Shown piece by piece: positions 1 to 64,000 of a stretch of 64,000 nt of DNA. The stretch lies in contig JAAEOK010000061.1 of assembly GCA_024244705.1 (NCBI GenBank), positions 1 to 64,000 on the forward strand, written 5' to 3'. A program made the position numbers and the translations under genes. Within the stretch, counting starts at the first letter, position 1. Every line of letters begins with the position of its first letter. The DNA is from Alphaproteobacteria bacterium (lineage in GTDB: Bacteria; Pseudomonadota; Alphaproteobacteria; JAAEOK01). The notes under the pieces were generated by a model. The model ran no database searches. It was given only the letters and a program-made list of their open reading frames with translations, and was not told the origin of the DNA.

Positions 1-206
1 AATCCACGGTCCCCACTTGTCCTGCGCAGCCGCCTCGTCCACCGGCAGCTGCGCCGCCACCGCCACCGTCGCCGCGCCGCCACCGCAACCGTCGCCGCGC
101 CGACCAGCAACGTGGTCTTCAGCGAGGCCGCCGGGCGGGCGGGCGAAAACTTGCTCGGAATGTTGGAAAGGTTGGCTAGCTTGGCGTCGTCAACGCGTGC
201 GGCCAT
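1..206 (-). CDS. N-terminal part of an unrecognised membrane-anchored or exported protein, cut by window edge
   Basis: Reading leftward from an ATG at 206 there is a good Shine-Dalgarno (AAGGGGAG, about 8 nt upstream). The product starts MAARVDDAKLANLSNIPS and reaches a hydrophobic stretch (TTLLVGAATVAVA) after about 30 residues, like an N-terminal membrane anchor or signal sequence. Beyond this the frame turns into an Arg/Trp-rich sequence that looks artificial. A 23-bp tandem duplication (56-101) lies exactly there; removing one copy restores a natural-looking continuation, AATVAVAAQLPVDEAAAQDK. Either the gene is frameshifted in this genome, or the duplication is an assembly error, or it is a switch. 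The family is not recognised and the 3' end is outside the window. Confidence 0.5.
   Translation of the reverse strand, partial: MAARVDDAKLANLSNIPSKFSPARPAASLKTTLLVGAATVAVAARRRWRWRRSCRWTRRLRRTSGDRG
56..101. repeat. 23-bp tandem duplication (2 copies, 1 mismatch)
   Basis: Copy 1 spans 56-78 and copy 2 spans 79-101; they differ at one base. The unit is 23 bp, not a multiple of three, so two copies shift the reading frame of the leftward gene starting at 206. Confidence 0.8.
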
Positions 207-415
207 TTGGGCGGCTCCCCTTGCTCGCGCCGCTGCCAATCGCCTGAGGGTGCGGCGCCGATTGCTCTATGCGTGGGTACCGTCTGAAACGCAAGAATCG
301 ACGGCACCTCGGTTCATTCCGCACATTGCGCGCGCGGATTGGAGCCCATCTTGCCACCTTTGCGCGGCGATTTCCAGCCTCGTTCGGCACCGATTCCGGC
401 CCGAATTCGGTCATT

Positions 416-529
416 TTCGCCATTTCATGGTCCCGTGCGCGCCGCGGCGTCTTGGTGACGCGGACCCGGAACTTCGCCATTTCATGGTCCCGTGCGCGCC
501 GCGGCACCTCGGTGACGCGGACCTGGTGC
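416..529. repeat. 57-bp tandem repeat, two units, in non-coding DNA
   Basis: Unit 1 is 416-472 and unit 2 is 473-529. Both begin TTCGCCATTTCATGGTCCCG and run through GGTGACGCGGACC, with a short variable block in the middle. The unit is GC-rich with internal GCGCGC symmetry. Reading frames across it only repeat the same 19 residues and look like by-products of the repeat, so I treat the stretch as intergenic repeat DNA. Confidence 0.75.
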
Positions 530-536
530 TCGAATT

Positions 537-680
537 GCCCCTCACCCAGCTCCGGCTATTCTCGGCAGCGCCTCGCCGAGCCTCCGCATCCCTCTCCCCA
601 ATAGGGGCGAGGGACAATGCGCCGCGCTCGGTCGAACTCCCTCTCCCCTCGAGGGAGAGGGTCGGGGTGAGGGGGGATCG
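537..680. repeat. Intergenic palindromic repeat of the CCCTCTCCC/GGGAGAGGG type
   Basis: A left arm with CCCCTCACCC and CCCTCTCCCC (about 538-605) and a right arm with a CCCTCTCCCCTCGAGGGAGA palindrome (639-658) followed by GGGGTGAGGG (664-673) make a complex inverted repeat. Elements of this composition are common between genes in many proteobacteria and can form strong hairpins. With the 57-bp repeat it fills most of the 207-819 gap, in which no gene is supported. Confidence 0.6.
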
Positions 681-819
681 AAACAACCGGTCCTGCGCCG
701 CGCCCGGGATGACGCATGAACCCGCGGGCATGGGGATGGCGGGGTCGGCCATGCCGGCGATTCAGCGCTGTGCGACGCGCTTTGACTGGCGCGCGGCAGG
801 GAGTACACTGCCCCACGAT

Positions 820-899
820 ACGCTGGGGTGCCGGACATCTGCGCCGGCTGAGAGCATACCCATCGAACCTGATCTGGATCGTGCCAGCGGAGGGAGCGT
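820..899 (+). promoter_or_regulatory. TPP (thiamine pyrophosphate) riboswitch, THI element
   Basis: The conserved THI-box elements occur in order: GGGGTGCC (825-832), hairpin arms CCGG/CCGG (831-834 with 844-847), CTGAGA (848-853), ACCC (858-861), ACCTGATCTGGAT (867-879) and GCCAGCGGAGGGA (883-895). The closing helix P1 pairs ACGCT (820-824) with AGCGT (895-899). The ribosome-binding sequence GGAGGGAG (889-896) is part of the aptamer's 3' strand and the ATG at 901 follows at once, so ligand binding should hide the ribosome site directly. This predicts repression of the downstream ABC transporter when TPP is plentiful. Confidence 0.93.
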
Positions 900-900
900 C

Positions 901-2061
901 ATGTCGTCCAGCCTCAAACGCCTGTTTTCAGCCATTTCGACCCGTATCATTGCAGCGTTCTTGTGCTGCGCCGCGTTCGCCGTGCCGCCGGCCGACGCCG
1001 CCGATGCGAATATCCCCGTCCTGGTGCCGATCACCGGGTTCCTGTCGCTCGAAGGCACCAGCCAGCGCAACGGCGCGGTGCTGGCGCTGGAAAACCCGCC
1101 CGCCGAGATCTCGGTGACCTACGACGTCGCCGATACCTCGACCGCGCCGGAAGTCGCGGTCAACGCCCTCGAACGCGCGCTTGCCGACGGCGACGCGACG
1201 GCGGTGGCGGCGTCGATGTTCGGCCCCCAGATGCTGGCGATGATCCCGCTCGCCGACCGCCACGGCGTGCCGCTGGTCACCGTCTCGGGCACGGCCAAGA
1301 TTACCGAGCTCGGCAGCCCGTGGGTGTTCCGATTCTTCCCCGGCGACACGGTGGCCAAGGTGGCGCAGGTCGACTACGCGGTCAACGAACTGGGCATCAC
1401 CAAGCCGGCGATGATTTACCAGACCACCGCCTACGGCCAGTCGGGCGCCGCCCATATCGGCGAAAATCTGCGCCGGCTGGGGATCGCGCCGGTGCTCGAG
1501 GAGGGGCTCGACGTCAAGGTCAAGGACATGACGCCGGTACTCGCCAAGGCGCGGGCGGCGGGCGCCGACGCGCTGCTGCTCCAGCTCCATTCGGGACCGA
1601 CCGCGCTGTTGGTGCGGGCGGCGGCAGCCGGCAATCTGGGCCTGCCTATCGTCGCCGGGTCGGCGATGCACCAGCCGTCGACGGCGGCGCTGCTCGACCC
1701 GGGTGAACTCGACGGCGTGTGCGCGGAAAGCGCGTCGTCGCCGATATCGGGCGGGACACCGGAGATGGATGCCTGGCTCGAGCGCTACCGCGCCGCTTTC
1801 GGCACCGAACCGGACGCCTTCGCGCTCGGCCAGTACGACGGCACCATGATGGTGTTGAGCGCAATCGCCGCCGGCGCCCGCTCGCCCGCGGAGGTGCGCG
1901 ACTATCTCGCCGGCAATTCCCATGACGGGCTGGCCATGACCTACCGCAGCGACGGCAGCGGCAACATGGCCCATTCCGCGATCATCGTCTGCTATGACGG
2001 AGAGACCCGTATCCCCCGGGTCGTCAAGGTCTTCGACAACGTCACCGGCGCGCTCGACTGA
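901..2061 (+). CDS. Periplasmic substrate-binding protein of a Liv-type ABC transporter, TPP-regulated
   Basis: 386 aa. An N-terminal signal peptide (basic start, hydrophobic core about residues 15-30, PADA-A cleavage region) precedes a two-lobed Leu/Ile/Val-binding-protein (Peripla_BP_6) fold starting IPVLVPITGFLSLEG. Such proteins capture ligands in the periplasm and deliver them to LivHM permeases. The frame stays open far upstream, but the TPP aptamer and its Shine-Dalgarno fix the start at 901. It is first in an operon with livH, livM-livG fusion and livF. Riboswitch control suggests the ligand is thiamine, a phosphorylated form, or a pyrimidine or thiazole precursor. The fold assignment is firm; the ligand is inferred from regulation only. 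Confidence 0.88.
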   Translation: MSSSLKRLFSAISTRIIAAFLCCAAFAVPPADAADANIPVLVPITGFLSLEGTSQRNGAVLALENPPAEISVTYDVADTSTAPEVAVNALERALADGDATAVAASMFGPQMLAMIPLADRHGVPLVTVSGTAKITELGSPWVFRFFPGDTVAKVAQVDYAVNELGITKPAMIYQTTAYGQSGAAHIGENLRRLGIAPVLEEGLDVKVKDMTPVLAKARAAGADALLLQLHSGPTALLVRAAAAGNLGLPIVAGSAMHQPSTAALLDPGELDGVCAESASSPISGGTPEMDAWLERYRAAFGTEPDAFALGQYDGTMMVLSAIAAGARSPAEVRDYLAGNSHDGLAMTYRSDGSGNMAHSAIIVCYDGETRIPRVVKVFDNVTGALD

Positions 2062-2100
2062 CCGCGGAATGACCGGCCGGCGGCGGAAGGCGGTCGTCCG

Positions 2101-2973
2101 ATGACGCTGCTTCAGCTGGTCATCAACGGTGCCGCGCTGGGCGCCGCCTATGCTCTGGTGGCGCTCGGTTTCGTGCTGATCCTGAACGCCACCAACGCGG
2201 TCAACTTCGCCCAGGGCGACCTCGTCGTCGCCGGCGGTTTCGTCGCCGTCGCGCTGGCCGGCTTCCTGCCGGTCCCCGGCATCCTCCTCCTGCCCCTGGT
2301 GCTGATACTGACCTTCGTCCTCGGCCTGGCGTTCTCGCTGCTCGCCTATTTCCCGCTGCGCGACCGGCCGCCGGTGGCGGTGTTCATATCGACGATCGCC
2401 CTCGGCATCGTCTTTCAGAACGGCTTCAACGCCGGGTTCGGCCCCGACCCCCGCGCCACCCCGCCCTTATTCGCCGGCGGCTTTTGGCAGCTCGACGGGC
2501 TGACCATCGAGAAGCAGGGCGCGGCCATCGTGGTCACCGCGGCGGTGCTGATCGTGGCCCAGCACCTGGTATTCACGCGCACCCAGTTCGGCCGCCGCCT
2601 GCGCGCCACCGCGCAGGACCGCGACATGGCCCGTGCGCTCGGCGTCCGCGTGACCTGGATGATCGCGCTGACCTTCGGCTGGGCGGCGGCGCTCGCCGGG
2701 ACCGCGGGGCTGCTGCTGTCGAACAAGTTCTTCGTCACGCCGACCGACGGCACCGCCTACATGATCCTGGCCTATATCGCGGTCACCATCGGCGGCTGGG
2801 GCCGTATCGCCGGCGCCGTCGCGGGGGCGGTATTGATCGCCGTCTTCGAGGTCGTCGTCTCGGCCTATCTGAGCTACACCGTCGCCATCGCCGCGCTCTA
2901 TGGGGCGGTTCTGCTGGTCCTGTTTTTCAGGCCCCAGGGGCTGTTCGGCGACGTCATCCAGAGGCGGGCCTGA
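2101..2973 (+). CDS. Liv-type ABC transporter permease, LivH family
   Basis: 290 aa, polytopic inner-membrane protein with about eight hydrophobic segments. The N-terminus (LVINGAALGAAYALVALGF, then NAINFAQGD-like NAVNFAQGD) and the LGVRVTWMIAL region are typical of LivH. It forms half of the membrane channel with the LivM half of the next gene. It lies 39 bp after the binding protein with a GGAAGG ribosome site, and 2 bp before the next start, so the genes are co-transcribed under the TPP riboswitch. Confidence 0.9.
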   Translation: MTLLQLVINGAALGAAYALVALGFVLILNATNAVNFAQGDLVVAGGFVAVALAGFLPVPGILLLPLVLILTFVLGLAFSLLAYFPLRDRPPVAVFISTIALGIVFQNGFNAGFGPDPRATPPLFAGGFWQLDGLTIEKQGAAIVVTAAVLIVAQHLVFTRTQFGRRLRATAQDRDMARALGVRVTWMIALTFGWAAALAGTAGLLLSNKFFVTPTDGTAYMILAYIAVTIGGWGRIAGAVAGAVLIAVFEVVVSAYLSYTVAIAALYGAVLLVLFFRPQGLFGDVIQRRA

Positions 2974-2975
2974 CC

Positions 2976-4760
2976 ATGGCCTGGCTCGGCCGCGGCCTCA
3001 ATCTGCCGCTGGCGCTGGCGGCGCTGGCGCTCGCCGTCTACGCGCTCGGTTTCGCCAACGGCTACCAGCTGCGGCTGCTGACCGTCGCCGGCATCTACGC
3101 CATCCTGGTCATCGGCTATCAGTTCATCTTCGGCCACGCCGGCGCGCTGTCGCTGGCCCAGGGCGTGTTCTTCGGCGTCGGCGCCTATGTCGCCGGCGTC
3201 CTCGGCGCCAACCACGGCTGGTCCTTCGTCGAGACGTTCCCGCTGGCGATCCTGGCGCCGACGCTGCTGGCGGCGATCGTGGCGGTCCCGGTGCTGCGCC
3301 TGGAATCGCACTATTTCGCATTGGCGACTCTCGGCATCGGCCAGGTCGTGCTGTTGGTCGCCGTCAACTGGCAGAGCGTTACCGGCGGCGCCAACGGTAT
3401 CCCCGGGGTCCCCGGCATAACGCTCGGCAATCTCGCCGTCGGGCGCGGCCTGCCGACCTTTCTGTTCGTCTGGGCGTGGGTCGCGTTGTGCGGGTTTACC
3501 GCCTGGCAAATCATGCGCGGCCTCTATGGCCGCATGTTCGAGCTGATGCGCACCAACGACTTCGCCGCCCAGGCGATCGGAATCAATATCGGCCGCCTGC
3601 GCCTGGCCGCCTTGCTGCTCAGCGCGGCAATGGGCGGCCTGGCCGGCACCCTGTACGTGCACACCCTCGGCGTGATCTCGCCCGATGCGCTCGAATTCCC
3701 GGTCATGGTGACCTGCCTGACGATCGCCGTGGTCGGCGGGCGCTACAGCGTCGCCGGGGCGATCATCGGTGCCGTGCTGCTGATCCACCTGCCGGAATGG
3801 TTCCGCTTTCTCGATAAGTACTACCTGATCGCTTACGGCGCGACGATGCTGGCGGTGATCGTCGGCGCGCCCTATGGCTTGGCCGGCGCGGCCCACCGGC
3901 TGCGCGACAAATGGCTGCCGCCGACGCCGGGACCGATGCCGACAGCGGCAACGATCGGCCCGGTTCGACCGGCCGCGACGACGCCCGCCGCGCCGGCGCT
4001 GGCGATATCGAATTTGGCCAAGCGGTTCGGCGGCGTTCATGCGGTCGACAAGGTTTCCTTCACCGCCACTCCGGGCGAAGTTCTGGGAATCATCGGACCC
4101 AACGGCTCCGGCAAGACGACCCTGATCAACCTGATCACCGGGTTCTACCGGGCCGACGCCGGCAGCCTCCATTTCCGCGGCCGCGATATCACCCGGGCCC
4201 TGCCCCATGCCATCGCGGCGGCCGGCATCGCCCGCACCTTCCAGAGCTGCCGCCTGGTCCCCGACATGACCGCGCTCGACAACGTCGCCGTGGCGCGCCA
4301 CGCGGCGATCGGTGAAGGTCTGCGATCGGCGTTGAGCGACATTGGCGGCCTGTCGCACCTGGAACGCGCCCGGCGCGAGGCGGCGCCACTGCTCGATCGG
4401 CTCGGCGTTGCCGATGTCGCGTTGCAATGTTGCGGCACCCTGCCCTACGGCACCCAGCGACGAGTGGAGATCGCCCGCGCGCTGGCGACCGAGCCGGCGA
4501 TGGTGATGCTCGACGAGCCGGCGGCGGGGACCAACGAGGACGAGCAGACCGACCTGGCGGCGCGGCTGCGCGGGTTGGCCGCCGACGGCCTCGCCCTGGT
4601 CATCGTCGAGCACAATATGCCGTTCCTGCTGCCGGTCGCCGACCGCGTCATCTGTCTCGACGACGGCCGCATCATCGCCGCCGGCAGCGCCGACGAAATT
4701 CGCCGCCATCCGGCGGTAATCGCCGCCTATCTCGGCACCACCGGGAGCGGCGGGCGGTGA
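2976..4760 (+). CDS. Fused LivM permease and LivG ATPase of the TPP-regulated ABC transporter
   Basis: 594 aa. Residues about 1-310 are a LivM permease (FGHAGALSLAQGVFFGVGAY motif, GLAGTLYVHTLGVISPDAL, then a C-terminal membrane segment). A Pro/Ala/Thr-rich linker (about 315-340) leads to a LivG ATPase from about 345 to the end, with Walker A GPNGSGKTT, signature-region LPYGTQRRVEIARAL (the usual LivG variant of LSGGQ), Walker B MVMLDEPAAG and H-loop VIVEHNM. The ATG at 2976 is 2 bp after livH stops. LivM and LivG are usually separate proteins; the fusion ties channel and motor in a 1:1 ratio. Confidence 0.9.
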   Translation: MAWLGRGLNLPLALAALALAVYALGFANGYQLRLLTVAGIYAILVIGYQFIFGHAGALSLAQGVFFGVGAYVAGVLGANHGWSFVETFPLAILAPTLLAAIVAVPVLRLESHYFALATLGIGQVVLLVAVNWQSVTGGANGIPGVPGITLGNLAVGRGLPTFLFVWAWVALCGFTAWQIMRGLYGRMFELMRTNDFAAQAIGINIGRLRLAALLLSAAMGGLAGTLYVHTLGVISPDALEFPVMVTCLTIAVVGGRYSVAGAIIGAVLLIHLPEWFRFLDKYYLIAYGATMLAVIVGAPYGLAGAAHRLRDKWLPPTPGPMPTAATIGPVRPAATTPAAPALAISNLAKRFGGVHAVDKVSFTATPGEVLGIIGPNGSGKTTLINLITGFYRADAGSLHFRGRDITRALPHAIAAAGIARTFQSCRLVPDMTALDNVAVARHAAIGEGLRSALSDIGGLSHLERARREAAPLLDRLGVADVALQCCGTLPYGTQRRVEIARALATEPAMVMLDEPAAGTNEDEQTDLAARLRGLAADGLALVIVEHNMPFLLPVADRVICLDDGRIIAAGSADEIRRHPAVIAAYLGTTGSGGR

Positions 4761-5467
4761 GCGCGCCGCTGCTCCAATTGCGCGGACTGAGTGTCGCCTA
4801 TGGCGCGCTCACGGCGGTGCACGAGGTGGACCTTGCGGTTGCCGCCGGCGAGGCGGTGGCGCTGCTGGGCGCCAACGGCGCCGGCAAGTCGACGCTGATC
4901 AACACCATCGCCGGGCTGGTCCCGGCGGCCGCCGGATCGATCCACTACAACGGCCGGGAGCTCGGCCGCCTCCCACCGGAGGCCAGGGCCAGGGCCGGCC
5001 TCGGCTATAGCCCGGAGGGGCGCCGCATATTTCCCGGCATGACGGTGCGCGAAAACCTCGAGGTCGGCTGCTGGGCGCCGAAGCGCGAGCGGGTGCGGCG
5101 TTTCGAACGCGTGTTCGATCTGTTCCCCGGGTTGCGCCAACGGTGCGACACGCCGGGTTGGCAATTGTCCGGCGGCCAGCAGCAGATGGTGTCGATCGGC
5201 CGCGCCCTGGTCGGCAATCCTCGCCTGATGCTGCTCGACGAGCCGAGCCTGGGCCTGTCGCCGATCCTGGTCGCCGAAGTGTTGGCGACGGTGCGCCGGA
5301 TCGCCGATACGGGCACTGCCGTGCTGCTCGCCGAGCAGAACGCCGCCCGCGCGCTCGACGTCTGCGACCGGGCCTACGTGCTCAAGCTGGGCCGGGTGGC
5401 GGCGTCGGGGCCGGCCGCCGAGCTGCGCGACGGCGACCGCCTGCGCGACGCCTTCCTCGGCGGTTAG
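4757..5467 (+). CDS. Liv-type ABC transporter ATPase, LivF family
   Basis: 236 aa, translated from a GTG that overlaps the previous stop (GTGA), implying translational coupling. It has Walker A GANGAGKST, signature LSGGQQQMVSIGRAL, Walker B LMLLDEPSLGLSP and switch AEQN. It is the second nucleotide-binding subunit, pairing with the LivG half of the fusion protein. It is the last gene of the TPP-controlled operon; the next gene converges with 3 bp between. Confidence 0.92.
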   Translation: MSAPLLQLRGLSVAYGALTAVHEVDLAVAAGEAVALLGANGAGKSTLINTIAGLVPAAAGSIHYNGRELGRLPPEARARAGLGYSPEGRRIFPGMTVRENLEVGCWAPKRERVRRFERVFDLFPGLRQRCDTPGWQLSGGQQQMVSIGRALVGNPRLMLLDEPSLGLSPILVAEVLATVRRIADTGTAVLLAEQNAARALDVCDRAYVLKLGRVAASGPAAELRDGDRLRDAFLGG

Positions 5468-5470
5468 GCA

Positions 5471-6250
5471 CTATCCGGTCGAATCGAGAAACCCGGTGAC
5501 CGCGGCGACGAATTTGTCGGGCTGGTCGGCGTGGACCCAATGGTCGGCGTCGGCCACCGTCTCGACCACCGCCCGCGGGAACAAGCGCCCGATCAGGTCG
5601 CCGTGCTCGGCGCCGACGAAGTCGGAGCGCGCGCCGGCGACGAACAACGCCGGACCGGTGTAGCGCCGGTCGAGCAGCGGGCGCGGAAAATCCACCAGGC
5701 GCGGCATCTCGGCGGCCAGCGCGTCGAGATTGAGGCGCCAGGCCGCCCCGCCCTCGACCGGGGTCAGGTTCTGAAGCAGGAAGGCGCGGATGCCGGCGTC
5801 GGGGATCGCGTCGCGAAGGCGCGCATCGACCTCGCTGCGGCGCCGCGCGACGGCGAGGTCGACGGCCTGCATCGCCCGTACATAGGGCAAGTGTCTTTGG
5901 TCATAGGTCACCGGGGCGATATCGACGACGACCAGCGCCGAGACCCGGGCGCCTTGCTCGAGGGCCAGCGCCATCGCCGCCTTGCCGCCCATGGAATGGC
6001 CGATCACCGCCGCCGTTTCGAGCCCCTGAACGTCCATGAAGGCGACCACGTCCGCCGCCATGTCGATGTAGTCCATCGACGGATCCCAAGGCGAGTCGCC
6101 GTGGTTGCGGAGGTCCAACGTATAGACCCGGTGGCGGTCGCCGAGACGGCGGGCGATCGAGGTCCAGTTGCGCCCGCTGCCGAAGAGGCCGTGCAGGATG
6201 ATCAGCGGCGGCCCCTCGCCGGCCGCCTGATAGGCCAGCTCGAGCGCCAT
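5471..6250 (-). CDS. Alpha/beta-fold hydrolase (YbfF/ABHD11-like esterase)
   Basis: 259 aa. It shows the HGLFGSGRNW oxyanion-loop motif near residue 20, nucleophile elbow GHSMGG (Ser about 98) and a C-terminal DHWVHADQPD containing the catalytic His. This arrangement (LDLRNHGDSP after the first strand) is that of the short-chain esterase family of E. coli YbfF. It starts 3 bp after pntB ends and is the last gene of the pyruvate dehydrogenase-transhydrogenase operon; why an esterase is there is not evident. The substrate is unknown. Confidence 0.85.
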   Translation of the reverse strand: MALELAYQAAGEGPPLIILHGLFGSGRNWTSIARRLGDRHRVYTLDLRNHGDSPWDPSMDYIDMAADVVAFMDVQGLETAAVIGHSMGGKAAMALALEQGARVSALVVVDIAPVTYDQRHLPYVRAMQAVDLAVARRRSEVDARLRDAIPDAGIRAFLLQNLTPVEGGAAWRLNLDALAAEMPRLVDFPRPLLDRRYTGPALFVAGARSDFVGAEHGDLIGRLFPRAVVETVADADHWVHADQPDKFVAAVTGFLDSTG

Positions 6251-6253
6251 GGA

Positions 6254-7645
6254 TCAGCTTTCGACGTGACGCAGCACGCCGTCGACGCTGTCCTTGGCGT
6301 CGCCGAACAGCATGCGGGTGTTCTCCTTATAGAACAGCGGGTTGTCGACGCCGGCATAGCCTGTCGCCATGCTGCGCTTGAGCACCACGGCGGTCTTCGC
6401 CTTCCACACCTCGAGCACCGGCATGCCGGCGATCGGGCTGTTCGGATCCTCCTGGGCACCCGGGTTGACGATGTCGTTGGCGCCGATCACCAGCACGACA
6501 TCGGTTTCCGGAAAGTCGTGGTTGATCTCGTCCATTTCGAGGACGATGTCGTAGGGCACCTTGGCCTCGGCCAGCAGCACGTTCATGTGCCCCGGCAGAC
6601 GCCCGGCGACCGGGTGGATGCCGAAGCGGACCTTGATGCCCTTGGCCCGCAGCTTGGCGGTGATGTCGCTGACCGCGTTCTGCGCCTGGGCCACCGCCAT
6701 GCCGTAGCCGGGCACGATGATGACCGCATTGGCGTCGCTCAGCATCGCCGCCACTTCTTCGACCGAGGTCGCGATGACTTCGCCGCCTTCGCTCTCCGCC
6801 GCAGCGCCGCCGCCGGTGCCGAAGCCGCCGAGGATGACGCTGATAAAGCTGCGGTTCATCGCCCGGCACATGATGTAGCTGAGGATCGCGCCGGAAGAGC
6901 CGACCAGGGCGCCGACGACGATCAGCAGGTCGTTCGACAGCATGAATCCGGTCGCCGCCGCCGCCCAGCCGGAATAGCTGTTCAACATCGACACCACCAC
7001 CGGCATGTCGGCGCCGCCGATCGCCATCACCAGGTGGACGCCGAGAACGAAGGCGATCGCGGTCATGACCAGGAGCGGAAATAGCCCCCAGCCGACCGAG
7101 GCGGCGGTGAGGAATTCCCAGCCCAGCCACAGGCAAACTAGGATCGCCGCCAGGTTCATCCAGTGACGCGCGGGCAGCATCAGCGGCTTGCTGGAGATTC
7201 GCGCGTCGAGCTTGCCGAAGGCGATGACCGAGCCGGTGAAGGTAATGGCGCCGATGAACACGCCGAGATAGATCTCGACGTCGTGGATGACCTTTTCGGT
7301 CCCTTCGAAATGGGAGTCGGGGGCGATATAGGTGGCTATGCCGACCATCACCGCGGCGAGACCGACGAAGCTGTGCAGCATGGCGACCAGCTGCGGCATC
7401 TGCGTCATCTCGACCTTTGAGGCGACATAGGCGCCGGCGATGGCACCAAGAATCATCATCGGCACCAGCACGGCATAGCCGGTGACCTCGGCGGCGAGGA
7501 TCGTCGCCGCGATGGCGATCGCCATGCCGATGATGCCGAAGATGTTGCCGCGGCGCGCCGATTCCTGGTGGCTCAACCCGCCGAGGCTGAGGATGAACAG
7601 GATGCTGGCGGCGATATAGGAGACGGTAACGAGCCCTTGGGTCAT
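6254..7645 (-). CDS. pntB: NAD(P) transhydrogenase subunit beta
   Basis: 463 aa, full length for the family. The first about 260 residues hold many membrane helices (proton channel, domain II); the C-terminal part is the NADP(H)-binding domain III with [30 protein letters not shown] and the closing [10 protein letters not shown]. It couples inward proton flow to hydride transfer from NADH to NADP+. pntA ends 3 bp upstream, so the two are co-transcribed. Linked to PDH, it would turn NADH from pyruvate oxidation into NADPH. Confidence 0.96.
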
Positions 7646-7648
7646 GGC

Positions 7649-9211
7649 CTAGCTCCTGCGGAACATTTTCAGCATGCGCTGGGTCACCAGGAACCCGCCG
7701 ACGACATTGATCGACGCGATCAACACCGAGAACGCGGCCAGGATGACGACGATGACCGACGGGCTCGACACTTGGAGCAACGCGCCGATGACGATGATGC
7801 CGCTGATCGCGTTGGTCACGCTCATCAGCGGCGTATGCAGCGCCGGGGTGACATTCCAGATCACCTGGTAGCCAATGAAACAAGCCAGCACGAAGACCGT
7901 GAAGTGGGCCATGAAGTCCGGCGGCGCTACGCTGCCGATACCGATCAGGGCGAGCGCTCCCAGCGCGATGACGATCAGCGACGCGATGCCTTTCTTGCGG
8001 GCCGCTTCGGCCGGCGACGGCGGCGGCGGTGCGGCCGGCTTGGCCGCCGCCGGCGCGATCGCCGGCACTTTGGGCGGCGGCGGCGGCCAGGTGATCTCGC
8101 CATCCTTGATGACCGTCGTCCCGCGGACCACGTCGTCGTCCATGTCGACCACGATCTGGCCGTCCTTTTCGGGCGTCAGATCGGTCAGCATGTGACGCAA
8201 ATTGGTGGCGTAGAGCTGGCTCGACTGGGTCGCCAACCGGCTCGGCAGATCGGTATAGCCGACGATCGATACACCATTGCGAACGACCACGTCACCGGGT
8301 TCCGTGAGCTCGCAATTGCCGCCCTGCTCGGCAGCCATGTCGACGATGACGCTGCCGTCGCGCATGCTCTCGACCATGCCGGCGGTGATAAGCTTGGGGG
8401 CCGGCTTGCCCGGAATCAGCGCGGTGGTGATGATGATATCGACCTCCATCGCCTGTTCGGCGAAGAGCTCCATTTCGGCCTTGATGAACTCTTCGCTCAT
8501 CACCTTGGCATAGCCGCCGGCGCCCGAACCTTCTTCCGCGAAATCGAGCTCGAGGAACTCGGCGCCCATGCTCTCCACCTGCTGCTTGACCTCGGGCCGG
8601 GTGTCGAAGGCGCGGACGATGGCGCCGAGGCCGCGCGCCGCCCCGATCGCCGAAAGCCCGGCAACGCCAGCGCCGATGATCATGACCTTGGCCGGCGCGA
8701 CCTTCCCCGCCGCGGTGATCTGGCCGGTAAAGAAGCGGCCGAAGCGGCCGGCGGCTTCGACCACGGCCCGATAGCCGGCGATGTTGGCCATCGAGCTCAA
8801 GGCGTCGAGTTTCTGCGCCCGCGAGATTCGCGGCACGCTGTCCATCGCCAAGACGGTCACCTTACGCGCCGCCAATCGCTGCATCAGCTCCTCGTTCTGG
8901 GCCGGCCAGATGAAGCTGATCAAGGTCGCGCCCTCGGGCAGCAAATCGGCTTCGTGCACGCCGAGATCGGGATGGATCTGCGGCGGCCGGACCTTGAGTA
9001 CGATCTCCGACTGCACCCAAAGCGCCTTGGCATCGCCGACGATTTCGACGCCAACCTCGCGGAAGGCGTCATCCGAATAATTCGCTCGCGCGCCGGCGCC
9101 GGCCTCCATCGCCACCGTGAACCCGAGTTTCGCGAGCCGCTCGGCCACTTCCGGTGTCGTCGCGACGCGGCGTTCACCGTCGTGGATTTCTTTCGGTACT
9201 CCGATCTTCAT
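7649..9211 (-). CDS. pntA: NAD(P) transhydrogenase subunit alpha, single-chain form
   Basis: 520 aa. Residues about 1-375 form the soluble NAD(H)-binding domain I, opening [20 protein letters not shown], with [18 protein letters not shown] as the nucleotide fold. A Pro/Ala-rich linker (about 385-410) joins it to C-terminal membrane helices (about 415-520). Many alphaproteobacteria split this protein into PntAA and PntAB; here it is one chain as in E. coli. An in-frame GTG at 9223 is possible, but the family begins at MKIG, so 9211 is chosen. lpdA stops 19 bp upstream. Confidence 0.95.
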
Positions 9212-9230
9212 TTCATTGCCCACAGTTCGT

Positions 9231-11309
9231 TTATTTCATTTTCGGCATGTACAAATCCGTGATCGTGCCCTCGAAGGCCTCCGCCGAGAAGGCGACGGTT
9301 TCCGAAAGCGTCGGATGGGCGTGGACGGTTAGCCCAATGTCCTTGGCGTCGCATCCCATTTCGATCGCAAGCGCAACCTCGGCGATCAGGTCGCCGGCGT
9401 TCGGACCGACGATACCGGCGCCAAGAACGCGCTCGTTTTTGTCATCGAACAGCAGTTTTGTCACGCCCTCATCGCGACCCAGACTCAGCGAGCGTCCGCT
9501 GGCTGCCCACGGGAACACGCCCTTGCCGACCTTCAGCCCCGCCGCCTTGGCTTCGCCCTCGGTCATACCGACCCAGGCAACTTCGGGATCGGTATAGGCG
9601 ACCGACGGGATGACCCGGGCGTCGAAAGCCACCTTCATGCCTGCCGCCGCTTCGGCCGCGGTCTTGCCTTCATGGGTCGCCTTGTGGGCCAGCATCGGCT
9701 GACCGACGATATCGCCGATGGCGAAGATATGCGGCACGTTGGTGCGCATCTGCTTGTCGGTCGCGATGAAGCCGCGGTCGTCGACCGCGATGCCGGCGTT
9801 CTCGGCACCGATCGATCCGCCGTTGGGACGGCGGCCGACCGCGACCAGAACCTGATCGAAAGTATCGGACTTGGTTCCATCCGGACCGTCGAAGGTGACT
9901 TCGAGCCCGTTCGACCTCGGCTCCACCGCCGTCACCTTGGTCTTGAGAAAGATGTTTTCGTAGCGCTTCTTGATACGGTTGTGGAGCGGCCGCACGATGT
10001 CCTTGTCGGCGCCCGGGATCAGCGCGTCCATGAGTTCGACAACGGTGATCTTCGACCCCAACGCGTCGTAGACGGTCGCCATCTCGAGCCCGATGATGCC
10101 GCCGCCGAGGACGAGCAGGCGCTCGGGGATCTCGCCCATCGCCAACGCTCCGGTCGAATCGACCACCCGAGGGTCGTCGTGGGGCACGAACGGTAGCTCG
10201 ACGACCCGCGACCCGGCGGCGATTATCGCCTGGTCGAACGACACCGAAGTGGTGGCGCCATCCGCGGTTTGGACCGAGATCAAATTGGCGCCGGCGAAGC
10301 GTCCGTAACCGGTCACCACTTGGACCTTGCGCTGTTTGGCCAGCCTGGCAAGACCGCCGGTCAGTTTGGCGACCACGCTTTCCTTCCACCCGCGCAACTT
10401 GTCGAGGTCGATCTTGGGCCGGCCGAAGGCGAGACCGTGTTCGGACATCTCCTCGGTCTCGGCGATCACCTTGGCGGCATGAAGAAGCGCCTTGGACGGG
10501 ATGCAGCCGACATTGAGGCAGACGCCGCCGAGCGACGGATAGCGTTCGATGAGGACGGTCTTGAGGCCGAGGTCGGCGGCGCGAAAGGCCGCCGTATATC
10601 CGCCGGGGCCGGAGCCGAGTACGACGACCTCAGCATGGACATCGCCTGACATCGTGACCGGCCGCGCCTTCGTTGCCGCCGCCGGCGCGACGGCCGCCTC
10701 CGGTGCCGCGACCGGTACCGCTTCGTCCGGGACGTCGCCGGTCTCGAGGATCAGTATCAGCGAACCCTCCGACACCGTGTCGCCGACCGCCACCTTGAGC
10801 TCCTTCACCGTTCCGGCGACAGGAGACGGGACCTCCATCGACGCCTTGTCGCTTTCCAGGGTGATCAGCGGGTCCTCGGCTGCCACCGCATCGCCCGGCG
10901 CGACCTGGATTTCGATGATTGGAACGTCCTTGAAGTCGCCGATGTCGGGGACCCGCACATCGACGAATTCGTAATCGCCGCTCGGCGAGCCGTCGCTCGG
11001 CGGATCCGGCGGCGCCAACGCGGCGGGTTCCTCCACCTCATCGCGCGGCGCCGCTTCCGCCGTCTCACCTGCCTCCTCGAGCAGCAAGATGACCGAACCT
11101 TGGGCGACCTTGTCGCCGACCGCGACCCTGACCTCCTTGACCACCCCGCCTTGGGGCGCCGGCACCTCCATCGTCGCCTTGTCGCTCTCGAGTGAGATCA
11201 GCGCGTCTTCGGCGGCGATGTGGTCGCCGGCGGTGACATAGATCTCGATAATCGGCACATCGGTAAAGTCGCCGATGTCGGGGACGGCGATTTCGACAAC
11301 CTTGCTCAT
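9231..11309 (-). CDS. lpdA: Dihydrolipoyl dehydrogenase (E3) with two N-terminal lipoyl domains
   Basis: 692 aa against about 470 for a plain E3. Two lipoyl domains come first: residues 2-80 with ESDKATM (Lys44) and about 115-192 with ESDKASM (Lys155), each followed by an Ala/Pro/Glu linker. The E3 proper starts near 225 with FAD motif GSGPGG (232-237), redox disulfide [13 protein letters not shown] (Cys264/Cys269), the NAD-binding [10 protein letters not shown] and the C-terminal HAHPTLSE with the catalytic His. It reoxidises dihydrolipoyl groups of the pyruvate dehydrogenase complex, making NADH. E3 with one lipoyl domain is known; two is unusual. It starts 21 bp after aceF. Confidence 0.96.
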
Positions 11310-11330
11310 GGCTCTCCCCCTCCCCGGCGG

Positions 11331-12665
11331 CTAGTGCAGCAACCGGCGGACGTCGCCGAGGAGGTGGCACAAATGGGCGGCGAAGCGCGCCGCCAGTGCG
11401 CCGTCGATGACCCGATGATCGTACGACAGTGAGAGCGGCAGCATCAGCCGCGGCTTGAAGTCGGCGCCATTCCATACCGGCTTCACCTGCGACCGGGTGA
11501 CGCCGAGGATTGCAACTTCGGGCGCGTTCACGATCGGCGTGAAGCTGGTGCCGCCGATGCCGCCGAGGCTTGAGATCGTGAAGCAAGCGCCTTGCAAATC
11601 GTTGGGGCCGAGCTTGCCGTCGCGAACCCGTGCGCTGGTCTCGCCCATCTCCCGGGCCAGCTCGACAACGCCCTTGCGGTCGACGTCGCGGAATACCGGG
11701 ACGACCAGGCCGCCCGGCGTGTCGACGGCGATGCCGATGTGGAAATATTTCTTGAGGATCAGGCTCTGCCCGTCGGGCGATAATGAAGAGTTCACCTCGG
11801 GGAACTGCTTGAGCGCCGGGATGCAGGCCTTCATCAGGAAGGCGAGCAACGTGATGCGGTAGCCCTGTTCCTTGGCGGCCGTATCCATTTCCTTGCGATA
11901 GGCGTCGAGATCGGTGATGTCGGCCTCGTCGTTGTGGGTGACGTGGGGAACGTTGAGCCATGACCGGTGCAGCGCCGGACCGGAGAGACGTTTGATGCGG
12001 CTGAGCTCGACGGTCTCGATGTCGCCGAACTTGGAAAAATCGACCTCGGGGACCGGCGGGATGCCGACACCCGCCGCGCCCGCGGGAACCGCCGCCGCGG
12101 TTTCGGCGCGCGGCCGGATCAACTCGCCCTTGACATAGGCGATGACATCCTCGCGCACGATACGGCCCTTGGCGCCGGTGCCCTGAACCCGGGACAGGTC
12201 GGCGCCGAGCTCGCGCGCGAAGGCGCGCACGGACGGGCCGGCATGAGCCTTGCCGAACCCCGCCTCATCGACCGGCGCCAATGGTCCACCCGCGGCGGCG
12301 CCGCTTGGCGGCGGCGGCGGCGGTGCCGGGGTATCCTCGGTGCTTTCGACGACCGGTGCCGGGGGTTCCGAATCCGGTTCCTGGACCCCTTCCGGCGACG
12401 GCGGCGCCACCGGAATCGACGCTTCGCCGGGCTCGATCAGCGCGACCACGGTCCCTTCGGAAACGCGGTCGCCGAGCCCGACCTTGATTTCCTTGATCTT
12501 GCCGGCGTGGCTCGACGGGATTTCCATTGATGCCTTGTCGCTTTCCAAGGTGATCAGCGGATCTTCTTCGTTGACCGAGTCGCCGGCGCCGACATGCACC
12601 TCGATGACCTCGACATCGCTGAAATCGCCGATGTCCGGCACCTTCAACTCAACGAGATCGGCCAT
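11331..12665 (-). CDS. aceF: Pyruvate dehydrogenase E2, dihydrolipoyllysine acetyltransferase
   Basis: 444 aa. Lipoyl domain at residues 1-78 (ESDKASM, Lys44), a Pro/Ala-rich linker, a peripheral subunit-binding domain near 135-180 (GPSVRAFARELGADLSRVQG), a second linker, and the acyltransferase domain with LSYDHRVIDG near the C-terminus carrying the catalytic His. It transfers the acetyl group to CoA and forms the complex core. The start at 12665 is preferred over an upstream in-frame codon because AGGGGAG lies 8 nt ahead and the lipoyl domain begins at once. aceE lies upstream and lpdA downstream. Confidence 0.95.
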   Translation of the reverse strand: MADLVELKVPDIGDFSDVEVIEVHVGAGDSVNEEDPLITLESDKASMEIPSSHAGKIKEIKVGLGDRVSEGTVVALIEPGEASIPVAPPSPEGVQEPDSEPPAPVVESTEDTPAPPPPPPSGAAAGGPLAPVDEAGFGKAHAGPSVRAFARELGADLSRVQGTGAKGRIVREDVIAYVKGELIRPRAETAAAVPAGAAGVGIPPVPEVDFSKFGDIETVELSRIKRLSGPALHRSWLNVPHVTHNDEADITDLDAYRKEMDTAAKEQGYRITLLAFLMKACIPALKQFPEVNSSLSPDGQSLILKKYFHIGIAVDTPGGLVVPVFRDVDRKGVVELAREMGETSARVRDGKLGPNDLQGACFTISSLGGIGGTSFTPIVNAPEVAILGVTRSQVKPVWNGADFKPRLMLPLSLSYDHRVIDGALAARFAAHLCHLLGDVRRLLH

Positions 12666-12713
12666 GGTCACACTCCCCTGAATGAGTTTTCCGTTGCGGT
12701 CCGGCACGCCGAC

Positions 12714-15383
<2,670 letters not shown>

Positions 15384-15403
15384 GGGTCTTTCTCCCCGTA
15401 ATC

Positions 15404-15425
15404 CGCGGCCTTGCCGTCGGCCGCG
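15404..15425. other. GC-rich hairpin between glcF and aceE
   Basis: CGCGGCC (15404-15410) and GGCCGCG (15419-15425) form a perfect 7-bp stem with an 8-nt loop. It lies after the glcF stop and before the aceE start, so it could attenuate or end transcription from glcF or sit in the aceE leader. No U-run follows on the leftward strand, so a standard intrinsic terminator is not supported. Confidence 0.35.
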
Positions 15426-15471
15426 AGCGCGGCGAGCCGCACTCGATTCGTCCCTTTGGGTCGCCAGCGCG

Positions 15472-16791
15472 CTAGTTCGGAAGCGCGCTCATCTCGACCG
15501 TCCTGCCCAAGGCGTCGACAGGTGCCGGCCCGCCGGTCGCCCAGTCGAGAAGGGCGATCGTGTGTACGATTGGAATATCGGTCCCGCCGGCGATCTGCAT
15601 CATACATCCTATATTGCCGGTGGCGATAACGTTGGGCCTGGTGCGCTCGATATTGGCGACCTTGCGGTCCCTGAGCCGCGCCGCGATCCGCGGTTGCATG
15701 AGGTTGTATGTTCCGGCGGAGCCGCAACAGAGATGGCTTTCCGGTACGTCGTTGACGGTGAACCCCGCCCCGGCGAGCAGTTGCTTGGGAGGTAATCGAA
15801 TTTGTTGACCGTGCTGCATCGAGCAGGCCGAGTGATAGGCGACCGCGGCATTTGTCCGCCGCACCGGCGGCATGAGCTCGAGCGTGGCCATGAATTCGGT
15901 AACATCCCTGGTGATCGCGGAGATGCGCGCGGCCCGCTCGGCCCAGTCGTCGTCGTGGCGCAGCATGTAGCCGTAATCCTTGACCGTGGTGCCGCAGCCC
16001 GAGGCATTTATGACCACCGCGTCCAGACCGTCGCCTTCGAGTTCGGCGGTCCACGCCGCGATGTTGGCCTTCGCCGCCGCCAGGGCGGACGCCTCCTCGC
16101 CCATGTGATGGACCAGAGCGCCACAACATCCGGCACCCTTGGCGATGATCACCTCGACCCCGTGGCGGGCCAGCAGGCGCACGGTCGCCTCGTTGATCTG
16201 CGGGGCCAGCACCTGCTGGGCACAGCCCGACAGAATGGCGACGCGGGCCCGGCGGTCGCCCTCGGCGGGAATGATCTGCGGCCGGTCGACCGGGCTCGGA
16301 CTGGCGATTCGTGCCGGCGCCATGCCGACGATGGCCTTGAGCCGTCCCGGGAACAAGCGCGCTGCCCGCCGTACGAACCACGCACCGAGCAACGACAGGC
16401 GAAACAACATCGGGTTGGGCAGAACGATCTGCAGGATGCGGCGCAGCCAGCGCTCAGGCGCCGGCCGCGTAAATGTCTCCGCGATGTGCGCGCGCGCATG
16501 ATCGACGAGATGCATGTAGTGGACGCCGGATGGGCAGGTCGTCATGCAGGACAGGCAGGAAAGGCAGCGATCGATATGCTTGACCACATGGCCGCTGGCC
16601 GCCTTGCCGTTCTCCAGCATGTCCTTGATCAGATAGATGCGGCCTCGCGGGCTGTCCAATTCGTCGCTGAGCAACACGTAAGTCGGGCAAGTCGCAGTGC
16701 AGAACCCGCAATGGACACAGGCGCGAAGAATGCGCTCCGCTTCCTCGATATCGGGGTTGGCCAATTGGGCAATTGAGAAATTGGTTTGCAT
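15472..16791 (-). CDS. glcF: Glycolate oxidase iron-sulfur subunit
   Basis: 439 aa. Two ferredoxin-type 4Fe-4S motifs occur early, CVHCGFCTATCPT (from residue 25) and CLSCLSCMTTCPSG, followed by two cysteine-rich CCG domains (GAGCCGALVHHMG and HLCCGSAGTYN). In GlcDEF it passes electrons from the GlcD flavin to the membrane quinone pool as glycolate is oxidised to glyoxylate. The flavin subunits GlcD and GlcE are not in the window, so they must lie elsewhere. The glycerate kinase gene ends 43 bp upstream, and the glyoxylate-using genes are next, which fits the role. Confidence 0.93.
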   Translation of the reverse strand: MQTNFSIAQLANPDIEEAERILRACVHCGFCTATCPTYVLLSDELDSPRGRIYLIKDMLENGKAASGHVVKHIDRCLSCLSCMTTCPSGVHYMHLVDHARAHIAETFTRPAPERWLRRILQIVLPNPMLFRLSLLGAWFVRRAARLFPGRLKAIVGMAPARIASPSPVDRPQIIPAEGDRRARVAILSGCAQQVLAPQINEATVRLLARHGVEVIIAKGAGCCGALVHHMGEEASALAAAKANIAAWTAELEGDGLDAVVINASGCGTTVKDYGYMLRHDDDWAERAARISAITRDVTEFMATLELMPPVRRTNAAVAYHSACSMQHGQQIRLPPKQLLAGAGFTVNDVPESHLCCGSAGTYNLMQPRIAARLRDRKVANIERTRPNVIATGNIGCMMQIAGGTDIPIVHTIALLDWATGGPAPVDALGRTVEMSALPN

Positions 16792-16834
16792 GGAAGCGTC
16801 AGTCTAGAGCGCTGTGCGTTCAGGTACAGACATT

Positions 16835-18124
16835 CTATGCGTCGTACCGCGCTTCGATCAAAATGGCGCGGAAATCGTTGACGTTGGTGAGCGTGGGACC
16901 GGTCTTGATCAGATCGCCGAGGGCCTCGAAAAACGCGTAGCCGTCGTTGCGGCCGAGATAGTCCCGCCGGTCCAGGCCGGCGACCCGGGCCCGCGCCAGG
17001 GTGTCCGGCGCGACGAAGGCGCCGGCGTTGTCCTCGGTGCCGTCGATGCCGTCGGTGTCGCAGGCCAAAGCATAGACCCCGCCCAGGCCGTCGAGGGCAA
17101 TGGCGAGCGCAAGCAGGAATTCGGCGTTGGGACCGCCGCGCCCATCGCCGCGGACGGTGACCGTGGTCTCCCCTCCCGACAACAGGACCGCCGGTGGCGC
17201 CACCGGTTGACCGTGGGCTGCCACCTGGCGCGCGATCGCGGCATGGACGGCGGCGACGTCGCGGGTCTCGCCCTCGATGCGGTCGCTCAGAATGGCCGCC
17301 GTCAAGCCGGCTGCCTCGACCGCCGAGGCGGCTTCCTCGAGCATGGCCTGGGGGGTCGCGATCATGTGGATCTCGGAGCCAGCGAGGCCGGGATCCCCGG
17401 GCTTGGGCGTTTCCGAGTCCGCGCTGCGGAGGAGCGCGGCGACGCGTCCCGGCACATCGATACCATACTTTTCGAGAATCTCGATTGCGTCGGCCGACGT
17501 GGTCACATCGGGCACGGTCGGGCCCGACGCGATGACCGAGGGGTCATCGCCGGGAACGTCGGAGATCGTCAGCGTCACCACCCGAGCCGGCGCCGCGGCG
17601 GCGGCCAACCGCCCACCCTTGATCGCCGACAGATGCTTGCGGACGGTGTTCATTTCGTGAATCGTGGCGCCGGATTTGAGCAGCGCCCGGTTGACGTCCT
17701 GCTTATCCTCGAGGTCCAGCGGCGGGGCCGGCAACGACAGCAGCGACGAACCGCCGCCCGAGATCAGACAGAGCGCGAGATCGTTCGCTGTCAGGCCGCC
17801 GACCAGTTCGAGGATGCGCCGCGCGGCATCGCGGCCGGCAGCGTCCGGTACCGGGTGCGCGGCCTCGACCACTTCGATGCGGTCGCATGGCACCGTGTGT
17901 CCATAGCGCGTGGTGACCAACCCTTCGAGCGGACCGTCCCAGTTGTCCTCGACCGCGCGTGCCATCGCCGCCGCCGCCTTGCCGGCACCGACGACGACGG
18001 TTCGGCCGGGCCCCGGCTCGGGCAGATAGGGCGGCACGCAACGCGCCGGGTCCGCGGTCGCAAGCGCGCGATCGAGCAGGAAGTGGAGGAACTCACGTTG
18101 GGATTTGTGCGTGGGATTTACCAT
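16835..18124 (-). CDS. ttuD: Glycerate 2-kinase (MOFRL family)
   Basis: 429 aa. The N-terminal DUF4147 part contains VVGAGKAAAAMARAVE and the ICLISGGGSSLL-type LCLISGGGSSLLSLP motif; the C-terminal MOFRL domain contains VLLSGGETTVTVRG and CDTDGIDGTEDNAGA. The family phosphorylates D-glycerate to 2-phosphoglycerate; older annotation calls it hydroxypyruvate reductase. It completes the glycerate route from glyoxylate begun by gcl and glxR a few kilobases upstream on the same strand. Confidence 0.92.
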   Translation of the reverse strand: MVNPTHKSQREFLHFLLDRALATADPARCVPPYLPEPGPGRTVVVGAGKAAAAMARAVEDNWDGPLEGLVTTRYGHTVPCDRIEVVEAAHPVPDAAGRDAARRILELVGGLTANDLALCLISGGGSSLLSLPAPPLDLEDKQDVNRALLKSGATIHEMNTVRKHLSAIKGGRLAAAAAPARVVTLTISDVPGDDPSVIASGPTVPDVTTSADAIEILEKYGIDVPGRVAALLRSADSETPKPGDPGLAGSEIHMIATPQAMLEEAASAVEAAGLTAAILSDRIEGETRDVAAVHAAIARQVAAHGQPVAPPAVLLSGGETTVTVRGDGRGGPNAEFLLALAIALDGLGGVYALACDTDGIDGTEDNAGAFVAPDTLARARVAGLDRRDYLGRNDGYAFFEALGDLIKTGPTLTNVNDFRAILIEARYDA

Positions 18125-18285
18125 CGATCGGCGTTATCTCCGTTTGAACCGGTCATCCGGGACCTGCCCCCGGCCTCGTCCACATCACGAGCGCGAGGAT
18201 CGATCCCGCCAACGTGCCGGCGGCAACGCAGAAGCGAATTACGCCGGTGGTTCCGTGATTCGATCCGCCCCGCTTCGGCGCGTCG

Positions 18286-18495
18286 TCAGGCTGGCTTCTT
18301 GCGCTTCCGGATAAAGACCAAAATCAGCACCAGAGTCATGGCCTCGATGGCGGCGATCCCGAATAACCCGATCGACAGCTCGCCGGTCGCGTCGCGGATC
18401 GCGCCCAACGCCCAGGGCGCGCCGAACCCGGCCAGATTGGCGATCGAATTGATCAAGGCAATGCCGCCGGCGATCGTCGCACCCGTAGCGGGCTG
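18286..18495 (-). pseudogene. C-terminal remnant of an MFS transporter
   Basis: The frame ending at 18286 encodes an MFS-like tail: ATIAGGIALINSIANLAGFG, PWALGAIRDATGELSIGLF, one more hydrophobic helix and a basic end IRKRKKPA. These are the last two or three membrane segments of a metabolite:H+ symporter of the anion/cation symporter type. Nothing MFS-like precedes it; the sequence before residue ATG-ATI reads as unrelated and uraD ends at 18590. Most of the gene has therefore been deleted. A second short hydrophobic frame ending at about 18153 (FCVAAGTLAGSILALVMW) suggests more debris up to 18250. Confidence 0.7.
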
Positions 18496-18589
18496 GGACC
18501 CGGCTTCGTCGAATGTCTGATGGATGCTGTCCTCCTCGGTACCGATTGGGCGCCGCCCAATGTCGACGGCCGGGGCCCGGTCATGGCGG

Positions 18590-19153
18590 TCAGCCGGTGT
18601 CGGCGGCGGGCTCCGCAAATCCGCCACGGTCCGGAACGATGTCCTCGAGTCGCAATCGGGTGATCGCGAATACCTGCTTCAGATCATTGGTGAGTTCGGT
18701 CTCAGGTTCGTTACCCAAGCGCTGCTCGAGTTCATTGAAAATCGAACCCTTGGTGTGATTTCGAACCGCGATGATAAACGGAAAACCGAACTTCTCTCGA
18801 TACTCCGCGTTGAGCCGTCTGATGCGGGCGGCTTCCTCAGACGACAGAGCATTGAGGCCGACGCCCGATTGCTCGTCTTCCGAATAGGACGTCAGCGCGC
18901 CGGCATCCGCTTCCTTGCCCGAAAGCTCCGGATGGCTGCACAGCAATGCCAGTTGCTTGTCGCGATCCGCGGCTTCGACTACGCCGGTCATGGCACGATG
19001 AAGGTCGTCGGTGGAGGAGAAGGGCCGCGCCTGCCAAGCCTCGCGGGCGACCCAGGGCGAATGTTCGAAAACGCCGCCGAGCAAGTCGACGAAAGCCGTC
19101 TGGTCCATCGCATTGATGTCAGCGAGGCTTGTCGCTCTAGGCCCTTGTGCCAC
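18590..19153 (-). CDS. uraD: OHCU decarboxylase (2-oxo-4-hydroxy-4-carboxy-5-ureidoimidazoline decarboxylase)
   Basis: 187 aa, usual length. The signature LLCSHPELSGKEADAGALTS holds the catalytic His, and EYREKFGFPFIIAVRNHTKG is the conserved second half. The enzyme makes S-(+)-allantoin in the urate degradation pathway. Uricase and HIU hydrolase are not in the window. Its position among glyoxylate genes makes sense because allantoin breakdown yields glyoxylate. It has its own upstream region (19154-19332) with repeated ATACAA half-sites. Confidence 0.93.
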   Translation of the reverse strand: MAQGPRATSLADINAMDQTAFVDLLGGVFEHSPWVAREAWQARPFSSTDDLHRAMTGVVEAADRDKQLALLCSHPELSGKEADAGALTSYSEDEQSGVGLNALSSEEAARIRRLNAEYREKFGFPFIIAVRNHTKGSIFNELEQRLGNEPETELTNDLKQVFAITRLRLEDIVPDRGGFAEPAADTG

Positions 19154-19166
19154 CCCCTTGCCTTTC

Positions 19167-19214
19167 TTGTATGGATCCGAATGGGATACAAAAGATTTTC
19201 ATTTATGGATACAA
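19167..19214. promoter_or_regulatory. Cluster of three ATACAA half-sites upstream of uraD
   Basis: TTGTATGGAT (19167-19176), ATGGGATACAA (19181-19191) and ATGGATACAA (19205-19214) are three versions of one half-site; the first two are inverted and the last two are direct. They lie 14-61 bp upstream of the uraD start in an AT-rich patch that looks like its promoter. The most likely role is binding of a dimeric regulator. Which regulator is unknown; the gcl palindromes share ATGGGAT but not ATACAA. Confidence 0.5.
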
Positions 19215-19332
19215 TACTAAAACTGCACTGTATTCACAAGCAGGAACCGAGCGCCGATGGAGCGCTCCCGACAACCGGAAACCGCTGCCGCCTGGCGAAA
19301 CACCGCGGCGGAGAGCGGACTGGCGGACATGA

Positions 19333-20238
19333 TCATCCCGCGGCGCCATCCGTGCCCTGGCCGATTTCATGGGCGGCCAACAGTTCCAGCGCCTTGACCA
19401 TGGCCGAATGATCCCACGCCGCGCCGCCGTTGGCGACGCAGCCATTGAAGAGTTCCTGGCAGGTCGCGGTATTCGGCAACGCGACGCCGAGGGCGCGGGC
19501 GCCGCTCAAGGCCAAGTTCAAATCTTTCTGGTGCAACTCGATGCGGAACCCGGGATCGAAGGTGCGCTTGACCATGCGCTCGCCATGGATTTCGAGAATC
19601 TTCGACGACGCAAACCCGCCCATCAGCGCGCCACGCACCTTGGCGGGGTGGGCGCCAGCCTTCGATGCGAACAGCAACGCCTCGCCGACCGCCTCGATGG
19701 TCAAGGCGACGATGATCTGGTTGGCGACCTTGGTCGTCTGACCGTCGCCGTTGCCGCCGACCAGGGTCACATTCTTGCCCATCGCGTCGAACAGCGGCTT
19801 GACCTTGTTGAAGGCATCTTCGGGCCCACCGATCATGATCGTCAGGGTCGCCGCCTTGGCGCCGACCTCGCCGCCGGAAACCGGCGCATCCAGATAGTCG
19901 CACCCGGCCTCGTTGATGCGGCGTGCGAAATCCTTGGTTTCGATTGGCGAGATCGAGCTCATATCGACGACCGTCTTCCCCGGGCTCAAGCCTTCGGCAA
20001 CACCGCCGTCGCCGAACAGTACATCTGCGACATGCGGGGTATCGGGAACCATGGTGATGATAATGTCGGCCTGTTCCGCTACTGCCTTGCCGTTCGCGCA
20101 CGCCACCGCGCCGGCGTCGATCAACCCCTGCGGCGGCGCGGAACGGCTATGAACGAACAGCTCATTGCCGGCGGCCAGAAGATGCTCCGCCATCGGCGCG
20201 CCCATGATACCGAGTCCGATAAACCCTACCTTTGCCAT
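19333..20238 (-). CDS. glxR: 2-hydroxy-3-oxopropionate (tartronate semialdehyde) reductase
   Basis: 301 aa. The N-terminal Rossmann motif GFIGLGIMGAPMAEHL binds NAD(P)H; DAPVSGGEVGAKAATL is the substrate-binding signature and GQTTKVANQII contains the catalytic Lys. The family reduces tartronate semialdehyde to D-glycerate. The ATG at 20238 is chosen because AAAGGA lies 9 nt upstream and the Rossmann fold begins at residue 4; a longer frame adds non-conserved sequence. It follows hyi by 29 bp, in the order gcl-hyi-glxR seen in many proteobacteria. Confidence 0.94.
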   Translation of the reverse strand: MAKVGFIGLGIMGAPMAEHLLAAGNELFVHSRSAPPQGLIDAGAVACANGKAVAEQADIIITMVPDTPHVADVLFGDGGVAEGLSPGKTVVDMSSISPIETKDFARRINEAGCDYLDAPVSGGEVGAKAATLTIMIGGPEDAFNKVKPLFDAMGKNVTLVGGNGDGQTTKVANQIIVALTIEAVGEALLFASKAGAHPAKVRGALMGGFASSKILEIHGERMVKRTFDPGFRIELHQKDLNLALSGARALGVALPNTATCQELFNGCVANGGAAWDHSAMVKALELLAAHEIGQGTDGAAG

Positions 20239-20267
20239 TGCGGTTTTCCTTTCGAAATGGGGATGCG

Positions 20268-21056
20268 TTAAGCCGTGCCCGAGAGGTATGGAGCGGCCCA
20301 CGACAGGCCCTCGACCGTCGTTGTCGCGGGCTTGTATTCGCAGCCGATCCAACCGTCATAGCCGAGCCCATCGATGAAGCCGAACAGGAACGGATAGTTG
20401 ATCTCGCCAGTCCCCGGCTCATGTCGTCCCGGATTGTCGGCGAGCTGGAGATGGTCGATGCGGGCCAGGTTGGCCTCGATGGTCGGCGCCAGGTCGCCCT
20501 CCATGATCTGCATGTGGTAGATGTCGTATTGCAGCCAGAGATTGTCCGAACCGACCGCATCGATGATGGCGCAGCCCTGCGCCGTGCCGGAGAGGAAGAA
20601 GCCTGGAATATCGCGCGTGTTGATCGGCTCGATGAGCAGTTTGATGCCGGCGTCCGCGAGCTTGCCGGCGGCAAAGCGTAGATTGTCGACCAAAGTCGAG
20701 GAGAGCCGGTCCGGATCGACACCATCGGGTGCGATCCCGGCCAAACAGTTGATCCGAGGGCAATCGAGCGCGCGGGCGTAGTCGATGGCGGTGCCGACCC
20801 CGTCCTGAAACTCGCCGACCCGGTCGGGGAGACAGCCGATTCCGCGTTCGCCGGCACCCCAATCTCCGGCCGGCAGATTGTGCAGGACCTGAACCAAATT
20901 GTTGTCGTGCAGGCGTCGGGCCAGTTCGGCCTTGTCGAAATCATAGGGGAACAGGTACTCGACACCCTTGAAGCCGGCCTCGGCGGCGGCCTGGAAGCGA
21001 TCGAGAAAGTCGACCTCGTTGAACATCATCGTCAGGTTGGCGGCAAGCTTGGGCAT
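20268..21056 (-). CDS. hyi: Hydroxypyruvate isomerase
   Basis: 262 aa, a TIM-barrel sugar-isomerase-like enzyme (AP endonuclease 2 superfamily). It begins MPKLAANLTMMFNEVDFLDR, typical of Hyi, with GVEYLFPYD, LIEPINTRDIPGFFL and EPGTGEINYPFLF as conserved active-site segments. It interconverts hydroxypyruvate and tartronate semialdehyde. A GAGGAA site 9 nt upstream supports the start at 21056. It lies between gcl and glxR. Confidence 0.94.
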   Translation of the reverse strand: MPKLAANLTMMFNEVDFLDRFQAAAEAGFKGVEYLFPYDFDKAELARRLHDNNLVQVLHNLPAGDWGAGERGIGCLPDRVGEFQDGVGTAIDYARALDCPRINCLAGIAPDGVDPDRLSSTLVDNLRFAAGKLADAGIKLLIEPINTRDIPGFFLSGTAQGCAIIDAVGSDNLWLQYDIYHMQIMEGDLAPTIEANLARIDHLQLADNPGRHEPGTGEINYPFLFGFIDGLGYDGWIGCEYKPATTTVEGLSWAAPYLSGTA

Positions 21057-21147
21057 GGCGGTGTTCCTCACCTATTGGCAGTCGATCCTGGTTCGTTTCG
21101 CGCTCCCCGGCCGGCCAGTCATTCGCCGATCATGGGGCGCGACCCTG

Positions 21148-22965
21148 TCATCGTCCCGGCGCCGCTCCGTCGTCGTCGCCGGTATTGAGAACGGATCCCG
21201 AGACGTCATCGATCGTCAGCGACGGATCGAGGCACAGGATCTCCTCGAACTCATTGACGCCGTCGACTTCGGTCCCCATCGAGATATTGGTGACCCGCTC
21301 GAGAATGAACTCGAGCACGACCGGAACCCGGTGTTCCGCCATCAGCTGGGCGGCGCGGTCGAAGGCCTCCTTGAATTCGTTCGGGCTCTTGACCCGGATC
21401 GCCTTGCAGCCCAGCCCTTCGGCGACCGCCACGTGGTCGACGCCGTAATCCTGCAGGTCCGGCGCGTTGATGTTCTCGAACGACAGCTGGACGTTGTAGT
21501 CCATCTCGAAACCGCGCTGAGCCTGGCGGATCAGGCCGAGATAGGAATTGTTCACGACGATATGCAGGTAGGGCAGCTTGAACTGAGCACCGACCGCCAA
21601 TTCCTCGATCATGAATTGAAAATCGTAATCGCCGGAAAGGGCGACGATCTCACGGTCGGGGCAGGCCTTGCGCACGCCGAGCGCGGCCGGCAGGGTCCAG
21701 CCCAAGGGGCCAGCCTGGCCGGCGTTGATCCAGTTGCGCGGGTTGTAGACGTGGAGGAATTGGGCCGCCGCGATCTGCGACAGACCGATGGTCGTGACGT
21801 AGCAGACGTCGCGCCCGAAGGCTTCGTTGATTTCCTGATAGACGCGCTGCGGCTTGAGCGGCACGTTGTCGAAGTGGGTCTTGCGCAGCATGTTGAGCTT
21901 GCGGTGTTCGCCCTCGGCGGCCCATGCGCTGCGGTCCTTCAGCTTGCCCGCCGCGCGCCATTCCTTGGCCACTTCGACGAACAGCTCGAGCGCCGCCTTG
22001 GCGTCGGATACGATGCCGTAGTCGGACATGAAGACGCGGCCGATCTGGGTCGGCTCGATATCGACGTGAACGAAGGTCCGCCCCTTGGTATAGGTTTCGA
22101 CCGAGCCGGTGTGGCGGTTGGCCCAGCGGTTGCCGATGCCGAGGACGAAATCGGATTTAAGAAAAGTGGCGTTGCCGTAGCGGTGGCTGGTCTGCAACCC
22201 AACCATCCCCACCATCAGCGGATGGTCGTCGGGGATCGTGCCCCAACCCATCAGGGTCGGAACCACGGGGACACCGGTGATCTCGGCGAATTCGACCAGC
22301 AAGTCGGACGCGTCGGCATTGATGATGCCGCCCCCGGATACGATCAACGGACGCTCGGAATCGTTGAGCATCGTCATTGCCTTCTCGATCTGCCGGCGGC
22401 TCGCCGTCGGTTTGTAAACCGGCAGCGGTTCGTAGGTCTCGTCGTCGAACTCGATCTCGGCCATCTGGACATCGATCGGCAGATCGATCAGCACCGGACC
22501 CGGGCGGCCCGACCGCATGACGTGAAAGGCCTGCTGAAAGACCCGCGGCACCAGCGCCGGTTCCTGCACCGTGATCGCCCATTTGGTTACCGGTTTGGCG
22601 ATCGATTCGATATCGACGGCCTGGAAATCCTCCTTGGCCAGCTTGGCCCGGGGCGCCTGCCCGGTGACGCAGAGGATCGGGACCGAATCGGCGCTCGCCG
22701 AATAGAGCCCGGTGATCATATCGGTGCCGGCGGGGCCGGACGTGCCGATACAGACGCCGATATTGCCCGGCTTGGCGCGGGTATAGCCCTCGGCCATGTG
22801 GGAGGCGCCTTCGACATGCCGAGCCAGAACATGGTCGATCGTCTGCCGACGTCGCATCGCCGCGTAGAGCGGGTTGATGGCCGCGCCGGGGACGCCGAAG
22901 GCGACCGTCGCGCCTTCCCGCTCCAATACGCGGATTGCCGCTTCCGCCGCGTTCATTCTTGCCAT
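21148..22965 (-). CDS. gcl: Glyoxylate carboligase (tartronate-semialdehyde synthase)
   Basis: 605 aa, thiamine diphosphate and FAD-dependent. The N-terminal [15 protein letters not shown] has Val where most ThDP enzymes have the catalytic Glu, a hallmark of Gcl. The C-terminal ThDP/Mg site is [17 protein letters not shown] followed by [14 protein letters not shown]. It joins two glyoxylate molecules with CO2 release. It is the first gene of gcl-hyi-glxR. A palindrome at 23048-23064 in its promoter matches the one before the adjacent iclR gene. Confidence 0.96.
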
Positions 22966-23047
22966 CGGTGTCCTCCCGAGAATGCATAGCTTTTGTCCGG
23001 CCCATGATCGCGAGTGACGGCTCGCCCGTCAACAAAAATGAACTATC

Positions 23048-23064
23048 ATTCCGCATCATGGGAT
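23048..23064. promoter_or_regulatory. Putative IclR-family operator in front of gcl
   Basis: ATTCCGCATCATGGGAT is an interrupted inverted repeat 83 bp upstream of the gcl ATG. It matches 14 of 17 bases of the better palindrome upstream of the iclR gene (24141-24157). The surrounding 23030-23110 is markedly AT-rich, as expected of a promoter. Confidence 0.6.
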
Positions 23065-23233
23065 ATTCACAGAAAAATATTTAATCACAATATGTTACCT
23101 ATTTCTTTTTTCGGATACATGCGCGATTTCGAAGCCGGACAAGCGAATCACGGCCGGATTGGCGGGTTGCCGGGAAGCAGGTGCGGAACTCCAACACCGG
23201 GCCGAACGACGGGCCGCCGCGTGTGGCGATGTG

Positions 23234-24067
23234 CTAGTCGGGCGGGCGGCCGCCCATTTCAGTGGTAATACGGCCGGCCATGGCCTTGACCGTAGTTCCA
23301 ATCACCGGCAACCGCTCATCGTCGATCCGCGCCTTGGGGCCAGACACCGACAACGCCGCCAGCGGGCGAGTGTATTCATCGTAGATGACCGAGGCCACGC
23401 AGCGCAGGCCGATCGCCTGCTCTTCGTCGTCGTAGGCATAACCCTTGCGGCGGCATTCGATGAGCTCGTCGCGCAGCACCGCCGGCGAGGTGATCGTGTT
23501 GGGGGTCAGCTTCAGCAAACCGCGCTTGCGCACCATCTTGGCGACGGTCGCCTCTGCCTGCGCCGCAAGCAGCGCCTTGCCGACGCCCGAGCAATGAAGC
23601 GGCGCCTGCGATCCGGGTACGACGAAGGCCCGCATAACCTGGGCGCATTCGATCTGGGCCAGATAGACCGCGATGCCGTCGTTCTCGACCGCCAGGTTCG
23701 CGGTTTCCCCGGCCTGCTCCATCAATTCCTGCATCACCGGATAGGCGATCGCGACCAAATTCCGCGACCGGATGAATGAGTTGCCGACGATGAAGGACTG
23801 CACGCCGACGGTCCACACGCTGCGGGCGGAATCGAAACGCACATAGCGCTCGGCCTGCAGTGTGGTTAGCAGCCGGTGCGTCGTCGATTGGGCGAGACCG
23901 ACGCTTTGGGCAAGATCGGAGAGACTGAGGCCGAATTCATGCTCGGCCAGGCGGCCCAATATCCGCAGCGCCCGTGACACCGACTGCACCTGACCGGCGG
24001 CGCGATCGTTCTCCGGTTTGGCGGCGCGTCGCTTCCTGGCGGCGCCCGATTGATTTCTTGCGACCAT
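23234..24067 (-). CDS. IclR-family transcriptional regulator, probable glyoxylate-pathway repressor
   Basis: 277 aa. After a basic tail, residues about 30-90 are the winged helix-turn-helix (SVSRALRILGRLAEHEFGLS, LAQSTTHRLLTTLQ). The rest is the IclR effector domain with HCSGVGKALLA and the ASVIYDEYTRPLAALSVSGP block. Homologues such as AllR and GclR sense glyoxylate or allantoin. Its place next to gcl and the shared palindromes support control of gcl-hyi-glxR and of itself. The start is uncertain: 24067 has GGAGAG very close, and an in-frame TTG at 24091 is possible. Confidence 0.88.
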   Translation of the reverse strand: MVARNQSGAARKRRAAKPENDRAAGQVQSVSRALRILGRLAEHEFGLSLSDLAQSVGLAQSTTHRLLTTLQAERYVRFDSARSVWTVGVQSFIVGNSFIRSRNLVAIAYPVMQELMEQAGETANLAVENDGIAVYLAQIECAQVMRAFVVPGSQAPLHCSGVGKALLAAQAEATVAKMVRKRGLLKLTPNTITSPAVLRDELIECRRKGYAYDDEEQAIGLRCVASVIYDEYTRPLAALSVSGPKARIDDERLPVIGTTVKAMAGRITTEMGGRPPD

Positions 24068-24140
24068 TCTCTCCATCCGCGGCAGTGTCAAAGATCGATC
24101 TCATCGCGAGCGCGGGCCGGCTTGACCCAATTTTCTCCCA

Positions 24141-24157
24141 ATTCCACATTATGGAAT
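24141..24157. promoter_or_regulatory. Putative IclR-family operator in front of iclR
   Basis: ATTCCA (24141-24146) and TGGAAT (24152-24157) make a perfect 6-bp inverted repeat with a 5-bp spacer, 74 bp upstream of the regulator's start. TGGAA/TTCCA half-sites are typical of IclR-family operators. Autoregulation is the simplest reading. Confidence 0.65.
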
Positions 24158-24205
24158 GAAATACCACGGAACGGCAATAGCGCTGTGGTCAGGAGCGCCG
24201 CATAG

Positions 24206-25414
24206 TCACGACGAAGCTGACAGCGCCGGTTCGGGCCCGGCCCGGGCACGGATGAGTTGCAAGAGCTTCGCCTCGAGACCGGCGGTTATGACCGCCAGAT
24301 CACGCCGATCTTGCATTTTTCGCCGCACCGCCGCGCCAATGCGCCGACGGCGTTCGCTGTCCTCCAACAGGTCCATGAGCGTCCGGGCCAAGGCGCCGAC
24401 ATCGCCCTGCCGGTAAAGCACGCCATCGATGCCGTCGTCGATGATTTCACGCGACGCGGGAATATCGCTGGCAACGACCGCCGCCCCACAGGCCATGGCC
24501 TCGAGCAACGCCAGGGGCGCGACCTCGGTTGACGAGGCCAGCACGAAAAGGTCGGCCATGCGGTAGTAATCGGGCAAGGCCTGATGCGAAACCCAACCCG
24601 GAAAGCGAAACCGGTCAGACAATCCCAGCCCCGCCGCCTGCGCCTCCATCCCGGCGCGTTCACCGCCCTCGCCGACGAGGACATAGAAGATATTCGGGTC
24701 GGCGGCCATCGTCTCCGCCGCCGAGCCGACGATGTCGGCGATGCACTTGACCGGTTTGAAATTGGAGACATGGAGGACGATGCGGGCATTCCCCGGGATT
24801 CCCAACCGGCGTCGCAGCCAGCCGTCGTCCGGTCGCGGCGCGAAGTGGCCGACATCGACGCCATTGGGGTGGGCCGACACGTTTACCAACCCCTTCCGTT
24901 CAAGGTCTGCGGCCAGATGGCTGGCGACCGGAATGGCCCGATCGGCCTCCCGGCACCCATCGATCACCAGAGACCCGAATTCGGGATCGGCGAAGGTATC
25001 ATTCGCAATGGCCTTCATGATGCCATGCAGGAACACGACCCAGGGCGTGTCCCATCGTCGCGCGACATCAGCCACGCCCGGTATGAAATCCTCGCGGCAA
25101 ACCCAGATCAGATCGTACGAATCGGTAGCGAGCGCACGTCCAAGCCGGGTCACGACCTGATGAATTTGGCGATCCCGATAGGCTTGATCGAAAGTAGAAA
25201 AGATATCCGTTGCCATGTAGGGCATCTGGAACCGTTCGATCTCTATGCCCGGCCACGAATCCACATTCTCAGCGTCCACCGACTCGCCGGCAACGGTCGG
25301 CGTGATGATTCGGATGCGGTGACCCTTCGCCGCCAACCGGCTCAGATAGGACCAGGAACATACCGCCGAACCACCCCGATGCGGCGGCAGTGTTCCGACA
25401 TAGAGTATACGCAT
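24206..25414 (-). CDS. Glycosyltransferase family 4
   Basis: 402 aa, GT-B fold. It begins MRILYVGTLPPHRGGSAVCS (donor-side glycine loop), and the C-terminal half has HVSNFKPVKCIADIV, LVGEGGER, FPGWVSHQALPDYYRMADLF and the EVAPLALLEAMACG motif with the EX7E glutamates. It likely adds a sugar to a lipid-linked glycan or surface polysaccharide on the cytoplasmic side. AGGGGAT 10 nt ahead supports 25414; the frame is open upstream but carries no conserved sequence. Acceptor and sugar are unknown. Confidence 0.88.
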   Translation of the reverse strand: MRILYVGTLPPHRGGSAVCSWSYLSRLAAKGHRIRIITPTVAGESVDAENVDSWPGIEIERFQMPYMATDIFSTFDQAYRDRQIHQVVTRLGRALATDSYDLIWVCREDFIPGVADVARRWDTPWVVFLHGIMKAIANDTFADPEFGSLVIDGCREADRAIPVASHLAADLERKGLVNVSAHPNGVDVGHFAPRPDDGWLRRRLGIPGNARIVLHVSNFKPVKCIADIVGSAAETMAADPNIFYVLVGEGGERAGMEAQAAGLGLSDRFRFPGWVSHQALPDYYRMADLFVLASSTEVAPLALLEAMACGAAVVASDIPASREIIDDGIDGVLYRQGDVGALARTLMDLLEDSERRRRIGAAVRRKMQDRRDLAVITAGLEAKLLQLIRARAGPEPALSASS

Positions 25415-25521
25415 AACGGCAATATCCCCTGACCGGCCGTTGGTGTGGATGTCCGGTTCTTGGTGGCTTTGATATCGAAAAAGCGAGGTGCTGTCGATTG
25501 CCTGGCTTCGGATTCCTGCGA

Positions 25522-28224
25522 TCAATCTTCGAACCACCGGCGGGCCGCCCGTTTGTAGGCCTCCATGATCAGGATCAACGAGGCGGCGATGACCGCGACG
25601 ACAACCCAGTCGAAGACGCCCACTGGAGCAATACGAAGGACGGACGACAGTCCGGGCAGGAACATCGCCACGACGTGCAGACCCTGGGCGCTGACGATTG
25701 CGATCAGTAGAAACCAATTCGCCGCCAGGGGAATTCGAAAGACGGATCGGCGTTCCGAGCGCGCGTTCAAGGCGTGGGCGTTCTCGAACAGCACCATCAG
25801 CAGCAGGACGAGATTCCGAGCGATCTCAACCACCATTCCCTGGCTCAGAAACCAGGCGAATGCAACGAAGCTCATCGCCCCCATATACGCCCCGGCGACG
25901 ACGACCTGAGCGATCATCCGCCGGTCGAACAGCGCCTCGTGACGGGGCCGCGGCCGGCGCAGCCCAATCGCCGGCTCGCCCTTCTCGAAGGCCAGCGCCA
26001 CGTCCTGAATCCCGTTGGTGACCAAATTCAACCACAGCAGTTGAACCGCGAACAGGGGCGGTGGCAGGCCGAACAAGATGGCGAGAACGAACAGCACGAT
26101 CTCGCCGAGGCCGGTGGCAATCAGCAAATAGATCAGCTTGCGAATATTGTCATAAGCAATTCGCCCCTCTTCGATGCCGGCGACGATGGACGCGAAATTG
26201 TCGTCGGCAAGAACAAGGTCGGCGGCGCTTCGCGCCACGTCGGTTCCACCGCGTCCCATCGCCACCCCGATATCGGCCGCATGGAGGGCCGGCGCGTCAT
26301 TGACGCCGTCGCCGGTCACCGCAACCACATGGCCGGCGCCTTGAAGCGCCTCGACGATGGCCAGCTTCTGAACCGGGTCGACGCGGGCGAACACGCGCCT
26401 GCGCGCCACGATGTCAGCGAACCCCGTCGAGCCGGGCGCATGTTTCCTGAGCTCCGGTTCGCCGGCAACGTCGTCCGCCGAGGCCGCAATGCCGAGCTCG
26501 CGCGCCACGGCCAGCGCAGTTGCCGGATGGTCGCCGGTGATCATGCGCACCGAAATGCCGGCGTCGCGGCAGCGCGTCACCGCCGCCGGCACCTCGGGCC
26601 GGACCGGATCAATCAGGCCGACGAGACCGAGAAGCCGCAAGTCATGGAGGGCCCTTTCCGGAGCCATCGCCGCGGTGGCCGCATCGACCGGTCCGGAAGC
26701 GACCGCGAGAACGCGGTAACCCGCCTCAGCGAGCCGATCGGCCTCGGCCAATATGCGTTGCTGGTCGACGACGCCGCACATCGGAACCAGGGTTTCCGCG
26801 GCCCCTTTTACATGAGCGATGATGGCAGTGTCGGCGGCGCCGTCCCGCCGCGCCGACATGACGGCCGCAAAGCGGCGCTCCGGCTCGTAGGGGATCACCG
26901 CGACGTCACGCCAAGCTGCGCGCCAGCGGTCGAGATCGATGCCCAATTTCGCGGCAAAGACCAGAAACGCCACGTCCACGGTGTCGCCGAGATGCTCGGC
27001 GCCGTTTTCGGTAAACCGCAGCGCGGCCTCGTTGCAAAGCGCCACGCTCTCCGCCATCGGACGAAGGCGCGAATAGTCGCCCGCCGGGTTCGGTGGGCGA
27101 TGCGGCAGCAGCGCCTCGTCGACTTCGTAACCCTGACCGGGAATGTCGACGGCGGCGTCGGGCACACCATCGCAAAATGGCAGAGCCACCTTCACCGTCA
27201 ATTGATTGCAGGTCAGCGTCCCGGTCTTATCGCTGGCGATCAAAGTGCAGGCGCCCAAGCCCTCGACCGCCGGCAGCGACCGGACGATAACCCGCCGCCG
27301 CTGCATCCGCTTGACCGCGACAGTCAGGGCGACCGTGATGGCAACCGGCAGCCCCTCTGGAATGGCGGCCACCGCGAGCGCGATCGCAATCAGGAAAACC
27401 GAAGCCAGGGTCGCCCCCTGGGCGAACAATGCGACAGCGATGGCGAGAATCAGCACGACCGTTATCGCGCCGATGACCCGCCCCAGGCGGTCCAGTTGGC
27501 GCAACAGCGGTGGCGGTGTCGTGTCGGCGGCTCGCAGCGATTCGGCGATGCGGCCGATCTCGGTGGCTTGTCCGGTAGCGACGACGATCCCCCGCCCGCG
27601 ACCGGCGGCGATCGTCGTTCCCGCAAAGACCATGTTCGCCCGGTCCGCCACCGCGACATCAGCGGCCAGGTCCGCGCCGGCGTTCTTGTCGACCGAGACC
27701 GATTCGCCGGTCAACAGCGACTCATCGATCAACAGGCCCTTGCTCGACAACAACCGCAAATCGGCGGCCACCTGCTCGCCGCTTTCCAGCCGCACGATAT
27801 CGCCGGGCACGATCTCGTGCGCCGAGATTTCGATCCAGGCATCGTCTCGTCGCACAATCGAACGATGTCTGATCAGATGGTCGAGTTCGGCGGCGCTCTT
27901 CTGCGCTTGCCATTCCTGGGCGGCGCCGATCAGCGCATTGATCAGCAGAACCGCGAATATGAAGATCGCGTCGAGAACCTGGTCGATGAACAACGATACC
28001 GCCGTCGCAGCCAGCAACAGATAGACCAACGGATTGCGGAACTGTCTGACGAACAGCGCGGCGAGGCCCGGACGCGCGGGGGGCGGCAGCACGTTGGCGC
28101 CATATTGCGCGCGGCGCGAATCGATCTCGGCCCGGGACAGACCGTCCCGACCGCTGTCGAGGCGGCGAAGGACATCGTCGACCGACCCGATGTGCCACGG
28201 CGCGGCTGGTTTTTTCCGGATCAC
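25522..28224 (-). CDS. P-type (P2) cation-transporting ATPase
   Basis: 900 aa. Order: cation-ATPase N-domain (residues about 10-75), actuator domain with DESLLTGES, membrane motif IPEGLP, phosphorylation site SDKTGTLT (Asp near 332), nucleotide domain with KGAAETL, hinge TGDGVNDAPAL, and a C-terminal four-helix cation-ATPase C domain. This is the SERCA/PMCA/Na-ATPase-like class. Bacterial members move Ca2+, Mg2+ or Na+ outward, and the sequence does not settle which. It starts at GTG with no clear ribosome site, 22 bp after the host-attachment-family gene. Confidence 0.93.
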   Translation of the reverse strand: MIRKKPAAPWHIGSVDDVLRRLDSGRDGLSRAEIDSRRAQYGANVLPPPARPGLAALFVRQFRNPLVYLLLAATAVSLFIDQVLDAIFIFAVLLINALIGAAQEWQAQKSAAELDHLIRHRSIVRRDDAWIEISAHEIVPGDIVRLESGEQVAADLRLLSSKGLLIDESLLTGESVSVDKNAGADLAADVAVADRANMVFAGTTIAAGRGRGIVVATGQATEIGRIAESLRAADTTPPPLLRQLDRLGRVIGAITVVLILAIAVALFAQGATLASVFLIAIALAVAAIPEGLPVAITVALTVAVKRMQRRRVIVRSLPAVEGLGACTLIASDKTGTLTCNQLTVKVALPFCDGVPDAAVDIPGQGYEVDEALLPHRPPNPAGDYSRLRPMAESVALCNEAALRFTENGAEHLGDTVDVAFLVFAAKLGIDLDRWRAAWRDVAVIPYEPERRFAAVMSARRDGAADTAIIAHVKGAAETLVPMCGVVDQQRILAEADRLAEAGYRVLAVASGPVDAATAAMAPERALHDLRLLGLVGLIDPVRPEVPAAVTRCRDAGISVRMITGDHPATALAVARELGIAASADDVAGEPELRKHAPGSTGFADIVARRRVFARVDPVQKLAIVEALQGAGHVVAVTGDGVNDAPALHAADIGVAMGRGGTDVARSAADLVLADDNFASIVAGIEEGRIAYDNIRKLIYLLIATGLGEIVLFVLAILFGLPPPLFAVQLLWLNLVTNGIQDVALAFEKGEPAIGLRRPRPRHEALFDRRMIAQVVVAGAYMGAMSFVAFAWFLSQGMVVEIARNLVLLLMVLFENAHALNARSERRSVFRIPLAANWFLLIAIVSAQGLHVVAMFLPGLSSVLRIAPVGVFDWVVVAVIAASLILIMEAYKRAARRWFED

Positions 28225-28246
28225 AACGGCGTGCCGCAGTGCAGGC

Positions 28247-28696
28247 CTATAACAGGACGATCCCGTCTAACGCATCGACGATCGCCGCGGCCGGAGCGGC
28301 GACAAGATCCTTGTCCAAATCGCCGACAACCTTGGCCCGCGTCTGCGGCGACAACTCCGCGCGGAGCCCGCCGAGGGCATGCGGCGCGGCGACGACGACA
28401 ATGCGGTCACAGCGACCTTCCGCACACGCCTTGTCGAGCCAATCGGCAACCCCGCGCAGAAACGCGTGCCGCTCGTGGCGCGCCGGATCGCTGCGCGGTT
28501 GCTTGGCGTGGCGCCCGACGCCGTGAGAATCGAAGGTGCGTCCGGGCCGGTCGCTGACCACCTCCCGGTCCGGCCGGTTGGGGCCCGCGAAGACTCCGTC
28601 CTCCACCTCGACTAGGCCGCGGCCGGGGCCCGTGTTCTCGAGCACCCGCGCCTTCGTGCCGTTGGCAACCACGACCCAAGTTATCGTCTTCCTCAT
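28247..28696 (-). CDS. Host attachment family protein (PF10116-like)
   Basis: 149 aa. The layout TWVVVANGTKARVLENTG, SDRPGRTFDSHG, RHERHAFLRGVADWL and IVVVAAPHALGGLR matches the family described as required for attachment to host cells, related in fold to eRF1/Dom34 domains. The biochemical role is not settled. The ATG at 28696 has GGATGGG upstream, and the frame before it is not conserved. It is probably co-transcribed with the P-type ATPase and diverges from the EEP gene at 28869. Confidence 0.8.
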   Translation of the reverse strand: MRKTITWVVVANGTKARVLENTGPGRGLVEVEDGVFAGPNRPDREVVSDRPGRTFDSHGVGRHAKQPRSDPARHERHAFLRGVADWLDKACAEGRCDRIVVVAAPHALGGLRAELSPQTRAKVVGDLDKDLVAAPAAAIVDALDGIVLL

Positions 28697-28868
28697 CACG
28701 AACCCATCCTGGACGACATTGAAACCCGGCCGCGCCACCGGGATCATAGTGCACACCGCCACTGCGGCGGCTCATTGATTCATGTCAAATCCGGCGCCAT
28801 CGGTTACCGCTAGGAAGGCATCGGACGCCGGGCCGAGACGACCCGGCAGCAGCATGGAAGAGCGGCCG

Positions 28869-29837
28869 ATGCGGCTGGCGACGTACAATCTGGAAAACCT
28901 CGATATCGAAGCCGGCAACCGGCACAGCGAACACCGCTTCGCCCTGCTGCGCCGCCACCTGGTGCAGGTCTCGGCCGATATTCTGTGCCTGCAGGAAGTC
29001 AACGCGCAACATCCGTCGCGCCCCCGGCGTGGCGAACCGCGCGAACTCCGCGCCCTCGACCGACTACTCCAGGGCACCCCGTATGCGAACTACCATCGCG
29101 CCGCGACCCGATCGCCGGTCGGCGGGGGCTATGCCGACGTCCACAACTTGGTCGTCCTGAGCCGCTGGGAAATCGGCACCGAACGCCAGATCCACCACGA
29201 CATCGTGACCGCCCCTGTCTATCGGCCGGCCATGGCCGCGGCCGAACCGGCATTGCCGATTCGATGGGACCGGCCCATCCTGTGTGCCGAAATTCCGCAC
29301 CCCGGCGGCCGAACGCTGCATGTTCTGAACCTTCATCTCCGTGCCCCCTTGGCGGCCCCGGTCGGCGACGCGAAGGCCGGAGCCTCGTCGTGGAGCGACA
29401 GCGGTGCGTGGGCCGAGGGTTACTATCTCGCCGCCCTCAAACGCGGCGGCCAGGCGCTCGAGGCGCGCCTCTATGCCGAACGGCTGCTCGATAGCGACCG
29501 CGATGCCCTGATCGCCGTCTGTGGCGATTGCAACGCCGAGCTTTCCGAGGTGCCGTTGCGGATTCTCGCGGCCGCGCCGGAGGATGTCGGCACCCCGGAC
29601 TTGGCGGCGCGGCGCCTGATCGCGATCGAAGAGCGGCTTTCCGACGAGCATCGCTTTTCCCTGCTGCATGACGGCCGCAAGGTGATGTTCGACCATATCC
29701 TGGTCAGCGAAGCGCTCCATGCTCATTTCCTCCGCGCCGAAGTGCACAACGCCGATCTCAGCGACGAATGCCGCACTTCGACACCGCGATCGGGGTCCTA
29801 TCACGCGCCCGTGGTCGCGATCTTCGACCTCCCGTGA
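28869..29837 (+). CDS. Endonuclease/exonuclease/phosphatase family protein
   Basis: 322 aa. EEP-superfamily motifs in order: TYNLENLD near the start, ILCLQEVN (metal-binding Glu), HNLVVLSR, LHVLNLHLRAP, CGDCNAELSEVPLR (replacing GDFN) and a final SYHAPVVA (the SDH-type His). Such enzymes cut phosphodiester or phosphomonoester bonds in DNA, RNA or small molecules; the substrate here is not predictable. GGAAG upstream supports 28869, though an ATG at 28854 is possible. No signal peptide is seen. Confidence 0.85.
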   Translation: MRLATYNLENLDIEAGNRHSEHRFALLRRHLVQVSADILCLQEVNAQHPSRPRRGEPRELRALDRLLQGTPYANYHRAATRSPVGGGYADVHNLVVLSRWEIGTERQIHHDIVTAPVYRPAMAAAEPALPIRWDRPILCAEIPHPGGRTLHVLNLHLRAPLAAPVGDAKAGASSWSDSGAWAEGYYLAALKRGGQALEARLYAERLLDSDRDALIAVCGDCNAELSEVPLRILAAAPEDVGTPDLAARRLIAIEERLSDEHRFSLLHDGRKVMFDHILVSEALHAHFLRAEVHNADLSDECRTSTPRSGSYHAPVVAIFDLP

Positions 29838-29987
29838 CACCGCGCGACCGCGTTTGACCTGCCGCGTCCACGAGACGGTCCGCAAGACCTACATGATCCG
29901 GTAGCGCGGAGGGGCCGGGGGATTAGGCCAGGCGAAAGGCGTGCACTCCGCGCCCCCGGTATCACCGATCGTGGCGCCTTACCCGGT

Positions 29988-30164
29988 CTAAAGGGTGGTT
30001 CGGTCTATGTCCTCTCGACGCAGAATCCAGCCGTCGACGACCACAAGCGCGCCGTCGCTGCGCGCCGGCCGCGAAACCGGCGAAATCGCGACCAGCGTCA
30101 GGGCGGCGAAGGCTTGCAAGACCCGACGTCGCGCCACCGCGGCGGAAAAAATGGAACTGGTCAT
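29988..30164 (-). CDS. Tiny exported peptide downstream of GMC oxidoreductase
   Basis: 58 aa. It starts MTSSIFSAAVARRRVLQAF, with an Arg cluster followed by a hydrophobic run (VLQAFAALTLVAISPV), so it looks like a Sec or twin-arginine signal peptide. A mature part of roughly 25 residues follows, ending DGWILRREDIDRTTL. AGGGGGAAA lies about 8 nt before the ATG. It is on the same strand as, and 118 bp after, the GMC oxidoreductase gene. I do not recognise the family; a small accessory subunit of that enzyme is a guess from position. Confidence 0.55.
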   Translation of the reverse strand: MTSSIFSAAVARRRVLQAFAALTLVAISPVSRPARSDGALVVVDGWILRREDIDRTTL

Positions 30165-30282
30165 CGCATCGTTTCCCCCTATCAGGGTGCTGTCCGTGCC
30201 CCGGCGGGAGCGACCGTGCCCACCTTGATAGCGCGACCGGGCCGGGCGGTCACGTTTTTCGGCGGACCGGTCCGGCCGGACC

Positions 30283-31743
30283 TCATGCCCGGTCACGCAG
30301 ATGCTCGGCCAAACGCAAGGAAAGCTGCACGATCGACAGGGTCGGGTTGGCCACGCCGAAGGTCGGGAACACGCTCGATCCGGCGATGAACAGGTTGGGC
30401 GTGTCGAAGACCCGGCAATCGGGGTCCACCACGCCGTCGCGGGGGGACACCGCCATGCGGGTTGTTCCCATGTGGTGCGATCCGCCGATCAGGTCGTCAT
30501 CGGGAAATTCGGCGTCCCCGTCGAGCACCCAATCGTAGATCTTGATGCGGCCCAGGTTGGACCGCGCGTAATATGCGCCGAGAGCGATCGCCGGCTCGCT
30601 CAGTGTCCGCCGGTCGATTGGGAGGCGGCGCCATTGCAGCCGCACGCGCCGCAAACCGAACTCATCCCGATCGTCCGACAGCATGACGCGGCTGGCCGGA
30701 TTGGGCGCCTGCTCGGTCATGATGCGGAGCAAGCCGGCCCGGCACTCGCGGCCCTGGCCGCCATAGATCCAACGTGCCAATTCGGGTGCCGCCCGGCAGA
30801 GTTCATGGGTGATTTCCGACCGTGCGGCATGATGGTAGGCGGTCTCGTCGAGGACTTCGGCGATGATCGCGGACGACAATATCCCGCTGCGTTGCTTGAA
30901 GGCGCGCGACGGCATCACGAACCGGCGTTGCCGGCCGAGCCAATCGGAGAGATCGACATACAGGCCGATGTCGAAGTGAAGGTGATCGCTGAAGTACCGG
31001 CCCACAAGATCGTGCCGATTGCCGATTCCGTCCACGGCTTGACGGTTCGCGTTCAAGAGAATTCGGGCGTTTTCGATCCCGCCGCAGGCCAGCACAAAGC
31101 GGTCGGCCCGGATGTCCATTGTCGGTGCGGCCGCCCCGTAGCCGCGAACGGCGAAGCCGCGAACGGCGCCGTTGTCCGGGTCGATCGGGATATCGACGAG
31201 GTTGGCGTTCAGGATAACGGTGACATGCTCCGAATCGGCAAGTTCTTGGCCGTATTTCGCCCCGAAGGCTACGTACGGACTGAAGGACCAGTGCGCGTTT
31301 TCGAAGTCGCCCGACGAGCCCGGCATCGCGACATTCGGCGGCGGCGGTTCGATCTCCAGGATGCGGGCCGCCTCGTCCAAGTGGCGCCGCAGCGCCAATT
31401 GCGGGATCGGCCAACCGCTAACTGCGACATTGGCCCTAGACTCGAAGACGTCGCTGTCGAGTTCGCGGCACCAACCGCCCCAGTGATTCGTCGACCCGCC
31501 GAAATACCGCAGTCGGCAGGTATCGAGTGGCAAGTAGGGTTCGCCCGCATTCTCGCCGGCATAAATGTCTTGGGAACGGCCGGAGATCTCCATCGATCCG
31601 GCTTCGAGCAGGATCACGCGGCGCTGGGCCTTGGCCAATTCCCGCGCGATCGTGATACCGGCCGCGCCGGCGCCCGCGATGCACACATCCGCCGGGCCGA
31701 GAACGGCGGCATCCGGCTCGAGATCCTGTGCGTCGACGATCAT
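30283..31743 (-). CDS. GMC-family FAD oxidoreductase
   Basis: 486 aa. The N-terminal FAD-binding motif VCIAGAGAAGITIARELAKA starts near residue 20, then RYFGGSTNHWGGWC (FAD contact), VLACGGIENARILL, and a C-terminal GMC_oxred_C part with GSHHMGTTRM and NLFIAGSSVFPTFGVANPTL holding the catalytic His and Asn. The family oxidises alcohols, sugars or sterols. No Tat or Sec signal is seen on this chain; the small exported peptide after it could supply targeting, as in dehydrogenases whose catalytic chain rides with a signal-bearing partner. Confidence 0.9.
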   Translation of the reverse strand: MIVDAQDLEPDAAVLGPADVCIAGAGAAGITIARELAKAQRRVILLEAGSMEISGRSQDIYAGENAGEPYLPLDTCRLRYFGGSTNHWGGWCRELDSDVFESRANVAVSGWPIPQLALRRHLDEAARILEIEPPPPNVAMPGSSGDFENAHWSFSPYVAFGAKYGQELADSEHVTVILNANLVDIPIDPDNGAVRGFAVRGYGAAAPTMDIRADRFVLACGGIENARILLNANRQAVDGIGNRHDLVGRYFSDHLHFDIGLYVDLSDWLGRQRRFVMPSRAFKQRSGILSSAIIAEVLDETAYHHAARSEITHELCRAAPELARWIYGGQGRECRAGLLRIMTEQAPNPASRVMLSDDRDEFGLRRVRLQWRRLPIDRRTLSEPAIALGAYYARSNLGRIKIYDWVLDGDAEFPDDDLIGGSHHMGTTRMAVSPRDGVVDPDCRVFDTPNLFIAGSSVFPTFGVANPTLSIVQLSLRLAEHLRDRA

Positions 31744-32157
31744 TTCCGGTTCCGACCCCGGGCGGATACCGCCCTCGGCGGCACCGCAAAATGGACCGCA
31801 TCGGTCGACGTGCGCCGACTCAAGACGAGTCCCGCCGTATCGGAACGGTCAAACACTGAGACTTTCCTCGCTTTCATTGGGCCGCGACGCGAGCACCCCT
31901 ACGCAAACTGAGGAGCCGGGTCCAGTACCCTATGGGCCGTCGATGTGGCAGAGCTGTGGCAAATTCGGCCACGGTCAGGTCGTGGCCACCATTTGCTCGC
32001 CGGTTTCGTGTCGCGGGTTGATTGCAACGCGGACAGAAATGCCCCAGCATGCTCTCAACAGCACGGACACCCATCCGAAAATCATATCAAAGGGGCGACG
32101 AGTGCGGCGTCCCGACCGCCGATTGGACATGCCCTATCGATTGAATGGAGCATCAAT
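31744..32157. other. Intergenic region, divergent promoters
   Basis: About 410 bp between the leftward GMC gene and the rightward secreted-protein gene. No reading frame here looks coding. It holds one large imperfect palindrome (31959-31996) and presumably the promoters of both flanking genes. Confidence 0.6.
31959..31996. repeat. Large imperfect inverted repeat
   Basis: Arms GCAAAT-(2)-GGCCAC (31959-31972) and GTGGCC-(3)-ATTTGC (31982-31996) surround a 9-bp centre. No U-run follows on either strand, so an operator or RNA hairpin in a divergent promoter is more likely than a terminator. Confidence 0.6.
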
Positions 32158-32667
32158 ATGACGAAACGACGTTTTGGTATTGCAGGTCTCGTTGGCGCCT
32201 TGCTTTTGCTGGCGTTTCCTTTGTGCGCGACGGCCGAGAACGGCACGCCGCCCTTCCTCTATGTCGTGGTCGCGGATGAAGGTGAAATACGGAAGCATGG
32301 TGAAGACTACGTCATTAGTTTGGAGAAGGACGACATCGACCACGTCCTTGAGATCGGCGAATCGCCGTTCAAGCTCGAGAACTACATTTCCGCGGATCGT
32401 ATCGAATCGACATGGAAGGAGGGGGCCGGAAATTTCGGCCCCGGAGTGACAATGAAGGGCACCATTCTTTCGGAGGACGGTGCCATACCCGGCATCAACA
32501 TCAGGTCGATTTCGAAGACCGCCGATGAGATGGTCTTGGTCTTCTTTCTCGACAACAACGCCCCGATTGATTCTCGCCTTCTCGGCGAGATCGAGGACGT
32601 GACAATTGTCAACTATTGCTGCCATCCAACAGGCGGCAGCGGCGAGTGGCTGTGGGGAGAAAGGTAG
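32158..32667 (+). CDS. Secreted protein of unknown function
   Basis: 169 aa. A clear signal peptide (MTKRRFGIAGLVGALLLLAF, cleavage near ATA-E) is followed by an acidic, soluble domain. It includes FLYVVVADEGEIRKHGEDYV and a late segment with two adjacent Cys (NYCCHPTGG). TGGAG precedes the ATG. I recognise no family. It converges on the Nudix gene and stands alone as a transcription unit. Confidence 0.75.
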   Translation: MTKRRFGIAGLVGALLLLAFPLCATAENGTPPFLYVVVADEGEIRKHGEDYVISLEKDDIDHVLEIGESPFKLENYISADRIESTWKEGAGNFGPGVTMKGTILSEDGAIPGINIRSISKTADEMVLVFFLDNNAPIDSRLLGEIEDVTIVNYCCHPTGGSGEWLWGER

Positions 32668-32697
32668 CGCTCGACCGGCACCAGCGGCCGATCTCGA

Positions 32698-33165
32698 TCA
32701 CGGCGTCGATCGATCAGGCGGTAGGTCGCTGTCCAACGGCGGCAGACCGTTGGGGAACGCGGTTTCCCACGGCACGAACTCGGCCCGCACGATCTCGCGC
32801 CCGTCGACCCGCAATGCCGGAATGTCATCGAGGTCGAGGGCGAAGACCATATGGTGCAGCCGGCGATAATTGGCGGTCACCCGTTCACTGCCGAGATAGC
32901 GTAATGCCGCGGGATCGGCTCGGATTCCCGTCTCCTCCGACAGTTCCCGGGCGGCGGCATCGGCCGCGTCCTCACCGCGTCCGACATAACCGCCGGGAGG
33001 GGCCGAGCGACGGCGATAGGAAGGCCGTACCACCAGGACATTTCGATCGCAGCGGACGATCACCGTCACGCACCGTTTTTCGGGACGGGTGACGAACGCC
33101 CAGCATGTGGCCGCGCGATAGGCGGCTCGGTAGCCGATACGGACTATTGCATTCCAGACGTTCAT
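32698..33165 (-). CDS. Nudix hydrolase
   Basis: 155 aa. The Nudix box GGYVGRGEDAADAAARELSE continues with ETGI, giving the GX5EX7REUXEEXGU pattern with metal-binding glutamates intact. A partly hydrophobic N-terminal stretch precedes it. It hydrolyses a nucleoside diphosphate linked to another group; the substrate is not predictable. The start at 33165 is the first ATG near the domain and lacks a strong ribosome site. It diverges from the sugar transferase with 36 bp between. Confidence 0.85.
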   Translation of the reverse strand: MNVWNAIVRIGYRAAYRAATCWAFVTRPEKRCVTVIVRCDRNVLVVRPSYRRRSAPPGGYVGRGEDAADAAARELSEETGIRADPAALRYLGSERVTANYRRLHHMVFALDLDDIPALRVDGREIVRAEFVPWETAFPNGLPPLDSDLPPDRSTP

Positions 33166-33201
33166 CGCTACAACATTGCTACAATAGCCGGGAAGACTAC
33201 C

Positions 33202-33963
33202 ATGCTCCGGTCGGCTCCCCTGCAGGCAACCCGAATGGTCATCATGGACGGATTTTTCCACGATTACGACGACAAGGCTGGACTGACCGTCTCGGCCATG
33301 GATGTGGCCGCGATCGAATCGGCTCACCATAGGGGGTTGCCGCTATATCGCCGTGCGTGGCCGGCGAAACGCGCCGTCGACGTCGCCGCCGCGTTGCTAT
33401 TGTTGATTGTTCTGGCCCTGCCGATGGCGGTGATCGCCATCGCTATCCGGCTCGAAAGCAAGGGACCGGCGATCATCCGAAGCGGCAGGATGGGGCACCG
33501 GGGTGACGCCTTCGGGATGCTTAAATTCCGCACCATGCAGGTTCGTGCCGACGACGTCCTCGCCGCCCATTTGGCGGACTGCGCCCGCGCTCGAGCGGAG
33601 TTCGCCCGCTTCCGCAAGCTGCGCGACGATCCGCGTCGGACGCGGCTCGGCCAATTTCTGCGGCGCTACAGCCTCGATGAACTGCCGCAACTGATCCATG
33701 TCCTCCGCGGCGAGATGACGCTGGTCGGACCACGGCCCTACACCCCGGACGAGGCCGCCACCCTGACCGGCGTCGCGAAGGACATTCTAAAAGTCGTACC
33801 CGGCCTGACCGGACCGTGGCAGGTTTCGGGACGGAGCCTGCTGTCGTTTCGCGACCGGGTCCGATTTGATCTCGATTACGCCAAGGGTTTCACTCCGGCG
33901 CTGGATCTGTCGGTGTTGCTCAAGACCCCGCGCGCCGTCCTTTCCGCCGACGGCGCCTACTGA
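33202..33963 (+). CDS. Undecaprenyl-phosphate sugar phosphotransferase (initiating glycosyltransferase)
   Basis: 253 aa. One N-terminal membrane helix (about residues 56-80, AALLLLIVLALPMAVIAIAI) is followed by the bacterial sugar-transferase domain: KFRTM, RRTRLGQFLRRYSLDELPQL, GEMTLVGPRPYTPDE and PGLTGPWQVSGRS. It is the short, ExoY-like form without the multi-helix N-terminal part. It transfers hexose-1-phosphate to the lipid carrier to start exopolysaccharide or O-antigen synthesis. GGGAAG 6 nt ahead supports the start. The next gene converges and overlaps by 7 bp. Confidence 0.93.
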   Translation: MLRSAPLQATRMVIMDGFFHDYDDKAGLTVSAMDVAAIESAHHRGLPLYRRAWPAKRAVDVAAALLLLIVLALPMAVIAIAIRLESKGPAIIRSGRMGHRGDAFGMLKFRTMQVRADDVLAAHLADCARARAEFARFRKLRDDPRRTRLGQFLRRYSLDELPQLIHVLRGEMTLVGPRPYTPDEAATLTGVAKDILKVVPGLTGPWQVSGRSLLSFRDRVRFDLDYAKGFTPALDLSVLLKTPRAVLSADGAY

Positions 33964-35099
33964 ACGCTCTCCACTTTTTCGTCGGCCAAAAGTCGATCGT
34001 AGGTCCGGACGATCTCGGCACAATGCCGCCCAATGCCAAACCGCGTCTGCTGCCGCTGTCGGGCGTTGCCGCCGAGTCGGGTGCGCAGTCCGGGATCGAT
34101 GACCAGACGGCGCAGGGCACTGGCGAGCGCCGCTGCGTCTCCGACCGCGACCAGGAGCCCACATTCTTCGTCGATAATCGCCTCCGGAACGGCGCCGACC
34201 GGTGTCGCCACCACCGCGCAGCCCGCCGCCATCGCTTCGAGGAGGGCGATCGACTGGACCTCGCCATGGGATGGCAGCACGAATATATCGGTCCCGGCGA
34301 GCAGCCGGCGGACCTGATCCAACTCCTGCCAGGCGAGGATGCGAACCCGGCCGTCGAGGCCCCGCGTGTCGACCTCGCGCCGCCAGGGCTCGAGCGGACC
34401 GGGTCCGGCGAGCACGGCTTCCCACGCGAGCTCGGCGAGGCACGTGTCGGACAGGGCCGCGAGCAGGTCGGGGGTGCCTTTTTTCGCCTCCAGTCGCCCC
34501 AAGTAGGTGATGCGGCAGCTCGTCACAGTTCCGGAATCATCATTTTCCGCCAAATCCGGGACCGCGTTGGGAATGATCGTGATGCGATCCGAGGGGACGC
34601 CGAATCGGTCGGTCGCTTCCCGCTTCAGTGCCTGGCCGATGACGATGACCCGGCCGGCGCCGTTGAGCAGTCGCCGCAACATCCAACGACCGGGCCGGGG
34701 CAGCCAATCGTCGAAGCCGGCGAACGCCGATCCGTGCAGATGCAATACGACCGGCCGTCCCAGCAGCCGCGCCAGCCAGACGAACGATCCCTCGCGCAGG
34801 CTGCTGCCATGGGTCGCCATATGAACGTGGAATAATCTGCAACGCCGAAAGCCGGCCAGAACGCGCATTACGGCATATAGGTAATGAAACGGCATCGCCG
34901 CGAAGCGCATACGCGGCCCATAGGAATCGACAATCCATAACCGGTAATTCGAACCGGCGTCCCAGGCGTCGACCTCGTAGCGAACCAATCGCGCGATGCC
35001 GCCGCGGCCAAGGATCCCGCCAGGTGAAATAATGCAAACGGTCGTCGCCGCCGGTGGTTGCTGCGCGTCGCCGGAAATCGCTTTATTGTCGACCGTCAT
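33957..35099 (-). CDS. Glycosyltransferase family 4
   Basis: 380 aa. N-terminal half: CIISPGGILGRGGIARLV, then HLHGSAF. C-terminal donor half: ITIIPNAVPD, ITYLGRLEAKKGTPDLL, VLPSHGEVQSIALLEAMAAG and GLLVAVGD, the GT4 arrangement with both motif glutamates. It probably adds a later sugar to the lipid-linked repeat unit begun by the neighbouring sugar transferase. The ATG at 35099 overlaps the ATG of the divergent WecG-type gene in the sequence CATG, and neither start has a convincing ribosome site, so both starts are uncertain. Confidence 0.87.
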   Translation of the reverse strand: MTVDNKAISGDAQQPPAATTVCIISPGGILGRGGIARLVRYEVDAWDAGSNYRLWIVDSYGPRMRFAAMPFHYLYAVMRVLAGFRRCRLFHVHMATHGSSLREGSFVWLARLLGRPVVLHLHGSAFAGFDDWLPRPGRWMLRRLLNGAGRVIVIGQALKREATDRFGVPSDRITIIPNAVPDLAENDDSGTVTSCRITYLGRLEAKKGTPDLLAALSDTCLAELAWEAVLAGPGPLEPWRREVDTRGLDGRVRILAWQELDQVRRLLAGTDIFVLPSHGEVQSIALLEAMAAGCAVVATPVGAVPEAIIDEECGLLVAVGDAAALASALRRLVIDPGLRTRLGGNARQRQQTRFGIGRHCAEIVRTYDRLLADEKVESVQ

Positions 35100-35985
35100 G
35101 CCGGACCCATCACCAATAGCCGCCTCGGTCTCAACGGATTGCGGCGACGCCGTTCGCCGGACGAAGGTATTCGGGTTGGATTTCGACATCCTCGACGTCG
35201 AAGGCGCGAGCGACCGGATCATGGATTGTCTGAACCGCGGCAGCAAGATCCACGTCGTCACGCCAAATCTATACTCGCTCCATTTCTGCCGCACGCTGCC
35301 GGCCTTCGATCACGCGATCCGTGCCGCCGATATGCGGTTGGCCGACGGCATGCCGGTCGTCTGGGGCAGCCGCTTCGCAGCCTTTCGCCTGCCGGCGCGG
35401 GCGTCGGGCGCCGACCTGTGGGAGCCGCTGTGCCGCAAGGCCGCCGCTCAAGGCCGCTCGGTCTTTCTCTTCGGCGCCACCTTCGCCACCTTGACCCGTG
35501 CAGCGCGGCGTCTGGTAGGCCGATTTCCCGGCCTCGTCATCGCCGGCATTTACGCGCCACCCATGGGTTTTGAGATCGGAACCGCGGCCGATCGCGACGC
35601 CCGGTCCTTCATCACGGCGTGCCGACCCGACATCGTGATCGTCGGGTTGGGCGCACCGGTCCGCGAGATCTGGGTTCACGACAACCTGGCCGACCTACCG
35701 CGCGCGGCCTATCTGAGCATCGGCGCCGCGGTCGATATCATCGCGGGTAGGCGAAGGCGGCCGCCGGCATGGGTCAGTCGGGTCGGTTTCGAGTGGCTGT
35801 GGCGCTTCGTCGCGGAACCGCGGCGCCTCGGCCACAGGACTGCGATATGCCTCGCCCTGTTCCCGGTCGTGATGACCGAACAATGGCGCGCCTGGCGCCG
35901 GTCGAAGAAGCGGCGCGAACCGCATTCGCCGGATGGTTCCCTACCAATCCGGGGTCCGGGTGAAGAAGGTCGGCGGCTCCGGTGA
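35098..35985 (+). CDS. WecG/TagA/CpsF-family glycosyltransferase
   Basis: 295 aa (GT26). Conserved blocks: FGLDFDILDVEGASDRIM, VTPNLYSLHFCRT, DMRLADGMPVVWGSR, FLFGATFATLTRA and VGLGAPVREIWVHDN. Family members add the second sugar (for example ManNAc) to an undecaprenyl-linked acceptor, which suits the nearby initiating transferase. An ATG at 35032 with a good AGGTGA ribosome site would add 22 residues, but lies inside the divergent gene's coding region. The 3' end overlaps the convergent efflux gene by 45 bp. Confidence 0.88.
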   Translation: MPDPSPIAASVSTDCGDAVRRTKVFGLDFDILDVEGASDRIMDCLNRGSKIHVVTPNLYSLHFCRTLPAFDHAIRAADMRLADGMPVVWGSRFAAFRLPARASGADLWEPLCRKAAAQGRSVFLFGATFATLTRAARRLVGRFPGLVIAGIYAPPMGFEIGTAADRDARSFITACRPDIVIVGLGAPVREIWVHDNLADLPRAAYLSIGAAVDIIAGRRRRPPAWVSRVGFEWLWRFVAEPRRLGHRTAICLALFPVVMTEQWRAWRRSKKRREPHSPDGSLPIRGPGEEGRRLR

Positions 35986-37557
35986 CGGCGGCGGGTCCAA
36001 GGATTCGTCCATTTCGGGAATCGCCTGGGGGCCAAGGATATCGCCCCAGTCGGTGCGCCGCCGCATTTCTTCCTTGGTCGCCTCGGGCAGGAACGGATGG
36101 CCGGCACGGATCTGCCAACCGCCGCCCAACGCCTTGTAGACCGCGATCAGGTTGGCGACGATCTCGCCCTTGGTCGCGGTCAGCCGGTCCTGGGCGTTGA
36201 CCAGCGCATTCTGCGTGTTCAGGACTCGCGTGTAGTCCGCCGTGCCTTCCTGATATTGGAGCAGCGCGAGACCCACCGAGTGCGCCGCCGCCGCCGCGCT
36301 CACCGCCAGGTACTGGGCCTGCCGTTGCGCTTGCAGGAAGGCGACAAGCGCGTTCTCCACTTCGAGGTAGGCATTGAGAACGGTGTTTTGGTAGTTCACC
36401 AGCAGTTCCTGGAACACCGCGTCCTGGACCCTGACGTTGTTCTTGATGCGCCCGTAATTGAAGATGTTCCACGACACCCCGGGATTGATGAATCCGGTGA
36501 AGCTGTTGCCGGTGAACAACTCGGCGAAATCGCTGGCCTCGAAGCCGACCGAGCCGGACAGCGTAAACGCCGGATAGAGGTCGGCCTCGGCGATGCCGAT
36601 CTGGGCGCTTTGCGCCGCCGCTTGCAGTTCGGCAGCGCGGATATCGGGCCGGCGGCGCAGCAGATCGGCGGGCACGCCGACGCCGACGTCGGGCGGCGGC
36701 ACCGGGATCGTGCCCGGTTCGACGAGGATCCGGCCGAGATCGCCCGGCGGCATGCCGAGCAGGACGCTGAGCGCATTCTTCGACTGGCGGAGCGCGATCT
36801 CGAGCTGGGGAATCGTCGCCCGGGTGTTGTTGAGCAGCGTCGTCGCCTCGTCGACATCGAGTTCGGTCGCGACCCCGTTGCGGAACCGCGCCCGCGCGAT
36901 TCTCAATCCTTCTTCCTGAAGCTTGACGTTTTCGTGGGCATCGACGAGCCGTTGCTCGATGGTGCGGATGTTGACATAGGTGCCGGCGACGTCGCCGGTC
37001 AGTGTGACGATGACGTCGTCGTAATTGGCGATCTGTGCCACCAGGTTGGCGTCGGCGGCCTCGATGCCGCGGCGAAACTGACCCCAGATATCGAGCTCCC
37101 AGCCGGCGTCGAAGCCCAATTGCCAGCGGCTGAACGTGTCGTTGAGCGGAACCACCGAGGAGATCTCGCGCAGGATGCCGACATTCTCGCTGATCTTCTC
37201 GTGCTTGAAATCGGTGCCGACCGATTGTTGCTGGGGATACTGTTCGCCGACGACGATGCCGAGCTGGGCGCGCGCCGCGAAGATGCGAATGCCCGCCGTG
37301 CGCAAGGTCAGGTTCTGCGCATAGGCGGTCTCGATGAGATCGTTGAGCACCGGGTCGTCGAACAGGGTCCACCACTCGGTGACCGGCTCGTCGCGCGGGT
37401 CGACTTTGTCCTTGTCGCCGGCCTCGTCGGCATCGATCCAGGTCTCCGTCGTCGGCGCCTGCGGGCGCTCGAAATCGGGGCCGACCACGGTACACCCCGC
37501 GATCGTCGACAGTACCAGCCCCAACCCTGCCGCGCGGATCGGCCGCGACGGCGTCAT
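35941..37557 (-). CDS. Outer-membrane efflux lipoprotein (NodT/OprM family)
   Basis: 538 aa. A lipoprotein signal (MTPSRPIRAAGLGLVLSTIA then the lipobox Cys, AGCTVVGPDF) is followed by two outer-membrane-efflux repeats rich in Ala and Gln coiled coil (about 60-260 and 270-470), with the family phrase RRRPDIRAAE between. It would form the trimeric outer-membrane channel of a tripartite exporter. It follows the HlyD-type adaptor by 49 bp. No ribosome site is obvious at the ATG, but the lipobox fixes the start within a few residues. Confidence 0.92.
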   Translation of the reverse strand: MTPSRPIRAAGLGLVLSTIAGCTVVGPDFERPQAPTTETWIDADEAGDKDKVDPRDEPVTEWWTLFDDPVLNDLIETAYAQNLTLRTAGIRIFAARAQLGIVVGEQYPQQQSVGTDFKHEKISENVGILREISSVVPLNDTFSRWQLGFDAGWELDIWGQFRRGIEAADANLVAQIANYDDVIVTLTGDVAGTYVNIRTIEQRLVDAHENVKLQEEGLRIARARFRNGVATELDVDEATTLLNNTRATIPQLEIALRQSKNALSVLLGMPPGDLGRILVEPGTIPVPPPDVGVGVPADLLRRRPDIRAAELQAAAQSAQIGIAEADLYPAFTLSGSVGFEASDFAELFTGNSFTGFINPGVSWNIFNYGRIKNNVRVQDAVFQELLVNYQNTVLNAYLEVENALVAFLQAQRQAQYLAVSAAAAAHSVGLALLQYQEGTADYTRVLNTQNALVNAQDRLTATKGEIVANLIAVYKALGGGWQIRAGHPFLPEATKEEMRRRTDWGDILGPQAIPEMDESLDPPPSPEPPTFFTRTPDW

Positions 37558-37606
37558 GGGGCGGGGTGGGCGCGCAGCAGATCGAATAGGCAACGCCCCC
37601 TCGTAT

Positions 37607-38755
37607 CTAGATGAAGTCCAGCGGATAGAGGTAGTTTGCCCACGTATAGAGGCGAATGCCAATACGCCGCAGGGGATCGGTCTGCGTCCCCTTGCCGGTA
37701 TAGATGGCGGCCGCGCCGTGGGCGCCGGCCGGGAGATTGACCTGGTGGAGATTGTCGATGCGGATCTGCACCGCGAACCGCCCCTGCGGCTTGGGGAACA
37801 GGAACATCGGAATATCCCCGGACGGCTTGTACTGGCCCTGGCCGGTCGCCCACCAAACGTTGTCGACGACACCGTCGAGGATCACCCCGGGATAGATGTC
37901 GAGCGCCACCTCGACCGGTTGACCGGTTTCGACGAACTTCAGATGCTCCTGATAGAACGAGGCCAAAAGATACGGCGCCTCGTGCGAAACGAAGCTGGCA
38001 ATGGCGCCGACGCGGAGGATGCCGACGACGAGGCCGGGCCGCGCCTGCAGGTTGGTGATGAAGCCGTCTTCGGGGGCATAGATGGTCGTCTGCTCGAGAT
38101 AGTATTTCGCCTGCGCCAGCTGGGCCTCGGCCTGGGCGACGCCGGTGTTCACGCCGTCGACCTCGGAATCGAGGGCGACCTTCGTCTTCACCAGATTGGC
38201 TTCGGCCTGTTTGAGCTGGGCCTGACGGCTATCGAGCTCGTCGTTCCAGCGATCGAGGTCCTCCTGCCGCGCCGCACCTTGCCGCGCCAATTTGGCGAAC
38301 CGCGCCTGCTGCGCCTCGGCGAAGGCCAGATTGGCCGCGGCAAGGACCACGCCTTGTTCGGCCTCGACGACGTCGGCCTCAAGGATGAGGACGTTCTGCT
38401 TGGCCGCCTCGAGCTGCGCCTCGGCCTCGAGCACCTGGGCCTCGTATAGCGTGCGGTCAAAGCGGAACAGCGGGTCGCCCTTCTCGACCGGCACATTGGC
38501 CTCGACCACGACTTCCTCCAGTGTGGTCGGGTGGGGCAGCCGCGGCACGAGCTGGATGGTGTGGCGGATGATATGGGCGTCGATGGTATAGGGCTGAAAA
38601 AAGCGCAGCATGATGACGATGACCAGCATCAGGTGGAAGCCGACCCAGAACGAGACGATGCCCCACACGATGTTGAATTTGAGCAGCTTGAGCTTGAAGA
38701 AGATCAGCCAAACGAAGGCGCCGTAAAAGAAGGTGATGAGAAGGACGACGACCAT
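37607..38755 (-). CDS. HlyD/EmrA-type membrane fusion protein (YiaV/YibH-like)
   Basis: 382 aa. Two N-terminal membrane helices (residues about 2-20 and 27-52) rather than one, then a biotinyl-lipoyl half-motif (VEANVPVEKGDPLFRFD), a long Ala/Glu/Gln coiled coil (about 105-235), and the closing ARPGLVVG/beta-barrel region. This is the YiaV/YibH type, encoded next to a DUF3302 protein as in E. coli yiaW-yiaV. It should bridge the inner membrane to the outer-membrane channel. No dedicated transporter (ABC, MFS or RND) is adjacent. Confidence 0.9.
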   Translation of the reverse strand: MVVVLLITFFYGAFVWLIFFKLKLLKFNIVWGIVSFWVGFHLMLVIVIMLRFFQPYTIDAHIIRHTIQLVPRLPHPTTLEEVVVEANVPVEKGDPLFRFDRTLYEAQVLEAEAQLEAAKQNVLILEADVVEAEQGVVLAAANLAFAEAQQARFAKLARQGAARQEDLDRWNDELDSRQAQLKQAEANLVKTKVALDSEVDGVNTGVAQAEAQLAQAKYYLEQTTIYAPEDGFITNLQARPGLVVGILRVGAIASFVSHEAPYLLASFYQEHLKFVETGQPVEVALDIYPGVILDGVVDNVWWATGQGQYKPSGDIPMFLFPKPQGRFAVQIRIDNLHQVNLPAGAHGAAAIYTGKGTQTDPLRRIGIRLYTWANYLYPLDFI

Positions 38756-38776
38756 GAACGTTCTCTGCCCGGAATA

Positions 38777-39115
38777 TTAGGCGCTGGCCTCGGGTTTGGG
38801 CTCGTCCTTCTTGGCACCGAGACGCTCCAGCTCCTCATCGATCGCCTTGGCCTCTTCCTTGGGGAAGCGCCGGACATCGATCGTCAGCGAATCGTGGAAC
38901 GCCCAGATGAAGGCGTGGATCCAGGGCAAGACGGCGAACAGCCCGATCCAACCCATCAGCTTGACCGTTTCCGCGTGCGGATGGCGCCGCCGCATGGCGA
39001 TCTTGCCCGGCAGGCCGCCGATATAGATGAAGATCATCATGAACGCGATGAGGATCAAAACCAGTACGCCGAACGTCAGGTAGTCCCACGAATCGACCGA
39101 GTCGAATGCACCCAT
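38777..39115 (-). CDS. DUF3302 inner-membrane protein (YiaW-like)
   Basis: 112 aa. Two membrane helices (about residues 13-33 and 54-72) flank a short conserved basic loop (GLPGKIAMRRRHPHAETV); a charged C-terminal tail follows (PKEEAKAIDEELERLG). This is the small partner encoded beside YiaV-type adaptors. GGAAGAGGAC upstream supports the start at 39115. It is the first gene of a three-gene operon with the adaptor (21 bp) and the outer-membrane lipoprotein. Confidence 0.85.
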   Translation of the reverse strand: MGAFDSVDSWDYLTFGVLVLILIAFMMIFIYIGGLPGKIAMRRRHPHAETVKLMGWIGLFAVLPWIHAFIWAFHDSLTIDVRRFPKEEAKAIDEELERLGAKKDEPKPEASA

Positions 39116-39233
39116 CACGTCCTCTTCCGCCGTCAAGCCGAGCCGATTATGCCCGACCGCCGCCGTTTGCGCCAACCGACAAATACCCGGCGAATGAAAC
39201 CTATGGCAGTCGCGCCGGAACCGCGCCGACGGC

Positions 39234-40526
39234 TCAGTCGGTCGCCGCGCGCGGACGCGGCTCGCGGGCGCGGCCTTCGCGCGCCCGGCGCCGGGTGCCC
39301 TTGGCTTGGGCTAGATTGGCGGCGATACCGTTGTCGCGGGCAAGTTCGACGAGACGCAGCCGGCGCGCGTCAGGCGCCAGCTGCCCGGCGGCCTTGAGCC
39401 CGACATATCGCGCCCACGCCGCATGCTTCTTGCGAACCTGGTGCGGTTGATAATCGTCCATATCGCGGGCGGTGATTTCGCACTCGATCGAAATCGCACC
39501 GGCCGCCGCCGCGGCCGCCAAGAGCTCGGCCCCGGCGCGGGTCCGCGCGACGACGCCGTTGGTTCCCTTGTCCCCGGCCTGCCCGTCCCAGGTCGGCGAG
39601 CCCCCGGGCCAGGTATCGGAGGCGGCGATGTCGGCCGCCTCGCCGATACCGTCGGGGCAGATTTTGCAGCGAAACGGTAACCGCCACGCGGCTTCGTCCT
39701 CGCCCCACATGTCGAGATAGTTCTTCTCGATCACACGCCCATCGGTGGTCTCGATTCGGGTCGGTCCCGGACAGCCGTTGCCGCGATAGTCGAACTTGGC
39801 GAGCTGCCGTTCCGCGATGTTCAGACTACGAAGGAACGCGCGCATACCGACCGGCTCCATGAACCCGCCGCAGACGGGAACCATCTGATAGCGGCACAGC
39901 GCGTCGACCCGGTCGTCATACCGCGCCAGGTTGCGCACCGCGGCGACATCGCACGGCTTGCCGATGAAGGCAAACGGTCGGCCGCGGTCGAGAATTTCAC
40001 GAAAGTCCTTGAGCGGCGCCGTCGGCCCATAGCGCGATCCGGCGCCCGCCACGATCTCCGCCCGATCGAAGCTGAGGTGCCGCTCGCCCCATGTCGGATG
40101 GGTCGTGGAAGCCTTGGCATGGACGATGAATTCGGCCCGACCGCTGTCGAGCAGATAGATCGCCAAGGCGGTGAGAACGCCGCCGGTCGAGGCGCGAAAG
40201 CGTATTTCGGGATCGGCGGCAAAAGCGCGCACGATGCGCAAATGAGGGCCCCACACCGGATCGATCTCGGCCGCCGGATCGAGAAGCGCTTGCGGAAGCC
40301 CCTCGACCCGGGTGCCGGGGCAGGTTTCGTAGATTCGATCGACGGTCGCCGTATCGAGCGGCGCCTCAACCACCGGCCGCTCGGTCCCCTCCGGGGTCAG
40401 CACCATGCGGATGCGCTGCGGCCCGGCGACGCTCTGGCACAGCCCGCAGCCGATGCACAATCCCTCTTCGACAATGCGGTAGAAGCGATCGGTCGGCTCG
40501 CCGGGACGGTCGCGGCGGTCGTTCAC
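39234..40526 (-). CDS. FrhB-family (coenzyme F420 hydrogenase beta-like) iron-sulfur flavoprotein
   Basis: 430 aa. It begins with a ferredoxin-like CIGCGLCQ (residues 24-31), then the FrhB N-terminal domain (RASTGGVLTALAIYLLD) and FrhB C-terminal domain (FIGKPCDVAAVRNLARYD, CGGFMEP, FRCKICPDGIGEAADIAASD). In methanogens this fold reduces F420; related enzymes reduce chlorophyll-type substrates or unknown ones. Nothing in the window indicates F420 synthesis, so the substrate is unknown. It follows the ammonia-lyase gene by 36 bp. The last about 25 residues are Arg-rich. Confidence 0.85.
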   Translation of the reverse strand: MNDRRDRPGEPTDRFYRIVEEGLCIGCGLCQSVAGPQRIRMVLTPEGTERPVVEAPLDTATVDRIYETCPGTRVEGLPQALLDPAAEIDPVWGPHLRIVRAFAADPEIRFRASTGGVLTALAIYLLDSGRAEFIVHAKASTTHPTWGERHLSFDRAEIVAGAGSRYGPTAPLKDFREILDRGRPFAFIGKPCDVAAVRNLARYDDRVDALCRYQMVPVCGGFMEPVGMRAFLRSLNIAERQLAKFDYRGNGCPGPTRIETTDGRVIEKNYLDMWGEDEAAWRLPFRCKICPDGIGEAADIAASDTWPGGSPTWDGQAGDKGTNGVVARTRAGAELLAAAAAAGAISIECEITARDMDDYQPHQVRKKHAAWARYVGLKAAGQLAPDARRLRLVELARDNGIAANLAQAKGTRRRAREGRAREPRPRAATD

Positions 40527-40562
40527 CGGCTTGGGTCCCCTGCGTCGGATTGAACGGAGCGC

Positions 40563-41792
40563 TTAGGCGGCGCGGGCGTCGACCGCCTCTGCCGTTTCGC
40601 CGACGACCTCGGCAAATACCTCGCCGTCGGTCGCCCCTTCGCTGCCGATAACGACGATCCGGGCCGCATCACCGAGGCCGAGCGCGGCGGCGAGATCGCC
40701 GTCCTGGGCCGCGGCGATAAGACCGGCCAAGGCGGCGGCGCCCGATTCACCGGCGACCACGGGGCGGTCGCCGTCGATGCCGCGAGCCAGGACTCGCATG
40801 GTCTCGGCGGCAGCCTCGTCGGGCAGGCTGACGACATCGTCGACGGCCCGCGCCAAAACCGGCCATGCGATCGGCGATATTTCTCCCGCCGCCAGGCAGG
40901 CCATGAAGGTCTCGTAATCGCCCGGCACCGGCGTCGGTTCGCCGGCGGCGATGCTGCGGAAAATGCAATCGGCGCGGGTCGGCTCGACGACGACCACGCG
41001 CGGGCGCCCGGCGCCGAGGGTGCGCCACATATGGGCCGCGACGGCGGCGGCGATGCCGCCGACCCCGCCGGGGACGAAGACATGGCTCGGCGGCTCGGCG
41101 CCGATCTGGTCGAGGAATTCCTGGACCAGGACCGTGTAGCCCTGCATGACGTTGATCGGCACCGACTGGTCGCCGCCGCCGGCATTGGTATCGGCGACCA
41201 GCACCCAGCCCTCGCGGGCGGCGTCGGCGGCGCATTGCCGGACCGAATCGTCGTAATTGCCGGCGACCCGCACCATGGTGGCGCCGTAGCGGGCGATCTC
41301 GCGCTCGCGTGATGCGCTGACATGGGCGTGCAAATAGATCGTGCAGCGGGCGCCGAACATGCCGGCACCCCAGGCGACCGAACGGCCGTGATTGCCATCG
41401 GTGGCGCAGGCCACGGTGACCTCGCCGGCCTGGTCGCGGTGGGCGCCGGCGATCAGATCCGCGGCCGTCACCCCGGCCAACCCGTGCCTCCGTTCGAGAT
41501 GTCCTTGCAGCGCCCGCAGCACGGCATAGGCCCCGCCCAGCGCCTTGAAGCTCTTGAGGCCGAAGCGCCGGCCCTCGTCCTTGTAATGGATTTCGCCGAT
41601 CCCCAACCGGCCGGCGAGTCCCGGCAGTTCGACAAGCGGGGTCGGCGCATAGCCGGGCCAGGACCCGATCTCGGCGCGCGCGCCGGCGAACCCGTCGGCA
41701 TCGAATATGAGACGCGCGTCCTCGCCATAGGGCGCATCGGGGATCGCACCGGCGTTATGGACGTGGCGGGCGGGAAAGCGGGCGAGGTCCAT
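40563..41792 (-). CDS. Diaminopropionate ammonia-lyase-like PLP enzyme
   Basis: 409 aa, fold-type II PLP enzyme. KDEGRRFGLKSFKALGGAYA carries the PLP lysine (Lys83); ATDGNHGRSVAWGA, GGGDQSVPINVMQGYTVLVQ and VFVPGGVGGIAAAVAAHMW are family blocks. The closest known function is 2,3-diaminopropionate ammonia-lyase (YgeX), giving pyruvate and ammonia. The start at 41792 is the conserved one, with GAGGC upstream; a longer frame exists. It is likely co-transcribed with the FrhB-like gene. Confidence 0.88.
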   Translation of the reverse strand: MDLARFPARHVHNAGAIPDAPYGEDARLIFDADGFAGARAEIGSWPGYAPTPLVELPGLAGRLGIGEIHYKDEGRRFGLKSFKALGGAYAVLRALQGHLERRHGLAGVTAADLIAGAHRDQAGEVTVACATDGNHGRSVAWGAGMFGARCTIYLHAHVSASREREIARYGATMVRVAGNYDDSVRQCAADAAREGWVLVADTNAGGGDQSVPINVMQGYTVLVQEFLDQIGAEPPSHVFVPGGVGGIAAAVAAHMWRTLGAGRPRVVVVEPTRADCIFRSIAAGEPTPVPGDYETFMACLAAGEISPIAWPVLARAVDDVVSLPDEAAAETMRVLARGIDGDRPVVAGESGAAALAGLIAAAQDGDLAAALGLGDAARIVVIGSEGATDGEVFAEVVGETAEAVDARAA

Positions 41793-41902
41793 GGTTGCAG
41801 CCTCAATTGATGTGACGGGAGCGGCGCACCGAGCGTCCGCGCCCCTTTTCATCATCATTCGGCCGCCGGCGCAACCATGCGGATGGGGGACCGTTCAGCG
41901 GG

Positions 41903-42286
41903 TCATGATTTTTTGTGGCCGGCGGATTCGAAATCGGCCGGGATACAATTGATCGCGATAAACGTCATACCGATATCGGCCTTGCTGTCACAATCCAGGC
42001 CCTTCTTCGCCCCGTGCGGCGGATCGATGTTGTAGACCTTGTGGCCCGGATCGTCGGCCGGTTCGCTCACCCGGAGCGTGGACTCGCCATCGCTGCAGGT
42101 GACGCTCTTGTAGTCGTCGAATACCGCAATGGGCACGATGAAAATATGCGCGAAGTCGCGGCTGGCGGCGCAGAACTTATTGCGGAAGTCGTCATAGGCG
42201 ACCGCCTGCGTGACCATGCTCTGGGATGCCGCCGGGCCGATCGAGAAGAACGCAAAAGCACATGCGAGAGCAATCAATCGATACAT
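41903..42286 (-). CDS. Small secreted protein of unknown function
   Basis: 127 aa. Signal peptide MYRLIALACAFAFFSIGPAA with cleavage near ASQ-S, leaving a mature domain of about 105 residues with four Cys (FCAAS, VTCSDG, LDCDSK, INCIPA), so two disulfides are likely. The ending is basic (AGHKKS). No family is recognised. The gene stands between the ammonia-lyase and another secreted-protein gene on the same strand. Confidence 0.7.
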   Translation of the reverse strand: MYRLIALACAFAFFSIGPAASQSMVTQAVAYDDFRNKFCAASRDFAHIFIVPIAVFDDYKSVTCSDGESTLRVSEPADDPGHKVYNIDPPHGAKKGLDCDSKADIGMTFIAINCIPADFESAGHKKS

Positions 42287-42470
42287 TTTTCTATCCTATT
42301 CCTTGTGCTTGCCATCAACCATGACCAGGACTATGCCACAGCGCACGGCGCAACATCAAAGGCGCCGTGCCGAGGCGGCGGTGGCCAGGATAGGGGCGGA
42401 GGCGATTGCGATTGACACGACAGAGCAGAATAGGGCCGGAACCTTATCCGCCGACGCGCGTTCGCGTTTC

Positions 42471-42884
42471 CTACGGATCGACGACGTGGAGCTCTTCGAA
42501 CTCGAATTCCTGAAGGATCAGCGGTTGGCGTCGCAGCGGGTTCAGTTTCTTCACCACTTCTTGCCGTCCCATCGCGTCGTGCCACCTGTCCACATCGGTC
42601 CCGTTCAAAAAGATCGAGACGGTGACCACTTCGCTGGCGTCCTCATGGACCAAGAAAAAGGTGAGCCGGTCCTTGCCGTGATCCGCCATCGCTTTGCTGA
42701 AACCCTCGATAACCAGCTTCTTGCCGGCCTCGAAATGCTCGGGCTTGAACCGGTTGGTATAGACGACGACCGGATCGCCATCGTTCGGAACGGTTAACGC
42801 CATATCCTCGGCCGCCGCCGGGCCGCCAAGCAATGACAAACCGTACACCGCCAATCCCGCGACAAGAATCCCAGACTTGGTCAT
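42471..42884 (-). CDS. Secreted small protein with ABM-like (dimeric alpha-beta barrel) sequence
   Basis: 137 aa. Signal peptide MTKSGILVAGLAVYGLSLLG with PAAA-E cleavage. The mature part alternates strand, helix and strand (VVVYTNRFKPEHFEAGKKLV, LTFFLVHEDASEVVTVSIF, DRWHDAMGRQEVVKKL), as in antibiotic-biosynthesis-monooxygenase-type folds; this is an inference from pattern. GGAGGG 9 nt ahead supports 42884 over an ATG at 42893. Function is unknown. Confidence 0.68.
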   Translation of the reverse strand: MTKSGILVAGLAVYGLSLLGGPAAAEDMALTVPNDGDPVVVYTNRFKPEHFEAGKKLVIEGFSKAMADHGKDRLTFFLVHEDASEVVTVSIFLNGTDVDRWHDAMGRQEVVKKLNPLRRQPLILQEFEFEELHVVDP

Positions 42885-42950
42885 GCGTGTCATCCCTCCT
42901 CTGTGCTCGACCCAGTTCGACGGCGGCATCTCGGCAAACGGGAAGGCTCG

Positions 42951-43027
42951 TGGCGCGCCCGGCAGGACTCGAACCTGCGACCCCCTGATTAGGAATCAGG
43001 TGCTCTATCCGGCTGAGCTACGGGCGC
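42951..43027 (-). tRNA. tRNA-Arg (anticodon CCT)
   Basis: On the minus strand the gene runs from GCGCCCG (5' acceptor, 43027) to CGGGCGC, discriminator G and an encoded CCA (42951-42953). The D-arm TAGCTCAGCCGGATAGAGC, anticodon stem CCTGA/TCAGG with loop TTCCTAA (anticodon CCT) and T-arm GGTTCGAGTCC are all present. It reads AGG codons, which are rare in GC-rich genomes. Confidence 0.96.
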
Positions 43028-43140
43028 ATGGCGGCGGTTATAGCGCAACGGGCGGCCGCTGGCGACGGTCAACGGTGCCTGGCTCCGCGATCCGCGGCGC
43101 GAGAGAGGCGCCGGCCGTCGACGCCCGGGGCCGGAGCCGC

Positions 43141-43851
43141 CTATCCGCCAGGGTAGACATTGGAGCGAAACCTTTCACCCCAATACCGCGACCGCAGCTG
43201 TCCCAAATTTTCGATCAACCGTCCGCTGGCGCATTTCATGACGATCCCGCCGCGCGCCGCCAATGCCGCCACCATCATGTCGCCGTGATCGCCGACGGTC
43301 CGAAACTCGGCCGCCAGCTTCGCCGCTCCATTGCCGCTCACCAGGTAGGCCGACCGGCCATAGCCCGGGACGAACCGGACCACGCTCCCCGACGATTTCG
43401 CCCTCCCGACGGCGAGTCCGTCGTGGAATTGGGGGTGGACATACAAATGGACGAAATCGCAGCCGCTACCCTTTTGAGCCCGGATGGCGGCGAGTTCGAT
43501 CTCGAAGTCGTCGAGAACCGCGATGTCGTCCTCCAATACGACCGCCTGCGGGATTCGCTCCTTGACGATCGTTTGCCACACGCGAAGATGCGATATCGTG
43601 CAGGCGAGTTTCGAGTCCGTGACCTTCTTATAGCTTGACCGATCGACCGCTGTCGGGTTGCGGGCCAGCCATTCCGCGACCGCGCCCGACTGGTAATCGG
43701 TGGCGTCGACAACCCGCGCCGACGGCAGCCGCGGCAAAATGTTTTCGTAGACATGGCGGCGCCGGACCGCATCCCTTTCGAGCGAGATGACGAAGATGGG
43801 GAGGCCGGTCGCCGCCGCGCGCGCACTCGGCAGGTATGCGTTCTTATACAT
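43141..43851 (-). CDS. Glycosyltransferase family 25 (LPS-type)
   Basis: 236 aa. The GT25 pattern is seen: PIFVISLERDAVRRRHVYEN at the start, KLACTISHLRVWQTIV, VLEDDIAVLDDFE (acidic metal or substrate site) and GYGRSAYLVSGNGAAKL. Such enzymes add galactose or similar sugars to lipooligosaccharide. GGGGAGG 6 nt ahead of the ATG at 43851 supports this start over one five codons upstream. Confidence 0.88.
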   Translation of the reverse strand: MYKNAYLPSARAAATGLPIFVISLERDAVRRRHVYENILPRLPSARVVDATDYQSGAVAEWLARNPTAVDRSSYKKVTDSKLACTISHLRVWQTIVKERIPQAVVLEDDIAVLDDFEIELAAIRAQKGSGCDFVHLYVHPQFHDGLAVGRAKSSGSVVRFVPGYGRSAYLVSGNGAAKLAAEFRTVGDHGDMMVAALAARGGIVMKCASGRLIENLGQLRSRYWGERFRSNVYPGG

Positions 43852-44110
43852 ACAGGGCCTCCCCAAACGCCGCGATACGCATGCGTTACCCTTTCACCGC
43901 CGCCCGGAGAGCCGGGCCAGCAGCAGGGAAATGTATCCCACCCGCCACGCACGCGCCAGCGGCGCATGCCCCGGCTTCCAGCCAAGTTCCAATCGGGCGA
44001 CAGTCTCCGCCTGGATTCGCCGAGTCAAGGCGCATGTTCGGTCGCCTCACACCGCCGGCGCCGGTTTAAATCCTTCGCCCGCGGGCCGGTGCGGGCGATA
44101 ATGGCCGGTG

Positions 44111-44773
44111 ATGGACGCAACCGATCCCCTGCTGCCGGCCCTGCCCGAAACACCGGACACGCCGCGCTACGATACCCATGCCTCGATCGTGCTGCGCGCG
44201 GCGATCGAAGCCGCGCCCGGCGAGACGGTCACGCTCGATGCGTTGATCGCCGGCCTGCGCGGGCGCGCCTACGGCCTGGCCTATGTCCTACTCTCGGCCG
44301 GCAACCTCATCCCCGGGCCGCCCGGCGTCGGCGGCATCTTCGGCATCCCGCTGCTGTTCATCGCGGTCCAGGGAGTGGCCGGGTATCCGGTGCCCGTGCT
44401 GCCCCGCGCGCTCGGCCGCATGGGTGTCAGGAAGACGACCGCGCTCGGCGCCCTCGACCGCATGGCGCCGCTACTCACCGCCATCGAGGCACGGTTCGGC
44501 CCGCGGCTGGAGCGGTTCGCGCGCGGCGGCTGGGAACGGTTCGCCGCCGGCATCGTCTGCGTCCTGGCGCTGGCCATGTCGTTGCCGGTGCCGTTCACCA
44601 ACTTTCCCCCGGCCGCCGCCGCGCTGGTGATCGCCCTCGGCCTGGTCGAGCGCGACGGCCTGGCGGTGCTCGCCGGGCTCGTCTTCGCCGTCTTCGCGGT
44701 GGCGGTGGTCGGCTTCGCGGTCTCGATCTACATCACCAGCATCGTCTTGTTCTTCGACGCCATTGTGATTTAG
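44111..44773 (+). CDS. exoD: ExoD family exopolysaccharide synthesis protein
   Basis: 220 aa. An N-terminal cytoplasmic part (TVTLDALIAGLRGRAYGLAY) is followed by four or five membrane segments, with the family signature LSAGNLIPGPPGVGGIFGIP near residue 60 and RMAPLLTAIEARFGPRLERF in the middle. ExoD in rhizobia affects exopolysaccharide production and alkali tolerance; its chemistry is unknown. A GTG immediately before the ATG could also start it. It converges with the next gene. Confidence 0.87.
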   Translation: MDATDPLLPALPETPDTPRYDTHASIVLRAAIEAAPGETVTLDALIAGLRGRAYGLAYVLLSAGNLIPGPPGVGGIFGIPLLFIAVQGVAGYPVPVLPRALGRMGVRKTTALGALDRMAPLLTAIEARFGPRLERFARGGWERFAAGIVCVLALAMSLPVPFTNFPPAAAALVIALGLVERDGLAVLAGLVFAVFAVAVVGFAVSIYITSIVLFFDAIVI

Positions 44774-44801
44774 CGGCGCCCGCACCACCACAGGCCGCCG
44801 G

Positions 44802-45401
44802 TCATGGTATCCGCGTCTCCGGCCGCGCCGCCCAATCGAGCGCCTGGTCGAGGCGGTCGTGGCCCCAAAACAGCTCGTCGGCGGCGCGGAAGGTGGGCGC
44901 GCCGAAGATACCGAGCGCCACCGCGCGGTCGCCCGCCGCCTTGAGCGCCGTCTTGGCCGCGGGCTGTTCCGCCTGGTCCAAGAGATCGGCCGCCGGCAGG
45001 CCGAGGCCGTCGAGGATCGCGGCCACCACGCCGGTGTCGGCGATATCCCGGTCGTCGGCGAAATTGGCGTGGAAGACGGCGCGGGCGAAGGCCGGAGCCC
45101 ACGCGGCGGCGTCGGCAATCGTCGCCACCAGGCTGCCGCGGGGATAGTTGCTCGGCCAGACCAGCGCCAGGCCGAAGCGGGCACACAACCGGGTCACATC
45201 GCGGCGGCGGTAGCGGCGCTCCGCCGGCGACGCGTTCTGGGTCGGCACCGGGTTGCCGGGCCGCGCCTTGAGAATCGGGCCGAGCAGGAACGGCCGCCAC
45301 GTCACCGCGACCCCGGCCGCCGCCGCCCGCTCTTCGATCCCCATGGCGGCGAGATAGCAATAGGGGCTGGCGAAGTCGTACCAGAATTCGACCGGAACCA
45401 T
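44802..45401 (-). CDS. 2-hydroxychromene-2-carboxylate isomerase family (DsbA-like fold)
   Basis: 199 aa. It begins VEFWYDFASPYCYLAAMGIE (the SPY motif of the kappa-class GST/HCCA isomerase group), has RPFLLGPILKA and ends GIFGAPTFRAADELFWGHDR, the usual closing motif. Characterised members isomerise a naphthalene-pathway intermediate with glutathione; most genomic copies have unknown substrates. It starts 3 bp after the lipoprotein gene stops. Confidence 0.88.
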   Translation of the reverse strand: MVPVEFWYDFASPYCYLAAMGIEERAAAAGVAVTWRPFLLGPILKARPGNPVPTQNASPAERRYRRRDVTRLCARFGLALVWPSNYPRGSLVATIADAAAWAPAFARAVFHANFADDRDIADTGVVAAILDGLGLPAADLLDQAEQPAAKTALKAAGDRAVALGIFGAPTFRAADELFWGHDRLDQALDWAARPETRIP

Positions 45402-45404
45402 GGT

Positions 45405-45860
45405 TCAACCGCAGGGCGCGAAGTTGAAGACCAGGCGCGGGCCGGGCTCTTCGACGAGCCGTTCGATGGTGACGCAGGCGTTGTAGCGCCGGCTGGCGTC
45501 GGCCGATGGTTGGGCCACGCCGTCGGCGTCCCAATCGACCCGGACCGCGCCGATCTCGCCGCCGGCGAGGTGGTAGAGCCCGATACCGAGCGCCGGCGAC
45601 CGCTCGGCGCAGGCGCCGTCGCGGTTCGCCTCGAGCACGGCCGCCAGACGCGGGCGTTCGATCAGCACCGTGCGGCCGTCGAGCGCCGCCGTGCCGGAGA
45701 GGCAATCGGCGCGATCGACGGCGGTCAGCACCGCCTCGGTGACATGGTTGAGGATTTCGACGGTGATGCGGCTCTCGGCGCCCGGCGCGGGGCCGCAGGC
45801 CACGACCGTCAGGACGAGGACAGCGGCGGCCAGCGGTTTCCGACCCATCGTCCCGCTCAT
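45405..45860 (-). CDS. Putative lipoprotein of unknown function
   Basis: 151 aa. MGRKPLAAAVLVLTVVACGP gives a lipobox (VVAC) near residue 22. The mature part is acidic with three further Cys (ADCLSG, GACAERS, ACVTIE) and a final FAPCG. Its ATG overlaps the stop of the aminopeptidase gene (ATGA), so translation is coupled. No family is recognised. Confidence 0.72.
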   Translation of the reverse strand: MSGTMGRKPLAAAVLVLTVVACGPAPGAESRITVEILNHVTEAVLTAVDRADCLSGTAALDGRTVLIERPRLAAVLEANRDGACAERSPALGIGLYHLAGGEIGAVRVDWDADGVAQPSADASRRYNACVTIERLVEEPGPRLVFNFAPCG

Positions 45861-46837
45861 GAATGCTTGAATTTCTCGGTCGCCGCCACCAACGCCGACG
45901 TGATGCCCGGTTCGAGCGCCGAATGGCCGGCGTCGGGCACCACGACCAGTTCCGCCTCCGGCCACGCGCCGGCCAGCTCGTCGGCGTTCTTGAACGGACA
46001 GACGATATCGTAGCGGCCCTGCACGATGACGCCGGGGATCGATTCGATCGCCGCGACCCCGGCCAACAGGGCGCCGTCGTCGAGGAACACGCGATTGACG
46101 AAATAGTGGGATTCCATCCGCGCCAAGCCCAGGGCCCAGCGGTCGCCGGCGGTCAGCGGGCCGTCGGTCGGCGGCTCGGCCGCGGACGACCCACCCCCCT
46201 TGCCCTTGGGCAGCAACGACGAACAGGCGGTCTCGTAACCGCTCCACCGCCGCGCCGCCGGCAGATGGATTGCGGCCTCGGGGTCGAGCAAGCGGCGATA
46301 GTACGCGGCCAGCAGATCGTCGCGTTCCGCGTCCGGCAGGAACTCCGCGAACCGCCGCCACGCCTCTGGAAAAACCGCCCGCATGCCGTAAAGGAACCAC
46401 TCGATCTCGCGCACGCGGCCGAGAAAGATGCCGCGTAGAATCAGGCCGCGCACGCGATCAGCGTGGCTTTCGGCGTAGGCCAGCGCCAGCGTGCTGCCCC
46501 AGGAGCCGCCGAACAGAAGCCATTGGTCGACACCGAAATGTCCGCGCAACGCCTCGATATCGCCGACCAGGTCCGTGGTCGTGTTGTGCGCGGTTTCGCC
46601 GAATGGCGTCGACCGGCCGCAACCGCGCTGGTCGAACAGCAGGATACGATAGGCCGAGGGATCGAAAAATCGGCGATGGACGGCGGCGGTGCCTGCGCCC
46701 GGCCCGCCGTGCAGGAACAGCACCGGAATCCCATCCGGGTTACCCGATTCCTCCCAATAAACCGCGTGGCCGTGATCGCGTGGCAGGTGGCCGGTCTTAC
46801 GCGGTCTCAGGGACGGGTATAGGGAATGCCGGGTCAT
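45857..46837 (-). CDS. pip: Proline iminopeptidase (prolyl aminopeptidase)
   Basis: 326 aa, alpha/beta hydrolase S33 family. HGGPGAGTA (oxyanion loop), DQRGCGRSTPFG, the nucleophile elbow GGSWGSTLALAYAE and a late DAGHSA (catalytic His) are all present. It removes N-terminal proline from peptides. It begins MTRHSLYPSLRPRKTGHL; an upstream ATG at 46858 is possible. It heads a three-gene unit with the lipoprotein (overlap) and the HCCA isomerase (3 bp). Confidence 0.93.
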   Translation of the reverse strand: MTRHSLYPSLRPRKTGHLPRDHGHAVYWEESGNPDGIPVLFLHGGPGAGTAAVHRRFFDPSAYRILLFDQRGCGRSTPFGETAHNTTTDLVGDIEALRGHFGVDQWLLFGGSWGSTLALAYAESHADRVRGLILRGIFLGRVREIEWFLYGMRAVFPEAWRRFAEFLPDAERDDLLAAYYRRLLDPEAAIHLPAARRWSGYETACSSLLPKGKGGGSSAAEPPTDGPLTAGDRWALGLARMESHYFVNRVFLDDGALLAGVAAIESIPGVIVQGRYDIVCPFKNADELAGAWPEAELVVVPDAGHSALEPGITSALVAATEKFKHS

Positions 46838-46911
46838 TTTGCCGTGGGTCGTCCTCATGCGATGCAAAACGGCTCTTGGTCGGGCGCCGCCTCGTCTTCT
46901 ATATAACAGCG

Positions 46912-47679
46912 ATGGTCCCGCTCCGCGCCATTGCCGTGATCGTTGTCGGCGTTTTGCTCGCCGCCGCGGACGGCGATCCCGACCGCCGGCCCGGCGTTGT
47001 CGCCGAGGTGATCGACGGCGATACAATCGTCTTGACCGATGGCCGCGAGATCCGGCTGGTCGGCATCCAGGCGCCCAAGCTGCCGCTGGGCCGCGCCGAG
47101 TTCCGCGCCTGGCCGCTGGCCGGCGCGGCGAAGGACGCGATGGAGGATCTTGCCGGCGGCCGGCGGGTCTCGCTTTCCTTCACCGGCCGGCGTGTCGACC
47201 GTCACGGTCGTTGGCTGGCGCACCTCCACGATGACGGCGGCACCTGGCTCCAGGGCACGATGCTCGAGCACGGCCTGGCGCGGGTCTATACTTTTGCCGA
47301 CAACGATGGGCCGATCGACGCCATGCTGGCGCTCGAACGGACGGCGCGGGATGCGCGGCGTGGGATCTGGGGACATCCCTATTATGACATCCGAACACCG
47401 GCGAGCGTGACGCGGGATGTCGGCTCGTTCCAGCTGGTCGAGGGCCAGGTCCTCGATGCCGCGATTGTGCGCGGGCGGGCATACCTGAACTTCGGGCCCG
47501 ACTGGAAGACCGATTTCACCGTGACCATGGCTCCCGACGCGCGGCGCCGCTTCGAGGATGCCGGCATCGACCTGACCTCGCTCGCCGGCCATCGGGTTCG
47601 CGCCCGGGGATGGATCAAGTCGTACAACGGGCCGATGATCGAAGCCACCCATCCGCATCAGCTCGAAATCCTGGACTGA
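46912..47679 (+). CDS. Thermonuclease (SNase-like) family protein, membrane-anchored or secreted
   Basis: 255 aa. A hydrophobic N-terminus (VPLRAIAVIVVGVLLAAADG) precedes an SNase/OB-fold domain: VAEVIDGDTIVLTDGREIRL with the metal Asp, VGIQAPK, and GRRVDRHGRWLAHLHDDGG with the second-site Arg. A C-terminal part of about 90 residues (SFQLVEGQVLDAA onward) resembles an added OB-like domain. It is probably a periplasmic nuclease. TATATAAC just upstream resembles a -10 element. Confidence 0.83.
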   Translation: MVPLRAIAVIVVGVLLAAADGDPDRRPGVVAEVIDGDTIVLTDGREIRLVGIQAPKLPLGRAEFRAWPLAGAAKDAMEDLAGGRRVSLSFTGRRVDRHGRWLAHLHDDGGTWLQGTMLEHGLARVYTFADNDGPIDAMLALERTARDARRGIWGHPYYDIRTPASVTRDVGSFQLVEGQVLDAAIVRGRAYLNFGPDWKTDFTVTMAPDARRRFEDAGIDLTSLAGHRVRARGWIKSYNGPMIEATHPHQLEILD

Positions 47680-47694
47680 GGCCGCAGCCGGCGA

Positions 47695-48186
47695 TCACTG
47701 CCGATTGGCCGCGGCGCGCAGAACACGAACCAGATAAGGCTCGGCAGCGGCGCCGATGCCGGGGCTTCGGCTTTCCCGCGGGCCGGCTACGTTGAGGGTC
47801 CGGACACGGTGTCCGCGGAGCCATTCCGCCACCACCGCCGGTGCCGCGGGCCGCCGCAGGTCGATCCGGCGCCACGGGCGTCCGAGCCGGCGGGCGAGGT
47901 CCATCGTCAGGCTGGTTCCCGGGTCGGGCGGGCCGGCGACCAGGACCAGCGTGGCATCGCTGTCGCGCACGTTGAGGCGTGTGCGCACGGCATAATCGCC
48001 GACCGGGGCCTCGCGCAACGGATAGCGGGGCGGGATTTCGCCATCCTCGGCGCGGCGTCCGCGCGGACACCAGCCGCCGCGGCCGAGGCCGACACACGCC
48101 GCGGCATCGAGCGCCGCCCGGTCGACGCCGGTTTGACCGCCACTGACGATTTTCGACGGAAAGCTCCCGATTTCTCCCAATCGCAT
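47695..48186 (-). CDS. YpsA-like / putative molybdenum carrier family protein
   Basis: 163 aa. KIVSGGQTGVDRAALDAA near residue 12 is the nucleotide-binding loop; GWCPRGRRAEDGEIP, YAVRTRLNVRDSDATLVL and PGTSLTMDLARRLGRP complete the pattern. The family has a Rossmann fold related to lysine-decarboxylase-like/YpsA proteins and is annotated as a putative molybdenum carrier by structure only. GGGAG precedes the ATG. It converges on the thermonuclease gene and diverges from the cyclase. Confidence 0.82.
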   Translation of the reverse strand: MRLGEIGSFPSKIVSGGQTGVDRAALDAAACVGLGRGGWCPRGRRAEDGEIPPRYPLREAPVGDYAVRTRLNVRDSDATLVLVAGPPDPGTSLTMDLARRLGRPWRRIDLRRPAAPAVVAEWLRGHRVRTLNVAGPRESRSPGIGAAAEPYLVRVLRAAANRQ

Positions 48187-48285
48187 TCGCCGCTCCCGAT
48201 CGCGGTCCGCCGACCGCACTGGTCAAGCTGCCCTCTCAGCCTATAGATTACCCGGACTGTCGTATCGGCCAATCCGGTTTTCACG

Positions 48286-50298
48286 ATGCTCGAATCGAAA
48301 CCGCCTGGTGAAGGCGCCCCGCGACCGGCGTGGGATGAGCCGCGACCAGGGCCCGATCGCGCGGGCATGGAGGCGCGGCCGGCGATGGTCGCGCGGGGCG
48401 GCGGTGACCGAACCCCGCTGGCCGCGTCGCGGGACGAATCGCCCGACGAAAAAGTGCTACGCGCCGGCGGCTGGCCGATCAGCGTCGCGCTTTCGGTCAA
48501 TTTCGGCATTCTTGTCGCGGTGGCGGTGACGATCGTCCTCGCGCTCGGACTCTATAGCGGGCGCGAGACCTCGTTCGAGCAAATCCGAGACAAGACCGAA
48601 TTGATCCTGGCATCGGTGGCGGACCGGGTCGATGGCGAGTTGCGGCCGGCCTGGCTGCAATCGAAATTCGTCTCCGAAGCGCTCGCCCGGGGCGATATAC
48701 CGATCGATGACCCGGTCCGGCTTTCGGATTTTATGATCGCCGCGATGATGGGGACGCCGCAGGTCACGGCGATGATGTTCGTTTCACCCGATCTGCAGGC
48801 GTTCCGCATTACGAGGATCGACGACGGCTTCGAGATCGATCAACTCAGCTATGCCGGTGTCCCTGAATTCGATACGTTCCTCGACGTGATGTCCGAACGC
48901 GACGAGCCGTTTTGGGGCGAGGTCGTCTGGTCCCCCGAGCTTGAACAATCGCTGATCAATCTGCGCGCACCGGTCAAGTCAAACGGTGTCTTCATGGGAG
49001 TTCTGTTCTCGGCGATCAGCGTCTCCGATTTCTCCGCCTATTTGGAAGGCTTCGACGATAAGCGCACGGCGAACGTGTTCATCCTTTATGGCAACGACAA
49101 GGTGCTCGCTCACCCCGCCCTGATCGGCGGCGCAATCGAGTTGTCCGAGGAAAACCCGCTGCCCGACCTGCCCGAGGTCGGCGACCCGATTCTCAATCGC
49201 ACTTGGATCGGCGACCCGCCGCCGGAACTGCCGGGACTCGAGGGCGACACCAAAGGGTACCTCATCGATTTTGGCAGTTCCGAATACGCGGTACTGTACC
49301 GCGACATCGACGAGTACGGGGAGGTTCCGTGGCGCATCGGAGCCACGGTCGCGGTCGAGGATCTCCTCGCCGGGCTCGAGCGCCTGCTCTATGCCGGGAT
49401 CGCCGGTGTCGTCGTTCTGATCATCGCCTTGATCCTGTCCTACTTCCTCGGCCGCAGCATGGCGAAGCCGGTGCACCGCCTGGCGTTGGCGGCTCAGGAT
49501 GTCGGGCACTTCGATTTCGACGACGTGCCGGCAATCAAGGGCGGCGGTTTCAGCGAAACGCGCGAGGCGGCACTCGCCTTCAACTCGATGCTGTCGGGGC
49601 TGCGCGCGTTCTCGATCTATGTCCCGCGGTCGCTGGTACGCCGCCTCATCCGGCAAGGCGATGTCGCCAGCCTGGAATCGGAAGAGCGCGAGGTCACCGT
49701 GTTGTTTACCGACATCGTCGGGTTCACCACCCAGGCAGAAGGGCTGACCCCGGGCCAGACCGCCGGATTGCTGAACCAGCATTTCACGTTGCTGACGGGA
49801 GCGGTGGAAGACGACAACGGGACCGTCGACAAGTATATCGGCGATTCGGTCATGGCATTTTGGGGGGCACCGGAAATCCAGCCCGATCAGGCCAAACTCG
49901 CCTGCGCCTCGGCACTCGCGATGGTGGCGGCGATTGAACGGGACAACAGCCGCCGCCGGGCGGAGAACAAATTGCCGGTGCGGATCAGAATCGGAATTCA
50001 TACCGGACCCGCGATCGTCGGCAATGTCGGCGGTCCGACGCGCGTCGACTACACCCTGGTCGGCGATACGGTGAACACGGCGAGCCGGCTGGTCGATTTG
50101 GCGCGGAACTATATGGCCGACACCGACACCGTCAGCATCCTGATCAGCGAGCGGACGGCGGCCGGCCTCGATGACAGCTTCGTCGTCGAGCGCCTGGGCG
50201 AGGAAGGCATTCGGGGGCGCCACGAACGGCTCGGCTTGTGCCGCCTCCTCGGCCGCGCCTGGGACATCGGGGTGCCGCCGCGAAAGCCGGGATCTTAG
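48286..50298 (+). CDS. Membrane class III adenylate/guanylate cyclase with periplasmic sensor domain
   Basis: 670 aa. Order: a disordered tail (1-60), membrane helix (about 66-90), a periplasmic Cache-like domain (about 95-360), a second helix (about 367-390), a HAMP-like linker, and a catalytic cyclase domain (about 467-640). The latter has VLFTDIVGFTTQAE (metal Asp), VDKYIGDSVMAFWGAP (second metal Asp) and GNVGGPTRVDYTLVGDTVNT. It probably makes cAMP in response to an external signal. It ends 127 bp before the cysteine-rich peptide genes, which converge on it. Confidence 0.92.
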   Translation: MLESKPPGEGAPRPAWDEPRPGPDRAGMEARPAMVARGGGDRTPLAASRDESPDEKVLRAGGWPISVALSVNFGILVAVAVTIVLALGLYSGRETSFEQIRDKTELILASVADRVDGELRPAWLQSKFVSEALARGDIPIDDPVRLSDFMIAAMMGTPQVTAMMFVSPDLQAFRITRIDDGFEIDQLSYAGVPEFDTFLDVMSERDEPFWGEVVWSPELEQSLINLRAPVKSNGVFMGVLFSAISVSDFSAYLEGFDDKRTANVFILYGNDKVLAHPALIGGAIELSEENPLPDLPEVGDPILNRTWIGDPPPELPGLEGDTKGYLIDFGSSEYAVLYRDIDEYGEVPWRIGATVAVEDLLAGLERLLYAGIAGVVVLIIALILSYFLGRSMAKPVHRLALAAQDVGHFDFDDVPAIKGGGFSETREAALAFNSMLSGLRAFSIYVPRSLVRRLIRQGDVASLESEEREVTVLFTDIVGFTTQAEGLTPGQTAGLLNQHFTLLTGAVEDDNGTVDKYIGDSVMAFWGAPEIQPDQAKLACASALAMVAAIERDNSRRRAENKLPVRIRIGIHTGPAIVGNVGGPTRVDYTLVGDTVNTASRLVDLARNYMADTDTVSILISERTAAGLDDSFVVERLGEEGIRGRHERLGLCRLLGRAWDIGVPPRKPGS

Positions 50299-50425
50299 GC
50301 GGGCCGACCGGCGTCACGAAACGTGGACGCGCGGTAACGGACCGGCGATCGGGACCGTCGACAAGGAACCCGAGCGGGCGGGTTTAGGTCGAAAAATTCG
50401 CGCCGGACGTAACCGAGGAGACCAA

Positions 50426-50656
50426 TTATTCCTCGCACACCTCGTAGGCGTCGCACGGTGTGCAAGGTTCGCAGACTTCACTCGGGTATTCGCAAATATA
50501 CTTAGTGAGAGCGTTCGACTGCCGGCTGCCCGCCGCCAGCATCATCGTCACCGCCGCCGGCGTGACGACGCCGACCTTGGCCGCCTTGTGCAGGAACGCG
50601 CGGCGCTCGGCGCCCGAAACGTCATGCCGCGGCTTGGCCGGTTGGTTTGTTTTCAT
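50426..50656 (-). CDS. Cysteine-rich exported peptide, paralogue A (76 aa)
   Basis: Residues 1-48 are nearly identical to the two upstream paralogues. The leader carries ERRAFLHKAAKVG, a twin-arginine-like start, then the hydrophobic VVTPAAVTMMLAAG and a probable signal-peptidase site SNA-L. The predicted mature peptide has about 27 residues with five Cys in the spacing C-x6-C-x2-C-x2-C-x5-C, so it lacks one Cys-x-x unit of copies B and C. The ribosome site AGGGG is shared with copy B. I recognise no family. It is last of three tandem copies, 44 bp after copy B. Confidence 0.8.
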   Translation of the reverse strand: MKTNQPAKPRHDVSGAERRAFLHKAAKVGVVTPAAVTMMLAAGSRQSNALTKYICEYPSEVCEPCTPCDAYEVCEE

Positions 50657-50700
50657 GGCCGATCCCCTATTCGTTCGTCGGTTGCAATCCGTTAGTAGCG

Positions 50701-50940
50701 CTAATAGTCCTTGCAGATAGCGTCGCAGGGTGTACAGGTCGAGCACGGCTCGCAATTCACCACCAAGTCTTCGCAGACATACTTCAAAAGGGCCGCCTTA
50801 GACTGTCGGCTGCCCGCCGCCAGCATCATCGTCACCGCCGCCGGCGTGACGACGCCGACCTTGGCCGCCTTGTGCAGGAACGCGCGGCGCTCGGCATCCG
50901 AGACGTCGTGCCGTGCTTTGGCCGGTTGGTTTGTCTTCAT
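50701..50940 (-). CDS. Cysteine-rich exported peptide, paralogue B (79 aa)
   Basis: The leader (ERRAFLHKAAKVGVVTPAAV, then TMMLAAGSRQSKA) is 46 of 48 residues identical to copy A. Predicted cleavage after SKA gives a 30-residue peptide with six Cys (56, 63, 66, 69, 72, 76): C-x6-C-x2-C-x2-C-x2-C-x3-C. The last four give CSTCTPCDAIC, the CxxCxxCxxxC spacing of a 4Fe-4S site but without the usual Pro. It ends KDY. Metal or cluster binding, disulfide knotting, or modification are all open. Confidence 0.82.
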   Translation of the reverse strand: MKTNQPAKARHDVSDAERRAFLHKAAKVGVVTPAAVTMMLAAGSRQSKAALLKYVCEDLVVNCEPCSTCTPCDAICKDY

Positions 50941-51025
50941 GGCCTATCCCCTATTCGTTGGCTCGATGCGACCCCGCTCTTCCGGCAACGTGTGACTGCA
51001 AAGTCCGGGCGATCCGGGCTTACCG

Positions 51026-51265
51026 CTACCAGTCCTTGCAGATGACATCACATGGCGTGCAGGTCGAGCAGGGCACGCAATTCACCTCAACCTTATCGCA
51101 GACATATTTCAAGAGGCCGGCGTGCGCCTGCCGGCTGCCCGCCGCCAGCATCATGGTCACCGCAACCGGCGTGACGGCGCCGACCTTGGCCGCCTTGTGC
51201 AGAAACGCACGGCGCTCGGCGTCCGAGACGCCGTGCTTCGGCTTCGCCGATTGGTTCGGTTTCAT
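51026..51265 (-). CDS. Cysteine-rich exported peptide, paralogue C (79 aa)
   Basis: First of the three in transcription order. Same leader with a few changes (MKPNQSAKPKHGVSDAERRA, then VGAVTPVAVTMMLAAGSRQ) and cleavage site AHA-G. The mature part keeps all six Cys at the spacing of copy B (YVCDKVEVNC, VPCSTCTPCDVIC) and ends KDW. The residues between the Cys vary more than the leader does. It lies 85 bp before copy B and follows a perfect 9-bp palindrome (51303-51329). The ribosome site is AGGGGG. Confidence 0.82.
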   Translation of the reverse strand: MKPNQSAKPKHGVSDAERRAFLHKAAKVGAVTPVAVTMMLAAGSRQAHAGLLKYVCDKVEVNCVPCSTCTPCDVICKDW

Positions 51266-51302
51266 GCTGGGTCCCCCTTTTGTACCGTACACGCGCACAA
51301 AT

Positions 51303-51329
51303 CTTGCACAATCGTTCCGGTTGTGCAAG
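51303..51329. promoter_or_regulatory. Perfect 9-bp inverted repeat before the cysteine-rich peptide genes
   Basis: CTTGCACAA (51303-51311) and TTGTGCAAG (51321-51329) with a 9-bp spacer, 38 bp upstream of copy C and 29 bp after the stop of the phosphoesterase-like gene. On the leftward strand only ATTTGTG follows, which is weak for a terminator, so an operator is at least as likely. Confidence 0.6.
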
Positions 51330-51357
51330 CGAGCCACGCCGGCCTGAGGGGTGTCAT

Positions 51358-52158
51358 TCAGACTTCGATCCGGTCGGCCAATTCGCCGCTGGATTCGAAA
51401 CAGGCGGCCGTCAAAGGCCCGCCGAAGCCACAGCCGCCATCGATGGTGGCGCTGATCGGACCGATCTGAAATCCGCCGTGGGACGGGTCATAGCCGCGCA
51501 CGATCCGCCGATAGCCCTCGAACGGTTCGGCGATGTCTTGAAACCCGCCGCTGCCCCACCAGAAACTGTCGCCTTGGGCCGACAGCGGCCGCGACCGGTC
51601 GAGACCGCAATTGACGAACAGCAGGTTGCCGTCCTCGGTATAGGCGGCGTGGCGCAATGAAGAAATCAACGGCGCGTGGCCGGGCGCGGCGTTCAACGCC
51701 TCGCGCAAGCCGGCGGTCCAGCGGGTGATCGAGACCGCACCGTCCCGGGCCGCGACCTCGCCATGGCCGACGACCCCACCATAGGCCTTCACCGTCGCAC
51801 CGACCCCGTGGTGCAGGAGCCACGGCAGCACCTCGCACGGGTTGGGCGCCATCTGCAGCTGCAACAGTTTCTGCCACATCTCCTCCTGGCTGCCGCGGAG
51901 ATAGGCGATATCGCACACGTGGGCCCGGGGACGGGCGAGGAATTGGCCGCGAAACGACAGCAGCTCGTCGACGACCGCACGGACGCCATTGCCGCGGCCG
52001 AGGAAATTGCCGAGGTAAACCAGCCTGTCGCCAGCTTCCAGACCCTCTTTGAGGCGCTCGTGAAGATCGGCCAGCCGCCCATCCTCGCCATGAATGGCGG
52101 CGACCGCCCATACCCTCCGGGCGCGGCGAAATTCGGCAAACTTGGTTGATTCCACCAT
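51358..52158 (-). CDS. Calcineurin-like phosphoesterase-family protein with degenerate metal motifs
   Basis: 266 aa. The layout follows PP2A/ApaH-type phosphatases, but the usual GDIHG is AAIHGEDG, GDYVDRG is LGNFLGRGN and GNHE is LRGSQEE. Several metal-binding Asp and Asn residues are therefore replaced. Later His positions (LRHAAYTEDG, YDPSHGGFQIG, and IDGGCGFGGPL, which resembles the end of these enzymes) remain. It may be inactive, a binding protein, or use another metal set. It sits between CarD (with a terminator between) and the cysteine-rich peptide genes, all leftward. Confidence 0.75.
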   Translation of the reverse strand: MVESTKFAEFRRARRVWAVAAIHGEDGRLADLHERLKEGLEAGDRLVYLGNFLGRGNGVRAVVDELLSFRGQFLARPRAHVCDIAYLRGSQEEMWQKLLQLQMAPNPCEVLPWLLHHGVGATVKAYGGVVGHGEVAARDGAVSITRWTAGLREALNAAPGHAPLISSLRHAAYTEDGNLLFVNCGLDRSRPLSAQGDSFWWGSGGFQDIAEPFEGYRRIVRGYDPSHGGFQIGPISATIDGGCGFGGPLTAACFESSGELADRIEV

Positions 52159-52181
52159 GCTTTATTCCGTCCGCCTCTGCC

Positions 52182-52215
52182 AAAACAACACCGGCGCCGC
52201 TGGAAGACGCCGGTG
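52182..52215 (-). terminator. Rho-independent terminator after carD
   Basis: On the leftward strand CACCGGCG and CGCCGGTG form an 8-bp stem (52208-52215 with 52189-52196) followed by TTGTTTT. It lies 27 bp past the carD stop. Confidence 0.85.
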
Positions 52216-52241
52216 CAGTGGCCTTGAACCTGTGGAACGGA

Positions 52242-52760
52242 TCAGGCGGCGAGAAGCTTTTCCAGCTTCTCGGTTGCCTTGTCCTGGTCGATCTTTTCGA
52301 CAGCGGCGAGTTCTCGAGCGAGCCGGTCGAGCGCCGCCTGATAGATCTGCCGTTCGCTGTAGGATTGGTCCGGCTGATCGGCATTGCGATGCAGATCGCG
52401 AACCACCTCGGCGATCGAAACCGGATCGCCGGAATTGATCTTGGCTTCGTATTCCTGCGCCCGGCGGCTCCACATCGTGCGCCGCACGCGGGATCGTCCG
52501 CGCAGGGTCTCGAGCGCGGAATCCATGATCTTGCGAGTGCTCAGCTTGCGCAGGCCAGCCGACTGCGCCTTGCTTACCGGGACCCGCAGCTTCATCTTTT
52601 CCTTTTCGAAGTCGATGACGATCAAGTCGAGCTCTTCTCCAGCGATCATCTGGGCCTCGAGCCCCTCGATCCGTCCCACGCCGTGCGTCGGGTACACGAC
52701 GTAATCGCCCGACTTGAACATCGCGCTTCGCAACGTTTGCTTCCTAATCTTCGTAGTCAC
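52242..52760 (-). CDS. carD: CarD/CdnL-family transcription regulator
   Basis: 172 aa. The N-terminal RNA-polymerase-interacting domain begins FKSGDYVVYPTHGVGRIEGL (residues about 15-75), with a helical DNA-binding part after it (STRKIMDSALETLRGRSRVR, WSRRAQEYEAKINSGD). CarD binds the RNA polymerase beta subunit and stabilises open promoter complexes, mainly at rRNA genes. It starts at GTG with AGGGTG upstream; an ATG at 52721 is an alternative. The gene before it is fdxA, an order common in alphaproteobacteria. Confidence 0.94.
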   Translation of the reverse strand: MTTKIRKQTLRSAMFKSGDYVVYPTHGVGRIEGLEAQMIAGEELDLIVIDFEKEKMKLRVPVSKAQSAGLRKLSTRKIMDSALETLRGRSRVRRTMWSRRAQEYEAKINSGDPVSIAEVVRDLHRNADQPDQSYSERQIYQAALDRLARELAAVEKIDQDKATEKLEKLLAA

Positions 52761-52880
52761 ATTATCACCCTAAATCCGAGTTATTGGCGGCACGCACACA
52801 GCCCCCGCTGTCTGCCAGTGCAGATGCCCGAACGCCCTCCCATAGAACTTTAGGCTTCCAAATCGGCCTATTCACGACAA

Positions 52881-52902
52881 CGACGGCCTCTGCGGGCCGT
52901 CG
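52881..52902 (-). terminator. Stem-loop after fdxA, possible terminator
   Basis: CGACGGCC and GGCCGTCG form a perfect 8-bp stem with a 6-nt loop. On the leftward strand it is followed only by TTGTCGTG, so the U-run is weak. It lies between the fdxA stop and the carD promoter region. Confidence 0.5.
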
Positions 52903-53017
52903 CATTCTTGGAACCTTCGCAGAATAGCACAATTTTGCCCCCAAATACAGGGCAAAGCGCCTCGAATCAGCGTTGCGAGCTGAATCTAGGACCCAAATGC
53001 GTCCAATCTATGGCCGC

Positions 53018-53353
53018 TCAGCGCGCCGCCGGTTTGGCGTCGAAATACTTCTCAAACTTGTTCTCGACCGTCGCCCATTCGTCCGCGTCGGGCGGCGAAT
53101 CGCCCTTGCGGTCGATATTCGGCCACGCCTCGGCGTACTCTCGGTTCATCTCGACCCATTTCTCGGTGTCGGGGTCGGTGTCGGGAACGATCGCCTCGAC
53201 CGGGCATTCGGGCTCGCAAACGCCGCAATCGATGCACTGATCCGGATGGATGACCAACATGTTTTCACCCTCGTAGAAACAATCGACGGGGCACACCTCG
53301 ACACAGTCCTGGTACTTGCACTTGATGCAGCTCTCGGTAACGACGTAGGTCAT
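53018..53353 (-). CDS. fdxA: Ferredoxin, 7Fe-8S type
   Basis: 111 aa. [17 protein letters not shown] near the N-terminus gives the 3Fe-4S/4Fe-4S cysteine set, and [15 protein letters not shown] the second, with a C-terminal helical extension of about 50 residues as in FdxA of Azotobacter and rhizobia. It is a low-potential electron carrier. GGAGAT ahead of the ATG at 53353 supports the start. Confidence 0.95.
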
Positions 53354-53408
53354 CGCGATCTCCGGATTGGCCGTCATGGGAGGGGCGGCGGCGAAACTCC
53401 GCCCTGAT

Positions 53409-53873
53409 CTATTCCGTGTTGTCCGCTAAATCAAGTCGTTCGAGGACTCGTTTCCGGGCCGCGCCGCTCTCCGCGTCGGAAACGTAGAGAAGGCCGGCAA
53501 CCCGGCGCATCAGGTTGGCCTCGTAGTCGTCGAGTTTGCGGTCCGAATAGACCACCGTCCACATCATCTCGATCAGTTCGACACGCTCGTCATGGGAAAA
53601 CCGGTTCCTGATCGTCCGCACGTAGGTCGAAAGCTCGACAAGTTGCTCGGCTTCCGCATTGGCGGCCGCGATCAACGCGTCGGCATCGCCATTCGAAATC
53701 TCGAAACGCCAGGTCAGCAGGGTGCGAATCGTCGCCCGCTCATCGGCGTCGAAATGGCCGTCCATCCGCGCCGCCTCGACCAGCAATATGGCCGCTGCCA
53801 AGCGGAGCGAATCCGCCCCGGGTGGCGGCGTTTCTTTGTCGTCGGAAAAAATCGCGGCGAGCCGATCGAACAT
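53409..53873 (-). CDS. TerB-family protein
   Basis: 154 aa, all helical. [28 protein letters not shown] and a second repeat, [20 protein letters not shown], each carry the acidic DGxxxxxE-type metal-binding loop of the TerB family. TerB proteins are linked to tellurite resistance and stress, but in most genomes act as general cytosolic or membrane-associated proteins of unknown role. It ends 55 bp before fdxA on the same strand. Confidence 0.85.
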
Positions 53874-53952
53874 GAAACCCGCCCTAGCACAGCGGCGGCG
53901 ATCGGGCAACCCGCCCGCTTGTCCGAGGCCGTAGCACGGGTTAGCGTTCCCC

Positions 53953-54567
53953 ATGACCGACGCTTCGACGCACCGGGGACGCCATGCACCGGCCACCGCC
54001 CGCAACCGCGACGCGATCCTGGCGGTGCTCGAACGAGTGCTGCCCAACTCGGGTCTGGTTTTGGAAATCGCCAGCGGCACCGGCGAACACGCCGTCCATT
54101 TCGCGGCGCACCTGCCGACCCTTCGGTGGCAGCCGAGCGACCCCGACCCGGCGGCGATCGAGAGCATTTCCGCCTGGAGCGCCGACGCCGCCGGCGACAA
54201 CCTTCACCGGCCCTTGGTCATCGATGCCGCGGCCGAGACCTGGCCCCTTTCCAGCGCCGACGCCGTGGTCTGTAGCAACATGGTTCACATCGCGCCGTGG
54301 TCGGCCGCGGAGGGATTGTTCGCCGGTGCCGCCCGCATCCTGTCGGCGGGGTCGGTGCTTTTTCTTTATGGTCCGTTCAGCGTCGGCGGCGTCCACACGG
54401 CGCCGAGCAACGAGGCGTTCGACCGCTCCTTGCGGCGGCAGAACCCGGCGTGGGGCGTGCGCGACCTCAATGACATCGCGGCCCTGGGTCAGCGCCATCG
54501 GTTCGTCCTGGCCGAGATTGTCGACATGCCGGCCAACAACAAGTCGGTCGTCTTGCGCAGGGTTTAG
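53953..54567 (+). CDS. DUF938 SAM-dependent methyltransferase
   Basis: 204 aa. It starts with the DUF938 pattern (HAPATARNRDAILAVLERVL), then the SAM motif VLEIASGTGEHAVHFAAHLP, VCSNMVHIAPWSAAEGLFAG and LYGPFSVGGVHTAPSNEAFD. The substrate is unknown. It diverges from the TerB gene and converges on hslR. Confidence 0.9.
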   Translation: MTDASTHRGRHAPATARNRDAILAVLERVLPNSGLVLEIASGTGEHAVHFAAHLPTLRWQPSDPDPAAIESISAWSADAAGDNLHRPLVIDAAAETWPLSSADAVVCSNMVHIAPWSAAEGLFAGAARILSAGSVLFLYGPFSVGGVHTAPSNEAFDRSLRRQNPAWGVRDLNDIAALGQRHRFVLAEIVDMPANNKSVVLRRV

Positions 54568-54579
54568 AGCGCCATGTGT

Positions 54580-54966
54580 TCAGACCTGCCGTCCGCGCAG
54601 CCGATCGACGGCGCGGCGGTCGGCCTTTGTCGGCCGGCCGGTGCCTCCGGGCCGCCGCGGCCGCGACGAGTATGCACCGGCAACACGGCTTTCGGGTGTC
54701 GGCGGAGCGAGGTCCTCATAGAGCGTTTGCGCCTCTGTCGCGGGGCCCCTGCGGGTGCCTAGGGCGACGATACGGACAACCCGAATATGGCCGCCCAGGG
54801 GAAAGGTCAGCACATCACCTGGCCGGACCTGGGCATGGGACTTGGTCACGATTTCACGATTGAGCCGCATTTTCGCGCCCTGGCAAAGACGCGCCGCGAG
54901 CGTCCGACTTTTGCAGAACCGGGCCTGCCACAACCACTTGTCGAGACGAAGCGACTCGACGTTCAT
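54580..54966 (-). CDS. hslR: S4-domain RNA-binding protein (Hsp15-like)
   Basis: 128 aa. The S4 domain LRLDKWLWQARFCKSRTLAA and the following CQGAKMRLNREIVTKSHAQV are typical of heat shock protein 15, which binds 50S subunits carrying nascent tRNA after stress. The C-terminal tail is Arg/Pro-rich. Its ATG overlaps the helicase stop (ATGA), so translation is coupled. Confidence 0.9.
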   Translation of the reverse strand: MNVESLRLDKWLWQARFCKSRTLAARLCQGAKMRLNREIVTKSHAQVRPGDVLTFPLGGHIRVVRIVALGTRRGPATEAQTLYEDLAPPTPESRVAGAYSSRPRRPGGTGRPTKADRRAVDRLRGRQV

Positions 54967-57470
54967 GGCGCGATCTTGAGATCCTTGAGCTTGGCAAACG
55001 GCGAATCGGGATTGGTCTTGGCGCGGCCGGCGCGGGCGCTTTTTCCACGCCGGGCGGGTCGCTGTCGCGTCTTGGTGGCGGAAGAAGCGGCATCGGCGAA
55101 GGTGCCGTCTTTGGCGTCGGTTATGAAACCGATTCGGTTCAGCAGATCGGGAAGCTGGCCGGCGTCCATGCCGATCATCGCCGCCAGCGCCGGCGTCGGC
55201 AGGCATGGCCCCTGACCGGCCAGGCGCCGGGCCTCGGCGACCATTCGTTCCAATGCGTCGACACGCACCGCCCATGGGCCGGCACAAGTAAAACCCTGGG
55301 CCCGATAGGCGTCGTCGTCGACGTCAGGCCGGCGCGGGAGCGAAAGGACAGCGGCGGGAATGCGCCCGGCATCGGCACCGTGGTGGACGGCCCACAGGGT
55401 ACGGCGCAGGGCGCGCCCGCGGCCGAGCCCGGACAAGTAGACCGATTCGACTCCGAAGCGGACGCCCAGTCCGCGCAGCGCTTTGCGCGCCTTGCTATCG
55501 AGCGCGTCCAATGTGGTCTTGAGACGTCGGCGCGGCGCGGCGCCGAAAGCCTCGCCGAGCTGAAACGCCAGGGCGCGACACGGCCCATCCATCGCCGCCG
55601 CTCCGGCGTGCAGTCGCAGCAGGGCGCCGAGCTCTTGTTCGACCCGTTGGTTGATCCAAACCGCGACGCGCCGGCGCAACAGTTCGCGGTCGGCGGGCTC
55701 AAGCAGGTCGGTCGCCATGATTCGCACTTGGGGTGCAAGGACATCGCGGCCCGGAACCAGTTCGGCGATAGGCGCATCCAACCAATGTATGCGCCCGACC
55801 TCGTCGAATTTGAATGCCCGGTCCGCCGATTCGCAGCATGCGCGCAGCCGCGCCGGCACCACGCCGCGTAAGGCCAGCAACGCGGCAACACGAATGGCGC
55901 GGGCGTCTTCGCCGGTTGCCGAATCGTCGGCGACGAATTGAAATCCGGCGAGCCGACCGACGAATTGGCCCTCGACGAGCACGTCATCGTCACGGGTGAC
56001 CGCCGCCAACGGCTTTCGCCCGCCGGCCAGACCGCGGGCGAGCGCCGCCGCGCGACGGTCGACAAAGCGCTGGGTGAGCCGCTGATGCAGCGCATCGGAT
56101 AGCCGGTCTTCGATTGCGCGGGTGCGTTCCTGCCAATGGGGCCCATCGTCGAGCCAGGCCGACCGGTGCGAGATATAAGTCCAGGTGCGGATGAACGATA
56201 TGCGTTGGGTCAAGGTTTCGATCTCACCATCGGTGCGATCGATCGCCGCGATTTGCCGCGCCACCCAATCCGTCGGCAGCCGGCCGTCACCGGTGAGGTG
56301 GAGGAAAACCCGTTCGAGGAAGCGGGCGTGGCTGTCGCTGAGAATCTTGCGGAAATCGGGAACCTGGCATACCTCCCACATCAACCGGACCGCGCTCGCA
56401 CCGGTGGCGCGTTCGGCGACCTCGTCACGCCCCGCCAGCATCACCAGCAGGCGCTGGTCGTCGGCTTCCGGCGCCCGCAGCAGAACCGTGTCGGGGGGCG
56501 GCGCGTCGAGCGCCCGTCGAAGCGTCGCAAGCGAAGAGAAATCAAGATCGGCGTTGCGCCAATAGAGCCCCTTCAGGGGGTCGAACGCGTGGCCCTCGAC
56601 CGCGGCAACGGCCTCTTCGTCGATCGCGCCGACGCCGTTCGTGGTGCCGAAGGTGCCGTTGGCGAGATAACGTCCGGCGCGGCCGGCAATCTGACCCAGC
56701 TCATGAGCCGAGAGCGGCCGCTGCCCGAAGCCGTCGAATTTCGATAGAGCGGCAAATGCAACGTGGTTGATGTTCATGTTGAGGCCCATGCCGATCGCAT
56801 CGGTCGCGACCAAATAATCGACCTCACCGGCCTGATACATGCCGACCTGGGCGTTGCGCGTGCGCGGGCTGAGCGCGCCCATGACCACCGCCACGCCGCC
56901 ATGCCGGCGGCGCATGACCTCGGCCAACTCGTAGACGCCCGCGGCCGAGAAGGCGACCGCCGCGCTGCGCGGCGGCAGTCGGGTCAGGCGGCGCGGCCCG
57001 GTGTGGCGGAGGTCGGAAAAACGCGGACGCGAGAGGTATTCGGCTTCGGGTACGAGGCGACGCACCAGCCGGCGAGCGATCTCGGAGCCGAGAAACATGG
57101 TTTCGACGAGACCGCGCGCGTTGAGCAGGCGGTCGGTGAAGATGTGGCCGCGCTCGCGATCCGCGGCGAGTTGGATTTCGTCGACGGCGAGAAAATCGAC
57201 CGCATGGTCGAGCGGCATCGATTCGACGGTACACAGCAGGTAGGCGGGGTTCTTGGGAACGATGCGTTCTTCGCCGGTGATCAAGGCGACCTTGCGCGCG
57301 CCCTTGATCGCAACCACGCGGTCATAATTCTCGCGCGCCAGCAAGCGCAGCGGAAAACCGACCATGCCGCTGCCGTGGACAAGCATGCGCTCGATCGCGA
57401 AGTGGGTCTTGCCGGTGTTGGTCGGACCCAACACGGCAGTGATGCGAGGGCGCGAAGACGGCGCTGACAT
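54963..57470 (-). CDS. SUV3-like RNA helicase
   Basis: 835 aa. Walker A GPTNTGKTH at residues 15-23, motif II DEIQ near 97, LNMNINHV and QIAGRAGRY of motif VI. These are the marks of the Suv3/mgpS DExH group, whose mitochondrial member works with RNA-degrading enzymes. The C-terminal half contains a long helical region (about 440-700) and a Lys/Arg-rich tail (about 790-835). Co-translation with hslR suggests an RNA- or ribosome-related job. It follows pcm by 47 bp. Confidence 0.9.
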   Translation of the reverse strand: MSAPSSRPRITAVLGPTNTGKTHFAIERMLVHGSGMVGFPLRLLARENYDRVVAIKGARKVALITGEERIVPKNPAYLLCTVESMPLDHAVDFLAVDEIQLAADRERGHIFTDRLLNARGLVETMFLGSEIARRLVRRLVPEAEYLSRPRFSDLRHTGPRRLTRLPPRSAAVAFSAAGVYELAEVMRRRHGGVAVVMGALSPRTRNAQVGMYQAGEVDYLVATDAIGMGLNMNINHVAFAALSKFDGFGQRPLSAHELGQIAGRAGRYLANGTFGTTNGVGAIDEEAVAAVEGHAFDPLKGLYWRNADLDFSSLATLRRALDAPPPDTVLLRAPEADDQRLLVMLAGRDEVAERATGASAVRLMWEVCQVPDFRKILSDSHARFLERVFLHLTGDGRLPTDWVARQIAAIDRTDGEIETLTQRISFIRTWTYISHRSAWLDDGPHWQERTRAIEDRLSDALHQRLTQRFVDRRAAALARGLAGGRKPLAAVTRDDDVLVEGQFVGRLAGFQFVADDSATGEDARAIRVAALLALRGVVPARLRACCESADRAFKFDEVGRIHWLDAPIAELVPGRDVLAPQVRIMATDLLEPADRELLRRRVAVWINQRVEQELGALLRLHAGAAAMDGPCRALAFQLGEAFGAAPRRRLKTTLDALDSKARKALRGLGVRFGVESVYLSGLGRGRALRRTLWAVHHGADAGRIPAAVLSLPRRPDVDDDAYRAQGFTCAGPWAVRVDALERMVAEARRLAGQGPCLPTPALAAMIGMDAGQLPDLLNRIGFITDAKDGTFADAASSATKTRQRPARRGKSARAGRAKTNPDSPFAKLKDLKIAP

Positions 57471-57517
57471 GCTTCTAGAGTCGGGCGTTTACCACCCGAT
57501 TGCAAGTGGCGGCAGCG

Positions 57518-58189
57518 CTAATCAGCGCCGACCAGCGGCACGAATGCGACCGGCAGCAAGGTTTCGCGGCGGCAATTCCCGGTTTCATCCTTGGTCACGC
57601 GGACCAGCTTCTGGGTCCATCGGCTGGAGCCGACCGGCACGATCAACTTTCCGCCGGGAGCCAGCTGCTCGATCAACGCGTCCGGTATCTCTGCGCCGGC
57701 GGCGGTGACGATGATTCCGTCGAAGGGCGCCTTCTCCGGCCAACCCTTGCGACCATCGCCATGCCGCACCTCGATATTGCCAAAACCGAGTGTCTGGAGT
57801 CTGTCGGCGGCGTCCGCCGCCAAGGCGGCGATGTACTCGATCGTGTAGACCCGCGCCGCTATGACGGACAAGATCGCGGCCTGATAACCACAACCGGTGC
57901 CGATCTCCAGGACCGTCGACGAACCGGTGAGGTCGAGCAATTCGGACATTATGGCAACGATGTAGGGCTGCGAGATGGTCTGCCCGTGCCCGATCGCCAG
58001 CGGCGCATTGACATAGGCGAGGTGGCGCGAATCGGCCGGCACGAAGGCTTCGCGGGGAACCGAAAGCAGGGCGTCGCGAACCGCGGTGCTGAGCTTTCGC
58101 CGACCGGTCCAGGCCGCGGTCTCGGCGACCTCATCCTCGACCTGCTTGAGCAACGCCTCGCGGGCCGCTGCAAACTCCTCGTGTGCCAT
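57518..58189 (-). CDS. pcm: Protein-L-isoaspartate O-methyltransferase
   Basis: 223 aa. VPREAFVPADSRHLAYVNAP, GHGQTISQPYIVA, the SAM motif VLEIGTGCGYQAAILS and a post-motif DGIIVTAAGAEIPDALIEQL are standard for Pcm. It methylates isoaspartyl residues so that damaged proteins can be repaired. It lies upstream of the helicase-hslR pair and downstream of the DUF1223 gene. Confidence 0.95.
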   Translation of the reverse strand: MAHEEFAAAREALLKQVEDEVAETAAWTGRRKLSTAVRDALLSVPREAFVPADSRHLAYVNAPLAIGHGQTISQPYIVAIMSELLDLTGSSTVLEIGTGCGYQAAILSVIAARVYTIEYIAALAADAADRLQTLGFGNIEVRHGDGRKGWPEKAPFDGIIVTAAGAEIPDALIEQLAPGGKLIVPVGSSRWTQKLVRVTKDETGNCRRETLLPVAFVPLVGAD

Positions 58190-58293
58190 GATCTATTATA
58201 GGCCGGGCCCATGCTAATCGATGCCGCCAAATCGGCGCCCTCACCTTATCCTATGCACTCGTCGGAAGAATCGGGCCGCGTCCGGCGGCAGCC

Positions 58294-59028
58294 CTAATTG
58301 GTCAATCTGACCTGGCCGGCACCGATCACCGGGCCGAGGTCGGCCTGCTGGACGATAATGACGCATCCGTCTCCACCGCTGTCCATCGGCAACGTGAAGG
58401 TGACCGCCGCGCCCTCATAGCGCCCGATCGGCTCGAGCGATCGCACCACGTTGTGGTAGGTCAGCGACCGGTCGGCATTTTCGCCCCGCTTGATGTCGGT
58501 GGTGTGGGCGTCGTCGAACAAGACCATCGTCACCTCGGCGTCGCCGCTGAAAGCGCTCGCCGGGACCGACACCGTCATAAGTCCGTCGGCATTCTTGGCA
58601 AAGGTGAGGTCGAGATTCAGATCGGACGAACTTTTCGCCGCCTCGATGGCGTTAATGACGGCTAGTCGGCGATGGCCGGCCTCGTGGGCTTGGCCCTGGA
58701 ACACCATCTGCGGCGTGTAGATGAATCGCTGGTGCAAGGGCCGGGCATAGGCGCGCTGGCGGTCGGTCCCGGCTTGGGTCGCGAACGGATCGGGCCAACC
58801 GATATAGTCCCAGTAATTGACATGGATTGACAACGGCAACACGTCGTCACGTTGCTTGAGTTCGCCAAGCAATTCGTCGGCCGGCGGACAGGTACTGCAG
58901 CCCTGCGAGGTATAGAGCTCGACCACTACCGGACCGGAGGAGGCCGGAATCGCGGCCGTCGCAATCCACGCCCCGGCCATTATCGCCGCAGCGAATTTCG
59001 CTAACCAAGCTGGTCTCAAATAATACAT
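58294..59028 (-). CDS. DUF1223 secreted thioredoxin-fold protein
   Basis: 244 aa. Signal peptide (hydrophobic core AKFAAAIMAGAWIATAAIP, cleavage near ASS-G). The mature protein opens VVVELYTSQGCSTCPPADEL with a CSTC active-site-like pair, then HVNYWDYIGWPDPF and QMVFQGQAHEAG. This is the DUF1223 family, thioredoxin-like with no settled function. It is probably periplasmic. Confidence 0.9.
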   Translation of the reverse strand: MYYLRPAWLAKFAAAIMAGAWIATAAIPASSGPVVVELYTSQGCSTCPPADELLGELKQRDDVLPLSIHVNYWDYIGWPDPFATQAGTDRQRAYARPLHQRFIYTPQMVFQGQAHEAGHRRLAVINAIEAAKSSSDLNLDLTFAKNADGLMTVSVPASAFSGDAEVTMVLFDDAHTTDIKRGENADRSLTYHNVVRSLEPIGRYEGAAVTFTLPMDSGGDGCVIIVQQADLGPVIGAGQVRLTN

Positions 59029-59337
59029 GCAAACAACATGTTCAGATGCCGTGTCACATGCGAATCACTTATCGGTGAGAGACGTTAACCCTCAAAGATG
59101 TCCATAGCCAGACGGCCTGCCGACTCGATTGGACTCTTGGCCGCGACAAACACCTTGATATTCAAAGAAATAGGGAAATAGGAATCGCCACACAGGCCCC
59201 CGCCGCACTGTCCCGGGAGACGGGGTTCGCAAGGTCACCGCGAAATGAAACGCCGCCGCGTATCGGGCGCGGCCGTGAAATGTACGGCCAGGGCATCGGC
59301 CTTGTCATAGTCGCCAGTGCGGCCCAGCCCCAGCCGT
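59029..59337. other. Intergenic region upstream of DUF1223 gene
   Basis: About 310 bp between the nitroreductase stop and the DUF1223 start. The 59030-59100 and 59150-59190 parts are AT-rich and may hold the DUF1223 promoter. I see no reading frame worth calling and no clear terminator. Confidence 0.5.
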
Positions 59338-60009
59338 CTAATCCTCGATGAAGCGGGCGAATTCGTCGACCTCGACGCGGACGGTGCGGAGCCGGTTCTC
59401 GGGCGCGGCCTCGTCCTCATAGCCCAGCGACATGCCGCAAATGACGACCTGGTCGTCGGGCACGCCGAGGGTCTCGCGGATCACCGCGTGGTAGGGCGCG
59501 AACGCTGCCTGGGGGCAGGTATGGAGCCCCTCCCCGCGCGCCGCCAGCATGATGTTCTGCAGGAACATGCCGAAATCGAGCCAGCTGCCGATCTCGAGGT
59601 CGCGGTCGATGGTGAAGATCATGCCGACCGGGGCATCGAAGAAATCGAAGTTGCGCCCGTGCTGCGCGTGCATGCGCTCTTTCTCGCCGCGTTCGATACC
59701 CAACAGCCCGTAGAGGTCCCAGCCGATCTTGCGGCGCCGGCCGAGATAGGGCTCGCGCCAGTCGGGCGGATAGTAGCGGTATTCCTGGTCGTGCTTGTCG
59801 GGCTCCACGGCCCGGGCGTGGTGAATCGCCGCACTCAAGCGCGCCTTCGCTGGGCCGGTGACAACCCACACCCGCCATGGCTGCATGTTGGTGCCGCTCG
59901 GCGCTCGCGCGGCGGCCCGCAGAATGTGTTCGACGGTCGCGCGCGGTACCGGTCTGTCCAGGAACGCGCGGACGGAGCGCCGGCTGGTGATCGCGTCTTC
60001 GACTTTCAT
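59338..60009 (-). CDS. Nitroreductase family protein
   Basis: 223 aa. It starts KVEDAITSRRSVRAFLDRPV, the FMN-binding RRSVR motif, followed by RAPSGTNMQPWRVWVVTG, and ends with GMSLGYEDEAAPENRLRTVR. The family reduces nitro compounds, quinones or flavins with NAD(P)H. It lies 20 bp after acnA on the same strand and is probably co-transcribed. Confidence 0.92.
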   Translation of the reverse strand: MKVEDAITSRRSVRAFLDRPVPRATVEHILRAAARAPSGTNMQPWRVWVVTGPAKARLSAAIHHARAVEPDKHDQEYRYYPPDWREPYLGRRRKIGWDLYGLLGIERGEKERMHAQHGRNFDFFDAPVGMIFTIDRDLEIGSWLDFGMFLQNIMLAARGEGLHTCPQAAFAPYHAVIRETLGVPDDQVVICGMSLGYEDEAAPENRLRTVRVEVDEFARFIED

Positions 60010-60029
60010 GCCGTGCCCGTCGAATGACT

Positions 60030-62714
<2,685 letters not shown>

Positions 62715-62862
62715 GGCGAAATCCTTTCGATGGCGATACTGGAAACGCCGCGCGGAATCGAAACATTCCGGCGGGCCGTTCCTGCGTCCTTATCTAACGG
62801 GACGGCGGCGGCGAGTCCAGTTCACCACCACCGAACCGGCATCGGCGAGGTGCTCGTCGTCG

Positions 62863-63333
62863 CTATTCGGGGAAGAACTGCTTCATCGCCTCGGCCATTT
62901 CCTCCGGCGTGGCGTCGCGCTGATGGCTGGCAATCGACCAATGATGGCCGAACGGATCCGTCAGCCGGCCAAAGCGGTCGCCCCAAAACATGTCGGCGAG
63001 TGGCATCGTCACGGTGGCGCCGGCGGCCACGGCGCGTTCGAACGCGGCATCGGCGTCCTCGACGTAGTGGTGGAGGGTCACCGGCGAGCCGCCCAACGTC
63101 GTCGGGCCGGCCGATCCCATGTCGGGGAACTCGTCGCCGATGAACACCGCCGCGCCGTCGATACGAATTTCGGCACGCACGATGTGGCTGCCGTCGGGGG
63201 TTGTCTGCCGGTAGACCTCTTCCGCGCCGAAGGCGTTCCTGTAGAATTCGATCGCCGCCGCCGCGCCTTTGACGATGATGTACGGCGTGACCGCGGTCAT
63301 GCCGTCGGGGATCGGTTTCGCATCTGCAGGCAT
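62863..63333 (-). CDS. VOC-superfamily (glyoxalase-like, PhnB type) protein
   Basis: 156 aa. VTPYIIVKGAAAAIEFYRNA, FGAEEVYRQTTPDGSHIVRA and a C-terminal DRFGRLTDPFGHHWSIASHQ are the pattern of the PhnB/YdcP-like group of vicinal-oxygen-chelate proteins. Substrate unknown; some members are metal-dependent lyases or resistance proteins. AGGGAG ahead of the ATG at 63333 supports the start. Confidence 0.88.
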   Translation of the reverse strand: MPADAKPIPDGMTAVTPYIIVKGAAAAIEFYRNAFGAEEVYRQTTPDGSHIVRAEIRIDGAAVFIGDEFPDMGSAGPTTLGGSPVTLHHYVEDADAAFERAVAAGATVTMPLADMFWGDRFGRLTDPFGHHWSIASHQRDATPEEMAEAMKQFFPE

Positions 63334-63519
63334 GCCAATTTCTCCCTGTTCGGATTGGCGCGGGATACGCGCATAGGATGTAGCGAGATATCCTATCGCA
63401 GACCCCGAATTGGCGGAAGCGCGCGAGGGCCGTTCATTTCGCTCCATTCGCCGCCCGCGATGCGCCACAATGGGCGGCAAGTGCGAGCATCCCCGACGCG
63501 GCGCACGGCGGAAGCCGTG

Positions 63520-64000
63520 ATGGGGTGCCATCCGAAGGGGACGTCGTTGATTTTGCGACCCGACGATCGGCCGGACGATTCGGTCCAAACTCGCGAGCTT
63601 GTGGCGCTGGCCGGACTGGTCGTGGTGGCCGCGCTGCTCCGCTTTTATGGCATCGGCGACGAGCCCATCCGCAACGACGAAATCGCCACAATAAATTTCT
63701 CAAGCAAGCCGCCAACTAGGATTTGGGGCGTCGATACCCACCCGCCGCTCTACTACACACTGATGCATTATTGGCTCGCCCTCGGCGATGAGACCGTCGC
63801 CATACGGAGCTTCTCGGCGATTTGGGGGGTGCTGACCGTCCCGCTCGTCTATGGCTTGGGCCGCGTACTCGGGGACGCGCGAGTCGCCGCGATCGCGGCC
63901 CTGCTGTTCGCGATGTCACCGTTCAATATCGTGTTCGCCCAAGAAGCCCGCATGTATACGCTGCTGACCTGGGCCGCGACGCTGGTCATGATGTGCTTGG
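63520..64000 (+). CDS. Polytopic glycosyltransferase (PMT/ArnT-like), 3' end outside window
   Basis: At least 160 aa visible. A first membrane helix (ALAGLVVVAALLRFYGIG) is followed by the periplasmic-loop pattern NDEIATINFS with the acidic pair, DTHPPLYYTLMHYW, and further helices (VPLVYGLG, AAIAALLFAMSPFNIVFAQE). This is the GT-C fold of lipid-linked sugar transferases such as ArnT and PMT. The start is uncertain: ATG 63520 has GGAAG upstream, and TTG 63547 has AAGGGG upstream. Confidence 0.82.
   Translation, partial: MGCHPKGTSLILRPDDRPDDSVQTRELVALAGLVVVAALLRFYGIGDEPIRNDEIATINFSSKPPTRIWGVDTHPPLYYTLMHYWLALGDETVAIRSFSAIWGVLTVPLVYGLGRVLGDARVAAIAALLFAMSPFNIVFAQEARMYTLLTWAATLVMMCL

Follow-up and report, generated by a model that had tools for sequence, protein, structure and literature searches.

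What does a Liv-type ABC transporter import when its operon opens with a TPP riboswitch? Such an operon lies near the beginning of the window, the whole 64,000-nucleotide stretch of alphaproteobacterial DNA analysed here, and an initial annotation had proposed that it takes up thiamine or a precursor. We examined the regulatory RNA, the encoded proteins, the occurrence of both in related genomes, and the thiamine pathway genes that accompany them.

A TPP riboswitch at the start codon of a Liv-type operon

A covariance-model search (cmscan) placed a TPP riboswitch aptamer (THI element, RF00059) at positions 814–912 of the forward strand, spanning the full model (1–105) and scoring 67.6 bits, where the gathering cut-off is 54.3 (E-value 4e-11). 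The full THI-box aptamer of the initial annotation therefore passed the Rfam check suggested for it. The last model positions overlap the start of livK, and 814–912 is confirmed as a TPP riboswitch whose 3′ end reaches the first codon of the Liv-type operon. The P1 helix closing the aptamer (820–899; A820–U824 paired with A895–U899) was recognized in the sequence, the Rfam alignment and the MFE fold; thermodynamic folding of the leader was otherwise uninformative (z 1.3). The Shine-Dalgarno motif GGAGGG (889–894) belongs to the conserved 3′ core of the aptamer, 6 nt before the ATG at 901, an arrangement that recurs in several relatives. It directly precedes the 3′ strand of P1, and the single base C900 separates P1 from the ATG. 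Hence the aptamer does lie close ahead of livK, as described earlier, whereas the ribosome-binding site lies just before the P1 strand and not inside it, as had been claimed.

The start codon follows the aptamer too closely to leave room for a separate expression platform, so that control would most naturally work by covering the ribosome-binding site directly. When TPP is plentiful, the aptamer would close and hide the Shine-Dalgarno motif in its 3′ end, leaving livK untranslated and the downstream genes livH, livM-livG and livF silenced along with it by coupling; when TPP falls, the operon would be made. The start codon is almost as near to the aptamer in some relatives (G199, G086, G369, G194, and G079), and others have a separate ribosome-binding site about 50–80 nt downstream.

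Open reading frames and Pfam matches established the gene set that had been read from the sequence at 901–5467, four forward-strand genes that are tightly spaced or overlapping. The first, livK (901–2061), encodes a LivK-type periplasmic binding protein of 386 aa (Peripla_BP_6), followed by livH (2101–2973) for a LivH-type permease (BPD_transp_2). A LivM-LivG fusion of permease and ATPase (2976–4760; BPD_transp_2, ABC_tran, and BCA_ABC_TP_C) overlaps by 4 nt with livF (4757–5467), which encodes a LivF-type ATPase (ABC_tran). One Peripla_BP_6 protein, two BPD_transp_2 permeases, and two ATPases constitute a Liv/HAAT-type ABC importer. After the operon come an alpha/beta hydrolase gene and then a nicotinamide nucleotide transhydrogenase-like gene, both on the opposite strand, so that no thiamine gene adjoins the operon, in agreement with the initial annotation.

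Conservation of the riboswitch and operon

A search of 385 alphaproteobacterial genomes (E below 1e-50) found livK as a single-copy ortholog in 30, across many families, with 44–66% identity to the window protein. Scanning these loci with Rfam revealed a TPP riboswitch directly upstream of livK in 22 of the 30 genomes; 19 exceeded the cut-off (the window and 18 others) and three fell just under it (48.6–53.4 bits, E about 1e-6 to 1e-7). The same scan detected none ahead of livK in the other eight. The livK-H-MG-F order and the livM-livG fusion are kept in relatives. Azospirillum plasmids also bear the operon, with LivK about 64–65% identical, and the riboswitch is present in all four plasmids examined. 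Because each of the 30 genomes has only about two TPP riboswitches, finding the same RNA with the same gene in 22 of them, and on four Azospirillum plasmids, puts the pairing far beyond chance; the proposed search for this arrangement in related genomes thus succeeded. RefSeq names the annotated Azospirillum operons branched-chain amino-acid transport, the kind of label that Liv-type proteins had been said to receive.

Some of the eight riboswitch-free relatives have livK next to a gamma-glutamyltransferase or a beta-eliminating lyase gene, which hints at another substrate there. A PyrE-like gene beside livF in 11 relatives was considered as a functional clue and dropped. It is an ordinary orotate phosphoribosyltransferase, often located behind an opposite-strand gene, and was for this reason taken as conserved neighbourhood.

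Comparison of the operon with known importers

LivKHMGF/HAAT importers (E. coli LivJ, Atu2422, TM1135) resemble the window operon in subunit set, fold, and gene order. The AlphaFold2 model of LivK (pLDDT 93.5) adopts the HAAT fold, and the PDB structures most similar to it are those of Atu2422, TM1135, and LivJ, along with binders of 4-hydroxybenzoate; TM-scores were about 0.77–0.78 to 3ipc, 3td9, and 4gnr. In contrast to these importers, the window operon has a TPP riboswitch, a livM-livG fusion, and two substitutions in the binding site. Judging from LIVBP and Atu2422 structures, an Asp presumably binds the alpha-ammonium group of the ligand and a Ser its carboxylate. In a profile alignment to 3td9 and 4gnr, the Asp position is occupied in LivK by Ser254, a serine that 32 of 33 family members share, and Gly108, invariant in all 33, stands where 3td9 has its Ser, so that the acidic and Ser residues of a branched-chain amino-acid LivK are both replaced. 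His230, His257, and Gln258 are conserved in the LivK family and are candidate ligand contacts. The riboswitch-free relatives mostly have the same conserved residues; they may share the ligand, or these residues may not be diagnostic.

The fold and subunits, the RefSeq label, and the enzymes encoded beside livK in riboswitch-free relatives would all suit a conventional importer of amino acids or amides that came under TPP control by chance, or a family with a substrate unrelated to thiamine. We consider this improbable in view of the riboswitch linkage in 22 of 30 genomes and the changes at positions 254 and 108. In addition, all four proteins scored far under the NCBIfam cut-offs (LivK 32.5 of 477 bits, LivH 95.6 of 379, LivG 228.6 of 362, and LivF 205.6 of 441). 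The operon is a Liv/HAAT importer by subunits and fold, and it lies outside the branched-chain amino-acid equivalogs.

Nor is it one of the established thiamine systems ThiXYZ, ThiBPQ, or ECF. ThiXYZ, which accompanies the operon in most of the same genomes, is likewise an ABC importer under TPP control, but it has an NMT1-family binding protein and an unrelated permease, whereas the binding protein here is Peripla_BP_6 and no NMT1/THI5 binding protein is encoded in the operon. ThiBPQ, a TPP-controlled ABC importer of a B1 compound, consists of other binding-protein and permease families with no match in the operon. The HAAT-fold proteins RPA0668 and RPA0985 share the fold of LivK and bind 4-hydroxybenzoate, a ligand that, like carboxythiazole, has no alpha-amino group; they are, however, only 17–18% identical to LivK, and no TPP control is known for them.

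Thiamine pathway genes in livK genomes

Neither thiC nor thiG appears to be present in the bacterium of the window (assembly 96.7% complete). Its sole ThiG match was rejected, being located on a 73 kb contig (C103) whose low GC content (24–25%, compared with 65% in the window) and split cyanobacterial-type rpoC1/rpoC2 identify it as a plastid contaminant; clpC, sufB/C, secA, secY, tatC, and others are also present on it. True ThiG was defined as a match over 300 bits (nine of the 30 genomes, the window's assembly counted in), and the false plastid copy was removed before the carriers of the riboswitch were counted.

In Fisher tests, which ignore ancestry, ThiG absence went with the riboswitch, the enzyme missing from 20 of 22 carriers and present in six of eight relatives without the riboswitch (p 0.001). 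Across the class, ThiG is found in 193 of 385 genomes (p 8e-5 versus the carriers). ThiC, present in 10 of the 30 genomes, showed no such association (p 0.38), even though 16 of 22 carriers lack it. A link between the riboswitch operon and the loss of thiamine-synthesis genes, which the initial annotation had suggested examining, was accordingly seen for ThiG and not for ThiC. On the LivK tree of the 30 genomes, the riboswitch label changes six times and yields six independent pairs at most, only two of them on well-supported branches. In these two, ThiG on average follows the association in 1.6 of 2 cases and hardly ever runs against it, a number of pairs too small for significance of the ThiG link. 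In families f80 and f102, carriers lack ThiG and members without livK have it.

THI4 was rejected as a stand-in thiazole synthase, as none of the 30 genomes has a match over the cut-off and the weak matches obtained were to the nucleotide-binding fold. ThiE (29 of 30) and ThiL (28 of 30) are nearly always kept, the exceptions being incomplete assemblies, which means that the two halves of the vitamin can be joined. Loss of thiazole synthesis with retention of ThiE is the pattern expected of genomes with a thiazole importer, here with weak phylogenetic control. The thiazole kinase ThiM, also expected, is missing from 28 of the 30 genomes and present in only two. A search of the thiE neighbours in 13 genomes recognized no thiazole kinase; thiE belongs to the conserved gene run tkt-gap-fba-thiE-efp.

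The other TPP riboswitches of the 30 genomes precede thiC, thiazole-synthesis genes, or ThiXYZ-type systems. A TPP-controlled ThiXYZ-type (pyrimidine) system, whole or in part, occurs in 17 of 22 carriers, and those of the relatives share 48–71% identity with the set that the window genome has on contig C112. Genomes G079 and G194 have a distant ThiXYZ relative with LuxE and LuxC genes, and G113, G382, and G085 have no ThiXYZ-type set. The frequent absence of thiC would fit import of a pyrimidine vitamer (HMP, aminopyrimidine, or formyl-aminopyrimidine) by the Liv-type operon, but several observations make this unlikely. Riboswitch presence shows no tie to thiC loss, and ThiXYZ already exists in most thiC-negative carriers. 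Moreover, G113 and G382, which are thiC-positive and thiG-negative, have only thiC and the livK operon under TPP control and so retain the operon as their sole TPP-controlled transporter.

Substrate of the transporter

Because the absence of ThiG, and not of ThiC, accompanies the riboswitch, and because most carriers have ThiXYZ, the substrate, for which the initial annotation had left four options, is narrowed towards the thiazole half. Our leading reading, to which we assign a probability of about 0.47, is a TPP-repressed Liv/HAAT-type importer of the thiazole moiety, namely HET (hydroxyethylthiazole), carboxythiazole (cHET), or a phosphate of these. In this reading we infer the TPP repression, the direction of transport and the thiazole substrate, whereas the riboswitch, the operon, its conservation, the gene content of the genomes and the residue changes are computed results. 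ThiE would join the imported thiazole to the pyrimidine half, supplied by the ThiXYZ-type system in most carriers or by ThiC, and ThiL would phosphorylate the ThiE product to TPP.

Counting for a thiazole substrate are G113 and G382, where the livK operon is the only TPP-controlled uptake system in the absence of ThiG, and G379, which has neither thiC nor thiG and in which roughly 40 nt separate a TPP riboswitch from the thiM gene that follows it. Some structural neighbours of the LivK model bind aromatic acids that carry no amino group, such as 4-hydroxybenzoate, and these also lean this way. Counting against it are G051 and G347, livK genomes with a complete pathway. The weak points are the ThiG pattern, which rests on few independent events, and above all the absence of ThiM, owing to which a different kinase or import of an already phosphorylated thiazole would be required.

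ThiW, predicted to transport thiazole in Firmicutes, does not belong to the ABC systems with a binding protein. ThiW and ThiM resemble the proposed importer in serving thiazole salvage under TPP control (for thiW, PMC6478431), but ThiM is mostly absent from the livK genomes. Carboxythiazole phosphate is a ThiE substrate (PMC5899164). In a narrower version, which we hold with somewhat less confidence, the operon would serve specifically for high-affinity uptake of carboxythiazole or a thiazole phosphate and so feed ThiE in ThiG-less bacteria, either with the help of a further kinase or by taking up the phosphate itself; it would be the first thiazole transporter of proteobacteria to be identified at the gene level.

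The operon might instead import whole thiamine or thiamine monophosphate (TMP), for which the TPP control, the frequent lack of both thiC and thiG among carriers, and a nearly universal ThiL beside a mostly absent ThiM would speak. Thiamine would call for a further kinase, but TMP would need ThiL alone, and this keeps the alternative strong. G085, with no thiC, no thiG, and no TPP-controlled gene besides the livK operon, fits whole thiamine better than thiazole. On the other hand, ThiE and the TPP-controlled ThiXYZ systems would then be needless, and no TPK (TIGR01378) was found in the 30 genomes. We therefore regard this as the main alternative, somewhat less likely than thiazole import.

Taken together, an uptake role for thiamine or a precursor, as originally proposed, is well supported by the riboswitch linkage across families, the pathway gaps of the carriers, and the lost acidic residue, with binding itself predicted. 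The substrate class is likely a B1 vitamer, and the operon probably imports the missing thiazole half or vitamin B1 itself.

Significance of the finding

TPP-linked or B1-related transporters in the papers searched comprise ThiBPQ, ThiXYZ, ThiV, ThiT, CytX, YkoF, and Omr1. These papers yielded no description of a TPP-controlled Liv system, although one may be listed in RegPrecise or among the 19 types of TPP-controlled transporter counted in PMC3766115. The pairing of riboswitch and operon is genuine and conserved, and annotation has yet to catch up with it. Trade in vitamin B1 and in its two halves shapes microbial communities. High-affinity thiazole uptake occurs in E. coli and algae, and the sequence of the transporter is not known (PMC5899164). 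If the thiazole reading is true, this gap would be closed by a Liv-type family now labelled as amino-acid transporters, and many apparent B1 auxotrophs would become precursor scavengers.

A gamma-glutamyltransferase gene (compared loci L064:9932-11488, L065:10066-11622 and L004:12735-14150) or a beta-eliminating lyase gene, threonine-aldolase-like (L052:11023-12036 and L057:2979-3923), adjoins livK in riboswitch-free relatives, and this adjacency hints at a different substrate in those lineages. Eleven relatives, L039 (gene at 10526-11215) and ten others, have an orotate phosphoribosyltransferase gene 3' of livF (or livK); in several it is apparently co-operonic with livF/livK.

Contig C103 of the window's assembly (loci L129, L152, L153 and L154) is a 73-kb plastid-genome contig of 24% GC, encoding rpoC1/rpoC2, clpC, sufB/C, thiG, secA and tatC. 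The plastid may be non-photosynthetic, since no photosystem gene was recognised in the ~65 kb read of this contig.

In genome G086, thiL is directly followed by a TPP riboswitch (L133, ~5642-5770, minus strand) and then by an SBP_bac_6/8-type binding protein gene (ThiB/PhnS-like). In G079 (L131:1389-6423) and G194 (L060:468-5502), the operon 3' of a TPP riboswitch combines an NMT1-type ABC transporter with two enzymes, a LuxE-like acyl-protein synthetase and a LuxC-like acyl reductase. Together they may serve to salvage a carboxylated thiamine vitamer.
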